Of a DNA stretch of 64,000 nt, positions 1 through 64,000 are shown one piece after another. The notes beneath the pieces are model-generated. The model made no database searches, was not told where the DNA came from, and worked only from the letters and a program-made list of their open reading frames with translations. The DNA is from Puccinia triticina. Taxonomy: Eukaryota > Basidiomycota > Pucciniomycetes > Pucciniales > Pucciniaceae. Position 1 is the first letter of the stretch; every line of letters starts with the position of its first letter. Location: assembly GCF_026914185.1 (NCBI RefSeq), contig NC_070562.1, positions 1,736,001 through 1,800,000 on the forward strand, given 5' to 3'. Both the position numbers and the translations under genes were made by a program.

Positions 1-57
1 GATCGGCGACGCATTTCTTGTCGTCAGATTTGCATTCGCTCCGTTGAGCGTCTTATA
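1..57 (+). repeat. 3' end of the 5' LTR of Copia-1 (cut by the window edge)
   Basis: Bases 1-57 are identical to bases 4934-4990 of the 3' LTR, after which the two copies diverge. No mismatch in the visible stretch suggests a young insertion. A tRNA-iMet-like primer site (GGTATCTGAGTCCA, about 82-95) follows, so the LTR must end between 57 and about 80. Confidence 0.8.
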
Positions 58-309
58 GGTTAAAAGCCGGTTCTGCTATTCGGTATCTGAGTCCACAGCT
101 CGGGAGACCAGCATTGAATGGTCGGTTGAGGAGGCAAACTAAAAGAGATTCGAGAGAAAGTGATAGAAGAAACGCTAGAGAAAAAACAAAAAGAAAGAGA
201 CATCGAAGAAAAAGAGAGAATCAAAGCGATCAAAGATTTTGAAGAAGAAACTCGGGCGTACTACAAGAACAATCACCAACCAGTACCCTCCTCCTCGACT
301 TCAGTAGTA

Positions 310-3300
310 ATGGCGGCAACACCATTGGCCGAAGACTACTTCCACCTAAAAGGTGAATTACAGCGCCTCAAAGGTCTACTCAACAATGTGAATCTCCTCC
401 GCCCAAACCCGCAAGCCGAAGGAGTCAACAGCGTGCTTCAAAGCTTTCATAAAAAGCTGCTAGACCTCCACTACATGCACAATCCCAAGAAGACTCGGCT
501 TGCGAAGGGAAAAGCGAACTTCAAAGTCTGGGACCGCGAAATCAACCGGACGCTGAAATATGTCTTTGAAAATCAAGGGACTTTTAGCGAGCTTGAGGCG
601 AATTTTGTATCTCGGTCGGCCAAAGATCAGGCGGCCATTGCATGCCTATTGCGGTCGACAATTGAAACAACACTGTTGGACATAGTAGACGGTGTGAACT
701 CGGATAACCCATGGACTATCTTCACTCAGCTCAAGAACCAATGCGACAGGTCCGACAGACAACATAAGCTGGACGTCATCAACCAGTTTGCCGAACTAAT
801 CGGCAATCGATCGCCTGGGACAGAGGTGAACCTAGCGAATTGGAGCAAAGTGTGGACCGAGATGACTCAGCTGAAGATCTTGTGGGAAGAAGCTGGAGGC
901 CTCCTGCTCCAAAGCAGCTTTGCGGCACCGGTTGGTATTGATGCGAAGACTTTCGAATTTATGGTTAGTCAGAAGCTAGAAGCCACCAAGGATGCGACTT
1001 TCAACGATGTCATGACGGTTATCCAGGCTGCATCCGGCAAGTCCCAAAACAAGGCATCCCAAAATATGGACGACTCATACGCCCCGATGGATCTAGACGC
1101 GGTGAATGCAGTCAGATCAATGGCGGGAAGATACGCGCCACCTCACAAACGCACTCCACCGCACTTCGGACAACAGCAGAAGAGCGGGCAAAATCAACAG
1201 AGCACCCCGCATACCAATCAGCCTAAGCCGAACTTGTCAATTGAGAAGGCGTTGGCTTACCGTGGATACCCCCTCACCAGCCACCTAGCGGGAAAGTGGG
1301 GCGTTCAATGCCATTACTGCAAGCAAGACGGTCACTGGCATAACAACTGTCGTCTATTCTGGGAGGACGTCGAGTCGGGAACCATAGGACCTCCTCCGGA
1401 AGGACACGATACACCAGGTTCAAACTACCTTCCGCCTGAACGGCCGTTCGGAAAGAGCAACCGACTTCGACAACTAGACATACCGGAAGTCGGGGATGGG
1501 AAGATCTTACTAGATTCGGGAGTGTCTACTCATGTGAGTGGTTCCCTCTCACTCTACACCTTGACTGAAGAACTTGATCGACCTAGAAGAATACTACTGG
1601 CAGTGGCTGATTGCTCCATTGATGTCAGACTCAAGGGGACGATCACAATCCCAACAAAGCAAGGCGAAGTGAAGATTGAAGACGTCTACTATTGCCCTGG
1701 CGTAGACGGGGTCATCCTATCGGTTGGAAGACTGACGAATGTGGGATGGCAACTGGAATTCCGCGGACGAGAAGCGACGTTGACTAGTCCCTTGAAATTA
1801 GTCTTTAACACGTTGTACCGCAATTTCTGTTGGTTTCTGAGTAATTTAAACCAATCTCTTGTCTTGAATAAAGTCACCCAACGCCCCTCGTTTGATCCTT
1901 TCTTGTGGCATAGATGGCTCGGCCACGTATCAGAAGAAGTAGTGAGAAAATACCTAAGGCAGCATTACCCAGAAGAGGTTGAAGGAAAAACATGGGACTC
2001 GTTTTTCTGTACTCAATGCGCAAAGTCTGAAAGTGTTGATAAGAAATCTCCTGGAGGAAATTCACTGATTCCACGAGATGAACCGCTTGACTTACTCGTG
2101 TTGGACGTTGCAGGACCATTCTCATATGATCTTTCGGGAAAACGCTACGTTCTGACTTTGAGAGACCACGCTACAACATACATCTTCTGCGACGTTTTGG
2201 TGCAGCGGAGCGAGGTCCCGGCGAAAATCATGGAATGGTTGAATCATCTCAAAGTCACCATTGGCCGGTATCCCAAGAACATCCGATGCGACAATGCTCC
2301 AGAATACACATCATCGCTGAAGAAGCTCCTCAAACCCATCGGGGTTTCTTTAGCTCCGGTCCCGCCGTACAGCCCTGAGCAGAACGGAGAAGCAGAAAGG
2401 GTGAATCGAACGCTAGGCAATATGGCTAGGACAATGCTACACAAGTCTGCAATGGCACGTCCGTACTGGAGTTACGCGTACCGCATGGCGGCCCACATCC
2501 ACAACAGAATCCCAAACAAGAAGATAGACTCCTGTCCACTACAAGCGTTGTACAACATCGAGGTGGATCCGAATGTCCTATACCCATTCGGAGCAGACGC
2601 GATTGTACACATCCCAAAGGAGAAGCGCGACAAACTCTCAGAGCGGGCCATCTCGGGGAAGCTCATCGGTTACCCGGCAGCTGGGGCAGGATGGTTAGTA
2701 CACTCTAATCAGAATGGTCGAATTTTGCACTCGACGTCGGTCATATTTCCCGAGTTCCAGAACTTACCAGTAAAGAAGAAAGAAGCCAAGCGTGGCGATC
2801 TGGATTTCATAATCAACCAGATAGTTCTAAAGCTAGGAGAAGAGACGACTGATGAGCAAGCAAAAGCAGAACAGAAAGCCATAGCAAATTTGCCGATAAA
2901 TGAGGATCGGCGGATTCCCCTCAATATCCGGTCGGCACTCCGAGCAAAAGACTCATCGGCATGGCGAGCTGCGGCAAACTACGAGATCGACAAGTTTTTC
3001 GAATTAGACGTCTGGATACTGATGGACCCGTTCCCTGGAGCTAAGGCGTTGGGGTGCAGGTGGGTTTTCGCTATCAAAGAAGGCATGCAGCAAGATGATC
3101 CGGAAATATACCGCGCAAGATACGTAGCGAAGGGTTTCAACCAAGTGATGGGCCGCGACTGCAACAAGACATATGCGCCGACGGCATCCTTAGTCACCCT
3201 CCGTCTATTAATCTCCCTAGCCATCAAGTACCACTATCCGATTGCGACCTTTGACGTCAGTTTGGCTTATTTGTACAGCCCCATCGAGGAAGATGTGTAC

Positions 3301-4637
3301 GTGCAGCCCCCGGTAGAAATTCGTCCGGAGTTGAAAGGGAAAATTATGAAACTCAAGAAGGCGATGTACGGCACAAAACAGGCCGCGCGATGCTGGTGGA
3401 AGTTTTTCAAGTCAAAAATGGAAAACCTGGGATTCATTGCTTCAGAGTTAGAACAATCATTATACATCTACCGGCGCGGGAACGGCTTCATTATAATCTG
3501 GTTACATGTGGACGATGGATTTGCGGTGGCGTCGAACGAAGAGCTGATGGGAGAACTACGGACGGCGATGGAAAAGGAGATGAAGATAAAGTGGTCAAAT
3601 GATGTGGCGAAACTGGTCGGTATAAACATCAAACTGAAAGCTGATGTCGTGGAACTCGACCAAGAAAAGCTTGCCAGCCAGATCGTGGCGGATTATTCCA
3701 GGCCGGTTTTCACTCAGCGGAGCACCCTCCCGGATGAAGCGCTAGAAATTCACTCTGGCGAACCTCTAGACCAGACGGAGTACCGCTCTACTCTTGGATC
3801 CCTGATGTACCTCGTGGCTGGGACACGGCCAGACTTGTCATATGCCGTGAATCTACTGGCAAGGTACAGTGAAAACCCATCGCCAAAGCACTGGAAGGCA
3901 CTAGATTTTCTAATTGGTTATCTGAAGCGGTCGAAGTCGGTAAAACTGAGCCTGAAAGGAGCTGGGGATTCTTTGGATCTGTGGTCGGATGCGAACTGGG
4001 GCGGCGAGCATGAACGGTCGACATCTGGGTTTGTTATCAAGCATTTGGGGGACTCGATTGCGTGGGGAGCGAAGCGGCAGACGGTCGTGGCATTGTCGAC
4101 TTGCGCGGCGGAATATGTAGCCTTGTCGGACGGGGCACAACACTTGGCAGGTCTTTCAATCCTTTTAGGGCCTGTACCACAGGGCATGAAAATTGAAATT
4201 TTCCAAATTTATTTGGCTCAAAATTTCTTGGGACAAAAACTGAGCCTGTCCAAAATGTAGGCTTGAGCCTAAATGTGAAGAATTTCAACATTTGAACCCT
4301 CTGCTAGTTTTCAATTTTTGTGTACAGGGCAAAAAAAGTTGAATTTTTTTAAAGTTGAGACCCATGGTACAGGCCCTAAGAAGATATCCATCACTCGATC
4401 AAGATGAACATTTTTTGCGACAACGAAGCGGCAATATTAATAGCAGGCGACAATGCATCAAAGAAAAGGACAAAATATTTAATGCGGGCTTTCTATTTCA
4501 TCAATGATTTTGTCAGGGAAAACAACATCAAGATCATCTGGACAAATACAAATCTTCAACAAGCGGACATTTTCACCAAAAAGCTGGGACCAAACAAGAT
4601 GGAAGGGGCGATGGCAAATCTTGGTCTAAGGGCGTGA
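310..4637 (+). pseudogene. Copia-1 gag-pol polyprotein, split by a MITE near its 3' end
   Basis: Polyprotein of a Ty1/copia LTR retrotransposon. The open frame reaches back to about 160, but the first ATG is at 310. Order seen: UBN2/copia-type gag, zinc knuckle CHYCKQDGHWHNNC, protease motif LLDSGVSTHVSG, an HHCC integrase zinc finger, an integrase core with D (LVLDVAGPF), D (RCDNAPEY) and E (NGEAERVNRT), reverse transcriptase with LHVDDGFAVA, and RNase H starting LWSDANWGGEHERS. All catalytic residues checked are present. The frame runs into a MITE at 4168 and stops at 4260; the rest of RNase H (FCDNEAAILIA to ADIFTKKLG) resumes after the MITE and ends at 4637. Removing the MITE and one target copy rejoins the frame (SILL then EDIHH), matching the related Copia-3 protein. 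It was probably intact before the MITE landed. Confidence 0.93.
4165..4379. mobile_element. 209-bp MITE with GGGCCTGTACCA ends, inserted in Copia-1
   Basis: The body is 4168-4376. Its ends are perfect 12-bp inverted repeats (GGGCCTGTACCA). It is flanked by TTA on the left and TAA on the right, which fits a 3-bp TWA target duplication with one change (PIF/Harbinger-like). There is no internal coding capacity. The same ends border the 1.5-kb element at 55488-57015, so both probably used one autonomous source. Confidence 0.85.
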
Positions 4638-4659
4638 AGTTTACCAGCTTGGGGGGGGA

Positions 4660-4990
4660 TGTTAGAGGGCCAGGACAGCCAAGATGGTAAACTTAACTCA
4701 TCCCGAGTTTATCCATCACTATATGCATGTATCAGATCCTTTGTACATACATGCATACTGCGGCTGCGCGTTGTACCTAGTCTAACTCAGCCCGCCGGTA
4801 CCGGTTCCAACCTTTCCTCACCGAGGTTGGACACGATACCGAGCGAGGCTGACCGATCGTCGACGCATTTCTTGTCGTCAGGTATGTGCAATTAACTCAC
4901 CGAGGTTGGACACGATACCGAGCGAGGCTGACCGATCGGCGACGCATTTCTTGTCGTCAGATTTGCATTCGCTCCGTTGAGCGTCTTATA
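4660..4990 (+). repeat. 3' LTR of Copia-1 with an internal 65-bp duplication
   Basis: The LTR starts TGTTAGAGGG directly after a polypurine tract (GGGGGGGGA, 4651-4659). The right end is taken as the point where identity to the 5' LTR stops; no clear CA terminus or target duplication is visible. A 65-bp block (4817-4881) is repeated at 4896-4960 with one mismatch, a 79-bp period. Confidence 0.75.
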
Positions 4991-5575
4991 AGTTTCATCA
5001 AGCTTCCGAGATCGTTTAATCTTTACCTCATCCGCCTCCGTCGCAGAGAACTGGTACGATTACACGTACAATCCCTGAAACCGTTGCGGAAAACACAATA
5101 CCTGGTACATACCACTCGGTTAGACCAGTAGTAAGCTAGTCCTTTCCTTTCTCCCCAACATCCTCATACCAACCCTTTTTATAATCAATCGGTTGCCATA
5201 CTAGTGTTGTCCAGGCAGACATCGCTGCATAACTTTTTCCAGCCAGACCGCCCGAGAACCAGGCCGATACATCCGCTACCATAATCATAGACCCCTCTCT
5301 AGCTAGTACAGAGAACAACCCAGTCATAGATCCGGCATTATCGGGCCCAAATCATCTAGTGGGACTTGGCTGCAAACAACGGAGCGTCGACAGTCAACAT
5401 CCAAAGGCGCTTGACCAGACTAGGACCGTCTTCGATAGGGTTCAAGCAAATTCTAACGGGAGACAATAGACCCGGTACCATTATCGGAGATAATAACACT
5501 ATCAGAAGACCAGACTCTTCGGACTCAGATTCGAGTATCGAGATCACCGGTACTGGTCTGTATCCTTTCTTCATT
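4991..5575 (+). other. Leader upstream of the gag-only gypsy element
   Basis: No gene is recognised. The gag frame is open from about 5366, but its first ATG is at 5576, so this is probably 5' leader. No LTR copy matching the 7820 LTR was found here, so the 5' LTR is missing or displaced. Confidence 0.4.
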
Positions 5576-7669
5576 ATGACTCCCCCTAAGAAGACGGAAT
5601 CTAATGTAGGTTCACAATCTTCATCAACCAGGTCAGCGAAACCATCACTCGTTCCTCCAGGTGAATTTAAACGTGGAGGAGGCAAGAAGATTGTGGGGTC
5701 CAACGACGGTCCTCCTCCTGCAAACTCACCTCAACTTCAAGAGAGCTTATCTCGAAGCTCAGGCGGGGAGCAATCACGAGGAGATGGCGATCTTGAGGAA
5801 GCAGGCGATCACCACTCACAACAGGCTCGAACGGCTGATTGGCCCGGAATTCTTACGAGTGGAGGCGGAGGGCTGCAATCCTCACAACATGCCCCAACAC
5901 AACCGCAGAGCTCCTCGGCAACCAGCAAACCGCCAGCCAGCCCCTCAACTCCGCGGGCAGCATCGGCACCAAGAGTACGCCAGACCGGCTTTCCATCAGC
6001 AGCAGGCTCCGCCGGCGACGCAGGAGCAACATCAGCAGGACCAATCGGGCCTGAACTCCGGGATGAGGAGACGTCGAACATTCAGGCAATCGGGCTACAA
6101 CGAGGTCTTCAGAGTGGGCCGTATCCTCCAGGGGAGCTACCAATCAATCCAACAATCCCGATCGCGAAACCAAGAGCGTCATCACCATTGACGTTCTCCG
6201 ATGCTAGTGCGATGTTGTCTAAGATGTTCGGAGAGATCGAGCAAGTTGTGGATGGTAACTGTAGGCAAGTTAAGAAGCAGACCGACTCTTTCAGGACCGA
6301 TCTGTCCAAATATTTGCATAAGGACCTTACAACCCCGATGGCGAACAATTTTCATCTGGTAAAAGACTTACTTAGTAATAACTTTAAGTCTATTAAGTTT
6401 ACTTTAACTGGTCTTTCATCCTCTTGTAACGGTTTGCCTTCCTCTATGGGGAATATCAAAGACAATTTAGTGATGTTGAATGAAACAATGAGAGCTTTGG
6501 AAGCGACATTCAGCTCCAAGAGAACTGAGTCAGAGCCAAAGAGAGAGGATGTGGAGTTGGATAGAAACTTGAAGGAGTTCATCCAAGAGCGCATAGACTT
6601 GTCAACCTCCAAAATATTGAGCCTAAACCAAGGGGACCCAAAGCTGATTGCCGAAGTGCAAAAGCTTAGCGCCAGGGTATTCCAATTGGAACAAAATATA
6701 GTGGAAACTAAGCAGCGGACCAATAGAGGCCAAGAGCCAGGTAATGTCTCAGGATTATCTAATGACTTGTCCAGTCAATTGCGAGACCACTTCGCTGAAT
6801 TAGAACAGAAGATGATGAGTGAGCTAAGACATTTGTGCAATTCGTCAAAATATTCTGAGATCAGCGCGGAAATAGAACAAAAACTAGAAGACCAGAGTGA
6901 GAATCAACGAGTCGATTTTCTGCAGCTTAACGACAAAATTGACAGGATGATGAGTCAGTGCCGCTCAGAGGGTGCAAGACTCCGAGAAGAAATTGCAGGG
7001 TTGAGAACAATGGTGGGGGAATTGAAAGCGACCACCAATAATGTTCACCAACAAGCCCCTCACCTCTACCAAGCAGAGCGACCACCTACCAGACCAAGGG
7101 AAGGAGAAGCAGACCCCGAATTGAAGAAGAGGTTGAATAATGCAATAGCTAAAGCGGACTGGCCTACCTTTTCAGGAGAGGGCGAGTATGACCATTTGCG
7201 CTTTGTAGAGTGGATAGATACAGCAAAGATTGACGGTCAAGTAGACGACGAAGTTATTGTGTTGAAGTTGCTCGATATGTTCACAGGAACTGCTCTCTCT
7301 TGGTACCAAACGATGAGAGTAAATAATAAAAATAAACCGTGGGTCTTTTGGAGAGCAGAGATTTGCAAAAAATTTGGTCACTCGGCATGGAAGCGCAAGA
7401 AACAGTCAGCGTTTGACGCAGACAAATTCGTGCCAGGAGAGGTAGCTCCAGCGAATTGGGTAACTAGACAATACCAACGTCTCCGATGCTTTGAACCAAA
7501 CATAGATCAAGAGTCCACTAATTTTAAACTACTGAGCTTAATGGATAATGAAGTTGAATTTGCAGCAAAGAATGCAATGTGTAGCCCTGACACCAATCTT
7601 AGTACCTTCATCAATATCCTTGAAGATATCTGTGATAAGACCCAACTGGGAAGACATATTTCAGCCTAA
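5576..7669 (+). CDS. Gag protein of a gypsy-type element without pol
   Basis: About 697 residues from the first ATG. The N-terminal third is rich in Pro, Ser, Gly and Gln. The middle is charged and predicted coiled-coil. The C-terminal 170 residues resemble the gypsy retrotransposon gag domain, with WPTFSGEGEYDHLRFVEWID and a Trp-containing LSWYQTMR segment. No zinc knuckle, protease, reverse transcriptase or integrase follows: a polypurine tract and LTR begin 150 bp after the stop. The single long frame has no breaks, which suggests either recent insertion or selection on gag. It is best read as a non-autonomous gag-only gypsy derivative whose other enzymes would come from a full-length relative. 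Confidence 0.8.
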   Translation: MTPPKKTESNVGSQSSSTRSAKPSLVPPGEFKRGGGKKIVGSNDGPPPANSPQLQESLSRSSGGEQSRGDGDLEEAGDHHSQQARTADWPGILTSGGGGLQSSQHAPTQPQSSSATSKPPASPSTPRAASAPRVRQTGFPSAAGSAGDAGATSAGPIGPELRDEETSNIQAIGLQRGLQSGPYPPGELPINPTIPIAKPRASSPLTFSDASAMLSKMFGEIEQVVDGNCRQVKKQTDSFRTDLSKYLHKDLTTPMANNFHLVKDLLSNNFKSIKFTLTGLSSSCNGLPSSMGNIKDNLVMLNETMRALEATFSSKRTESEPKREDVELDRNLKEFIQERIDLSTSKILSLNQGDPKLIAEVQKLSARVFQLEQNIVETKQRTNRGQEPGNVSGLSNDLSSQLRDHFAELEQKMMSELRHLCNSSKYSEISAEIEQKLEDQSENQRVDFLQLNDKIDRMMSQCRSEGARLREEIAGLRTMVGELKATTNNVHQQAPHLYQAERPPTRPREGEADPELKKRLNNAIAKADWPTFSGEGEYDHLRFVEWIDTAKIDGQVDDEVIVLKLLDMFTGTALSWYQTMRVNNKNKPWVFWRAEICKKFGHSAWKRKKQSAFDADKFVPGEVAPANWVTRQYQRLRCFEPNIDQESTNFKLLSLMDNEVEFAAKNAMCSPDTNLSTFINILEDICDKTQLGRHISA

Positions 7670-7819
7670 GCCACCTGCACCCGTGGGAGAGAATCTTTGG
7701 CTATGATGAGTCCGTCAACACAGCTTTGCCAGGGAGAGATACTCTCCTTTTGGGAGGAGTTCTGCATAGAGGCCAAGGTTAGCCCGGAATTCTGTCCTTT
7801 TTTTTTAGGGGGGGGCAAG

Positions 7820-8400
7820 TGTCAGCTATCCGCTAGTCCAGACAGCGCGGCAACTGTCAATCCCGCTCCAATTAGCGGGCCAAAGAGTCTCCCCGCAAGC
7901 AAAAGCAAGTGAAATGTAAATGACATGGATCAAGCAAGCATATCACAGATCATATAGTACAAGTAGGAGGAATTCCTCCACTTGGAAGATTCCTCAGATT
8001 AGATTTTACCAAGCCCGCCAAGATTGTAGTCTTTGACCTTACTCAAACACTGCGATTGGGGCTATCATCAATCTCTCTTTCCTTTTATTCCTTTCGACTT
8101 GACTCCTCCGCTCGACCTTGCCAATACTGGGTAAGTTGAGCTTTCTCTTTCATCCCTCTCCTTGGGTTTCTTAGAGAGTCGTGATAGACTCCGGTTGACA
8201 AGAAGTCAACAGCCCCTCCTTAAGGAGGCGTGGTTTCATTCCTCCCGCTGAGCCGGTCGAGTAGAGCTCCGACGAGTATAGACTCTGGTTGACAAGAAGT
8301 CAACAGCCCCTCCTTAAGGAGGCGTGGTTATATCCTCCCGCAGAGGCGGTCGAGTAGAGCTCCGACCTCAGGGTCGTGACTGCTATATTGCCTTGTTTTA
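7820..8400 (+). repeat. 3' LTR of the gag-only gypsy element, with a 94-bp tandem duplication
   Basis: The LTR starts TGTCAGCTATCC after a G-rich polypurine tract (about 7807-7819). A 94-bp unit at 8184-8277 is repeated from 8278 to about 8371. The right boundary is uncertain. Confidence 0.65.
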
Positions 8401-9148
8401 TTCAGAGCTCCGTCACCAAAGAGACAAGCCCTGACAACAGTACACCATGTTCCTCCTCAAACGCCGGGGACTCCAACACCAGGGAACGAGACGACCCTCC
8501 AGCCTGCAGCACGTCGCAAAACGCGTCTTGAGGGCCGGACTTACAGAGGTCGTCACGTGAATCATCCTGAAAAAAGGCCGCTTTGATGTGAAACGAGGCT
8601 AGTTTATTCTTGTCGCGGAGACAAAGATGAGGCGCTAGTTTATTCTCGTCGCGGAGACGTTCCGGATGGGATGAAGAGCCACCTGGAACAGGAAGGAGGA
8701 TTGAAGAATAGGGGCAGCTCACGAGTGTGGCTGAAGTAGGGTTTTCGACAATGAAGGTGGCATCTTGCCCGGAGGTGCATCTATGGAGAGAACTTACTTT
8801 GATTTCTCCATACCTCCGCAAAAGCCCTGTTTCCTCCTCTCCGCCTGGTCCACGCCCAACGCGCGCCAATGATGAATCTTGAGATCTTGAGCTCGATTGA
8901 TGGAAGAACAGATTGTGATTTACAGAATTTGAGATGAGACTTGAAGAGGCTAGATGACTGGGAATCAAAGCTGGACAAAATGTTTTTGAATTTTCCGAAA
9001 GTTTTCAACTGTTTTTCAGTTTGTTGATTTTGAGAAGATGATAAGGAAAAGAAAGAAGCCGGACTGTGGGACTCTGAGTGAATGTTTGGCTCCACGACAG
9101 GACTGCGAGACTCTATATCAAGTCCGCCGCTTTCCGAGACAACTTGAT
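8401..9148 (-). other. Downstream region of the minus-strand gag-pro element
   Basis: No recognisable protein is encoded. A block at 8771-8823 (about 50 bp) resembles 11374-11426, upstream of the gag gene on the same element, so it may be LTR or untranslated sequence. A short tandem repeat built on TAGTTTATTCTYGTCGCGGA lies at about 8597-8660. Confidence 0.35.
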
Positions 9149-10015
9149 CTATAAAAAATGCCGGCCTTCAACGGGATCCTCACGAGCTTTCCCTTTGCGG
9201 GTTAGAATCACCTTACGGCCGCTGCCAGGGAAGTCGCGCTCCCAACGTCCGGTGTTGAGGGAACAGAGTGAAATTTCAATGCACCGACCGTTGGAATCCG
9301 GAAGAAGAATCTTCTCCCCAAAATGTCCCCCATATTCTAGGGTGACATTGAAATCCATGAGAAACGGTTGTCCAAGAATGACGGGGCCATCCATCCGAGT
9401 GATCCAGAAATGACAGGTGCCCGTCACTGTTTTTCCAACCTTGATGGGAACGTCCTCCGCGACTCCGACCAGCTCGCAGGCCTGGTTACCTATGCCGTAC
9501 ACGGCGGAACTAAAATTCACTCAAGGACTAAGATTGAGTTTTGTCGCCTTAGCATCCGATATCAGATTCAACTGGGAACCGGAATCCACCAAAGGTGCCA
9601 CATTGCCTTCGTCCTTGCCAAGCAAGCAAGGTAGATACCCCAGCGGGCAGGAATACAAACGATTTTCTTCCTCTTCAGGCAGAGACTCCTCCATCAGCGT
9701 CCCAGAAAGGACCTTCAGATCCTCCAAGTTGACCTCCACGCGGCGCTTTGAGACCCAACACTTCATCCCGTCCGCGACCGCTGGTGCAACCGGACACAAT
9801 TCCGCGACTGTGACCGTCAACGGGAGGTCGGAAATCCTCTGGAGCATGCCTTCCACGGCTTTTGGATGATCTTTGGCTATACCCCTCTCAAATCTAACTT
9901 TTGAAGGGCCCGCGTCCGATTTAGCGGGTGCCGGCTTCGAACTCGGTTCCGTCCGTGATGGTTGCAAAGGCTGTGCGGCAGGCAAACGCTTGAAAAGCTC
10001 AGGCTCTACTTCCAT
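9149..10015 (-). pseudogene. Retropepsin-like protease of a gag-pro LTR element (one internal stop)
   Basis: Read on the minus strand from 10015. The active-site region is PLVDSGSQLNLISD (D-S-G), followed by VILGQPFLMDFNVTLEYGG, a typical second retropepsin motif (ILG). A TGA at 9521-9523 interrupts the same frame just after the active-site segment. Its ATG overlaps the gag stop (ATGGAAGTAG), and it lies in a different frame from gag, so expression would need frameshifting or stop-restart. No reverse transcriptase or integrase follows, so the element lacks most of pol. Confidence 0.75.
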
Positions 10016-11256
10016 GTCTTTGGCTTTGGATCCGGAACTAGGTGCAGGGGTTTTCTGGCAGCCAAAGCTGGAACCGCCGGGGCCTTGTAAGGTTTAGGCG
10101 CCTCATGCTTTTTGCGCGCTGGATCGGATTGATAAGAGCCAGAAAAAGATTGGGAGGACACGGCTGGGGGATACCACGGATCCAAAGACCCGCAGGCTGC
10201 TCGATATTCCGCAGTCGCCAAGCTGGCCTGTGGTTGGAAGGATGCTACTACGTGGCAAATTGGACAAGAAGCGTCGAACGGAATCAAGGCACCGTTTGGG
10301 AGGAAAAAGTTGGTACCCTTCTGCTCGACCAGCTTCTCCTCCTTATACTTCTTGAGTCCAAAACAGCGGGCCGTGCCGTGGCCCTCACGATGACAATAGT
10401 AACAGACTAGCGGTCCGCGGGATGCTGATGGGGTAGACGCGGCCAGAGGATTTGACAACTCTTTCTTCAACCGTTGCTCAAAGGACTGAAGCATGCGTGA
10501 GATCTCGTCGACCGTGGCAGGAGTCTTAGGCTCAGCAGGCGCCTCCTTGGGCCTCCGGTCAGCCTCCATCTTGATCATAACATTGTTAGACTCTTTGAAC
10601 ATCAATGTCGCTGGCTGGGGAGCTGGGGTGACCTTTTCAGAAGTGAAAGCCACCTCCTCTTCCATCTCCGCCTTCGCAGCGGCTCGCAGCGTCTTGAGCG
10701 TCGGCAAAAGATAGCGTCCATCCAGTGTCTTCACCATCTTCTTCTCCTTAATGAGATACGTCTTCATGCGCTGCTGAAACCCGCTAGAGAAGGCAAAGAA
10801 AAAGTGATCCACCGCTAAGTCTTCCAATGAGAGGTGCGCATACCGAATCAAATAGGATAAGACGACATCGAACGTGGACTTGAAGGACCAATAGGTGTCC
10901 AGAGTGGATACCCCTCCCTTGGCAGCCCACGACTCTCGAAGCACCTGCAAGTCGGCCACCGTGTACCAAACGAGATCCACTTGACCCCATCGCTCAAGCA
11001 TCTGTTCTTTGAGCTCTGGCCAGGATTTGCTTGTGTACCCGCCCATGTCCCACACGGTATCCTTGAGATCCTCGGTGCCAAGAAACGACGTCACTTGGAG
11101 AACCATGTCCTCCTCCAAAGCCCCATCTAAATTGGCCGCGAGCTTGTATTCTTGAAGAAAAGCCTCAACTCGCGTGCCCATGAACTTCAATTACCAATCC
11201 TGAGGTTTGATCTTGACTCGCCGACTAGCAGGTTGTCTGGCTGGTGAGTCGGCCAT
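10006..11256 (-). pseudogene. Gag of the gag-pro element (early in-frame stop)
   Basis: The start is taken as the ATG at 11256 (MADSPARQPASRRVKIKPQDW). A TAA at 11191-11193 follows, then the frame continues without breaks to 10006. The N-terminal half is a retrotransposon gag capsid-like region (WPELKEQMLERWGQ and neighbours). A CCHC zinc knuckle, CYYCHREGHGTARC, lies in the C-terminal half, followed by a Pro/Lys-rich tail. Translation from the internal ATG at 11190 would give 394 residues. Confidence 0.75.
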
Positions 11257-11573
11257 CTTGATACGCAGCAAGAGAAGGAAAAGGAGAATCTGAAAGGAAA
11301 AGGCGACCGGGTCCGAAGTGGCTCACAGCACGTGGCAAATGTAATGCTTTGACAACAAGTAGAAGAAACCCTTGGAGGTGCAACTATGGGAGGAACTTAC
11401 TTGTAGTTCTCCTTCCCTCCGCAAGCAAAGAATCCAACGCCTATTGCCCGAGAAGAAAATTCGCCGGATAAAGATCTTGATAGAAAAAGAAACACAGAAC
11501 CAAAGAAAGGCCAAAGAAAGGATTTGAGGAAAGAGAGCGCCTCAACCGCCGATTGTCTTGAAATACGTAAGGA

Positions 11574-11623
11574 CGAGACTGTAAATCTTGAGTTCGCTGG
11601 TTCGATCCCGGCTCGGGGGACCA
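11574..11623 (-). other. Extended primer-binding site complementary to mature tRNA-Tyr
   Basis: On the plus strand these 50 bases match tRNA-Tyr positions 27 to 73 plus the added CCA at 49 of 50 positions. On the element's sense (minus) strand they are therefore complementary to the tRNA and begin TGG, two bases after an LTR ending in CA (11626). The tRNA-Tyr genes at 29846 and 29942 in this window carry introns of 14 and 16 nt after position 37. Here the intron is absent and CCA is present, so the source was processed tRNA. The match ends abruptly at position 26/27. Confidence 0.85.
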
Positions 11624-11625
11624 AA

Positions 11626-12039
11626 TGTGGAACTCCGACCGGAGCTGGGCCGTCGGCAGTTACTGGAAGGGAATGTGTGCTGTTGAGCGCTGCCTTCGAG
11701 GTGGTCCGGAGATTCTAGGATTCAAAGTTAATAGCGGAAGTGGGGGGGGGGTATTTGTTTTGAGACGACGGGGGGTAGATTCCTGTTGGCGGTAGTTTGT
11801 TTTGTTGAGGATTTTAGGGAAGCAGCCGGGGAACTGGACCGGGGAAAGTGATCTAAAAAAAAGCAGGAGGAGAAGGGATTGTTGCGGGCTGAGAGGAATG
11901 ACTCAGAAGCTCCAAGAGTATATCTGAACTAGGATCAATAAGCTTTAGATTCAAGGTGACGAGATGATCTGACAAAAAAATTGGGTTCAGACAAAGTCTC
12001 ATGCCGTCCCCTCCGCCTAAGCTCCAAAGAGCCTAAACT
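11626..12039 (-). repeat. Probable 5' LTR of the gag-pro element (outer end not resolved)
   Basis: On the minus strand this sequence ends in CCACA two bases before the tRNA-Tyr primer site, as an LTR should. The outer end cannot be fixed because no matching 3' LTR was found. Includes a G-run at about 11741-11750. No gene seen. Confidence 0.45.
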
Positions 12040-12480
12040 TCAGGGATGATGACAATCTCGTGACAGGTCATCACAACCACCCGCGCACTTACTTGCGCGC
12101 CACAACTGAAAAGAAAAAGACACAACAACTAAAAAGCTAAGAAGACCAACCCACCACTCTCTAAACCTCGAACACGCGCAGTATGAAACAAAAGAAAAGA
12201 GATCATAAAGAAAGAAAAAAAAAGAATTGAAACAAAAGAAAAAAAAGGAAAAGAGAAGTAACAAACATCTAAGAGCATAAGATCAAAAGAGACAAAGGAA
12301 AGGAAAAATCCGCCGGAAGGAAGCCTCTGGTCCTGAAACACCTTGATGATTCCGCCGTGCGCGATGCGTGCTGATTGATCTTGACGAACCATGAGTTGAT
12401 GTGTTGATGTCTGAAACTTGAGGAATCCACCGCGCCACGGGCGCCACAAAAATGTTCACCACAGCGTTGGGAGACATCAA
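12040..12480 (-). repeat. Unclassified dispersed repeat, copy Z1
   Basis: On the minus strand this is similar to the insert in Copia-2 at about 24863-25350. Shared landmarks include a GC-rich GGCGC block, a TCAAGGYGTTTCAGG block, a long pyrimidine-rich stretch and a GCGCG-rich end before TGTCA. Traces of a shared reading frame (FVA..ARW) exist but no intact protein. The class is unknown. Confidence 0.5.
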
Positions 12481-13097
12481 AAGTATTTATGGCATCACAA
12501 ATCTTCATTACTTTTCCAACAACATTTTTGCGGATGAGCTCTTGGACTTCAGCCTTGATGATGGTGTTATGTTTGCGCTCCTTGTGCGTCAGACAATCGT
12601 TCTTGTAAGTTTGTTTTTTGTTGAGATTACCTTTAGCTTTCTGGAGCATTTCTTTCTGGAAAGTTTTTTGATTCAGATCTAGGAGCTTTTTAGTAAGTTC
12701 ACGGGCCTCTTCCTTTTCAGCTTGAATTTCCAAGTCAGTTGAATCAAATGAGATTTTTGTGAGATTCCAAAAAACCGTTTGGCTGCCCAGATATCTGGGA
12801 AAAATCTCTGATTGGCGATCTGGCCAGCCACCAAAGAGAGATTGCACTGTGATACAGCTATTTTGCTGAATCTCAAGACCTGAAACAGAATCTCAACTCT
12901 CTTGACACTCACAAGGGACTTCAAAAACACCCACCACAATATGTACTACACCCTACAACCCCTCTCACCTCAAGGCTTGATGGCCAACGGCTTGGTCTGG
13001 ATGATCCTCAGTCAACACACCTCCCAGCCTAACTCAATTCACTGCAAGCAGGCCCTTGACAAGCACTTTGGAACGGGCAACTATGTATCATGTCACC

Positions 13098-14125
13098 ACC
13101 TCCTCTTGATGGCTGATTGAACCGGCCATTGAGAGGAGGACACACCCTCTCAATGGCCGGTTGAACTGGTCATCAAGAGGAATACACCTCTTGATAGCCA
13201 ATCGAACTGGCCATCATGAGGAGTGCACACCCTCTCAATGGCCGGTTGAACCAGTTATCAAGAGGATTATACACATCCTCTCGATGGCCAATGAGTGTAC
13301 ACCCTCTTGATGGCCAGTTGAACCGGTCATCAAGAGGGTGTGCACTCCTCTTGATGGCCAATTGAACCGGCCATTGAGAGGAATATATATCCTCTCAACG
13401 GCCAGAATTTAATCAGCCGTCAAGAGGGTGTGCACTCCTCTCAATGGCCGGTTCAATTGGCTATTGAGAGGTTGTGTCCTTCCCTTGATGGCCGGTTCAA
13501 TCAGCCATCAAGAGGATGTGTATTTGTCTTGATGACCTGTTTGGCCGGCCATTGAGGATTTGAGAGGGTGAGAGGGGGCCGGTGTACATGCATATCTAGT
13601 TGTGCAGCCAAACACCCTTGATCAGTAGAATCTGGATCTCAGTGTCACAGATCCAGATTCCGGGAATGTTTGGCTGCCTGGCTGTCATTGGGAAGGTCAG
13701 AATCTGCCCATGGGCACATTCTGATCTCGCAAGATTGAGATTTTGCCCCCCACATGGCTGAACAGGCCCTAATATTTATGGTATTCAAAATTGCATATGT
13801 CACTAGTTACATAAAATCATAAAACCAATTTTGGCTGGGAGATGTCAGCATGCATAAAACTTTAAGTGACATCTCCCAGCCAAAATTGCAGTTTATGATT
13901 TCATGTAAAAAAATCTTATGCAATTTTGAATACCATAATTATATGAAACCTCCTCTTGATAACTGGTCCGCTTGGGTCATCAAGAGGAGTATTTCCTTTG
14001 TTTGCTCCAGTTATTGAGATACATGTGTCCCCGTGACCAGAACGTTCTGGCCATCGATGTACATGCATCCCGATGACCAGAACGTTCCGGTCATCAAGGG
14101 GAGTATGTTATACTCCTATTGATGG
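13098..14125. repeat. Array of short imperfect palindromes (array 1)
   Basis: About ten tandem palindromic units occupy 13098-13560, and more occur at 13948-14125 beyond an insertion. A typical unit reads CCTCTTGATGGCCGGTTGAA followed by its complement. Arms are joined by short variable spacers. The same architecture with a diverged core forms the array at 55780-56600. Confidence 0.8.
13776..13938. mobile_element. 163-bp hairpin MITE
   Basis: Two arms of about 70 bp are near-perfect inverted repeats. The outer ends are TTATGGTATTCAAAATTGCA and its complement. The loop is about 19 bp. It sits inside palindrome array 1, next to another small inverted-repeat fragment at about 13601-13680 (CAGCCAAACA ends). 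Confidence 0.8.
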
Positions 14126-14618
14126 CTGGAACGAGGGTGGTGGGTGGTGCTGGAGGAGTGATCTGCCTGTCGGATTGCGGGTTGAACTGCCAGTCCATAA
14201 TTGGAGCTGAGCCGCAACTGCTGTGACATGTGCTCGCGGGCCGGGGATCGCAGGCCAACTGCCCCCCGGACCGTTGGAGATGCTCTAAATAGACCATGTG
14301 CGAGAGCGGGATCCCGTCGTCGCTTCCAACGGAGCCTTCGTCGACAGCCATTGTAGGAAGGTATACAGGAGAGCCCCCTTCAGAGATCTCGCGCTCGAGG
14401 GTGCATGGCGAGCTAGGCGATTGATCTTCAACAGCTGCGTCTCCTTCTTCGTAGTCAGGAAGAGAGTACTGAGGAGAGGGGTTCGAGTCAGCTGGCGAAG
14501 CGGGAGGATCGGACAAGGATGACGATGAAAGAGATGAAAGAGGAGAAGATAGGATCTCAATACTATCAGTCGGGCTAGCACTGTTGGGTGAAATTGAGAT
14601 TACGGACTGATGGGCCAT
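14094..14618 (-). CDS. Hypothetical Ser/Pro-rich protein, 174 residues
   Basis: A single open frame beginning MAHQSVISISPNSASPTDSI, with a Ser-rich N-terminus, an acidic middle (DYEEGDAAVEDQ) and no recognised domain. Its 3' end runs into palindrome array 1, so the C-terminus is either repeat-derived or artificial. It may be a chance or relic frame. Confidence 0.3.
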   Translation of the reverse strand: MAHQSVISISPNSASPTDSIEILSSPLSSLSSSSLSDPPASPADSNPSPQYSLPDYEEGDAAVEDQSPSSPCTLEREISEGGSPVYLPTMAVDEGSVGSDDGIPLSHMVYLEHLQRSGGQLACDPRPASTCHSSCGSAPIMDWQFNPQSDRQITPPAPPTTLVPAINRSITYSP

Positions 14619-15534
14619 GTTTATTCCAGCTCGTAGTGATGAGAACGAGGTGGTTGGCTGAGGGAAAGAGCAGAGAGGCGGGACAAACCTGGTCCTTAAA
14701 TACTCTCACTGGGCTGCCGCGATCGAGACCGAGCTGCGCAGATCGAGATCCGATTGGAGGTCAGCGCTCCCTGGGTATCAATACAGATCAAACCTTAACG
14801 TCATACAGGCAAAAGAGCACCGCCTGGATCTTCAAATTAAGAAGATTAGAGAAGAATCGGACGCTTACTGACAACCGATGCGCGCCGCCGCCGACCCAAT
14901 CCTTCTGTACCAAAGCTCTGCATTCCCGTTTCCAGCGACCTGACCTGCTAATCACCCGTCGTAATAAAATAATATAAATCGGTCCTGTCTTTAGCTTGCA
15001 AACAAATCAGAAGCTCACGGGTCTCAATAGCATCCATAATGACTCCCTGTCTTGTACTGATGCTCAGCGCGAACGGTATGCCAAGGATCCTTCGCTCGGC
15101 ACGATGATAGGTGAAAAGTAGCTGGATTCTGTACAAAATCGAAGCCTCTTCATTGAACTAGGACTGGAGGCCAATTAATTGAACCTTAAAGCGAGTGATC
15201 ACTTACAAGTAACTAAACCAGATTTATACGGCGAAGTCGACCGTGATCCATGTCAAGATGTATTCGAGGTGTATAGTTATTCGGCAGAAGGGAGGCCGAG
15301 CACACTGTATTCGGTGCCGGCTGAGACCCACCAGGGCCGAACAACTCAAGCCTGAACTCGTGTTTAGGCCCGCGCCCGCACCTGTAATTATGTAAACCTC
15401 AACGTTGAATGGACTAGACCCCCCGCGCGACTTGACCAAGCAAAGCGGCGCGCGCGAGTCCGAATGGGAGCAACATGGCGCTGCGCGCTGCGCCCTCCGC
15501 AATTTTAGCAAGATTTCACAGACAAAGAACATCA

Positions 15535-15901
15535 GAGCATCCGCATCCGTTGCTAAGTTAGTCTGGACTAACTAGCTCGGATTACGGTCGGACTAAGCTA
15601 ATCCGAGTGGCCGACCGCATCGACGTAGATTGGGAGGTCCGAGGCTATCGGAGATTATGTGATTAGGTGCCTGTATGGTATGTGTTTGGCACCTAAACAC
15701 ATAGAGTTCATGCCATTGAGCATGATGCATATCCATTTTATAGGTTAGTCCGAGGACTAGTGGGGGCTAGATTTATACCCCACTAGCTCCAAACCAAGCT
15801 CCGGGTCAAGTTGATCCCCGGTTAATCCAACCCGATGCGGTTGCGGGGTCGAACTAAGTGCCCTAATCCGGGCTAACTTAGCGCCCGGTGCGGATGGTCT
15901 C
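15535..15901. mobile_element. 367-bp MITE-like element with GC-rich inverted ends
   Basis: The left end (GAGCATCCGCATCCG then GCTAAGTTAG) and the complemented right end (GACCATCCGCACCGG then GCTAAGTTAG) are imperfect inverted repeats of about 28 bp. No coding capacity; target duplication not clear. Confidence 0.6.
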
Positions 15902-16217
15902 AAGACATGTATAAGCGCATCTGAGCACCTCTCAGAGACACTGTAAATAACCTCAAGACCACCTTTCACATAGAACATCCGCTTCATTTACATGAAAAAA
16001 ACTTTACATTGGAACCTGACTGCCTACATTGATGATGAGAAGGCAGGGGTTGATTTTGCCCAATTCACAGGGATTAAGTGTTTGAATTAAATACAAGCTC
16101 AATTCTTTTGAGGATAATTTGGAAAGCCGGCCACTTTCGGATTAAATATATTACATTTGGATGTCTTTTTTTACATCATTTTATCCCTCAAGATATTCTT
16201 CACATTGCTATATTTTA

Positions 16218-17460
16218 CAGACTTACTTTGCGCACTGCGAGAAACTCTTTGCGCACTGTGGGGGTTGTTGTCTCAACGTCCCGCCGCTAGTGCGCGCTTT
16301 TGCCACGGCTCTTCGCGCACTGTGCATTCCCCCCAAAAATTGGCTTGCATTTCTTGAGATATTTTTTGATGAATCAATAGAATGACTTTTTATGATCCCC
16401 CTAAAAAATAATCAAGTCATTTAGGGGTCTCCTTGAGCCTAGAGAAAATTGACATGAAAAAATCATATTTTAACGCGGCAGGGACCTGTAATACCGCTTC
16501 CTGTGCCCCAGTAGCCCCAAAAATTTGGAGAAATATGCTTCAAATTAATTCCCTGAAATTCCTAGCAATAGTGTTTCATTATAAAATGAGATATAAGGGG
16601 TGCGCAGCAGGCTTAGTAGGAAAATTACTGCTAACTGTATAGCTTTTTTGTTACACACCCAAACAGTCCCAAAATTTCAGAAATGTTTTCATTGTGGATA
16701 TTCTCCGCGCCATAAATTTATTGGCAATAGTGTGTCATGATAACATGAGATATAAGGGGTGCGCGGCGGGCTTAGTAGGAAAATGGCGGCTACATGTATA
16801 GATTTTTTGTTACATGCTGAAACAGTCTGAAATTTTCAGGAATGTTTCAATTTTGCATATTCTCCGCGCCATAAAGCTCTTAGCAATAGTGTGTCATTAA
16901 AACATGAGATAAGTTAGCAGTCATTTTCCAACTAAGCCCGCCGCACTACATCTCATGTTATCATGACACACTATTGCCAAGAAATTTATGGCGCGGAGAA
17001 TATCCACAATGAAAAAATTTCTGAAATTTTGGGACTTTTTGGTTGTGTAACAAAAAAGCTATACAGTTAGCAGTAATTTTCCTACTAAGCCTGCCGCGCA
17101 CCCCTTATATCTCTGGGAAAAATTCTGAAAATTATCAGGTCATAAATTTGCACATGTGCCATGATACTTGTAAATTTTTGGGGCTACTGGGGCACAGGAA
17201 GCAATATTACAGGTCTCTGCCGCGTTAAAATATGATTTTTTTCATGTCAATTTTCTCTAGGCTCAAGGAGACCCCTAAATGACTTGATTATTTTTTAGGG
17301 GGATCATAAAAAGCCATTCTATTGATTCATCAAAAAATATCTCAAGAAATGAAAGCCGTTTTTTTGGCGGAAAATGCAGTGCGCGAAGAGCCGTGGCAGA
17401 AGCACGCACTGGGGGCTGGACGTCGAGACAACGACCCCCACAGTGCGCGAAGTAAGTCCG
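16218..17460. mobile_element. Foldback element with 8-bp target duplication (hAT-like, non-autonomous)
   Basis: A perfect 8-bp direct repeat ATATTTTA flanks it (16210-16217 and 17461-17468). The termini are CAGACTTACTT and CGGACTTACTT (complemented), each followed by GCGCACTG blocks. The two halves are long imperfect inverted repeats covering most of the 1243 bp. Inside the left half a block of about 190 bp is also repeated head to tail. There is no transposase frame. An 8-bp duplication with CAG-type ends points to the hAT superfamily by family knowledge; the class is an inference. Confidence 0.8.
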
Positions 17461-17468
17461 ATATTTTA

Positions 17469-17930
17469 TTAGGAGTTGTGAGGACTGGAACCCTGAAACA
17501 AAGATTCCAGACTGGAATATCAGGTTTCAAAGTCCAAGATAAACACCAACATTAATGATATGAATTTTATCAACCAAGTTTTTTTTAGGTTTACTTACCA
17601 TAACAAAACCTATTTTTTATGGTGTTTGGGCGCAAATTTTTATGGCAGTAGTAGCACAATTTTTTCATCATCTATTCCTGGCTATTGAAAGCCAGAGAGC
17701 AATAGTAGATATATTCTAAAGGTAAAAGAATGTGTGAACTAGTCATTTCAGAGGGTTTATATTTAAGAAGAAACTGGCCAAGTTGGAAAAAGCATCATCA
17801 ATATAATTTCTGGTTGGATATACTTCAACATTTCTGACCAAGAAAAGAGGCGGGAAAATCAGCAGCTCTTCAATTCATTACGCACAACTCTGGCACATTG
17901 TCTGGGGACAGACAATAAGTTGGGGGAGGA
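17469..17930 (+). other. Relic upstream of an LTR, ending in a polypurine tract
   Basis: No intact gene. The last 10 bases (TGGGGGAGGA) are a typical polypurine tract, so this is probably the truncated 3' end of an element whose 3' LTR is the next feature. Confidence 0.4.
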
Positions 17931-18778
17931 TGTGGTAGCACTTTAGTTCCGGATGGAAAAATTCAAAAATTTCTAGTTTACATATGTAGTGTTACATTAC
18001 ACCATCTAGTGATACACATACTCCCTTCAGTTTACATACACAGTTTTACAAAACTGCATGTATATAGCTTACATACTACCCTTTTACATATATATGTGTG
18101 TATATACGCGGCTATGTAGCAACCAGCCAGCCTCAAATGTGGCTGTGTAGCAACCACAAGCCACTTATTACAGTAACCTAGCAACCACAAGCCACATTAA
18201 TAAAGCAGCATAGTAACCATGGGGCTGTGCAAGTCACTCAAGCAGACTACACAGCAATACAGAAAGCTGTGCAGGTCACTTGAGAAGACTCCATAGCAAC
18301 CAGAGGGCTGTGTAAGCCACACTTGTAACTAGATCACCAGCTAAATTTGCTCATGTATACACTGCCACACTGTATATAGCTGTATTTGCACAGCATTTGT
18401 AAAGGCACACCAGCCAAAACCCCTCATGTAAATAGACCACCAGCACAAATGCCTCACATTTTCCTATATAAGGAGGGGCTCTCTCTTCCTTTTCCCCCCA
18501 TCAAATCAGGGAGATCATTCCCCCCACAAGATTCAAATAAATTGTCACCCTCACACTCTCCGCCACATAATAAAATACCAGCTTTATATTTTGCAATACA
18601 CAGTCCATTGTGAGCCACTTGTGAGAAAAGTATTCAACTACACTAGACCACTGTCTTCTTGCTTCCAGCCTAGCTGGGGGTGTTGTCAGTCTTTGTCTTT
18701 CAGAGAGGCAGGGGTTTCCCCACACATACTTCTCTAAATTCAGCCATAAGAGGTGCAAACCACTTTTAGAGTCTCACA
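17931..18778 (+). repeat. LTR of the Copia-2 family
   Basis: Starts TGTGGTAGCA, ends TCTCACA (TG..CA). Contains a TATA box (CTATATAAGG at about 18464-18473). It shares its ends and TATA region with the two solo LTRs at 20870 and 23311. U3 holds several CARCCAC-type short repeats (18110-18330). Confidence 0.75.
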
Positions 18779-18824
18779 ACGTTTGACAAGCTGATCCAAC
18801 TTCTATAGGCCTTCAAGCTCCAGG

Positions 18825-19480
18825 ATGACCACACTCGACCCATTGGAAGGCCATCTTCCTCCACAGGTCATTCACCAGCTGATCTCCCACCGTTCAACCA
18901 AGCGGCTTTTCTCACCAATGTTCCAGAGGTGGATTGGCCGGCCGCTCTGGAATTCTACCAAGTCACAGAGAACCGGTGCTGGAGCTGTGGAGATGCTTCA
19001 CACTACTTGAGGGACTGCCCCAGCGGGTCTACGTCAACACTGGTAAACCGCCGACAGCGTGGCCCAGGAGCATTCTCCTACCAATCCAACCAGACACACC
19101 AGCCACCATTCATGCTGATGATTGGTGTGTTCTACCGGCCTCTCTACTTTCTGTTTGGCCAACCTCAATTTGGCGTGCCTCCCGGTCTGCAGTCCCAACA
19201 ACATCTCAACCCAACCCAGTTCCTCCAGCAATACCAGATACCCTACCCCCCTGCTCAACAACAGTTCTCAGTCCCTTTGCAACAACAACAACAGTTTCAT
19301 CACCCGGCTGACAGCTACAGGCCCACCCTGCTCAATCTCAACGCCAACAACCCAGCCATTCCCGACCTCAACAAGACAACCAATGAGGGGGTGGGGCATC
19401 TGCAAGGGAGGCTGAAGTTTCCGACATTCCCGATGGGGTGGCTGATGTGTATTTTGGTGTGATGACAGCAGAGATTGATG
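18825..19480 (+). pseudogene. Copia-2 gag remnant with zinc knuckle
   Basis: A short frame starts at 18825. The continuing gag sequence is in another frame: DWPAALEFYQVTENRCWSCG, with zinc knuckle CWSCGDASHYLRDC, then a Gln/Pro-rich tail. The N-terminal gag region is deleted and at least two frame changes are needed. The last residues before the insert read VMTAEID. Confidence 0.75.
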
Positions 19481-20311
19481 TGAGTACCCCAGCAATCGTT
19501 GTGGTGATTTATATAGGCGAGCGCGGTAGAATGTCCACGCGGGGATAGCGCGGGCGGGGAATGCACAAAGCCGCTCAGGCAGAGTGCATTCCGGTGACAT
19601 AAGCACTGAGGATGAGGTCAGGAAAGCACGCTAGGAAAGCTTACGGAAAGTCACGCGCGGATTGGAATGCACGGATCGCGGATTGCGGATTTTGGATCGG
19701 GTATTTGGATCGGAGCGGAAAAGACAGGGCTGGACTGCAGCGGGACTACACACGTGAACTGGTAGCAGCGGCGCGTCAGCGGGTGAGCCATGACAGCCAG
19801 AGCGGGTTCCACCAGCGGGTGGAACCAGGGTGAAGGCGGTGGCGAGAGAACAACTGACGGGGGCTAGACAGAGGACGGTGGGAGGACAAGCGCCGGAGAG
19901 GAGCGGAGTCTGGGAGAGTGACAAGCGGGATAGCGGGCGGAGCTGGAGGACTAGTGCGGGAAAGTGTCAGGTGTGCGGGATCGGGTGGGAACGGTGACAT
20001 GCGTAGAGGAAAGGACGGGGGTGGCTCAGGGTTTTCTCTCTCTTTTGATCATCCTATTATCTTTATCCTATCGAATTATTACGGATTTTCACTCATCATT
20101 GTACTTACAACTACAGACGTACAAGAGTTATTGGGAGATTATCTGTGTTCTTATTCTTATTGGAGAGTTACTGCAGATTCTTGTGCTTACAAAGTGCGGA
20201 GCTTTATTCACTTGTGGGTTATTATGCTATAGATCAGGCTCAGTAGAGGAGCGCTGAAGGCTAGCGGAAAGTAGCAATGCGGAGCCTAGTTACCGACAAT
20301 CACACAGCCCA
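19481..20311 (+). repeat. Solo LTR Y inserted in Copia-2
   Basis: Runs TGAGTACCCC to AGCCCA, flanked by GATG and GACA. Both flanks derive from GACG by one CpG transition each, and a GACG target restores the copia frame. It holds a TATA-like TTTATATAGG near 19510 and no gene. Confidence 0.7.
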
Positions 20312-20315
20312 GACA

Positions 20316-20869
20316 TCAATATTCTTGAAGAAGGCGGTCAGCAGACATTCTTCACCAGCCAACCAGCTTTCTTTCTCACATCGTTGAATCAGGAGCTACC
20401 CACCACCTCACGGGTTCCATCCAGCTCCTCCATAACTTCAGATTGCTCAAGTCTCCCATTGCTTTGAATGTAGCAACTGCGGGAGCTGGAGCCTATATAT
20501 CAGGTGCAGGCAAGTTATGTTTCCAAGGGCCCAGGGACACAACCATAACCATATCCGGTGTGTTGTTCTGTGAGCAGGTGTGTTCCACTCTGATTTCTCT
20601 TGCGGCCCTCAGGAAAGCTAACTGGTCATTTCAACATGACAACTGCAGTGACACTTTTGAGATATTCAATCCCGGTTGTATCCTGTTTTCCGCTGTCCTT
20701 TTGAGTGGATCAAAACAGGTGGTGCATACCTTATCCAATCATCAAGCGCCCGGCGGCTCCAACCTTTTCTTCTCTCCTCTCTTGTCCATTTTTCCCCTTC
20801 TATACCACCTGATGGCGCAAAATCCCTAAATTCCTTTTGTTCTGATTCTCCGGATTTTTCCGTGCCCGA
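20316..20869 (+). pseudogene. Copia-2 protease region
   Basis: The sequence includes VESGATHHLTG, the copia protease active site with Glu in place of the catalytic Asp. It is followed by the usual copia protease to integrase spacer (KSPIALNVATAGAGAYISGA). It shifts frame downstream and ends ..SPDFSVPD at the LTR X1 insertion, continuing as ISVSNSQSFPAINSN after it. Confidence 0.75.
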
Positions 20870-21673
20870 TGTGGTAGACGAAAAAGTGAAAAATCAAAAG
20901 TTTTTTCTCACACATATATTTACTTGCAATATGCCTCAAGATACCATCAAACAGACCTCAGAAATGGATTCTACGGCCAATTTTACTCCTAGTCACTACT
21001 GGAAGCATCACCTGAACCCCACTGGATTGGAACCTACACTTCTTTGGACACTGGACACCCATCACATGTTCAACATATCCAGTCACCAGCCTGTCACAAG
21101 TCTCAAGTCAAGGATCACAGCATTATGCTTATACACATCACAGGATACAAACATACATCTCCCCATCAAACTACAGTCATTACATATTATCAAGTACTCT
21201 TCTATTTCCATATTATGATGTCATCACACACTGACTCTGCAGCCTCAGACTTCATTTATGCACCCCCTGCATCCACTTGTCAACTCATGCAGTCTACTGT
21301 CACTTTACGTAGCCTACATGCGGCCCTACTGCATTCTTATGACATCATTTATGTACCCCTGACACATTATGACATCATTTGTATCTACTCTCACCAGCCA
21401 AAATCCCTCACACTGTTGTCTAGATTAGTTGAAACCCTAACCCACAAGCCCTCTGGGGCTCCACTTTTGTCTATATAAGGAGCTCTCTCCTCCCCAGTTG
21501 TCAGCTCCTCAGTTTATTACTCACCAATTACAGTCACCCAACATTTACATTTACAGTCTTACATACACTTAACAACTTACATACATAACAACCCTTACAT
21601 TAACAATAACAACAATTTATTCAGTGTCATTGACAAGCTCATCTTGAACCAACCAACCCTATCACTTCATTAA

Positions 21674-21705
<32 letters not shown>

Positions 21706-22045
21706 ATCTGATAGTATAGAAGGGCAGAGTTTGCACCTCCATCATCCCCTTCTCCATTCAGCAAAAGGTTCTCAGGAACACTTTCACTGCAAAAAAAACT
21801 TGGTCAACTGCTTGCAGTTGACATGCAGGATACTCAAGCCAAGCTACCATTGTAACTCCACCTGAATGCACAAGTGCCTTTGTTGGCACAGTCACTGTGC
21901 AAGGTGCACAGTGACTGTGCATTGAAGCTTTGGTTGAGTCAAACCTTGGGTAAGGCTGGTGTAACACCACAAGCTTCCTCAGAGTTACCGCATGTCAACT
22001 GCTCACAGTTGACACAGTTTTTTTTGCAGTGTTTTGAGTCTTACA
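20870..22045 (+). repeat. Solo LTR X1 inserted in Copia-2
   Basis: Runs TGTGGTAGACG to GAGTCTTACA, flanked on both sides by CCGA. A TATA box (CTATATAAGG) lies at 21471-21480. It contains the MITE at 21785-22031. An inverted copy lies at 23311-24283. Confidence 0.85.
21785..22031. mobile_element. 247-bp MITE inside solo LTR X1
   Basis: Inverted ends of about 40 bp start CACTGCAAAAAAAACT. A 3-bp TTT duplication flanks it, and the empty site is seen in the sister LTR X2. The centre holds a second palindrome (GCACAGTCACTGTGC repeated in inverse). Confidence 0.85.
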
Positions 22046-23310
22046 CCGACATTTCTGTTTCAAATTCTCAGTCTTTTCCTGCAATCAACAGCAATGATGC
22101 CAAATTTTCTTCTCACACAGCTTTGGGAGCGGGATCCAAACAGGAAGTGTCATCTCCAAATGATCCGTTTATTACTCCGTTTGAGAGGGTTTATCCTTCA
22201 AGTTGGAGACTGGAGTCCCTGACGGAGTCATAGAAAGTTCTCCTGTTCTGGAACTGTATTTTTGGCCATGTGAGCCTCCGCAAAATAAGTTCTCTGATTA
22301 AACAGAAACTGGGGTTTGGTCTGCCATCTGACTTACCACCAGGAAAGATCCATTGCCCCGTATGTGCTATTCCAAAGAGCACAAGTCTTAACCCAGTCAC
22401 CAGCACAATGTGTAGCCTGACTAGGCTGGAGATACTATGCACTGATCTGATGGGGCCTTTCCTGGTTGAATCAGTGGATGGCGCAAAGTACTTGCTTACT
22501 CTCAGAGATGTAGCAACGGGATACTCATATGTGAGAAGCCTTAAGGCAAAATCGGAAGCCAACAATGTTCTCATAGAAATAATCAGGAAATTCAAAAAAC
22601 AAACTGGCAACTTGGTAAAAATCTTACGCAGCAACAATGGTGGGGAGTTTGCCAGCAAAGCTTTTGGGAATTCCCTTAAAGAAAAAGGCATCATGGCAGA
22701 ACACTCTCTTCCCTACCACCATTATCAAATGGGGTAGTGGAGTGTTTCAACCGCACCATTGTGGATATGGAATGCACAGTCCTTAGCAATAGCCAACTCC
22801 CTCATACCTTTTGGAACTATGCTTTCCTTTGGGCAAACCATGTGCTCAACAGGATCCCAAATAAGGACAGTAAAGGAAAGACACCTTATGAAGGAATGTT
22901 TGGTCGTCCGCCAAGTTTCACCATGTTCAGGATTTTTGGGTCCAGAGCTTTCATTCACATGCCCAGTGAAAAGAGGGACAAGCTAGCAGATCGGGCTCTG
23001 GAGGCCTATGTGGTTGCTCATCTGGAGGCAAGCAAAGGATGGCTCTTTTATTTGCCCTCAGAGAATTGTTCCGTCAGCTCGGCCATGGTATGCTTTGTTG
23101 ACAATATACCTTGGGTCACAATTCCCATTTTAAAGCCAAACAGACCGGCAGATACTGCCAGCTCTCAAGGAAAAATGTTGCTTAACTTCATTGCACAACA
23201 GATAACTCTTGGGAATTTTGTAAATGAGATTGAATTCAAGAATCAAGAACTCCTGGTCAATGCCGTACTAAAATCGTGTGCTTTCTATGGAGTAGACATG
23301 CCGAAGACGT
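22046..23310 (+). pseudogene. Copia-2 integrase
   Basis: The zinc-finger region (HCPVCAIPKS) and core are clear: first Asp in LCTDLMGPF; second motif RSNNGGEF, where the catalytic Asp is Asn; third motif NGVVECFNRT, reached only after a one-base frameshift near 22725. The frame then runs to the X2 insertion at MPKT, and removing the LTR gives MPKTYKQAMKS, a common copia junction motif. The enzyme would be inactive. Confidence 0.85.
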
Positions 23311-24283
23311 TGTAAGACTCAAAAGTGGTAATGAAACCCTTTTGCTGAATTTCAGAGGGTATGATGGAGTTGCAAGCTCTGCCCTTCTGTTATCAGTCAA
23401 CAAGACCCACCAAGCTCAGCTTGGCAATTTTTATTAAGTGATAGGTCTGGTTTGTTCCAGATGAAATCTGTTTGACTGGCAACATGCAAGTGTTTTGATT
23501 ACTTTGTTATAAGGGTTGAATTGTTTTTATAAGGGTTGATTTATTGTTATAAGGGTTTTAGGATTTGAGTGTGGATGAGTGTTGGGTGACTTGTGAGTTC
23601 TGGGTGAGGAACTGGGGAGCAGACCACTGGGGGTGGAGAGAGATCCTTTTATAGACAAAAGTGGAGCCCCAAAGGGGCTCGTGGGTTGGGTTTCAGCTAA
23701 TCTAGACAACAGGGTGAGGGATTTTAGCTGGTGGGAGTAGATACAAATGATGTCATAACCCCTCAGGGGTGCATGAATGGTGTCAGAATATACAGCAGAA
23801 CATTTTAAACATGCCAGGGGTGCATACATGATGTCAGAATATACAAAAGAACATTCTAACACATGCATGAGGTGACAGTAGACTGCATGAGCTGTCATAC
23901 AGGGGGAATTAGTGTATACACAAAGTCTGGGGCTGCAGAAACAGTGTGAATGATGTCATACTATGTATATAAAGGAGTGTATGTAGTTAATATGTAATGA
24001 GTGTAGCCTGACAGGGAGATGTATGTTTGTATCCTGTGATGTGTATATGGGTACTGCTGTGAAACTTGGGTCAAGGCAGGTGACAGCTGGGTTACTGGGG
24101 CTGGCCGTGTGATAGGTGTCCATGAGGTGTAACTTCCACACTAGAGGGGGTCCAGGGGTGCTTCCAGTGGTGACTAGGGGTGAAATTGGCCTTAGAATCC
24201 ATTTGATGGTATCTTCAGGCCTAGTATGAGTAATTATGTGGCATAGAGAAAACTCTTATTTTTCCACTTTTCCGTCTACCACA
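23311..24283 (-). repeat. Solo LTR X2 inserted in Copia-2 (inverted relative to X1)
   Basis: On the plus strand it runs TGTAAGACTC to CTACCACA. Flanks are ACGT and ATGT, a 4-bp duplication with a CpG transition. It is the same family as X1, without the MITE. Confidence 0.85.
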
Positions 24284-24862
24284 ATGTACAAGCAAGCAAT
24301 GAAGTCAGGAGACAAACAAAATTGGGCTGGAGCCATAGCTGAAGAAATGTCCAATCTTGAGCAGATGGATGTCTGGGTCTCTAAACCAATGCCAGCTGGA
24401 ACCAAGCCACTCAATGGTTGGTGAGTCTTTGCAAAGTAGACAGGGGCTGATGGGAACTCTATACGCTTTAAGGCCCGCTACGTTGCTAAGGGTTTCAAGA
24501 AAATAGTGGGTAAAGATTTTAATGTGAATTTTGCGCCTACGGCCACTTTTGTGTCCTTGCGCCTGCTCCTCACTATAGCGGCCCATTTTAATTGGCCCGT
24601 CCACAGTTTTGATTTCGTGGCGGCGTACCTCAACTCACCAATTGACAAGGAAGTTTGGGTCAAACCACCTGATGGTGTTGAGGTTCCGGCAGGACATGGT
24701 TTCTTACTAAAGAAGGCCCTCTATGGGACCCGCCAAGCAGCGAGGTGCTGGTGGCTACATCTACAAGCCATACTTGACAAGCTGGGTTATTCCCCCTCAC
24801 AATACAGCAACAGTCTGTATATCCTCCGTCACAAGGAAGAGTCAGGCGTTGTGGTGGACAGA
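24284..24862 (+). pseudogene. Copia-2 reverse transcriptase, first part
   Basis: Starts YKQAMKSGDKQNWAGAIAEE. Two in-frame stops lie at about 24422 and 24437 (before and after VFAK). The rest reads RFKARYVAKGF and LYGTRQAARCWW, standard copia reverse transcriptase. It breaks at ..EESGVVV where insert Z2 begins. Confidence 0.85.
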
Positions 24863-25655
24863 TTGCTACACGCGTGGGAATCAAGTTTTGTTGCTCATGG
24901 CGCGCGCTGGAGAACGTCAAGGCTCAAGACTTCCAGTCCCCAAGGCTTTCTCAGGTTCAACAGCGCGGCGTGGTGCACATCCTCAAGGCGTTTCAGGCTC
25001 TTTTCTTTTCTCCCTCTTTCCTCTTGCTTCCCTTTCCTTTGATATTTGTGCTTGACATTTCTTTTCTGTTTAAACTCTGTTATTTTATTTTTCTTATGTG
25101 CACGTGTTGGACAGGTTTGGTTGAGGAGGGTTGGTTTTCTTTTATGATTGTGTCGTGTTTTCTTTTCTTTTTGGTTTGGTTTCTGCTGTTTTGTTTGTTG
25201 TAGCGCGTGCGTGCGCGCTAGGTTGTGAGGAGATGTCTGTGAGATGTCACAAACTCCAAGATTTGAGTTCAGCGGGAACTCAGGCTTTGGAGCAGCATGG
25301 ACCTACTCTGAACCGTAAAAAAAAATCAGTTTCTCCATCAAATTTAAAGTTATTGTCTTGGCGTCTTTACGCCCAAAGTCTCAGCTCTTCTAAGTTTATT
25401 ACCCCGCAACACCGATCTCTTCCAGCCTTTGGTTTTTATCACATCCCCCGCCGGCAGTATCCCCGGCTCCCTTCTCAACACAAAAATTGCCAACGCGCAA
25501 TTCCAGCTGTCAGAAAAATCACCCCCCCCCCCCACGCTTACACAACTCTCAGCGCTCTTTTTTGGCCAATCGCCCCGGAGGGCATACACAACTAATTCTC
25601 ACTTTTCTCATTCCCCTCCACCAACTGCCTACTGTCTGACACAGTAGGAGTTCCT
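24863..25655 (+). repeat. Unclassified insert Z2 in Copia-2 reverse transcriptase
   Basis: About 790 bp separate SGVVV from IWVHVDNGV, which are adjacent in related copia proteins. The first 490 bp resemble repeat Z1 (12040-12480, opposite strand). A small hairpin (CTACTGT with ACAGTAG) lies near its right end at about 25629-25648. No clear target duplication was found and the class is unknown. Confidence 0.6.
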
Positions 25656-26604
25656 CAGGGTCATCTGGGTTCACGTTGACAACGGTGTTGTCACCGCCTC
25701 CAGTGAGGCTTTGATCAAGAGACTTGAGGTAGATCTCAAGGACGTGTTGCGGCTCAAATGGAGTCCCCATCTAAATTCCATTGTGGGTCTGAATATTGAG
25801 CGTACTGAATCTGGTTTTATCCTTACACAGCCCAAGCTCACTCAAACCATCCTAGACAAAGAGTGGGATGGGGTACAGGTAGCCAAGACTCCCCTGCCGC
25901 CAAATCTCAATGCTGCAATGGAAGAAGGTGACCCAACATCCTCCTCAAAGTACCTACATGTCATGGGCATGTTTAGCTATTTGGCTGCTGGGACAAGGCC
26001 GGACATAGCCTTTGCAGTTAACTATTTGGCGCGGTTCTCCGCCAAACCAAGTGTGACACATTGGAAGGGGCTGTGGCACCTTGTGAATTATCTGGCAGGT
26101 TCTACTGATAAGTGTTTATGTCTTTTCCCTGACAGGGATCCCAAGGCGCTAAAAACTTTCTGTGACACATCCTGGGGTGGCGAGTTCTTGCGCTCCTCTT
26201 TTGGGGTTTTGGTGGAATTCATAGGGTGCCCGGTTCTTTGGGTGGCGGAAAGGCAAGCCTCTGTGGCGGCCTTGACATGTCATGCGGAATACATGGCGTT
26301 GGGAGCCGCCACAAGACACACCTTATGGGTAAGACATTTGCTTAAAGATATCCTCAAGACTGATTTTGTTGGTCACATTCACTGTGACAATCAGTCAGCG
26401 GTGAAAGTGGGCACCAACAATGCTGCAAACAAGCGCACAAGACATACTGACCGTGATTTTTATATCACCAATGAAGCTCTGTTTTGTAAGCTAACGACGT
26501 TGACTTTGATCCCAACCAGCAAACAGAAGGCGGATATTTTCACTAAGAGTCTCCCGCCTGAGCTGTTCAAGAAGATGAGGGGTTTCCTTTTCAAATCTGA
26601 ATAA
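25656..26604 (+). pseudogene. Copia-2 reverse transcriptase end and RNase H
   Basis: The metal-binding motif is WVHVDNGVV (Asp-Asn in place of Asp-Asp). The frame is then open for 297 residues: FSYLAAGTRPDIAFAVNYLA, RNase H with FCDTSWGGEF, HCDNQSAVKVG and KADIFTKSLPPELF, ending at 26604. Confidence 0.85.
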
Positions 26605-27372
26605 TATTTTTTTCTTTTCCTTTTTATATCTTCTATCTTGTCTCTGCCACTGTCTCTCAGTACTCTTTTGTCTCTTATAAACAAAATTTTGTGCTTTGTT
26701 TTCTGCTCTTCTCTTGTGTTTATTGTTTTCTGTTCTCTTCCCTTTTTCTCTTTCCTATTTTTTTTCTTTTTCTTCGTGCAGATCTTGTAGGTAGGGTCTA
26801 GCGGCTAGGCGAGGGGGTGGCTCTTGTAACCTAACCACTTAGGTTACAATTAGTGACACTCACCTACCGGTAGACCATACTATGGTCCTCGGAGAACAAG
26901 CTGCAGAGCTTATTCTCCGCATTCACTACGTTATTCAGAGTCTTTGTCACATTATCTTCCCCCATGCGCCTCCCTTCCCACACTCGCGGCGGGTAACTGC
27001 GGCACAGCCAATGACCAGTAACCCGCTACGAGTACCAGGAGGAAACGCAAGCCGGAATGGAGCTCGGGACGATCCCTGCATGGATGGTTGACCCTGCACC
27101 ATATCCCGGACGGTCCCGCGGGGATATGGTGCAGGGTCAACCCGAATCCGACTCTGCCGCGTATGGTAGAAATCGAGAGGCAGACTCCCTCTCGATGTTC
27201 CTACCATACGCGGTCTTTGAAAGGGCGCTCTTTCGAGAGACAGACTCCGTTTCTACTATACGCGGCTTTGAAGGGCCGCTCTTCTTTATCTTTCCCGCGA
27301 AATGTCTGATAGCTCTTATCTTCCCGCTCCTTGCAATTCCCCAGCGTTCAACCGACTTTTCTCATCCTTACC
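26605..27372. other. Spacer between Copia-2 and the farnesyltransferase gene
   Basis: 26605-26780 is pyrimidine-rich. A perfect hairpin with 22-bp arms (GGTTGACCCTGCACCATATC and complement) lies at 27088-27142. No gene seen. The last ~100 bp should hold the promoter and 5' UTR of the next gene. Confidence 0.5.
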
Positions 27373-29328
27373 ATGCCGCAATATCCACTGTTGCCAACAC
27401 CATTCGACAATGTCAAAACCGCTACTTCGGAAAAGCAACTGTCGACCGAGTTAGAGATCTTCAAGTACCTAGAGTCGTTTGCGAATCCGACTGCTCCGGA
27501 TCAAGAAAGCCAATCCATTGATTCGTAGGTTTCCGCGATCTTTCTTTTCGAAGCACACCGGACATTTTCATTCATAATCGTAATGATACTAATTATTTAT
27601 GTATTCCGTCAATCTCAATATCCGACGAGGATATTCTTAGGGTTAAGCTTTCTTCCTCCAGTCACATTTCTTATCTTTACTCAAAGCTCTTCAACCTGCC
27701 CGATCGATGGATACAACTAGATGCCAGCCGTACTTGGATTATGTATTGGTTCGTATCTTCAACTTTTCTTGTTCCTGTCAAGACCTAACCCAGTGCTCTG
27801 CGATCTTAGGGTCTTGGGTGCCCTATCTATGTTGGATGTTAAGATCAAGCCAGAGGAAAGGGATAGAGCAATTGAGACAATATTGTCATTCCAACATCCT
27901 GATGGCGGCTTTAGCGGTTCCCCTGGACCAGGTCACCTAGCCCATCTCGCCGCAACCTACGCATGTATCTGCTGCTTGGCGATCTTACTTGAGGATGCTG
28001 AGCAAGATGTTGTCAATGATACCTGGTCTAAAGTCGACATAAAAAAATTATACGACTGGATGCTAAGTCTGAAGGTTTCCGACGGAAGCTTTGCAGTCCA
28101 GCACGAGGGTGAAATCGATGTTCGGTAAGAAGCTGTCTCCATCGCTTCTAATCATATATTTCATGAATCATGCGAAGTGCTGATCGAACCAAATTCTCTT
28201 CACGAACAGGGGCTGTTATGGGGCGCTGGCCGTCGCCGCGATGCTCAACTTACTAACGCCTGAGCTCGTCAGGGATCTCCCGCAATACTTGGTCAAGTGC
28301 GCGTCCTTCTCTTTGTCTGAGTCTTCTGATGGCAAGCGCTAACGAGTCCGCCATGTGGATCGATCAATAGCTGTCAAACCCACGAAGGAGGTATGGCAGC
28401 GACTTCGATTTCGAATCATACTGACCAAACGCCGCCAGCGTATTCTGGTAACCACACGGGTGCACCTGTGGGAGAAGCACACGGAGGTTACACTTCTTGT
28501 GCTTTAGCATCATACTTCCTTCTTCAAGGATACCCTAGCCTTCCTAACACGCATAAATTCGATGTTGAAGCTTGCTTGCGCTGGGCCGCTCAAGCCCAGG
28601 CATCGCCAATCGAAGGGGGCGGATTCCGTGGTAGAACCAACAAGCTTGTCGATGGCTGTTACATCTGGTGGTGCGGTGGACTGCTCCCTCTTCTTGAGGC
28701 GATGCTCATGTCAGACACTTCACGTGAGCCTTCAGTTTCTCCGAGGAACAAATGATCCACACTCTTAGCCTTGAACTAATGTAATATTTGCCATGCTTCA
28801 TTGAAGGCGAAGAATTTCCTGATTTGTGCGACCGACAGGCCCTACAAGAATATGTTCTTCTTGCTTCACAAGAGCCAACTACTAAAGGATCAAAAGGTGG
28901 ATTAAGAGACAAGCCGGGAATGGCTCCTGACATGTATCACACTCATTATATACTATCTGGCTTGTCCGTCGGTCAGCACAAGCCAAGATATTCCGCCAAG
29001 GAGATTAGAAACATCACCGAAACTTTTCAACTTCCTGTCTTCTCCAAGTGTGCTCTTGGGAACAACGAGAGCGAATCAGAAGCTTCAAAGAGAATGGAGG
29101 GTATTTATTCAAGGATCCTAGGATGGGAATTTGATCCGAAAGCAAAATTGGTTGTTGGTCCCCCTGAAAATGAAATCGTAAGTTTTTGCACTTTTTTTTG
29201 GACATTTACCTCCGGAGCTGAGCAATCAAATCCTTCTGGTCTATCAGGGACGCGTTAATCCGGTTCTTAATGTCAAACACTCAGCTGTTAAACAGATTAT
29301 GGACTATTTCTATCATCAAACTCGCTAA
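27373..29328 (+). CDS. RAM1: Protein farnesyltransferase subunit beta (seven exons)
   Basis: Catalytic beta subunit that, with an alpha subunit, attaches farnesyl to CaaX-box proteins such as Ras and fungal mating pheromones in the cytosol. Exons inferred by frame: 27373-27524, 27641-27748, 27810-28124, 28210-28296, 28371-28723, 28807-29177 and 29248-29328, giving 488 residues with all junctions in phase. Most introns start GTAAGN or a variant; intron 4 has GTGCGC and a GCTAAC branch site. Family hallmarks: LDASRTWIMYW, DGGFSGSPGPGHLAHLAATY, EAHGGYTSCALAS, GGFRGRTNKLVDGCYIWWCG (zinc ligands Asp and Cys) and DMYHTHYILSGLS (zinc ligand His). The YHTHY..SGLS form fits farnesyl- rather than geranylgeranyltransferase. 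The gene symbol follows the yeast orthologue. Confidence 0.93.
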
Positions 29329-29845
29329 AGTTGAATTCCTTTAATCACTCAAATAAAACGGACAGCTTCTGCCACAATTTTGTATAAACTCATCATCCGA
29401 AATATCCAGCTTGGATATATTTCCATCATCTTTCATTGTCCTAAAGTACCAATTCACAACAAAAATGTACATATAAGCTGAATTTCAAATTCAGAATTCA
29501 GCGAGAGCGAGTAGTCACTTGCATCTTGCAAACAAATAAGTATTGATCATCCAATTCTATCGAGAATCCAGCAATTGGTAGCTGGCTGTTCTGAACATGA
29601 TTTGTTTTTATTTTTCTGAACTACTGCGTGTTTCCATTCCACATCCCTCGTCCGGTTCTGTCCGCGTGTTTGCTTCTTGACACCAAAACCAATTTGAGAT
29701 CGGATTTGGAAGTTTGAGGACACCACTCCGAAGCAGAAAAATAACTCAAGCATGAAGAAAGCAAGTTCCAGTCATCATTGAAATCAAGGTACAACATACA
29801 TTTTCTATGCATAGACCGCAGATGGAAAGACAGGCAAAAAGACAC
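29329..29845. other. Spacer between farnesyltransferase and tRNA-Tyr genes
   Basis: No gene or repeat recognised. Confidence 0.4.
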
Positions 29846-29932
29846 TCCCCCGAGCCGGGATCGAACCAGCGACCTCAAGATGACACATCTACCCATTACA
29901 GTCTCGCGCTCTTCCAACTGAGCTATCGGGGG
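29846..29932 (-). tRNA. tRNA-Tyr (GTA) with 14-nt intron
   Basis: Folds as a full cloverleaf: acceptor CCCCCGA with TCGGGGG, D arm GCTC/GAGC, anticodon stem CGAGA/TCTTG, T arm GCTGG TTCGATC CCGGC, discriminator A. Anticodon GTA is followed by A37, then a 14-nt intron (TGGGTAGATGTGTC). A second copy lies 9 bp away. Its 3' half is the sequence copied in the primer site at 11574-11623. Confidence 0.95.
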
Positions 29933-29941
29933 CCCTACGCA

Positions 29942-30030
29942 TCCCCCGAGCCGGGATCGAACCAGCGACCTCAAGATCGACTCGTTTTATCCATTACAGT
30001 CTCGCGCTCTTCCAACTGAGCTATCGGGGG
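29942..30030 (-). tRNA. tRNA-Tyr (GTA) with 16-nt intron, second copy
   Basis: The mature sequence is identical to the neighbouring tRNA-Tyr. The intron differs in length and sequence (TGGATAAAACGAGTCG). Only 9 bp separate the two genes, so co-transcription is possible. Confidence 0.95.
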
Positions 30031-31413
30031 ATTTCCATGACGACCAACGTACTTTTGGCATATATAAATCTTACGTAATATGATAAGGAAATGCAAGACC
30101 TCTATTTCACAAACAGAATTTTTGGCCGATAGAAGCTCGAGGAAGGGAATTCAAAAAAGGTTTGTGATTATCGTAGACAGATGTGATTCACTTTAGCTGA
30201 GCAGCAATTGGAGTGATCGGGCGTGGGAGTCGGACGGTGGCTTCCTCGTAAAAATTAATGGAAAGCACAAAGACAAGGAGCCGAGAACCTTCCGATCGTA
30301 CTCTTCATTTCTGCGAAAGAGATCAGTTGAATGAATCAATAGTTTATGGTAAAACCACATGTCACTAGGTGCAACCTGGAAAGGGGCAAGTTGGGAGAGC
30401 TTAATGATTAAAGCTATGTTCAATTGGAACATATTCATCAGATTTTGAGTAATTGATTCTAAAAATCAGTGTTGCACCAAGCAAACTTTTATTGCAGTGT
30501 TGGCAGTATGTACTCGATCAAGAATTAAGAAAGGTTCAGCAACAAAATTGCTTTCCCTTTTTATCCAAAGTCAATATCCCTAATCTAGTACAACTTACAT
30601 TCAGTACATGAATAGCTTGATAGTTAGAGCTTCTGGATGCTGTACTGGTGGCCGTTAACATTATTGGACAAAAGCTAGTTGGGAGTAATGAAGTAGTCTA
30701 GAATGTTGTTAAGACTAGTGCTGATATCAAAGACTGCTTACTTGAGAATTATATAAGTTATGTAGTTAGATTTTTTGGACCTTGCTGGTAGGCTATGCTA
30801 ACCCACTGCATGGATCATGGTTTGTTGGTTTTCAGGATTGCACTGGTTTGATATGAGCAAAGGCCCAGAAATAGGAGAGAACTTGCACAAGTCCCTCCTG
30901 CGCGTAGAGCTCCGGAGGGAATTTCAGAAGCAATGCTGTTTTTTTGTCAAGAGAGGTAGACAAAAACACCCCATTTTTGTTTGGCCCTATTGCCGCAAAA
31001 AAATCATCCAAAATGGTTCATGGAGCATGCAATGGCCAAGAAGCCCAGCCACACACCTCAATTTCCTTGCATGTTTGAGCCACTTCTTGATGGCAAAAAC
31101 ACAACAAAAACCAGTACCTGTCTTTTCTCTACTGCCACTGGCCAGTAATCGAAAATAGGGGGAACAACCGCAAAGCCCCCTGGTGGTGGAATGTTAGCAA
31201 CAACACCAAACAAACCCACAGTGGAGAATGACGGGATCGATGAGGCAAGCCTAGACTCATAGAGGCCATGAGCCAGCACGTAGGACTTGTTCTGTTTCTC
31301 ATGCCTGAGACTGATGACAGAAATAAATCAGGCACCCGCGGCAGTCAGCGGATACATGGCACCGCAGCCGGACGTGAGGCATGCGGATCTGAGAAGCGTG
31401 CTACCCGAACCTG
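30031..31413. other. Spacer before the kinase gene
   Basis: No recognised gene. Open frames on both strands around 30817-31280 have no known domain and overlap one another. 31290-31413 probably holds the promoter and 5' UTR of the kinase. Confidence 0.35.
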
Positions 31414-33488
31414 ATGTCCCGGATCGAAGCCAACCCCCACAGCGGCGGCCGAGGGAGCCCCGAGTCCGAACCACTGCCGCCGGTCCCTAAAATCAGATTC
31501 ACAATCAGACCGAAGGCCGAAGTCCATCGACCATACGCGAAAAGGAAAATCCAGCCAAAAGATCCCCCAGGACGTTTCTTGATGACTTCTAGTGGTGAGT
31601 TCGATACATTTTCGCCCAAGTAACTGGTACCATTCAATCCTGGCGAAGCGTTCACACTTTTCAAGTTATTGATATAGTTCTATTTGTGTTCTGGTCGTAT
31701 TTGATTCTCAGCCACCCAAGTTAAAAAATCGAAATGGGACGATATGGATGATGACTCGACGCCAACCCACCAGAAAGCTGCAACCTCTTCCAGACCTTCC
31801 AAACGGTCGCGTAAAGCAGCTCTTTCGGGTGTCAATGTCTCTAGATCAGCATCACCTTACAAAACAACCCCATCAAAGAATCAGTCCAACACCACATCTT
31901 CTGAGAATCCCCCACCTATCCAGTCTACGAGCTCTGATGCCTCACATTTGAATCCTTCATACTTGAATGGAGGACAAGAAGCAAAGAACACCGGAATCTC
32001 AATTCTAGGCCGCGCCTCACTTTCAAAGAAGAGCACTCCACTCAATCGATCTAAGCAGATCCGTGAGCTTCACCCTCCAATTCAAGGATGTCGTTCCGTT
32101 TATTGTTATGAAAGGTTTGCTCCATCTGCCCATTCCAAGCCGCTCAAGCCTCCTTTTATACTTTGCTGATGTTAACCAATTCATACATTTCATTTTAGAC
32201 TCAATCACATAGAAGAAGGCTCTTATGGCGTAGTCTTCAGGGCGCGTGACAAGGAAACGGGCGAAATAGTCGCCCTGAAAAAGATCAAGATGGATCAAGA
32301 GAAAAACGGATTCCCGATCACTAGTCTTCGAGAAATTCATACGTTGATGATGGCCCGCCATGAAAACATCGTCCACGTTCGAGAGATCGTTGTTGGAGAT
32401 ACTTTGACACAGTGAGCATTCGGTAGCATTTTGACAATATTTCACAGCCTTACTGATCAGCAACTCACTACTATCTTCGTTGCACAATGGCAGAATCTTT
32501 ATCGTCATGGATTTTATTGAACACGATCTCAAAACTCTCCTGAGTACGATGCGGTCCCCGTTCCTCGCCTCTGAAGTCAAGACGATCTTGCTGCAACTCT
32601 TGTCTGCAACGGCATTATGTCATAACAACTGGATCATACACCGAGATCTGAAAACGTCCAATCTGCTCATGAACAATCGAGGTCAAATCAAGGTGGCTGA
32701 TTTTGGACTTGCCAGGACCTATGGTGATCCGCCGATGGGAGACATGACTCAGCTAGTAGTCACGCTATGGTACAGAGCACCCGAGTTATTACTTGGAGCT
32801 GAATCGTATACGACAGCCGTCGACTTGTGGAGCATTGGATGCATTTTTGCTGAGCTTATCCTACGCGAGCCACTCTTTCCGGGCGCAGGCGAAATCGACC
32901 AGATCGGAAAGATCTTCAAAATCTTGGGACGACCGACCGAAGAAATTTGGCCTGGATTGAAACTGTTGCCGAATGCGTTGAAGTTCGACTTGAATGCTAT
33001 CCAACCATATTCAACCCTAAGGCAAAAGTTTCGATATGTGACGGAAGCGGGAATCGATCTGATGAACAAATTACTAACCTATGATCCAATCCAACGGATC
33101 TCGGCTGATGAGGCCCTCAAGCATCCTTACTTTAAGCGTGTTACAATTTTTCTTTCTTTTTGTTTCCGTTCTTGCTTTTTGAACTTGCTGGGATTACTCA
33201 TTCGATCTCTGTTACCAATTCTCTTGACTTCATTTTTAGCGAGACTCCACTCCCTAAACACCCCGATGCATTCCAGTCCTTCCCTTCAGTTGCTGCGGGA
33301 GAAAAGTACGTTTCGATTCTTCTGATCTGTTTGATCCCTATCGCTCTTGCCTTGATTAAGTTGCTGAAATCATCTGCCTTCATGACTGTCAATGTTACCC
33401 CATGCACAGGGCCAAATTTGACTCTCCTTCTGCTCCCCATCGAGAAGAAGGCCGAGCGCAAAGCAATCGATATGACCTCATTTTGTAA
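31414..33488 (+). CDS. CDK11/PITSLRE-type cyclin-dependent kinase (six exons)
   Basis: Ser/Thr kinase related to animal CDK11 and fission-yeast Ppk23, nuclear kinases tied to transcription, splicing and Mediator. Exons inferred: 31414-31594, 31712-32114, 32199-32411, 32494-33135, 33240-33305 and 33410-33488, about 527 residues. The first ~230 residues are Ser/Pro/Lys-rich and disordered. The kinase core follows: [30 protein letters not shown] (the PITSLRE helix that binds cyclin), [22 protein letters not shown] and [11 protein letters not shown], ending [15 protein letters not shown]. The donor of intron 4 is either a GC site at 33136 or a GT at 33140 with the acceptor shifted by four bases; both keep frame. 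Confidence 0.92.
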
Positions 33489-33848
33489 ACCATTGAGCAT
33501 GTTCCATAGGACCTCAACATCATTGCTGGATGTAAAATCTAGCCAGCCATGTCTCCCGTTCTTGCTTTACCAAATCGTTCATCCCTCCTTAGAAGCAATA
33601 CCAACGTTAATTTTGAGCCTGGAGATGCTGGTTGACCGGCATATGCCAGTGGCCACCAATCTTCCTTCGAACTTCAGTGCGATATGCAATGATCGGATCT
33701 TAGGCTCCTTCGTGAGGTGACTCCAAACACCGTGCCACGGTGACAGCCCAGAATGAAAAAAGAAGAAAAAAAACTGCCTTTTATGGAATTATATTGGAGT
33801 AGAAATATCTGCAACAACGGAGTAAGAAGGGTCGAGCGCAAAAACTGA
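33489..33848. other. 3' region of the kinase gene
   Basis: Probably 3' UTR and spacer. No further gene seen before tRNA-Cys. Confidence 0.4.
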
Positions 33849-33929
33849 AGTCCCCAACGTGATTTGAACACGTGACCTGCCGCTGTGCTGACTGCAGGCG
33901 GCCGCTCTAAACCACTGAGCTATGGAGAC
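33849..33929 (-). tRNA. tRNA-Cys (GCA) with 7-nt intron
   Basis: Acceptor GTCTCCA pairs with TGGGGAC. The discriminator is T, as expected for tRNA-Cys. D arm GCTC/GAGC, anticodon stem GCCGC/GCGGC, T arm ACGTG TTCAAAT CACGT. Anticodon GCA follows T33. Seven extra bases in the anticodon loop (TCAGCAC) are read as an intron. Confidence 0.9.
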
Positions 33930-34319
33930 TTCGATGATGGAAATACGCCAAGGTTAGGTATATATTCAGCAGTGTCTAAATCGAGCTTTGAATTGAGACT
34001 TGGTCAATGAATCATCTTGCAAACAGAGATGAGGAACTGGTCTTTCCCTGATGCTGAATGGTGAATGTGTAAGCGATATTCATGAAATGTTTGTCCGGGC
34101 CTCCGGATATCTGAGATTGAATGGCCGAGCAGCAACTGTGAGACTGATTACGTCATTGGATATTCCGATCACACAGCTGACGGCCCTTTGTCAAAACAGC
34201 TCACTTGGCACTGTGGCAGCCTCAAGTCGTTCCTCTGCAATCCCGCCACGGCAAGCTCCTTCACACCCGTCGCAAGCCCCCCAACTTCTTGAAGCGCCCA
34301 GCAGAAAAAAGGATTAACG

Positions 34320-35176
34320 ATGTCCTCAGGCAATGTCGGGATCCATTCATCGCATATCATGTTCCATCGAGCCCAACGAGACTATGAACGACTCCAGGAA
34401 TCCTACAACCAATGGCTCAAGAAACGAGAGAAAACCAAGCAAGATATCCTCAAACAGATCGCTTCGATCAACGAAGCCGCGCTCGATGCCAAGAAGTCTG
34501 CCAAACTGTCCAAACTGAAAGCTCAACTATCCGCCTTTGAGGAGGAAGAGGCCGAAGTGCCTGATGCTGAACTGCTACAGCATTCGCCCCATGCTCGTCC
34601 CTGTCATCGTCCAGCCTACCGAAAAGTGAATAATAAGCTTCTCTGCTATCTTGTTTTGTTCTATTTACATACCATATATCCATTGACAAAATTATGTTCT
34701 CTCCGTTGCAGCTTGCGTTCGAAAACGCTCTGAAGCAATCAGAAGAGAAGAAGAGACTGGCAGAGGACGTGTATAATGCAGCTCAATTAGCCAAGCAAGC
34801 CTCAGCTCCAGTCCCGAGTGAACCTGCTGCTGAACCGGCTGAGGCCGAAGCTCAGGTATGTTTTTTGGTGACATTCTACACCATCACTCAATTTTATATT
34901 ATACGAAAAATCATTCTCATGTCGAAACTGTTTTGTTTTTGGCAAATGGCATCCAAAAAGGAGGCACCTCCACCCACGCCAGAAGCGGCGACTAGCAGTG
35001 TGCCCAGACCGATGAGTCGAATCAAGAAACTTGATGCCTATTTAACCAAGTTAGAGAGCGGGAGAGGGATGACGAAGACCTTTGCTCCGGAGCGCCAGAG
35101 TCCCACCTACGGTAAATGGTCTCTACGCGCCGGTACTTTCCAACCCGGCCGTGACAAACCCGCTTCATCTTCGTAA
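34320..35176 (+). CDS. Unknown charged, coiled-coil protein (three exons)
   Basis: Not recognised. Inferred exons 34320-34625, 34712-34855 and 34961-35176 join in phase 0 at both introns, giving 221 residues. Residues about 18-80 are rich in Lys, Glu and Leu with heptad spacing (YERLQESYNQWLKKREKTKQ), a likely coiled coil. A second charged helix (NALKQSEEKKRLAEDVYNAA) is followed by an Ala/Pro/Glu linker and a basic tail (PMSRIKKLDAYLTKLESGRG). The start at 34320 is the first ATG in frame, but a longer gene with exons at 34050-34310 is possible because open frames there look coding-like. No transmembrane segment or signal peptide. Confidence 0.6.
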
Positions 35177-36190
35177 ACCAGTCCGTCAAACCTAACCGGT
35201 ATACAACCATATCCAGATCTGGCTCAAATCTATTTCAACACGATCCACACATACCCCGACAAACCTCTGGGAATCCGATTCATTCTTTGCTTGAACGATC
35301 GAAATCTCTTCTTGAAATATCCAATGTATTTGTACTGTCAGCATCAGTATCAGTCGAAATCCTACCCTCCAAGAATTAAATGGTTGGATCTCCCCGGATC
35401 GAATAGGATGCAAACGGGGTTTCTTCAATAGTATTTTCTTGATTATTCGCTCGATTACTTTTTTTACCAAGGACACAACAAACAAACCAACGAGTTATAG
35501 CCCAATATTCTACTTTGATTCTTGAGATTTGTTCTCTTTTGGACGTTGTGTTTCCAATCCAGAATTCTCCACACTCCATAATTGCTCAATTATCAAGATC
35601 TGTACCATATCAAGTCGCAAGAAATATGCACATGTGATAGAGCGTTTGAAATGTGGCATGACGAAGGCGAGCCGAATATGTACCACACGCCCTCGTTGAT
35701 CTGGGGTATCAAATCAAACCTGCTTTGGATCCACTTCAGACCGTTGCATACACCTGTCGTCAGATTTCCACTGGCTTAAATTCCCCAGGAAAGACTGGAT
35801 GTGTATGCATACAAGTCATATCAGTCTTGATATTATTGTTAGCCTGACTGTGAGACACCACCAGAATCACAGCTTGGACCTCTAGGTGAGTGATTTCCCT
35901 CTGGAGGCGATGCGCGATGGGTATTCATAGCTAATCACTGCAGAGAAGTAGCATAAGAGATTTTCTCCGCGTTTTCTGAAGCCCTTGGGGTCCTTAGTTG
36001 GGTAGAATTGCCTTTCTCTTTGTCGCAAGCAGTGGTACAACGAAAACCAATCAAATGGATGGTGCGATCGTGCTCTCGTTCAAGCTGATGTAACATGCCC
36101 ATCTAAACAATTGTACTTTTACAAGGACTCCTTGGATATGAGAGCAGAACTAGGTAGATAAAACCATTCAGAAATGTTGATAAATCATCT
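35177..36190. other. Intergenic spacer
   Basis: No gene or repeat recognised. It contains the 3' regions of the converging genes on each side. Confidence 0.4.
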
Positions 36191-37543
36191 TTATGATTGG
36201 GTGCGGTAGCTTGCTAGTTCTTCCGAATCCCAGCTGAGAAATTGTCCATTCAGTTTCTCCTCGGCACGGACCGCTAGGTTCGTAATCACTTCGGCGGGCC
36301 CTTCCGGCTTGACGAGTTTCGAGTTCTCGTATAGACCATGAAAGTGTTTGTAGTTGGGACTGTTCATCACTTCTTTGGCTGTTTTTTTTTATTGAAACCA
36401 GTGGTTGTTAGTTTGATTTAAGACAACAGGGAGAAAGGCGCGGAGTGACTACCTTCATTTCGTAGTTTGGCTTGCATTTCAGTATCCACAACTCCCGGCC
36501 TCAGCGCGATCGAGGTAATTTTAGGCTCTTCGCTGGCAAGTGTTCGACAGAGTGAATTCATCGCTGCTTTGCTGGTATTGTCTTGAGGTAGATAATCAGT
36601 CGGAAGGAAAGTAAAGACAAAGTCAGCTTATCTGAGGCAGGGAGAACGATCAACTTTTCCAAGTGAGGAATCCTGAGTCAAATATTACTCAACAACTTCC
36701 CCAACTTTTTGAGAGCCAGGCAAAAAAACAGCCGCAACAACATCCAAGTTAATAACACTCCAAAATACGTCTAAAGACGGAGGGAGTATCAATAAGAACT
36801 AACGATGCAATTCCACCGACCGAAGCTCCCGAGCTGACAAAGACAACTCTCCCGTGCGAGTTTCTTAGATGGACCAAGGAATGTTTCAAGATCGAGACTA
36901 GAGAGAAAAAGTTGACATCGAAGACTTCTTTCCATGATTCAAGTGAGCCTTGATTGTTTGAAATCGGATCGTCGATTCGCTCAAACTTTATAATCCCCGA
37001 ATTTAAGATCAATCCTTGAGGTGTATCAGCGGGCAGAAAATAATACAAATTAAGCATCCAGCATATCGGTATTCAGCTTGTCGACTGACCTTCAATCGAG
37101 CCGAAAGTTTTGATTGCAGATTCAACGGCTAACTTGTTGTCTTCGTCTTTGGCAACATTTCCCTGAATGACCAAGAGACTTTGATCGTGAGATTTCTTCA
37201 ACTCCTCCAATTCTATTAATTTTTCATGTGAAGGGGCGCGTTACATTGTCAATGACTTTAACTGACGAGAATGTGGAGAGAAAAGCGGCCGTTTGAGGTG
37301 CAATAGTTTACATACCTGGGGGAAACGATCTCGATAGCGACACGACATTGGCAGCGACAGGTGGTTTGAGCAAGAGCTTGAGACACGATAGGCCGATCCC
37401 GCGAGAGCCGCCTGTTAACTAATACAGATAGATGTATCGCATGTCAGCCTTTCCTTGAAGAGCAACATCGATGAGGAACACTTTATAGCAGGAAAGAAGA
37501 GTAAACTTACTATGAATGTCGGTCTTTTAGTTGCAGAAGACAT
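36191..37543 (-). CDS. Short-chain dehydrogenase/reductase SDR-A (six or seven exons)
   Basis: NADP(H)-dependent oxidoreductase of the classical SDR fold, close to the fungal benzil/sepiapterin reductase-like group; substrate unknown. Exons on the minus strand: 37511-37543, 37316-37418, 37090-37212, 36804-37014, 36453 up to 36571 or 36581, and 36191-36378. Cofactor motif LTGGSRGIGLSCLKLLL; LILNSGI corresponds to the NNAG motif; VVFVSSGAS holds the catalytic Ser; SKAAMNSLCRTLA holds the catalytic Lys. The catalytic Tyr codon is recovered only if a 14-nt micro-exon (36757-36770) is used with the acceptor at 36581; without it the frame stays open but Tyr is lost. The C-terminus is specific to the group (KLVKPEGPAEVITNLAVRAE). 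SDR-B at 43071 is its paralogue with the same intron positions. Confidence 0.85.
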
Positions 37544-37815
37544 GGCTAAACGAGCTGGGCGGTGTCCCGGGAGTCCGGACTGGTTTCGTCTGAGTCTTCC
37601 GACAGTCCAACTTTCACACCATCGGCGCCAGCCGCCATTCCCATCCGGCCCCACTCGCGGCGTGTCGTCATCAAGCCGGAAACGATACACATGTCCAAAA
37701 TACACAAGCAATCACCCAAGCCGAATATACCGAAAGAGGGCTTCCTGAATCGTTGACATTCCGACTGCCGATAACACTACATATCACTAGTTGAGATGTC
37801 GTACTGTCCCGTGGT

Positions 37816-38064
37816 TGTTTGCCCTATCCAGGCGCCATCATCATCAAGGCCAAAGAGGCCATGCAATTGGAATCGGTTCCTTCTAGATACTTTATGTACC
37901 TCATTGGAGGCATCAATCCTGGGCGTGTCTCCCGAGCCTCAAGCGCTGTGAATGTGGAGGGAATATTAAACAATTTGCCCGGACTGGAAGCAGCTCAACC
38001 TGAAAGACTTGAACGATATCCATCTTTGTCTACTCGGACATCCACAGAAAGTCTAGCTCCATAG
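37816..38064 (+). pseudogene. Possible terminal exon of a lost gene
   Basis: An open frame after a good acceptor (TATCCAG, ending 37834) reads IIIKAKEAMQLESVPSRYFM to a stop at 38064. The composition looks coding but no upstream exon is found and the family is not recognised. It lies between SDR-A and the secreted-protein cluster and may be a rearrangement relic. Confidence 0.3.
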
Positions 38065-38640
38065 AAGCCTTGCAGAGAGGCAAACCAAACGACCAGTCAC
38101 TTGCAAGCTCACGGTGGAATGGCCGATGGATAAGATGCGGACTCTCGAGAGAAGGTCAAGAGGCAAACTGACGTGGAACTTCTGCAAGTTGCTTAATTAG
38201 CTTCTCATTTTGAGCTCAATCTCGGTACAAAATTTCTCACTATTAAATGGATATTTAGATGAAAGCACGAAATTGATACGGATATGATTTGCGTGAAATG
38301 ATACATGGTTTGTTGGTTATGTGCTGGGCGAATGGGCTGGTATTACATCTGGGGGTAAAAGGAGTATCCTAATCACAACAGACATCTAAGACTGCGATAC
38401 ATATTTAATATATGGGTAAGCTGACAGCAGACATCTTTGATTCGCCTTCTCCGCTTGAAGTGTTGCAGAAGGGTGCCTATGTAAGCTTTCACTTCTATCC
38501 AGGAAGCTGAAGGTGTGGGATGATGGTTTGTTTATTGTTTGCTTCAAACGGCAATTCTGTGTTGCTTGCAGTGGGCTTTGAGATCGGCTTTGTATACAGC
38601 ACGCGTCTGGGTGGAAGGATGTAGTCAGGAAAATAAGTGG

Positions 38641-39111
38641 TCAGATAAGTTCAAGGATGGGTTCCGAGTCAGACCGAAGTGTGAAGCTCACGAGCAGCTC
38701 CTGATCTATTGCAAAAAGGTCAATATTAGGGCAGCAATATGCCGCGGTGGGTTGACCAATGGTGATTGGGACGTCAAGGTTGCAGTAGCGGTACTTGCGA
38801 AGGTGCTCGCGATGGGGGATTACAGGGGCCTTCATCGCTAAGAATAGTTGAGAATCATCATCAGTGGTAAGGTTAACGCCGAGAAGAGAAGGAAAAATGA
38901 TAAGCGCTGAAGCGGCTTATGTACCTATCATGCCCTTGTCGATGTTTACTTTGTCGCCTTTTTTCAAATTCACTGCTCTCACGCATAGCAAGATATTCTT
39001 GACTTCGTCTTCGCAAAACCTAATCGGAAAGGGGTCTGTCGAAAGTATTTCGGCTTGATTCTGGCGGACCATGTTCATTACGAAAAATACAAGCCAGATG
39101 GGGAAGTACAT
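38641..39111 (-). CDS. Small secreted protein family, copy A
   Basis: Two exons on the minus strand: 38925-39111 and 38641-38837, about 127 residues. Residues 1-20 (MYFPIWLVFFVMNMVRQNQA) form a likely signal peptide ending at QA. Exon 1 has two Cys (RFCEDE and ILLCVRA). Exon 2 begins APVIPHRE and holds YCN and the family motif AYCCPN. Introns begin GTACAT here and GTAAGC in the other copies. The most divergent member. No enzyme domain. By analogy with rust effectors the protein may be exported to host tissue, which is inference. Confidence 0.75.
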
Positions 39112-39431
39112 GCCTGCTGCTGATGTGGGGCGGGTCTCTTGGCGGAATTATTGGACTATTAAAAATATTTGTACGAATTGAAATGTAAATCAGAGCCGGG
39201 AACAATGTTTTGGCAAGGAAGAATCAACAAGCGGGACCCAGCGATCAAGGCAGGCTGCTTTAATACCCCGCCGCCATGACCGAAAAGAGACAAGAGAACA
39301 ACGCTGCAGCCTCAGGAGAGAACCCCAGAGACAAGCATGGACGGGTTGCCAGTGGAGCCATCCTATGGTACAGAACAACCACACGGGTTTCCAAGCCCGT
39401 TGGAAGGGCCAGAGTCGGCTGACCTTGAATT

Positions 39432-40879
39432 CGGTATGCCGCCATGAAAAATCTTTGATGACAGCCTGACAACGTCAGTGGCGGTTGTCGGTTTCCCCCT
39501 CCACTGTGACCACATACACATCTTCAAAGATGTGTCGAATGCTTGGTTTGGCCAATCAGCGCATCAAATATCGTATTTATTTGGTTCAAGGCAAATGACC
39601 AGTCACTTGCAACCTTGCAGTGGAATGACGGGGCGATAAGCCACAGAATCTCAAGAGGAGATCACGAAGCAAACTGCGGTGGGACTTGTGCAAAAGTTGC
39701 GCATTTGAAGCTCAAACTCGGTAATGATTGCTTATTTTGAAATGGGTACTGATACAAAAACACAAGATTGGTGCGAATATGATATGTGTGAGATGGTGGC
39801 TCGTTGGCTATACAACTATGAAAATGGGTTGATAAATACTATAACGGGTGATGGCGGTACAATATAGTTGCCATATTCACAAAGCATCCCATTCACAAAA
39901 GACATTTCTTGATTATATTACTACAGATATGAGCCAATGTCTTTGAGCCGGCTTCTGAGTTAGCGGCGTTGCTAAAGGATAAAGGACTTGTTGCTTCGAT
40001 ATGGGAAGGTTGAGGGGTGGGGTGACGATTTTTTAGTTGTGGCCTGGGGACTGAAACCACTCTGTCCGACGTGGCTGGCATTCTTTCTTCAAATCGGCGC
40101 TGTTTACAAGAAGAAACTGGGGTGCATGTGATAAATCAGTGGCAGGTAGGTCGAAGGATGGGTTCCGGACCAGAGCGAAGTGTGCAACTCTACCAACATC
40201 CCGTGCAACTCTACCAACATCGCGTGCAGCATTCAATTTCCAAGGGACTCTGTTAGGGCAACAATATGCCCCGGTGGCGACCGAATTGGTGATTTTGACC
40301 TCATTGCAGTGATGGGAAGGATGTCCGGGGATCAAGGGCGCCTTTATCGCTACGGATCGTAGAAATTCATCAGCAAAATGGCTAACGCAGAAAGGAAAAA
40401 AAATCAGTGCCGAAGCGGCTTACCCCTCATGTCCTGGTGTCCTGCCAATTCGTCATATATCCCATACTTGTGTCTCACGCATAATAATACATCATCGCCT
40501 TTGCAAGGAATGATTGCAAAGGGCCCGTCCATTTTTCCGGCTTGATTCTGGTGGATCATGCTCGTCACGGAAAAGAAAAGCCAAATGGGTAAATGCATAA
40601 CTGTGCTTGATGTTGGGTTTCTGAATGGGACTGTTGGAATAGGAGAAAAAATTATGAACACGTAAATCAGTCAGGTGTTGGATGGGTTGGATTTCCTGTG
40701 GGTGGAGATCGTAGGGGCAGGCGCCATAGGGCGCCAAAGGAAGGCTGTTCTTTTACATACCCTGGTAGAAAGAGACAAAAGGACAAGGGGAGAACCCTGA
40801 GGCGTCATGCCACGGCCGGTGAGTACAGAACGACCAATGATCCTGGAGTCGGCAGGTCGACTAATACACTTGTGAGCCT
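39432..40879. repeat. Segmental duplication, copy S1
   Basis: A stretch of about 1.44 kb carrying secreted-protein copy B and its upstream and downstream spacer. It matches S2 (41299-42722) along its whole length. It starts CGGTATGCCGC and ends at about TACACTTGTGAGCC. Confidence 0.85.
40033..40598 (-). CDS. Small secreted protein family, copy B (C-terminus extended by frameshift)
   Basis: Exons 40424-40598 and 40033-40349. Signal peptide MHLPIWLFFSVTSMIHQNQA. Exon 1 Cys in IIPCKGDDVLLCVR. Exon 2 reads APLIPGHPSHHC and AYCCPNRVPW. Compared with copy D, a 21-nt in-frame duplication gives ARDVGRV twice. A one-base deletion near the D stop (FDLPAT versus FNLPDH then stop) lets the frame run on about 38 more residues to 40033. 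Confidence 0.7.
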
Positions 40880-40905
40880 CACACGGTGGGGAATTTAGTG
40901 ACGAA

Positions 40906-41299
40906 TCATGTGTTGCGACACGAACTTAACAAAGTCCCTCGAGACTTCTTGCAATAACGTCTCCAGTAGCCGTAGATCGAAGGTGCCTTGATCACTACAA
41001 ATAGATATCGGAAATTGTTAGTGAAAAGTTTGCCGCTCGAGAGGAAGAAACATGAAAAGCTAAGCGCTGAAGCGGCTTACCCAACGTGTCCTCCCTAATT
41101 CTTAATTGGTTATCAGCGCTCACGCTTTTCGCGCATAATAATATTTTTGCGTCTTCGTCTTCGCAATCACTGATTGGAAAAGGGTATGCCTCATCGAAGG
41201 GTGTATATGGCTTGCCATCACCTGTTATGCCAGCTTGTTTGGCAGCTTGATACTGGCGGATCATGCTCATCACAAAAAATATGAGCCAGATGGGGAAGC
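40906..41299 (-). pseudogene. Small secreted protein family, copy C (start codon lost, C-terminus truncated)
   Basis: Exons 41081-41299 and 40906-40994. Exon 1 is close to copy E (KQAGITGDGKPYTPFDEAYP, CEDEDAKILLCAKSV). Its first codons are replaced: the gene begins RFPIWLIFFVMSM because duplication S2 joins exactly there, removing the ATG and promoter. Exon 2 departs from the family after RRYCKK and stops early, so AYCCPN is missing. Confidence 0.8.
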
Positions 41300-42722
41300 G
41301 GTATGCCGCAACATGAAAAATCTTTGATGACAGCCTGACAACGTCAGTGGCGGTTGTCGGTTTCCCCTTCCACTGTGACCACATACGCATCTTCAAAGAT
41401 GTGTCGAATGCTTGGTTTGGCCAATCAGCGCATCAAGTATTGTATTTATTTGGTTCAAGGCAAATGACCAGTCACTTGCAGCCTTGCGGTGGAATGACGG
41501 GGTGACAAGCCGCAGACTCTCAAAAGAAGATCAAGGAGCAAACTGAGGTGGGACGTTTCTGCAAAACTTTGCACATTTGAAGCTCAAACTTGGTACATAC
41601 ATGACTGCTTATTGTGAAATGGGTACTTTACAAAAACACAAGATTGGGGCGAATATAATATGAGTGAGATGGTAGCTCGTTGGCTATACAACTGGTGAAT
41701 GGGTTGATACTATAAGCGGGTGATGGCGGTACATCGTTGCCATATTCACAAAGCATCCCATTCACAGAAGACATTTCTTGATTATATTACTACAGACATG
41801 AGCCGATGTCTTTGAGCCGGCTTCTGAGTTAGCGGCGTTGCTAAAGGATGAAGGACTTGTTGCTTCGATACGGGAAGGTTGAGGGGCGGGGTGACGATTT
41901 TTTAGTTGTGGCCTGGGGACTGAAACCACTCTGTCCGACGTGGCTGGCATTCTTTCTTCAAATCGGCCTTGTATACAAGAAAAAACTGGGGTGCATGTGA
42001 TAAATCAGTGGTCAGGTAAGTTGAAGGATGGGTTCCAAACCAGATCGAAGTGTGCAACTCTACCAACATCGCGTGCATCATTCCAAGGGACTCTGTTAGG
42101 GCAGCAATATGCCCCGGTGGCGACCGAATTGGTGATTTTGACATCATCGCAGTGATGGGAAGGATGTCCGGGGATCAAAGGCGCCCTTATCGCTACGGAT
42201 CGTAGAAATTCATCAGCAAAAAGGCTAACGCTGAAAGGAGAAAGAAAGAAAAGGCTTACCCCTCATGTCCTGGTCTCCTGGCAATTGGTCGTATTTAGCA
42301 AAATTGTCTCTCACGCATAATAATACATCATTGCCTTTGCAAGGAACGATTGCAAAGGGTCCTTCCATTTTTCCGGCTTGATTCTGGCGGACCATACTCA
42401 TCACGGAAAAGACAAGCCAAATGGGGAAATGCATAACAGGGCGTGATGTTGGGTTTCTGGATGGAACTATTGGATTAGGAAAAAAAATGCACACGTTAAG
42501 CGGTGAGGTGATATGTGGTTTGGATCTCCTGTGGGTGGGATCGTAGGGGCGAGCGCTTTAGGGCGCAATAGGGAGGCTGTCCTTTATACTCTATGTAGTA
42601 GAAAGAGACAAGAGGACAAGGAGATAACCTTGGAGGCTGAGGCGAGTCAAGCATTCCAGCCGGTGCCACCGGGACCTCCAATGATCCTGGAGTCGGCAGG
42701 TCGACCAATACACTTGTGAGCC
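41299..42722. repeat. Segmental duplication, copy S2
   Basis: Partner of S1 in the same orientation, about 1867 bp away. Carries secreted-protein copy D. Its left breakpoint cuts copy C at the start codon. Confidence 0.85.
42012..42434 (-). CDS. Small secreted protein family, copy D
   Basis: Exons 42260-42434 and 42012-42192, about 118 residues. Signal peptide MHFPIWLVFSVMSMVRQNQA. Exon 1 Cys in IVPCKGNDVLLCVRD. Exon 2 has PGHPSHHCDD and AYCCPNRVPW, ending FNLPDH. A TATA box (TATAAAGG) lies at about 42592-42598, 160 bp upstream of the start. Closest to copy B. Intact in every visible respect. Confidence 0.8.
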
Positions 42723-43070
42723 AGAGCAATACATGATGTGTCGACAAGGCCGGCCCACTGTATACTTCTGTTCTTCCTTGGCTGTGCAGAAAACTCCACA
42801 CCTTAACCACTCGGTAGACTTCAACGGAAGAGTAAGATTGGCATAGAATGTGACATGAGCAGTGCTCAAGGTCGGTGAAGAAGAATTCATGTTGTCATTC
42901 ATGCCAATTTACACCAACCCCTGATTCTGAGCTTTTCTGGAGACACAGATGTACATGTTTTTAACTTAGAGGTGTAACATAACTGGATACTTCATGGATC
43001 GCGGAAGCTGACGGGTCCCTGAGCCTACCGTCTACGACTGTTGCAAGCATTGAAACCTGCGGTGATGGAA

Positions 43071-44557
43071 TCAGGAAGAGCTTCGATAGCTTTTCAATTC
43101 ATCATCATCCCAAACTAAAAAGCTTCCCGTAAGCTTCTGCTCAGCTCTGATCGAAAGATTCGCGATCACTTCTGCAGGTTTTTCGGGCTTGACGAGTTTA
43201 GAAGATGCAAACAAATCATAACAGTCTTGGTAAACAGCAGGGGTCATCAAATCTTTGCCTTCATCATTGTGCCAATTCGCGAAATGTGGTTAAGAAAAGG
43301 TTGCATTGATCAGCTCGATGAAGAAACGTAGACAGGGTAGATAACTATTGTGATTTTTCTTGCGAGCCAAAAAAAGGAGAATAGCAGCTATGGCTTACCT
43401 TTGGACCTCAATTGTTCTTGCATGTCGGTATCCGTCACGCCCGGTCGCAGCGAGATGGAAGTGATTTCGGGTTCCTCAGCAGCGAGCGTTCGACAAAGGG
43501 AGTTCATGGCGGCCTTGCTTGCACCATCTGGATTCATTCGGCAAGAGCGATTGGTTAACAAGGGTACTTGCGTTTGGAAATATCACTCGGATTCGGGTAA
43601 AGGAAGAGGATGGAGCACTCAACAGCTGCCTAAGCTGTAGATGAGGCATAGCATACGGACGGTGGGGTTCAGCTCGGGATCATCAACTGGCCTTCAGGTC
43701 TGGAAGCTTCGGAAGGCAGTAGAAAGGAGTTTATTAGGATGGGCTTACGATGAAACACCTAGCACAGAAGCAGTGGAGCTGATAAAGACTACTCTTCCTT
43801 TAGAGTTCCGAAGGTGGGCCAAGGAATGCTTGAGCATTGAAACCAATGGGAAAAAGTTGACGTCGAAAACCTCTCGCCAAGATTCTAGCGTCGTGTGCTG
43901 ATCTATCCGCTCGAAATGAATGATCCCTGAATTCAATATCAAGCCTTGATGAAAACAAAAGTAGACGAGATTATGTGACGCCGAGAATGACTTCAGTTTT
44001 CCAACATCACATGTGAGTTTACCCGGTTGAGTATAGCAGGATAGACTAACCATCCACAGATCCAAATGTCTTGACAGCAGATTCGACGGCTAATTTGTTA
44101 TCTTCATCATTTTTTACATCCCCTTGGACGACCAACAGGTTGTGAGGATACGCCTTCTGTAATTCCTGTAACCCTTGGATGTAGACAAAAAGTAGCACAA
44201 AAAATCATCAGCTGCACCTTCACATCAGAAACTTAGTAGCCTGCGAAGAAAATGAAGAAAAACTAGGAGTATATCTCTACATACTTTGGGGAAGCGATCT
44301 GGAAACCGAGACCACGTTCGCTTGCGCCGGGGACTTGAGTAAAATTTCTAGGCACGAAAGACCGATCCCCCGGGAGCCGCCGGTCAACTGTTCATTTGTT
44401 GTCCGAAAGTTTGTTGCACACCGTCGGTCGTACGCATGAAAAATGGAGTAAGCTGATTAGCTTCCAAAGACCAATCAAAGGAATTTCTGGAGAAACGGCT
44501 GCGATCCAAACTATTTATGTACTCAACTAAGATGGTGGGCCGATAAATTGAAGACAT
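43071..44557 (-). CDS. Short-chain dehydrogenase/reductase SDR-B
   Basis: Paralogue of SDR-A, with the same exon order on the minus strand. First exon 44528-44557 (MSSIYRPTIL), then LTGGSRGIGLSCLEILL, VVQGDVKNDEDNKLAVESAV, exon 43749-43944 (LILNSGIIHFERI, VVFISSTASVLGVSS), exon 43399-43527 and last exon 43071-43258. As in SDR-A, the catalytic Tyr codon is completed only if a micro-exon is used, here 11 nt at 43624-43634 (CTACAG acceptor, GTTGAG donor). C-terminus KLVKPEKPAEVIANLSIRAE. It lies between secreted copies D and E, as SDR-A lies downstream of copy A. Confidence 0.83.
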
Positions 44558-44755
44558 GAAGTGACTCTGAATCCCGATCGACAAAGCTGGTCCCTCCGAG
44601 GCTCGTCGAAGTCTGACCAGCCGTTCAACGGGAAGAGATCTTCAATCAATACCCTCCAATACATACCCTGCAACCGGGCCCCGAAGACCCCGGATTATGA
44701 AAAAATGGATACAAAAAATCGATTGGGCAAAGGCCATTCTCCCAGGAAACTGACA

Positions 44756-45060
44756 TAGTTGAATTGGAGGACTTCCCGTCGGGCTCTACAGACCCTGCAG
44801 AACCAGATCTGCAGCCTCTGGGACAGCCTTTCCCCGCAAAAATCAAGGTTTTCTGGCTGCAGATCTGGTTCTGCAGGGGGAAGTTCCTCCAGTTGAATTG
44901 GAGGACTTCCCGTCGGCTAAATTGCTTAATCTAGAGGGACAGGCTAAACCTTACTTGGCTGGTGAAATTTGATTGATATCGAGTTTTCACCAGCAAACAA
45001 GGTTTAGTGGCCTCCTCTAAATCAAGCCTTTTAGGCGACGGGAAGTCCTCCATTCTTGCA
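44756..45060. repeat. Nested inverted-repeat elements with GGACTTCCCGTCG ends
   Basis: GGAGGACTTCCCGTCGG occurs at about 44766 and 44901, with the inverted form CGACGGGAAGTCCTCC near 45037. Within the first part, CTGCAGAACCAGATCTGCAG at about 44796 is inverted at about 44855. Small foldback elements without coding capacity. Confidence 0.65.
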
Positions 45061-46110
45061 ATAAAAGACTTCCCTTCGATCTGGAAACCCAGATTTTCTC
45101 AGATTTTGCAGGGAATCTAGGCATACCTGGAGAGCTCACTTGCAATTCAGCAGCTCGCCATTATCAAGCCTTCCATCTCCCACACGCCCAGACTCCAGAG
45201 GAACATCGACCTATCTCTCACACGGGCAGGACCACAAAACATGATCTGCTCTCTCCAAAATCTGGCTTCAGATGTTCTGCCTTTTTTCAATTGTGGGATG
45301 GGATTTTGGCCACTCAAAACAGAGCTTTTGATCAACGCTATAGCTCAGGAGGATACAGCACTTGCTGCTGCCCTGCAATAGTCCAGGGAGAGAAGCCATA
45401 GACAGTCCACATTTACCAGAAGAGCAAAAGAATACCCAAACGTGGACGCTTGCAATGTGGTACTTGAGAAAAAATGCTAGGGGTGGAAGATTGCAATTTG
45501 GTGCTTGAAGCAATTATATCTGAGCTACAAGCTCATTGTAAGACAATTAGCTCAAGCCTAAATTATAGCTTAGCATTCTTAAAATGAAAGTTAACTTCTG
45601 TCCTGACCAATAAACAAATGGCTACCTAAAAAAAAATGGGTGAAATGGTGCATAGATTGTTGGTTATGTACACTATATAACCAGCAAATCAGTAATAGGA
45701 TAATTATGTGGGACTTATGTGTGGGGGTGATTGGTGTAATTGGCATATTCACAAAAGACATTTATTTGACATAATAATCCATGACATGCGGGTAGACTAG
45801 CCCATGTCTCGTGTCCATTTCTGCGTTAGAGGCGTTACTAGGAGGTGAAGCAGCTCTCGAACCGATCTCGGGAGGTGAACGTGTCGGATGGAGAGTGGGT
45901 TTTTTCCAGCTGAGGGTGAACTCGTCTCGTTATTGCGGGGACCGAAGTCGCTTGCACTTCGCGCGTGCGGGCGAAGCTGTGTTTAAGCTAGTATCCTGGG
46001 CCTCCCGGAGGATCCATCCTAGGCCAACGCCACTTGACTGGCCGGCACAGATCATCGATTTGGGATTGGTATATAGCACCTGCTGGCTGTGTGGTACCAA
46101 ATCAGGGAAA
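45061..46110. other. Spacer downstream of secreted copy E
   Basis: No gene recognised. The part at 45760-45870 resembles sequence downstream of copies B and D (39890-40010 and 41750-41880), so the homology of the cluster extends beyond the coding exons. Confidence 0.45.
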
Positions 46111-46592
46111 TCAGTCGTCAGAGAAGTCGAAGGATCGGTTCAGAGAGATGCATACGGGTAGCTCCGTATGGTAAAAATACGGCGTGTTAGGGCAGCAATA
46201 GGCAGCGATGATGGGCTCATTGTTGATGTAGCAGTTGTTGCAATAACGTCTCGAGTAGCCGTAGATCAAAGGTGCCTTGATCACTACAAATAATTATCGA
46301 GAATTGTTAGTGAAAAGTTTGACGCTCGAGAGGAAGAAACATGAAAAGGTAAGCGCTGAAGCGGCTTACCCAACGTGTCCTGCTTAGTTCGCAATTGGTC
46401 ATCAGCGCTCACGCTTTTCGCGCATAATAATATTTCTGCGTCTTCGTCTTCGCAACCACTGATTGGAAAAGGGTATGCCTCATCGAAGGGTGTATATGGC
46501 TTGTCATCACCTGTTATGCCAGCTTGTTTGGCAGCTTGATGCTCGCGGATCATGCTCATCACGAAAAATATGAGCCAGATGGGGAAGTGCAT
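46111..46592 (-). CDS. Small secreted protein family, copy E
   Basis: Exons 46370-46592 and 46111-46283, about 131 residues. Signal peptide MHFPIWLIFFVMSMIREHQA. Mature part begins AKQAGITGDDKPYTPFDEAY. Cys in SGCEDEDAEILLCAKS. Exon 2: APLIYGYSRRYCNNCYINNE, then AAYCCPN and LPVCISLN. It is the most Cys-rich member (seven or eight Cys after the signal). A TATA box (TATAAA) lies at 46715-46720, about 125 bp upstream. Intact. Confidence 0.8.
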
Positions 46593-47649
46593 ACCTGTTG
46601 TTGATGATGGGTTTCTTGCTGGAAGTATTAGAAGGGGAAAATTGTCTATGTATGATTCTGCACGTAGCTCAGAGAGGTGTTGGAGCGGGGTAAGCTCATG
46701 ATCAAGGCGAGCTCTTTATACATGTTGCCGAGCAGAAAGAGACGAAAGAACAACGCTGTAGCGTCCCCAGGACACACACCCGGTGGCGTCTGACTCTGAG
46801 TCAGGGATGCCAAGGGCGACGGGTAGTGAAGCTATCCTTCCACCAGTACAGAACAACCACAATGGCTTCCGAGCCCGTCGCCATTGGTAGGGACGTACTA
46901 GGTGCCAGGGTCTTGGGAGGGTCTTGGGAGGCTTTGTATGCGTAATCTCAATCCGATGCCATGGTCCTAATTCGGCGGGATGTCCTCCAGTGTCTTCGAT
47001 CATCCAATAATCAGTTTGTGTAGCTCGGGACTGGACGGGGGATGATCCTTGTTACCCAAATTCAATATCATTCTCTTCCAATAATCAGCTCAGATGCATT
47101 AACATGATTCTTCAAGCACATCAGATAGACAGCAAGTATTGTCTGCCCACTGATGTTTCTGAGCATCCATGCAAGTACATATGTACACCACTTTGGGATA
47201 AGTGCCACATGATCAGAGAAGGATGAGTTTCTGGAGACAAGTTGTTCCACAGGTGTACCAATCTTTCCTGCCTCCCTGCAATATGTGATTCCGAGGGTTG
47301 GAAATCCTGTTGGATGATTGAGGGCTAGAGCGGGACGGCGAGCACATACAGCCGCCCTCAATTGCAGTCCATTGCCATAGAAAGACGGGAGAGATGCGCG
47401 GACAAAGGTCGGCCAGGAGGCCGGAATCTAGATACATGGGGTACTCCTTCAACGAAGACAAACAAAAACAAAACGTGAAATCTTTGTGGCCGGTCTCCAG
47501 ACCATTTTCATTTTTGGAAAAAGAAAAAAATAAACTGAATAAAGAAAGAGGGTGGAAGGCAAAGAAGAAGGAAAGCTCTATTTGAATTAATTAAAAAAAG
47601 TGTGTGTGGAGGGCTCAAGGATCTCTACCAGAGGTAGGTAAATAAAAAA
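46593..47649. other. Promoter of copy E and spacer
   Basis: 46593-46760 includes the TATA box of copy E and a TCTCTTTC-type stretch on the minus strand, also seen upstream of A, B and D. No gene recognised in the rest. Confidence 0.45.
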
Positions 47650-50600
47650 TCAAATGAATCCGGTGTTAGAGACTGCGCTGAGTAAGAAAGGGTCGACCCA
47701 ATCAGGCAGCAGCTTGAAGAGTTGGTCAAAGAGCCGCAAGCCGGGGCCGCCGTCACCGTTGCCGATCCAACCGAGATGGGAGGAAAGGTTTGCGGAGGAG
47801 GGGTGAGCGGGGGGTAGGGGGAGGGAGGGCTGTCTCTGCTTGGAGCGTGCGGGATAGAGGCCCAGCTGGTCGATCCCGCTGAACTCGATCTTCAGTTTGC
47901 CCGCACGCATGAACGCTTGCGCGGGGGTATCGTCGGCCGACGGACGGGCCCGCTGGCCCTTCTCCATCTGCTCGTTCTCTACCGCACTCTCGAACTCCCT
48001 CTCGTCCAGTGCAATCGTCACGTTCAGCGTCCATCGGTCGATCCCGAACCCGCTCGCTTCCTTGATGTGGTGGCGCCGCTTGCCCCTCAATGGCCGTGAG
48101 GGCAGATCCCATTCTACCACATCTGCCGTAAACGCAATCACCGTCCAGATTATCCCCGGGTGATCGATCGCCAGCACGATCGTCCGCTGTTGGTTGATAA
48201 AATCTAGTTTGCTCGACAGACTCGTGATCTTGAATTTGTCCGTCCAGGGCGAGACGTATCGGTCTCCTCCATCCTGCCCGACTCCCATGGCTTGGTGTTT
48301 GAGTAAGCTCAGAGGTACTTGGTAAGATTTCAAGAATTGAGAAACGGGGTAAATGATATCCCAGTCGGGAATGTCATCATTGATCGAGCTCAAGATGGGC
48401 GATTCGTCGGAGATCGAGAGGGTATCAATCAAGTGTTTCACCAGGCTTTCGAATCCGGGCGCGCGGTCCATGCTGGCGATGTGAAGATCGAAGCTAGGAG
48501 AGCTACTAGTCAAGTTTTCCATGTGCAGGATCGGCAGACGCTTGGGGTGGTCGGCGTCAAAGATCTTCCAGTCGGGTCGAGTGAACCAAAAACCCACCAG
48601 GCTCGAGAACATGAGCAGGAAGACGAGGAAGCGCGCGAGCGCTTGTCGACTGAATCGATGGGCTAGTGGTAAGCTGATCGAAACTATGTTAAAGCCAACC
48701 GCACTAACTAGGCTGGCAATCAAAAAATCGACGTGCACGTCGTGGCCCATCCTGCCAGTCATCGGCACGAACAAGTCAAGAAAGGCCAGCAGACCCTCAA
48801 CGCCTAAGAATCCGGGCAGGACCTAAGAGCAGACCGCAGAAAAAAGGAAATGTGAGATGGATGGGAAGAACGTTTGACGCAGTATTGGTGAGGGAACTTA
48901 CCAGGGCAAATAAATACATAGGGAGATGTAAATGAGCCCGTTTGCCACTTAAAGGGGCCAGGACGAAGTCATTGAGCATCAACGAGAAGAACAAAGAGGT
49001 GAGTCCGACGGCTGGCAGATACGCGGTGCCGATATCCAGGTAAGCGCCAACGACGGAGGCGAGGCCATTGAAAGCGACGAGTCCCGCGAGAGCCGCGTGG
49101 GATAATACATCCTCGTCGCCAGGCTTGAGCAGGCTGGAGCGGTGCGCAAAGCGCGAGAAGAGGTACTGCACTAATAATCCGCCGCCCAGGGCGGGCGGGC
49201 CGAAGAGTAGGATCGGGAAGGATTCGTAGCGATACCATGTGAGCGGCTTGTCGAGGACGACCGAGATGATGAATGCAAACAAGTTGGCGCCGATGATGAA
49301 GCCCAATAAGGAGCCCACAGTGGCCAGAAAGGCGAGGAAGTAGAGCGAGTAATGGCGAGACTTGATGTTCCGGGTGACCAGCGTGATTGCGGCGACGGAT
49401 AAGGTGGCGTAGAGCCTCAAGGCGGTGGTTTTGGAATACATGATGAAGATCAAGCCGCCCAATCCGGAGAAGAAGACGGTGGTCGAGGCCGGCTTGATGT
49501 CCGTTAGGTTGGCCGAGGCGGAGGTGAGGTGTCTGAGCAATGCCACCGTGTTTTCGCCCATGTGTTGAATCGCACCTGGCTCGATTTTCGAGGGGATATC
49601 TTGGCTGGTGTGGTAGAGATATGAGTTTTGCATGATGGCCATGTCCAGGCCGGTGAGGTTACCATACTGGACAAATTGGCGGAAATCGGTACTACAGAGG
49701 GGGGGCGCAACCGGAACAGGTTAGAAGTCTGTGGGGCCCAAAACGCGGGAGGATAGTGATGATTGGATTGTACTCTGAGGCGATCAAGCCGGTCCGGAAG
49801 ACCTCAGTGGCGATAACGCTTCCGAATGGCCGGGGGACCTTGGAGTAAGCCTCGATCATCTGCGGAAAAAATCACAAGAGAGGAGGACGCGACGCGCGCT
49901 GAGGATCGAGCCGTCGCACAGTCACAGAGGCGTGGACAGGAGCAAATCTCACCTCGGTCGAAGTGGCTTGGAAGAGGATTTCTTGCTGAGAGTCGTCCCA
50001 GAAGAGCGTCCGAATAACACATCAGTCGCGCGCCGTTTTTGGCTGGAGAATGTGGACGGATTGAGCAGGGAAAGAGGGGACACACGCCAGCAGTCCCGCA
50101 AGCCTCTCTGCAAGAATCACATAAAATCGACCAGAGAGCTGTTCGTCAGTCAGTTGAAGAATCAGGATTGTCCTGCCGGAAATCAAATGCGATGGGGAAG
50201 GAGATGCTTACAAATTAATCACCGCGCGCACACTGCGAAGAGATACGGAATGGCTTCAGCGAGAGAAGGTGAGGTGGGAGGAGATATCGGCGGGACGAGA
50301 GGGCCTTACATATCTTTGAGGGGATGTTTAGTGATAAACATGTGGCTCGCGTCCTGTAGCGATTCTTCGGCGCCATTGAAGACTGTGTCCGATGCCGATG
50401 GTCATCATCGATCGCAACCGACGGGGGGGAAGGGGAAAGTCAATGATGGGGATATGGTTTGGAGAGAGGTTGAAGTTGAACGACGGACGGAAGACGACGC
50501 CGTTGTGCATGGGCCAGTCGGGAGCCTGGGTGATGATCCGGATCGCTTCGAGCATCACCGCCACCCCCGCCACATCGTCCGCCGCACCTGAAATACGGAG

Positions 50601-51416
50601 AGCCAGGTTGGCCACTCATCATCATCACGCGCGCCCAGAGCGACCTCACAAGCAGGTGGAAACTGACCAGGCGAGGGAAGGGTGCTGTCTAGATGGGCAT
50701 TCACTAGCACCGCATTCTCGCGCGAACTCGCCACCGACGGGTCGGATATCCTGACAACGATATTCGTCAATTGGAAGTACTTCTTCCAGACGTGCTGCAG
50801 TACCATGAGGAAAATCAGCTCGGAAATGCATTTTAAAACAAAAAAAAATTCCTTGGTGAGGTGTTTTTGAGTCAAGAGGAGGGAGACGGACTTTTCCCAT
50901 GAACTCGAAGAGATGAGCGCCGTCATCGACCTGAGTAAGGATCTCGAAGGTCTTAGTGCTCCCGAGTTGGCTTGCCTGAGCGCGAAGGTCATGGAGGACG
51001 GTGTTGAGGTAGAGGAAGCTCTCGACGATTTCCTCGGTTCCGACGATCCGATAGCCGATGGTATGAGCGAGATGGTGGATGTACTGGTTGGCCAAGCTCT
51101 CCGAGAACTCGTGCTGGTCGACGAGCGGGGCCGGGCCAGGGGGCGGCGACCCGGTGCTGCCGTTGGTGGCCGGCGCCGAGGCCGGGGAGGCGGCTGGTGT
51201 GCCTCGAGGAAAGCCCTTCGGCGGCGGCAGGTCGTATCGCAGGTAGGTCGAGATGGATGCGATCCTGGGGCGCGCTGGGTCAGCCGGGACTGTGTGGGTG
51301 TGGATGGATGGGCCGGAGACTCACAGGACAAAGGTGAGCAGCACGGCGAGCAGACTGGCGGCTGGGGGTGTCTGGGCTGGCGGGCGGGCGCCCTTGGTCT
51401 TCTGCGTCGGCGTCAT
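47650..51416 (-). CDS. ER-membrane M28 zinc metallopeptidase (ERMP1/Pff1-like, about 11 exons)
   Basis: Membrane aminopeptidase-like protein of family M28, about 960 residues. The start at 51416 (MTPTQKTKGARPP) is followed by one membrane anchor. Zinc-binding pieces in order: AHLDSTLPSPG, then AADDVAGVAVMLE after an intron, NGAEESLQDASH with the Glu pair, SDTDFRQF, and LYHTSQDIPSKIEPGAIQHM with the last His. The C-terminal half has several hydrophobic helices (LGGLIFIMY; LLGFIIGANLFAFIISVVL) and a lumenal tail ending SAVSNTGFI, as in ERMP1. Splice sites found include 51325/51264, 50892/50794, 50668/50587, 50489/50382, 50310/50232, 50212/50107, 50086/49985, 49953/49859, about 49775/49691 and 48902/48822. 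Several exons are only 21-33 nt. One exon near 49775-49859 is off by one base in my count. Confidence 0.88.
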
Positions 51417-51784
51417 GGGCGGCGAGGCTGGCGGGGGGAGGGTGGGATATTAGCTGGGGGGGAGACAACACTGGTGCGGTTGGACACCCACTGGGCAGCT
51501 GGGGCCAGCCCAGACAGGACATCCCCCACACACTGCTCGCTTCTGTCACTGGATCTTGCCAGGGCACCAATCAAACAGCGGCAGAACCAACAGAAAACAG
51601 AAGACAACGAACATGCATGTGTTGGTTCCGGGGGTACGAGACAGACAGACGACATCTGAGCAACTTTTAACTTCTACAAAGCGGGTATGTATACACGAAC
51701 TCGGCAGCAAGCTACACAGCTACTCGCAGATACATGGGTGGGTGACTTGGGGGGGTAAAATATAACCATAAGGAGCGATCATCG

Positions 51785-53947
51785 TCAACAGACACGCGCT
51801 TCCAGCCATTCCTTGACCAGGTCGAAGTGCCGGCCCATCTCGATGATGCTTTCGCCATGCGCCGCGCCCTGGGCGGTGAAGATCCCAACCGAGTCCTGCA
51901 TCCCGTTGGACACCAGATACTTCTTGACCCGGCCAGCGTCCAGGATCGAGTCCTTCTCGGACAAGAACACTTGGAACCGCTTCGGATCGCTGAACCCGGG
52001 GATCTCGAACGGCCACAGGATGTTCGAGCGCCATTCGAAGTACCGGTGCAGGTGGTGGGCCACCCCCAACTCGGTCCCCACAAAGTATCGGATCATCCTC
52101 TCGATCCCCGTCCGCGGTTTCGAGTACAGGAAGCTGCTCGGGAGCAAGCCACTCAACTTACATCCACGCACTCGGTACTCAAAGCTGAGCAGCGACTTAC
52201 TTGTAGCAAACGTGTGGCTCCCTGTAGAAGAGGCGAGAGATGAGTGGCATGTTGGCTAGCAAATCACCAAGAGAGCACAAATCCTTACCACAAGCCTAAA
52301 TTCCACGATTCCAATAATAATGCGAAACAGGCCACTCCACCGGGTGAACACTTGTTTGCTTTCGAAAAAGAAAAGAAAAGGAAAAGATACGTACAAAAGC
52401 AAACTGGATCTATCAAGCACATCCGCTTGATGATTCCCTTGTTTGAGAGAGCTTTGACAACCCAAGCAATAACGATGGTACCCATAGAATGGCCCAGCAA
52501 TTCAACGCCCACCTCGGCAAATTTTTCGGTATAAATCAACTGGATCACGTCGGTGGCAAGCGTCTCTTTGCTGGGCGGTCTGAGGTGCTGAGAAGAAAAT
52601 ACTTCTTGGCTAAGCAAGAAAACAAAACAAAATGGCAGAAATGGGGTTAACTCGGAGCTGCAGGAGTAGTGGTGTGTTGCGGACTGACGAGATGGACGGC
52701 TGGAGCAAGATCACGATGGGTTTATTGCGCGCCCAAGGTGCATTGGCGATGTAGCTCAGGAAGGCCCCATACTGACAGAAACCTGTGGAGAGGAAGAATG
52801 TTACATCTTGTACAGGTTTGTGTGGCTTGGAAGCTGGGGAAATGTGCGTACCAATTCCTAGTCCGTGGGCAATGATAAGTGGTATCGGGCGACTTTCGAC
52901 GGGGAGGTTATCCCAGCCGGCTGGTTTCCGGATCAAGTACTCCAAGCCTTGAGGGCAGCGATGGGTGCACTGGGCGTGCTTGAAGCCGGCTTTTCTGAGG
53001 TAATGTTTGAGCGCGAGGCTGCCGAGGTTAGAGAGGAGATAGAGTCCCAGGGGCCGCATTTGGATCTTGATCGGATCGAGCGTGAGCCGGATGACTCGAT
53101 TGGCCAGCTTTGGATTGTAGCCAGGCTGGAGCCGGGCACCGGCCCGGTTCTCGAAGCGGATCAGGATCTCCTCGAGCAGATTCGAGCGCGGCTCCGCCTT
53201 CAGCTCCATCTGCTCGTCCTCCAGTCTGACTTCTTCGAGCGGCATGCTGAATAGAGACCAGGCCAGCCACTCCAGCATGTTGTCTTTCCGGATCTCATCC
53301 CAGCGACAGTTCTGGAACCAGAGCACCTGGTTCGACCGGAAGTCGATCGCCGCGGGATCGTCGTAGGCTAGCAGAGCGTCCGGCGCGAGGCCTGAGGGTG
53401 AGTTGGGCCGGGAAGGATAGATCTATTTCAAAGATGAAGGTAGTTAGATTCAGTTTGATCTTGCTGGAGAGAGGGGGGGGGGGGGGGGGGGTGGGCTTGC
53501 CTGGGGGATTGTCAAGAGAGGATCAGGAGGGGGCTGTTGGTCAGCAGAGTCTGGTGAACCAGAGGCGGAGTTGGTCGGGTTTGAAGAGCAGCCGGATTGC
53601 GGATTGCTGTGGGCTGGTCTGAGCCCGCTGCCGACGATCCGATTGATGGTGGTGCGGATGAATGAGGTGGGGTGTTCGAAGTGGGCGACCCTTCGTTGGA
53701 CGAGCCGGGCACAGTAAAGGTAATAGATCGAGAAGGCGACCTCGATGGCCGAGAGGAAGAAGAGGAGTGCAGACCCCTTCGGATGGTGTTGGTTCTGGGC
53801 TTGGTGGCTGGGGCGCTGGGCGGGCAGCAGATAGCTGGAGAGGCTCGAGAGGAAGTAGAGCCAGGCCAGGGGGACGACCGAGCGGACGAGGCAGATGAGC
53901 GAGAAGCAGAACCAGACGGGCAGCTGGAAGCAGGAGACAGCCATCAT
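51785..53947 (-). CDS. Alpha/beta hydrolase, membrane-anchored (six exons)
   Basis: Probable serine esterase or lipase; substrate unknown. Exons: 53501-53947, 52852-53422, 52689-52782, 52391-52609, 52201-52221 and 51785-52133, about 566 residues with all phases consistent. The N-terminus has two hydrophobic segments (FCFSLICLVRSVVPLAWLYF; SALLFFLSAIEVAFSIYYLY). Oxyanion region IIAHGLGIG; nucleophile elbow LLGHSMGT (G-x-S-x-G); acid candidate in LSEKDS; catalytic His in AAHGES near the C-terminus. Intron 1 uses a GC donor (CAG then GCAAGC) and includes a G/C homopolymer run. Similar proteins in basidiomycetes are annotated only as alpha/beta hydrolases. Confidence 0.85.
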
Positions 53948-54160
53948 GCACACTCGGCACACATATGGAGGGGGGGAAGGAGGCCTTTTATACTCAAGAA
54001 GGAGGAGGGTTCCTGTAGGTTCCTGTTGACCGCCCTCATTCATTCATACATCGGAAGATCGACAGAAGATGACATCACTCTTCACAAGTAAATAAATAAA
54101 TACTCAGCACAGAAGAAACTCGGAGAAAACCCTGCCTGAAAACAAACAGAGATAACCTAA

Positions 54161-54914
54161 TTACTCAGCCGCAGGGCAAGCGTGAATTGCCTTCAGGAGT
54201 CGCTTCTTACCCGGTAGCCATCCAAAAGCGCCAACTAGCGAGATCATGACGCGCGTCCTCCCATCATCTACTTTGGCCATAAGGTTCATGAAACACTGGC
54301 CCCAAACTTCTGCGTTCCTCACGCTCTCGACAATCATGTTTAGCGAGTCTTATCTTAATATCTGTCTCCCCCACACTCACTCCAGTCACCTCGTCTAGAA
54401 ACCCCCGCTCTTCTCCTTGTGAAAGCGAGCGGTCAGGAGGGTAGCCGTATTAGCCAAGCAGACGGCCGCCACCGAGCCGCCACTTGACTCTTACTTCCAC
54501 AAGAATCGGACAACCCATCCACTCGCACAGAATTTTCACTCCTTGCTTTGTTTTTCCGGAAATTATTATTAAACGAGCGGAGTCCAGTAAGCTGGCCGAG
54601 ATGATGTGTATAACAAGAATATATCGAGGGAAACATTCTGGGCGGGGGCTTTGGGCCGGGGATGAGGAAGTATGCAGTCGATGTGCTACCGAAAAAGTTG
54701 TTTGCGACCTTCGTCATTGGGCCCATTCGGCCTTCCAAAATCAACGACCATGACGAGAGCTGCCTGTACGACAGGGCAAGCGATCACAGTTTCCCCCAGC
54801 CCCTACACCAATAATGTCTCTCGGGGAGATAGAGGCCCCCAAAGTTAATTGGACGGCCGCGATGATGACGAAGAGGAGAACCAATGGGGAATCGATTCCA
54901 TGGAGTGTCTGCAT
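54161..54914 (-). CDS. Possible secreted protein gene, structure uncertain
   Basis: The ATG at 54914 starts MQTLHGIDSPLVLLFVIIAA, a convincing signal peptide ending near LTLGA, followed by VGAGGNCDRLPCRTGSSRHG and a stop at 54741. A second coding-like stretch on the same strand (54161-54350) reads SLNMIVESVRNAEVWGQCFM to HACPAAE and stop. A donor at about 54751 and an acceptor at about 54350 would join them in frame. If unspliced, only a 58-residue secreted peptide is made. The family is not recognised. Confidence 0.4.
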
Positions 54915-54969
54915 CCTGATATTCTTCAAATCTGCGCGGATTAGGGTGGGTCCGGTTTCACAAATCACA

Positions 54970-55474
54970 GGAATATGTCGCAGGAAGAGGAATTAGCTAA
55001 AGCTTGCAATAATGAATCGAGAATAGGAGATATCTCACGAACGATTCGCTCGTTGATTGGTTTATAGCTGCCTAAAGCGCCTGTGTTCGACACAATTTAC
55101 CAGAAGAGTGAGGGTGAGCGTCGTGATGTACGATAATGAGCGACTGTTGCAAGATCCGGAAAAGAATTGCGAGCTAATTGGGTTGTTCTGGGCTCAGCTG
55201 TCTTCAAACCATCCGGCTTTTATGCCCCAACCATGCGCCTTGAAGTTGCACGATGACCGCCCTCGTCCGGAGCGCAGAACTCCGTTAACACACCCCACGC
55301 CACAGACCACACGCTAGCGAGTGTTATTTCAATGTAGTAGCTGTGACAGGCTGTGACCAAAGAATGTACACTTGTGCAAACACATTGGACACGATTGGGA
55401 AAAGCCACAAGAGCTTGGCATTCAGGTATTGTGTTTTGTAGAATGCTTGGACGGATGGTCCTGTTGCTGTGCAC
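54970..55474. other. Spacer
   Basis: One open frame on the plus strand (55057-55317) has no recognised domain. No repeat seen. Confidence 0.35.
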
Positions 55475-55484
55475 CTAACTTAAC

Positions 55485-57018
55485 TAAGGGCCTGTACCAT
55501 ACAAAATTTGTTTTTTTGGTGCAGGTAAAATAGTTTTTTTTTTTGCACTTTTCCGTTTTTTTGAAAAACACATTTCTGAAAAAACAGAATGTGAAAAACG
55601 TGTACCACAAACATCCCACCATGGCTCCAGGATATCCACAATCAACCACCATTGCATCGACATCATCGGAGATCCAGCTGACCAATACCCAATAAAAAGA
55701 CCATGTGATCAGATGCGAGACTATTCCCCTCGATGACAGGTCCGTTTGATCATTGAGAGCTCCCCTCAATGTCCTTTGGTTACTCCTCCAGATGGCCGAA
55801 ATGAACCGGTCATCCAGGGAAGTGATTACTCCTCTTGATGACCGCAGGAGTAATCACTTCCCTCGATGACCGGGTCGTTACGGTCATTTGGAGGAGTGCA
55901 TATTCCCTCAATGACCAGAACAAACTGGTCATCAAGAGGAGTATCTACTCCTCAAGATGACCGGAGGATCCACTCCTCTCGATGACCGGTTTGTTGCGGT
56001 CATCTTGAGGAGTACATCTTCCACTCGATGACCAGTTCGTTCCGGTCATCAAGGGAGTATGCACTCCTCCCGATGACCGGAACGAACCAGTCATCGAGAG
56101 GAGGGTGTACTCCTCAAGATGACCGGAACGAACCGGTGGTCGAGAGGGTGTACTCATCAAGATGACCGGAACAAACCGGTCATCATATCTACCTCTAGAT
56201 GACCGGTTCGTTCCGGCCATCGGGAGGAGTGCATACTCCCTTGATGACCGGAACGAACTGGTCATCGAGTGGAAGATGTACTCCTCAAGATGACCGCAAC
56301 GAACCGGTCATCTTGAGGAGTAGATACTCCTCTTGATGACCAGTTCGTTCTGGTCATCGAGGGAATATGCACTCCTCCAAATGACCGTAACGACCCGGTC
56401 ATCAAGGGAAGGGTTCGTTCCGGTCATCGGGAGGAGTGCATACTTCCTTGATGACCGGAACAAACCGGTCATCTTGATCAGTACATCTTCCTCTTGATGA
56501 CCGGCTCATTCCGGTCATCTTGGGAAGTACATACTCCTCTCAAGGATCGGAACAAGCCAGTCATCGAGAATTGGGCGAGTGACTTTTGATGGCAGGTACG
56601 GACCGGGCATCAAGGAGGGAGTGTACTCTTATTAATAGCCGTCGTTCTCGAGTACGGACGACTTTATTGGGCTTGAATTTCTTGGATTGAGGCATCAGAG
56701 CAGGCGTTGTTGGCAGGTTGGGTTCCGATGTGGGTGGTGGGATGGTGTCCATTAGGACAACAGGGTCAATGAGATTGTCGATGGACTTGGGCATGCTGCT
56801 TGGATGTTGGTGCAGTGCAGAGAAGTGGAAAAATAGCTTCCAAAAAACAGGGTCAGACCTGTTTTTGAAAAGCACCCATTTTCGAGGAAAACTATTTTCC
56901 GGATATGTCAAAAAACAGGCGCTGTGGTACGTGTTTTTTGGTGAAAACAGTTTTTTTGCAAATAAATTAATTTCCGGGGGAAAAACTGTTTTTTTCCCGG
57001 CTATGGTACAGGCCCTAA
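55485..57018. mobile_element. 1528-bp TIR element carrying palindrome array 2
   Basis: The body is 55488-57015, with 14-bp inverted ends GGGCCTGTACCATA and TAA duplicated on both sides. The empty site TTAACTAAGTCCCTC is seen at 57824. The ends match the MITE in Copia-1. There is no transposase. The interior is largely the palindrome array, plus A/T-rich flanks near each end (GTTTTTT stretches). Confidence 0.88.
55780..56600. repeat. Palindrome array 2: palindromic units arranged in a larger inverted repeat
   Basis: Units of the type GATGACCGGAACGAACCGGT with complement are spaced by short GAGGAGT..ACTCCTC links. The left half (about 55865-56098) is an inverted copy of the right half (about 56193-56403), with an extra unit of about 26 bp in the left. 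Centre near 56145. Confidence 0.85.
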
Positions 57019-57820
57019 GTCCCTCTCTTTGTGGAGGGGGGATGCCGTCCCGCAGGGACCCTCCAAAGGAGGGACTTGTACACTTGGACCCTGCGGCCTG
57101 AGAGAATCAGGAACTTGGCCTTTTTCAATCCTGTGTAGCTTCATCACATCACATTGTGTGATTGAGTTGTAGGGGAACAAAAGATGCAGAAGATCAAGGA
57201 GAATCTTTCCACCTATTGTCCTATTTTTAGGGATATGTAATGACATTCAAATGTCTTTTTTTGCAACTTCATCTAGTTGGCTATATCCCGTATCACACAT
57301 GTTGCACTGTACAGAATCTGGAATCCATGATGTTACAACTCTGATTACAGCTCAACAAGAGGTGTTGAGGATGGGAAAAAATAGTAGAAAGATAGGGACA
57401 GCTTGGGCCATCCCAGAAATGTAAACAATTTCAAAAATGGTGCAGAGGCTCATGAGGGAGAGTGATTCTAAAAAAGTCCCCACCAAAAGTCATAATTCTC
57501 TCAGGCCGCGGGGTCCACATAGCGCGTAAGTCCCTCCTTCGGAGGTTGCTTCGCTCCCCTGAGGAGGGAATTAGCTAAGTTAGCTGTGCACAAATCATAG
57601 CATTCCGTAATTCCATTTTTTTTGTTTTTGCCTTGCATCTTGAAATAAAGATCATCATGATCATTTTCACTTTGGTACAGGCGGGCTCCGTATGGTAGAA
57701 TGATGGAGATTAAACTGCGGCTGTGCCAGACAACCCCATAACCATAGCACACAACTTCACTCTTGAAGTCCAACCATTAAGCAAAAAACAACATGTACAT
57801 ACATACATAAACTTCTATGT

Positions 57821-58105
57821 AACTTAACTAAGTCCCTCTCTTTGGGGAGGGGGGACGCCGGGAGGAGGTTCCCTGCTCCCCCAAGGAGGGAATTAGCCAA
57901 GTTAGGCTAAACTTATGTAACAAAGTCCCTCCCCATGCAGGAGGTCGGAGTTCAAAGTTTGGGTGGTGGTACGGGGGGTGACTCATTTGGGTGGAGCTTA
58001 AGTTTGGCTGGTGGCGAAGCCACCCCTCCCGCCTCCCTGCGGTTGGCGGCACTCTGCTCCCCACTCAGCCCCGCAGAGGAGGGACTTTGTTAAGTTAGCC
58101 AAAGG
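57821..58105. repeat. Small foldback repeats of the GTCCCTC family
   Basis: AACTTAACTAAGTCCCTC (57821) is inverted at GAGGGAATTAGCCAAGTT (about 57906). A second pair, AACAAAGTCCCTCC (about 57918) and GGAGGGACTTTGTTAAGTT (about 58097), follows at once. Related to element P. Confidence 0.65.
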
Positions 58106-59525
58106 AGGGACTTGCCTTTACACGCCGGGAGTACTTCTTGCCGCGCGGCCATGTGGATCCGACGGGTTGCATCAAATTTGGGAAACCCACGTGGAATTCA
58201 GGAATTGTGGGCACCCCGTTGGAAAAGGACAGAGGTGTGGATTCCTCATCCATCCAATGGGAAAAATGCATGGATTCCACGCCAGGTCATGGACTCCCGG
58301 TGGAGTCCATGAGCGCACAGATCTGTGATTGTGGAAACCACACTTTCACTTATTTTCTATGTGCTTTCCACGGCTGCTCTGATCAGGCAGGATCATGCTT
58401 GTATGCAGTCATGACTGTTGATTGCTGGTCTCATCATGCCCCGCCCAGTTAGGTTTTATTTGACTTCATATCCATCCAAAAGGCCAAGGTCCTTGATTCA
58501 CCTCCCGTCATCATAATGCAAGCTCCTTGAAGCCTGCCCTCCCCTCCTCCGAACTCCTCCAAACTCCTCCAAACTCCCTCCACACTCCTCCTGTCCAGTC
58601 TCTGCTTGACTCCATGCCTGATCAGAAAAAAAAAACGCCCCGCCGAGCCCACCACCCAATACCAACACGCTCCTCTCAACCCGCTGTGAGCCCTTGTCGA
58701 CCTTTCTCAACCACCTCCTGACTATGGACCCGATAATTTGCGCTCTGAGCCCCGGCTCTCTCCATAGAGCTTGAGAAAAACCAGGCAGCAATTGATCATG
58801 TGCATGCTTTACTCTCCAACAGTCTCAACAAAACAAGGTACATATCTCTCTTTGGACACATTATCTGAGCTTACAAACCCAAGGAAGTGTGTGTATGTTG
58901 ATGAACGGTTGATCCTCAACCAGTTCGTCGCCCAACAAGACATCAAGACCCGGCGCCATGAGCATCTCCTGGGCATCCTTTTGAGAAGCTCAACTCCCAA
59001 GACCCTCGGCAGCATTGTCAGACTGCCCTCTCTCAGGATAATCAGCCATGCAAGAAGCAGCAGCAGCAGATGAATGGTTGGGCAAAGGATGTGGCGGATG
59101 GGGAGACTCCTCTATCTACTCGCCATCCTTGCCCTTGTATTTGTCCCCTGGCAGTGGCACCCATCCAGAGCTTCCCTTGATCACATCTCTATCTGTCTCA
59201 CATTGCAATCGTTCATCTCTGTCAGCCTGTAGGTAACTAACCGTGTCTGGGAGGGTTGTTACTAGCAAGATGATAGTGTAAGATGCCAAGGATGGGCCAA
59301 TGGGTTTGTGGTAAGACCTGTAAAAGGTTTCACTCTATCAGTAATCTTGACTGAGAGGCTTGCTCAATTAAGGCGCATCCAGATCAACACAGGGTGTTAA
59401 TAGGCATCCAAGGAATAACTCAACTTGGGTTTGTGGTTTTACCTACAGAAAGGTAAGGGTAATCAAGAGTTATTGTTATTCCTGAATTGAAAGATGGTTG
59501 AGAATGAAGGCACTGTTTAACTATG
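58106..59525. other. Repeat-derived spacer
   Basis: No gene recognised. A hairpin CATGGACTCC with GGAGTCCATG lies at 58288-58311. A short imperfect tandem repeat of CTCCTCCAAA occurs at about 58545-58610. Confidence 0.4.
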
Positions 59526-59632
59526 TGTTGAGTTGTCTGTTAGTCTGCTACCATGATGTATCACCACAGTATGGAGGGCTGTTGGATCGACCCATGAGCA
59601 CTACCAACCAACCACCCAGCTGGCAGCCACAA

Positions 59633-59717
59633 GCGCCTGTAGCCTAGTTGGTAAAGGCAGCACTCTAGTATGTGTCTCAGCATAGCTGAGGCCGTGAGTT
59701 TGACTCTCACCAGACAC
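59633..59717 (+). repeat. tRNA-like module in TRIM LTR 1
   Basis: Reads as a class II-type tRNA. The acceptor strands are GCGCCTG and CAGACAC (GCGTCTG in LTR 2 pairs at 6 of 7). D arm GCCT/AGGC with A-box TAGCCTAGTTGG, long variable arm CTCAG CATAG CTGAG, T arm GTGAG TTTGACT CTCAC. The anticodon stem is GCAC/GTGT with an 8-nt loop TCTAGTAT, so it is not a normal functional tRNA. Confidence 0.75.
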
Positions 59718-60055
59718 ATCTTCATTTTACAGTCTCTACAGGTTATGAGCCCAGAGCTACCTGAGCACTACTCGCTTACAATAGAGACTTGATGAATTTG
59801 TGAATGCTTACTTGTAAGACCACGCAAACCCCTATAAGCCTACATCTAGATCACGGGTTCAATCCCTACGCTGATCATCTCTCCTGGGTCTCATTCCCAC
59901 TCTCTCTTGGGGTCAATCCCCACTTCCCATCATGTAGCAAGGGGGGGGTGTTGAGTTGTCTGTTGGTCTGCTACCATGATGTATCACCACAGTATGGAGG
60001 GCTGTTGTATCGACCCATGAGCACTACCAACCAACCACCCAGCTGGCAGCCACAA

Positions 60056-60140
60056 GCGTCTGTAGCCTAGTTGGTAAAGGCAGCACTCTAGTATGTGTCT
60101 CAGCATAGCTGAGGTCATGAGTTCAACTCTCACCAGACAC
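60056..60140 (+). repeat. tRNA-like module in TRIM LTR 2
   Basis: Same module as in LTR 1 with a better acceptor (GCGTCTG) and a better B-box loop (GAGTTCAACTC). Substitutions between copies are mainly transitions and keep the T arm paired. Confidence 0.75.
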
Positions 60141-60168
60141 ATCTTCATTTTACAGTCTCTACACTATG

Positions 60169-60613
60169 TATGTGTTAAACCTTGCTATAATAATATTCTG
60201 AGGGATAAACAGTCCTGGGGTGTGTGTTTATATAGAGGGGAAAAGAGCAGGAGGGAACATGAGGCGCTTCAGGACCAGGGGGGAACTGCAAGCGTATAGG
60301 AAGCTCAGGGAATCTGTACGATGACAGCCCAGTGAGTAAGCTAACCACATGTGATCTGTCTCCAATCTCGATGAATTGCAAGCTAAGACTAACCTGTACA
60401 ATGACAGCCCAGTGAGTAAGCTAACCACACGCAATCCGTCTCCAATCTTGATAAGGAGAGAGAAGGGAGCCGGGGCGTGTGGCTATCTATACCGGTACAC
60501 AACAGATAGGGTTGTGTGTACCGGTATCACAAGGTTAGGTTTAGCGAGCTATGTACATGATATGCAGTATGTACATATAGGCGAAACACATAATCTTGTC
60601 CAACACTCTAACA
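60169..60613 (-). repeat. 3' LTR of Copia-3 with an internal duplication
   Basis: On the minus strand it starts TGTTAGAGTG at 60613, right after a polypurine tract (GGGAGGGGG). A block at about 60314-60373 is repeated at about 60394-60452 (80-bp period). The outer end is not resolved. Confidence 0.65.
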
Positions 60614-60635
60614 CCCCCTCCCAAGATTATGTTGA

Positions 60636-61955
60636 TCAGCCACCCAAATTGAGTTTTTGCAAAGCTTGAAGAAGTTTTGTCGATCCAAGCCGTTTTGTGA
60701 AGATATCTGCAAGCTGGTTGTGTGTGCTTGTCCATTGTAATTGAATCTTTTCTTCCCTGATGAGATCATTCACAAAATAAAAGGCACGCTTGGGATATTT
60801 GGTCTTCTTTTTCAAAGCGTTGTCTGACGCAATGAGTATTGCCACTTTGTTATCAACATGGATAGACTTTGCGGGGTAATATTCCAGATCTTCAAGGATG
60901 TTGATTACATGAGCTAGAATTTGAGAACCCTCCAATAGCGCGACGTACTCTGCAGCGCATGTTGATAGAGCAACCACCGTTTGTCGCCGAGATCCCCAAG
61001 CCACTGCATCCCCGCACTGCAGTGAGTCAGTACATACCCAGTTGTGGATCGTTCATGTTCACCTCCCCAGTTCGCATCCGTCCAAAGCCGCAGCCCTTCA
61101 CCATCCGCCTTGTACATCAAGCCCCGACCAGCTGTCTTCTTCAAATATCCAACCAAACAGTCCAAAGCCTTCCAATGTTTAATTGAAGGACACGAGCTGA
61201 ACCTCGCCAGCATGTTAACCGGGAACAACAGATCTGGCCAAGTACCACTGGACAAGTACATCAAGGAGCCAATAATGGAGGGATACTGCGTCGGGTCCAC
61301 GGGGTCGCTCGACGACATTTCAAGGTCATCGTCCATCAGTGGTGAGTCTTTTAGGTAAGCTTGCCAATGATATTTCTTCACAACTTGATTGGCCAGGACT
61401 TTCTGACTCAATGCTATCGTACCATTGTCCATCTTGATGTCTATTCCAACAAGGCGCTCAACCAACGATGACCATTTGATCTCCAAATCATGCGTCATAC
61501 CGATCCGCAACTCTTCAAGCAGCAGACTATCAGACGCTAAGGCAAATCCATCATCAACATGCAACCAGATGATCACAAAACCTGATTCCTTCTTGAACAT
61601 ATACAGGGACGGTTCAATCTCACTAGCAACAAAACCAAGACCTTCAACCGTTCTCTTGAAGAATTTCCACCAACACCTCGCCGCCTGCTTGGTACCGTAC
61701 ATTGCTTTCTTTAACAGCATAACCTTTCCTTTCAGCTCAGGACAGATCTCAATTGGTGGTTGCACATAGACTTCCTCTTCAATGGGGCTATATAGGTAGG
61801 CGGAGCTAACATCAAATGTTGCAGTAGGGAAGCAATGGCGCAGAGAGATCGAGATGAGCAAGCGCAGCGTATTCAATGAGGAAGTCGGTGCGTAGGTTTC
61901 ATTGCAATCTTCTCCCATCCTTTGGTTGAAACCTTTTGCAACGTATCTTGCACGG
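60636..61955 (-). pseudogene. Copia-3 reverse transcriptase and RNase H
   Basis: On the minus strand: RARYVAKGFNQRMGEDCNET, FDVSSAYLYSPIEEEVYVQP, LHVDDGFALAS with both Asp, then RNase H LWTDANWGGEHERSTTGYVL. A frameshift near 61000 moves RNase H to a second frame (ALSTCAAEYVALLEG, HVDNKVAILIASDNALKKK, ADIFTKRLG), ending at 60636. Very similar to Copia-1, so the same family. Confidence 0.9.
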
Positions 61956-62920
61956 TGTGGTGCTCCATTCCAAACCATAAGTAGTATTTTATTGCTTTCT
62001 TTTACATATATTCATCATTACATTGAACATTTCCCCATAACCCTTCACAAATACCTCATTATTATTGCATATTCAGATTCTACATTAAATTTCACATATA
62101 GTCACTCATACATAGTATACCCTTATCTTCAATGGTTCAGTAGTTATAGAGGATATAAGACTTACAGACAACCTACAGTCTTCATTAGTTACAATACTCA
62201 ATTCATTAGTAACTTACTTGAATCATTACAGTACATTACTTTTACATAATTACTTTCACATCCTAAACCCTTTACATACATTTCTCATTATGTACTATAC
62301 CTATTGTACACATTACATCATTAGATCTGTGCTTACCTCTTTCAGTAGTGCTCATCATTACAAGTAGTTACTATGTTCTCATCACTCTTCCCCATTAGTA
62401 CATTCTTTTATCCCCATAACCAGCATTCCCCTTTCAGCATTGCTCATCATTACATACTGTTACTATTTCACATCACTCTTCCCCATTTGTACATTCCTTT
62501 ATTCCCATAGCCAGAATGCCTCCACTGTCTGTGCTCATCCCTCCTTACTATAAGAACTGTCTCCCCCCCCCTCACTTGTACCTCATGCAGAATTTATAGA
62601 TAATCTTAGATACAGAAATTATAAGTGCCCATTCTCATCAACCCATTGCCATTGAACCATTGCCCATTGCTTTCCCCCCCTTTCAACCATTGCTCCAACT
62701 CTCTTACCCTCAGTAGTCAGTAGTTAAGCTCATAGTACTAGCTCCTAAGATCAAGCAGAAATCAGCCACACCTTTTCTTCTTTTTCTTAGTGTTACTCTC
62801 ATCCCCTCAGCATTAGTCAGGAAGGCAGCCTCATCAGCACCCTTGCATAGCTTACATTAGTACTATTGTTGCTATCCATTTCCCTTCCAAGCTCTATTCT
62901 CCCCTTTGAGTAGTTCCACA
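61956..62920. repeat. Solo LTR or LTR-like insert in Copia-3
   Basis: 965 bp on the plus strand from TGTGGTGCTCC to GTTCCACA, flanked by ACGG and ACCG. Removing it and one flank gives GEIDKYRARYVAKGF, the expected copia sequence. A/T-rich, with CATTAC-type repeats. No coding capacity. Confidence 0.75.
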
Positions 62921-63985
62921 ACCGTACTTATCGATCTCTCCGTCAGGCTTTCTTTTAATGGAGAAAACCCACCGCGCACCAAGGACTTTCATTCCCTTGT
63001 GAGGATAAACAGAAACCCACACCCCAAGCTCGCCAAACCTCCCCATCTCATATTTTGCCGCCAGTCTCCATTCATCCGCTTCAGAGCCCGCCAACGCCGA
63101 CCTTATCGTCTTCGGTAACTCATGTTCGGGGCCAATGTTCAGGTGAGTGAGCTGTCTTTCCTCCTCCACCGCGAATTCAGCAGTCTTTTCTTCACCAAGT
63201 TGAAGCAGTAATTGATTCAAGATGAAATCAAGATCCGACTTCTTTGTTGCTTTCTTTTTCACCGGCAGATCCTGGAAATCCGGGAACTTGACGGACAATG
63301 AGTGGACCATTCTCTTTTCACGGGGCAACCAGAATAGCCAACCAACTGCAGCGTGAGGATAACCAAGCAAGTGGCCCTCCTGCGCCCGTTCATCTAGCTT
63401 TTTTCTCCTTTCTTTTGGTATGTGGACTAAGGCTTTTGCCCCAAAAGGATAGAGCGAATTTGGATTGGGATCTACTCCGTAAAACAGCTGGAGTGGACAC
63501 TTTGTTCCAGTCCTTGAATTCGGTATCCGGTTATGCATGTACGTGGCAGTCGAATACGCGTAACTCCAGAACTTCCTAGGTAGGTCGCTCTCATGTAACA
63601 TAGTCCGCGCCATGTCGCCAAGAGTACGATTAACTCTTTTGGCTTCACCATTCTGTTGTGGGCTGTAAGGCGTGAAAGGTGCGAGCACAACCCCGATGTC
63701 GTCGAGCAAAGGTTTGAGTGAATCTAGATATTCTGGAGCATTGTTGCAGCGAAGGTAGGCTGGATATCTTCCAAATTTGTTTCTGATCCGTTGCATCCAT
63801 GACATGATTTTAGCCGGGACGTCCGATTTCGCTATCATTGAAGTACAAAAGGTGTAAGTACTTGCATGGTCCCGTAGTGTAACAATGTATCTTCTCCCAC
63901 TAATATCAAGATCAAACGGTCCAGCTACATCAGAGACCATCAGGTCCAGGGGTTTGTCCCTTGGTATTTGAGTTCCTAATACCAT
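62921..63985 (-). pseudogene. Copia-3 integrase and polyprotein middle part
   Basis: On the minus strand, continuing past the window edge. Integrase core: VSDVAGPF; RCNNAPEY, with the second catalytic Asp changed to Asn; and PQQNGEAKRVNRT. It then runs through ARWVFSIKRKPDGEIDK to the LTR insertion. The gag and protease regions lie outside the window. Confidence 0.9.
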
Positions 63986-64000
63986 GGCCTTCTTATCGAT

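What the first reader, a model, noticed from the sequence alone, without database searches (positions are those of the whole stretch)
59526..60163. A TRIM retrotransposon whose LTRs carry a tRNA-like Pol III module
Seen: 215-bp LTRs, primer site, polypurine tract and a perfect CTATG duplication define a complete 638-bp TRIM. Each LTR contains an 85-nt sequence with paired acceptor, D, variable and T arms and A- and B-boxes. Known: Cassandra TRIMs in plants carry 5S rRNA promoters in their LTRs. Inference: this element may use a tRNA-type internal promoter, so RNA could start inside the LTR by Pol III. I do not know of a described fungal TRIM with a class II tRNA module in its LTR.
Basis: partly seen in the sequence, partly recalled or inferred. 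Interest (0 to 1): 0.88.

Follow-up and report, generated by a model that had tools for sequence, protein, structure and literature searches.

The report
Rust-fungus Helenus TRIM with tRNA-like LTRs

Summary
Window 59526-60163 is a complete 638-bp TRIM: 215-bp LTRs (96.7% alike), CTATG duplication, iMet anticodon-arm primer site, G8 purine tract, and an Rfam tRNA match in each LTR (35.7 and 35.6 bits; cutoff 29). The 122.8-Mb genome holds 503 module and 133 internal probe sites, no reversed-control sites.

The novelty does not hold. Kojima 2024 (PMC10886601) named tRNA-in-LTR TRIMs Helenus, many from rusts. LTR-1_PTrit of Puccinia triticina agrees in tRNA type, internal length and copy number (529 LTRs, 144 internals); its letters could not be compared.

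Added here: a full-length Copia (L065), and one insertion with a 5-bp TSD (L064) whose 5' LTR is that Copia's, less 157 nt, joined exactly at the primer site to this TRIM's interior and 3' LTR. I read it as a trace of joint reverse transcription.

Pol III transcription remains inferred. Two tests gave no support: module conservation within the family (p = 0.82) and T4 avoidance (68% of shuffles also lack T4). The window copy has a damaged 5' B box and the most LTR differences of 30 copies examined.

The parts
59521..59525 (+). target-site duplication CTATG, left
59526..59740 (+). 5' LTR, 215 nt, TGTTGAG...CTCTACA
59633..59718 (+). tRNA-like module in the 5' LTR, 86 nt, Rfam RF00005 35.7 bits
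59640..59651 (+). A box TAGCCTAGTTGG
   Evidence: consensus recalled
59697..59707 (+). B box AGTTTGACTCT, the conserved C changed to T (CpG-type change)
   Evidence: consensus recalled
59725..59728 (+). TTTT, possible weak Pol III terminator, 5' LTR
   Evidence: role inferred
59741..59757 (+). primer-binding site, 16 of 17 nt complementary to the spliced anticodon arm of an initiator-Met-like tRNA gene of the same genome (L068)
59741..59948 (+). internal region, 208 nt, no sizeable ORF (longest ATG ORF overlapping the element 88 aa)
59937..59948 (+). polypurine tract GCAAGGGGGGGG
59949..60163 (+). 3' LTR, 215 nt, 96.7% identical to the 5' LTR
60056..60141 (+). tRNA-like module in the 3' LTR, 86 nt, Rfam RF00005 35.6 bits
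60063..60074 (+). A box TAGCCTAGTTGG, 3' LTR
   Evidence: consensus recalled
60120..60130 (+). B box AGTTCAACTCT, 3' LTR
   Evidence: consensus recalled
60148..60151 (+). TTTT, possible Pol III terminator, 3' LTR
   Evidence: role inferred
60164..60168 (+). target-site duplication CTATG, right

Best explanation
It is a worn copy of a high-copy Helenus TRIM, very probably LTR-1_PTrit, in a Puccinia (P. triticina-like) genome. Shown: the TRIM anatomy, the tRNA-like module in both LTRs, the multi-copy spread with 5-bp TSDs, and one hybrid insertion that joins a Copia LTR to this TRIM at the primer site. Inferred steps: Pol III starts near the module's 5' end in the 5' LTR, reads past the weak T4 there and stops at or after the T4 of the 3' LTR, giving a short RNA with about 100 nt of R at both ends. 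That RNA is packaged by Copia-encoded proteins and primed by a half iMet tRNA on the anticodon-arm PBS. It is copied by Copia RT and inserted by Copia integrase, which can accept it because both elements begin TGTTGAG, end in CA and share the purine tract.
For: Anatomy. Copies: 42 matches (40 of 565 candidates scored); 97 A-box/B-box/PBS composites against 0 for the reversed pattern; 503 modules and 133 internals, 0 controls. Perfect TSDs in 26 of 30. No LTR-LTR substitution in 9 of 30 copies, so recently mobile. PBS fits the spliced iMet arm 16/17. Candidate helper: L065, a Copia with one 1499-aa frame, TSD ATCTT, the same first 12 nt of PBS and a matching PPT/U3 start. Hybrid L064: 5' LTR equal to the L065 LTR minus 157 nt, TRIM interior and 3' LTR, TSD CAATT on both sides. 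Published family: LTR-1_PTrit, 529 LTRs and 144 internals, 426 predicted tRNA-Thr-AGT genes, internal 198+12 nt; 5-bp TSDs in fungal Helenus and the iMet anticodon loop as its dominant primer.
Against: The module is no less variable than the rest of the LTR within the family: 8 of 80 against 15 of 127 non-CpG columns vary (p = 0.82). Absence of T4 between the two LTR T4s is not unusual: 68% of shuffles have none. A T4 in the 5' LTR could end the RNA early. This copy's 5' B box has lost its conserved C. L065 shares no internal sequence with the TRIM beyond PBS and PPT, whereas Kojima relates LTR-1_PTrit by its internal region to Copia-9_PGr, so L065 need not be the main helper. Only one hybrid has a TSD. 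No RNA data were available.
Confidence: 0.85

Rival explanations
1. A Helenus TRIM whose module is only a captured, passively copied tRNA relic; the element RNA is made by Pol II from the LTR or from neighbouring genes.
For: Within-family variation does not single out the module; no T4 avoidance beyond chance; a hybrid with a Copia LTR exists, so Copia LTRs can be put in front of the TRIM body.
Against: No TATA 4-mer in the TRIM LTR; the Copia LTR has one, itself weak evidence. Kojima reports box A and box B conservation between Helenus families. 14 of the 16 changed B boxes among 60 LTRs are CpG-type changes.
Confidence: 0.25
2. A SINE or tRNA-gene array mistaken for LTRs: two tRNA-derived SINEs in direct repeat.
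For: tRNA-like module and short length.
Against: LTRs begin TG and end CA, PBS and PPT sit at the exact places, and 26 of 30 copies have a perfect 5-bp TSD around the whole unit.
Confidence: 0.01
3. The hybrid L064 arose by recombination between two chromosomal insertions rather than during reverse transcription.
For: The primer site gives a short homology at the junction.
Against: Perfect 5-bp TSD across the hybrid (1 in 1024 by chance once the LTR start is fixed) and a junction exactly at the LTR/PBS border.
Confidence: 0.1

Closest known systems
Helenus, in particular LTR-1_PTrit (Kojima 2024, PMC10886601)
   Same: TRIM under 1 kb with a tRNA-like sequence in the LTR; Thr-AGT type (one module here is called Thr agt by ARAGORN); internal about 210 nt there, 208 here; 529 LTRs and 144 internals there, 503 and 133 probe sites here. 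5-bp TSDs, the iMet anticodon-loop PBS and Copia dependence are given in the text for fungal Helenus in general.
   Different: Nothing found that separates them; the Repbase letters and the PBS of LTR-1_PTrit itself were not seen, and the counting rules differ. Kojima relates it to Copia-9_PGr by its internal region; the Copia found here (L065) shares only the PBS and PPT/U3 start.
Cassandra TRIMs of plants
   Same: Small-RNA promoter sequence inside the LTR; tandem LTR-internal-LTR arrays (L028 here; passages of PMC7215508).
   Different: 5S rRNA there, tRNA here; different host kingdom; Pol III transcription shown there according to Kojima, not here.
Ty1/copia elements with anticodon-loop priming (Drosophila copia, Ty5; as cited by Kojima)
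   Same: PBS complementary to the anticodon arm of a tRNA; 5-bp TSD.
   Different: This element encodes no protein of note.

Membership tests
TRIM | short, non-coding, two LTRs with PBS and PPT, TSD | tested here: met
Helenus | tRNA-like sequence inside both LTRs | tested here: met
   Rfam RF00005 above gathering in both LTRs
Helenus (fungal) | 5-bp TSD | tested here: met
   26 of 30 perfect; L008 and L020 one mismatch; L028 lies in a tandem array; L029 none
Helenus (fungal) | PBS to a tRNA anticodon arm, spliced form (the majority type) | tested here: met
   16 of 17 nt against the spliced iMet-like tRNA L068
Helenus (fungal) | mobilised by Copia | tested here: inconclusive
   indirect support: one hybrid with TSD (L064) plus Copia L065; transposition itself not testable
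Helenus | box A/B conserved between families | not tested
   pattern searches for other families did not complete; reported by Kojima
Helenus / TRIMp3 | transcribed by Pol III | not testable with these tools
   no RNA data; not shown in the paper either
LTR-1_PTrit | identity to the Repbase consensus | not testable with these tools
   Repbase and supplements not readable; agreement in copy number, tRNA type and internal length
Cassandra | 5S rRNA sequence in the LTR | tested here: not met
   Rfam gives tRNA and no 5S match in the window

The most novel reading that the evidence does not exclude
A Pol III-made RNA whose LTR is unlike its helper's, but for the first few bases, is packaged and reverse-transcribed beside a Pol II-made Copia RNA. 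Primer-site homology alone lets plus-strand strong-stop DNA of one jump to the minus strand of the other, which leaves hybrid proviruses such as L064 and moves TRIM bodies under Copia LTRs.
Probability: 0.45. Interest if true: 0.5.

Novelty: already known. Interest (0 to 1): 0.3.

Why it matters
The family is published, so the element itself is not a discovery. Two practical points remain. First, the genome holds a full-length Copia with one long frame (L065) and a hybrid (L064), which make the question of who mobilises Helenus easier to test. Second, hundreds of tRNA-like modules pass tRNA models, so tRNA gene counts in rust genomes are inflated (Kojima). Small-RNA pipelines that discard reads mapping to Puccinia tRNAs and RF00005, as in PMC8444563 (passages seen), may also discard Helenus RNA (inference).

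Tried and rejected
Within-family conservation of the module: no signal (60 LTRs of 30 copies). A first version on 97 LTRs showed lower variation in the non-CpG columns of the A and B boxes, but 30 of the 60 loci had been picked with a pattern that demands the boxes, so I set it aside.

T4 terminator avoidance: not significant.

Origin of the module from a host tRNA: 13 host tRNA-like sequences aligned. Best scores: Thr L074 (30.5, shuffle z 5.7), window 33849-33929 (26.0, z 5.5), Leu L069 (23.5, z 5.8); no clear parent. Nine regions around tRNA hits (57 hits listed): none showed a direct repeat holding the tRNA or the iMet-type PBS word; L070, L071 and L072 hold other repeats, in L072 an inverted one with two tRNAs. 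The PBS test covered only the iMet type.

Autonomous partner with a TRIM-like internal region: eight sites, chosen by eye from the 100 listed of 133 because no LTR module seemed near, were fetched. All eight hold TRIM internal and at least one TRIM LTR; none is an autonomous element. At least two similar sites were not fetched. L062 has 77 nt of TRIM-like internal behind another LTR, then is broken by another repeat; its continuation was not found.

Species by protein: three weakly named hits, none of them named as fungal. Species rests on genome size and contig number.

Other Helenus families in the genome: the searches did not complete. Paper searches found nothing.

Full report
What is there. 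The finding's coordinates are exact. Between two CTATG copies lie two 215-nt LTRs, 96.7% alike, and a 208-nt internal region that starts with a primer-binding site and ends with GCAAGGGGGGGG. No ORF of note is present; the longest ATG-started frame overlapping the element is 88 aa. Each LTR holds an 86-nt tRNA-like module that passes Rfam's tRNA cutoff (35.7 and 35.6 bits, cutoff 29) and is called by ARAGORN. The MFE of the 3' module is a cloverleaf with a 6-bp extra arm; that of the 5' module is not, and neither energy is exceptional (z -1.13 and -1.78). The same module in two chimeric loci scores 42.9 and 42.8 bits, so this copy is worn.

Host and copy number. P. triticina haplotypes have 18 chromosomes and 121.6-123.9 Mb (passages of PMC8957140 and PMC10627818), so the host is probably that species; a protein search did not help. 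The first DNA search gave 42 matches, with only 40 of 565 candidates scored. A pattern of A box, B box and PBS has 97 sites, 0 for the reversed pattern. A 30-nt module probe has 503 sites and a 29-nt internal probe 133, both with 0 reversed controls, at up to 3 mismatches. By arithmetic (503 - 2 x 133) some 237 modules have no share in a two-LTR copy, as solo LTRs would give. I examined 30 copies, the best matches to the window copy: 26 have a perfect 5-bp TSD, L008 and L020 differ by one base, L028 lies in a tandem array and L029 has none. The LTR pair shows no substitution (gaps not counted) in 9 of 30; the window copy, with 7, shows the most.

It is known. Kojima 2024 (PMC10886601; I read the outline, parts 1-4 of the text, the figures-and-tables section and search passages, not parts 5-6 in full nor the supplements) defines Helenus as TRIMs with tRNA-like sequence in the LTR and reports 113 families from Pucciniales. 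LTR-1_PTrit of P. [quoted passage not shown] hits over 90% of length and identity, so the rule differs from my probes). It accounts for 426 predicted tRNA-Thr-AGT genes, and its whole internal portion corresponds to 198+12 nt of Copia-9_PGr. Fungal Helenus makes 5-bp TSDs and mostly uses the iMet anticodon loop as primer; the text seen does not give the PBS of LTR-1_PTrit itself. ARAGORN, without introns, reads one module here as Thr (agt, in L013) and nearly all others with an incomplete anticodon 'ag' (exceptions in L011, L044, L055; none found in L060). Copy numbers, tRNA type and internal length agree. The Repbase letters were not available, so the last step of the identification is inference. 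A search for 'Helenus' with 'TRIMp3' found only this paper.

Primer. A tRNA gene with an iMet anticodon arm and a short intron lies at C10:4723164-4723244 (L068; 52.4 bits). The PBS is complementary to 16 of 17 nt of its spliced anticodon arm. That it is the initiator rests on my reading of its T loop (recalled).

Helper and hybrid, the new part. A PBS pattern meant to leave out the TRIM did not do so (115 sites, 100 listed, most of them with the TRIM's own letters), but four listed sites with odd letters before the PBS were picked by eye and fetched as L061-L064. L064 is a single insertion flanked by CAATT on both sides. Its 5' LTR is 196 nt and unlike the TRIM's; then, exactly at the PBS, come the TRIM internal region and the TRIM 3' LTR. 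Searching with that LTR (60 matches, 40 of 337 candidates scored) led to L065, fetched: a Copia element with LTRs of 353 and 367 nt (99.7% over 336), TSD ATCTT, and one 1499-aa frame with Pfam Copia-gag, integrase and reverse-transcriptase matches above cutoff. The L064 LTR equals the L065 5' LTR letter for letter once 157 nt are left out. The missing stretch can also be placed so that it begins GT and ends AG, with one mismatch to the 5' LTR and none to the first 179 nt of the 3' LTR; it is bounded by 52-nt repeats, so loss by splicing or by repeat slippage cannot be told apart. L065 shares with the TRIM the first 12 nt of the PBS and the PPT/U3 start, and no other match was found. The simplest reading is an intermolecular plus-strand transfer: Copia strong-stop DNA annealed to the TRIM minus strand at the primer site inside one particle. 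That is inference from one clean case. L061 is a degraded Copia with a similar junction, followed by the Copia's own PBS and coding remnants. L079 has unrelated sequence with a B-box-like stretch in front of the TRIM internal region and no TSD; Rfam gave no match in L079 at E 0.5 or better, not even in its own diverged TRIM LTR. Among 73 internal matches in the loci held (overlapping loci, so not all distinct copies), 70 reach the internal start; 65 of these follow a TRIM LTR and 5 do not (L061, L062, L064, L079, L082).

Pol III. The module has the A box, a B box and a T4 six bases after its end; 30 of 30 copies have a T4 at that place in both LTRs, and one (L017) has a further T4. The TRIM LTR has no TATA 4-mer, the Copia LTR has one. 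A Pol III RNA from near LTR position 105 to the second T4 would carry about 100 nt of terminal repeat, enough for strand transfer (inference). Two tests did not support selection on the module: 8 of 80 against 15 of 127 non-CpG columns vary (p = 0.82), and a T4-free interior appears in 68% of shuffles. Both have little power with copies this young and this short. The B box carries GTTCGA in 44 of 60 LTRs, GTTTGA in 9, GTTCAA in 5 and other changes in 2 (the second of these two lies just after the GTTCGA). This copy has GTTTGA in the LTR that would drive transcription, so it may be weak (B-box role recalled).

Verdict. Correct and careful observation, known family, Pol III role open. The hybrid and the candidate helper are worth a note to a specialist.

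Noticed in passing
L064 96-723 (in G000:C14:1446900-1447900): Hybrid insertion: Copia 5' LTR, TRIM internal region and TRIM 3' LTR, with TSD CAATT.
   Followed up: yes
L065 31-5505 (G000:C11:450480-456010): Full-length Copia with one 1499-aa frame; its LTR holds a 157-nt stretch, which can be read as GT...AG, bounded by 52-nt repeats and absent from the hybrid's LTR.
   Followed up: partly
L061 and L066 (G000:C1:1157300-1163400): Degraded Copia whose 5' LTR is joined at the PBS to the TRIM internal region and LTR, followed by the Copia's own PBS and coding remnants.
   Followed up: partly
L079 100-400: In front of a TRIM internal region lies a B-box-like stretch with a T5 run, possibly the LTR of another Helenus family; no Rfam match.
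   Followed up: partly
L028 (G000:C5:1245286-1246343): Tandem LTR-internal-LTR-internal-LTR array of the TRIM, as known for Cassandra.
   Followed up: no
window 29846-30030: Two tRNA genes in tandem, 96-98 nt apart, with the same body and different middle (intron-like) parts; by my reading of the anticodon, Tyr.
   Followed up: no
window 160-4257: Copia frame of 1366 aa with RT but no Pfam integrase-core match at E 0.001 or better.
   Followed up: no
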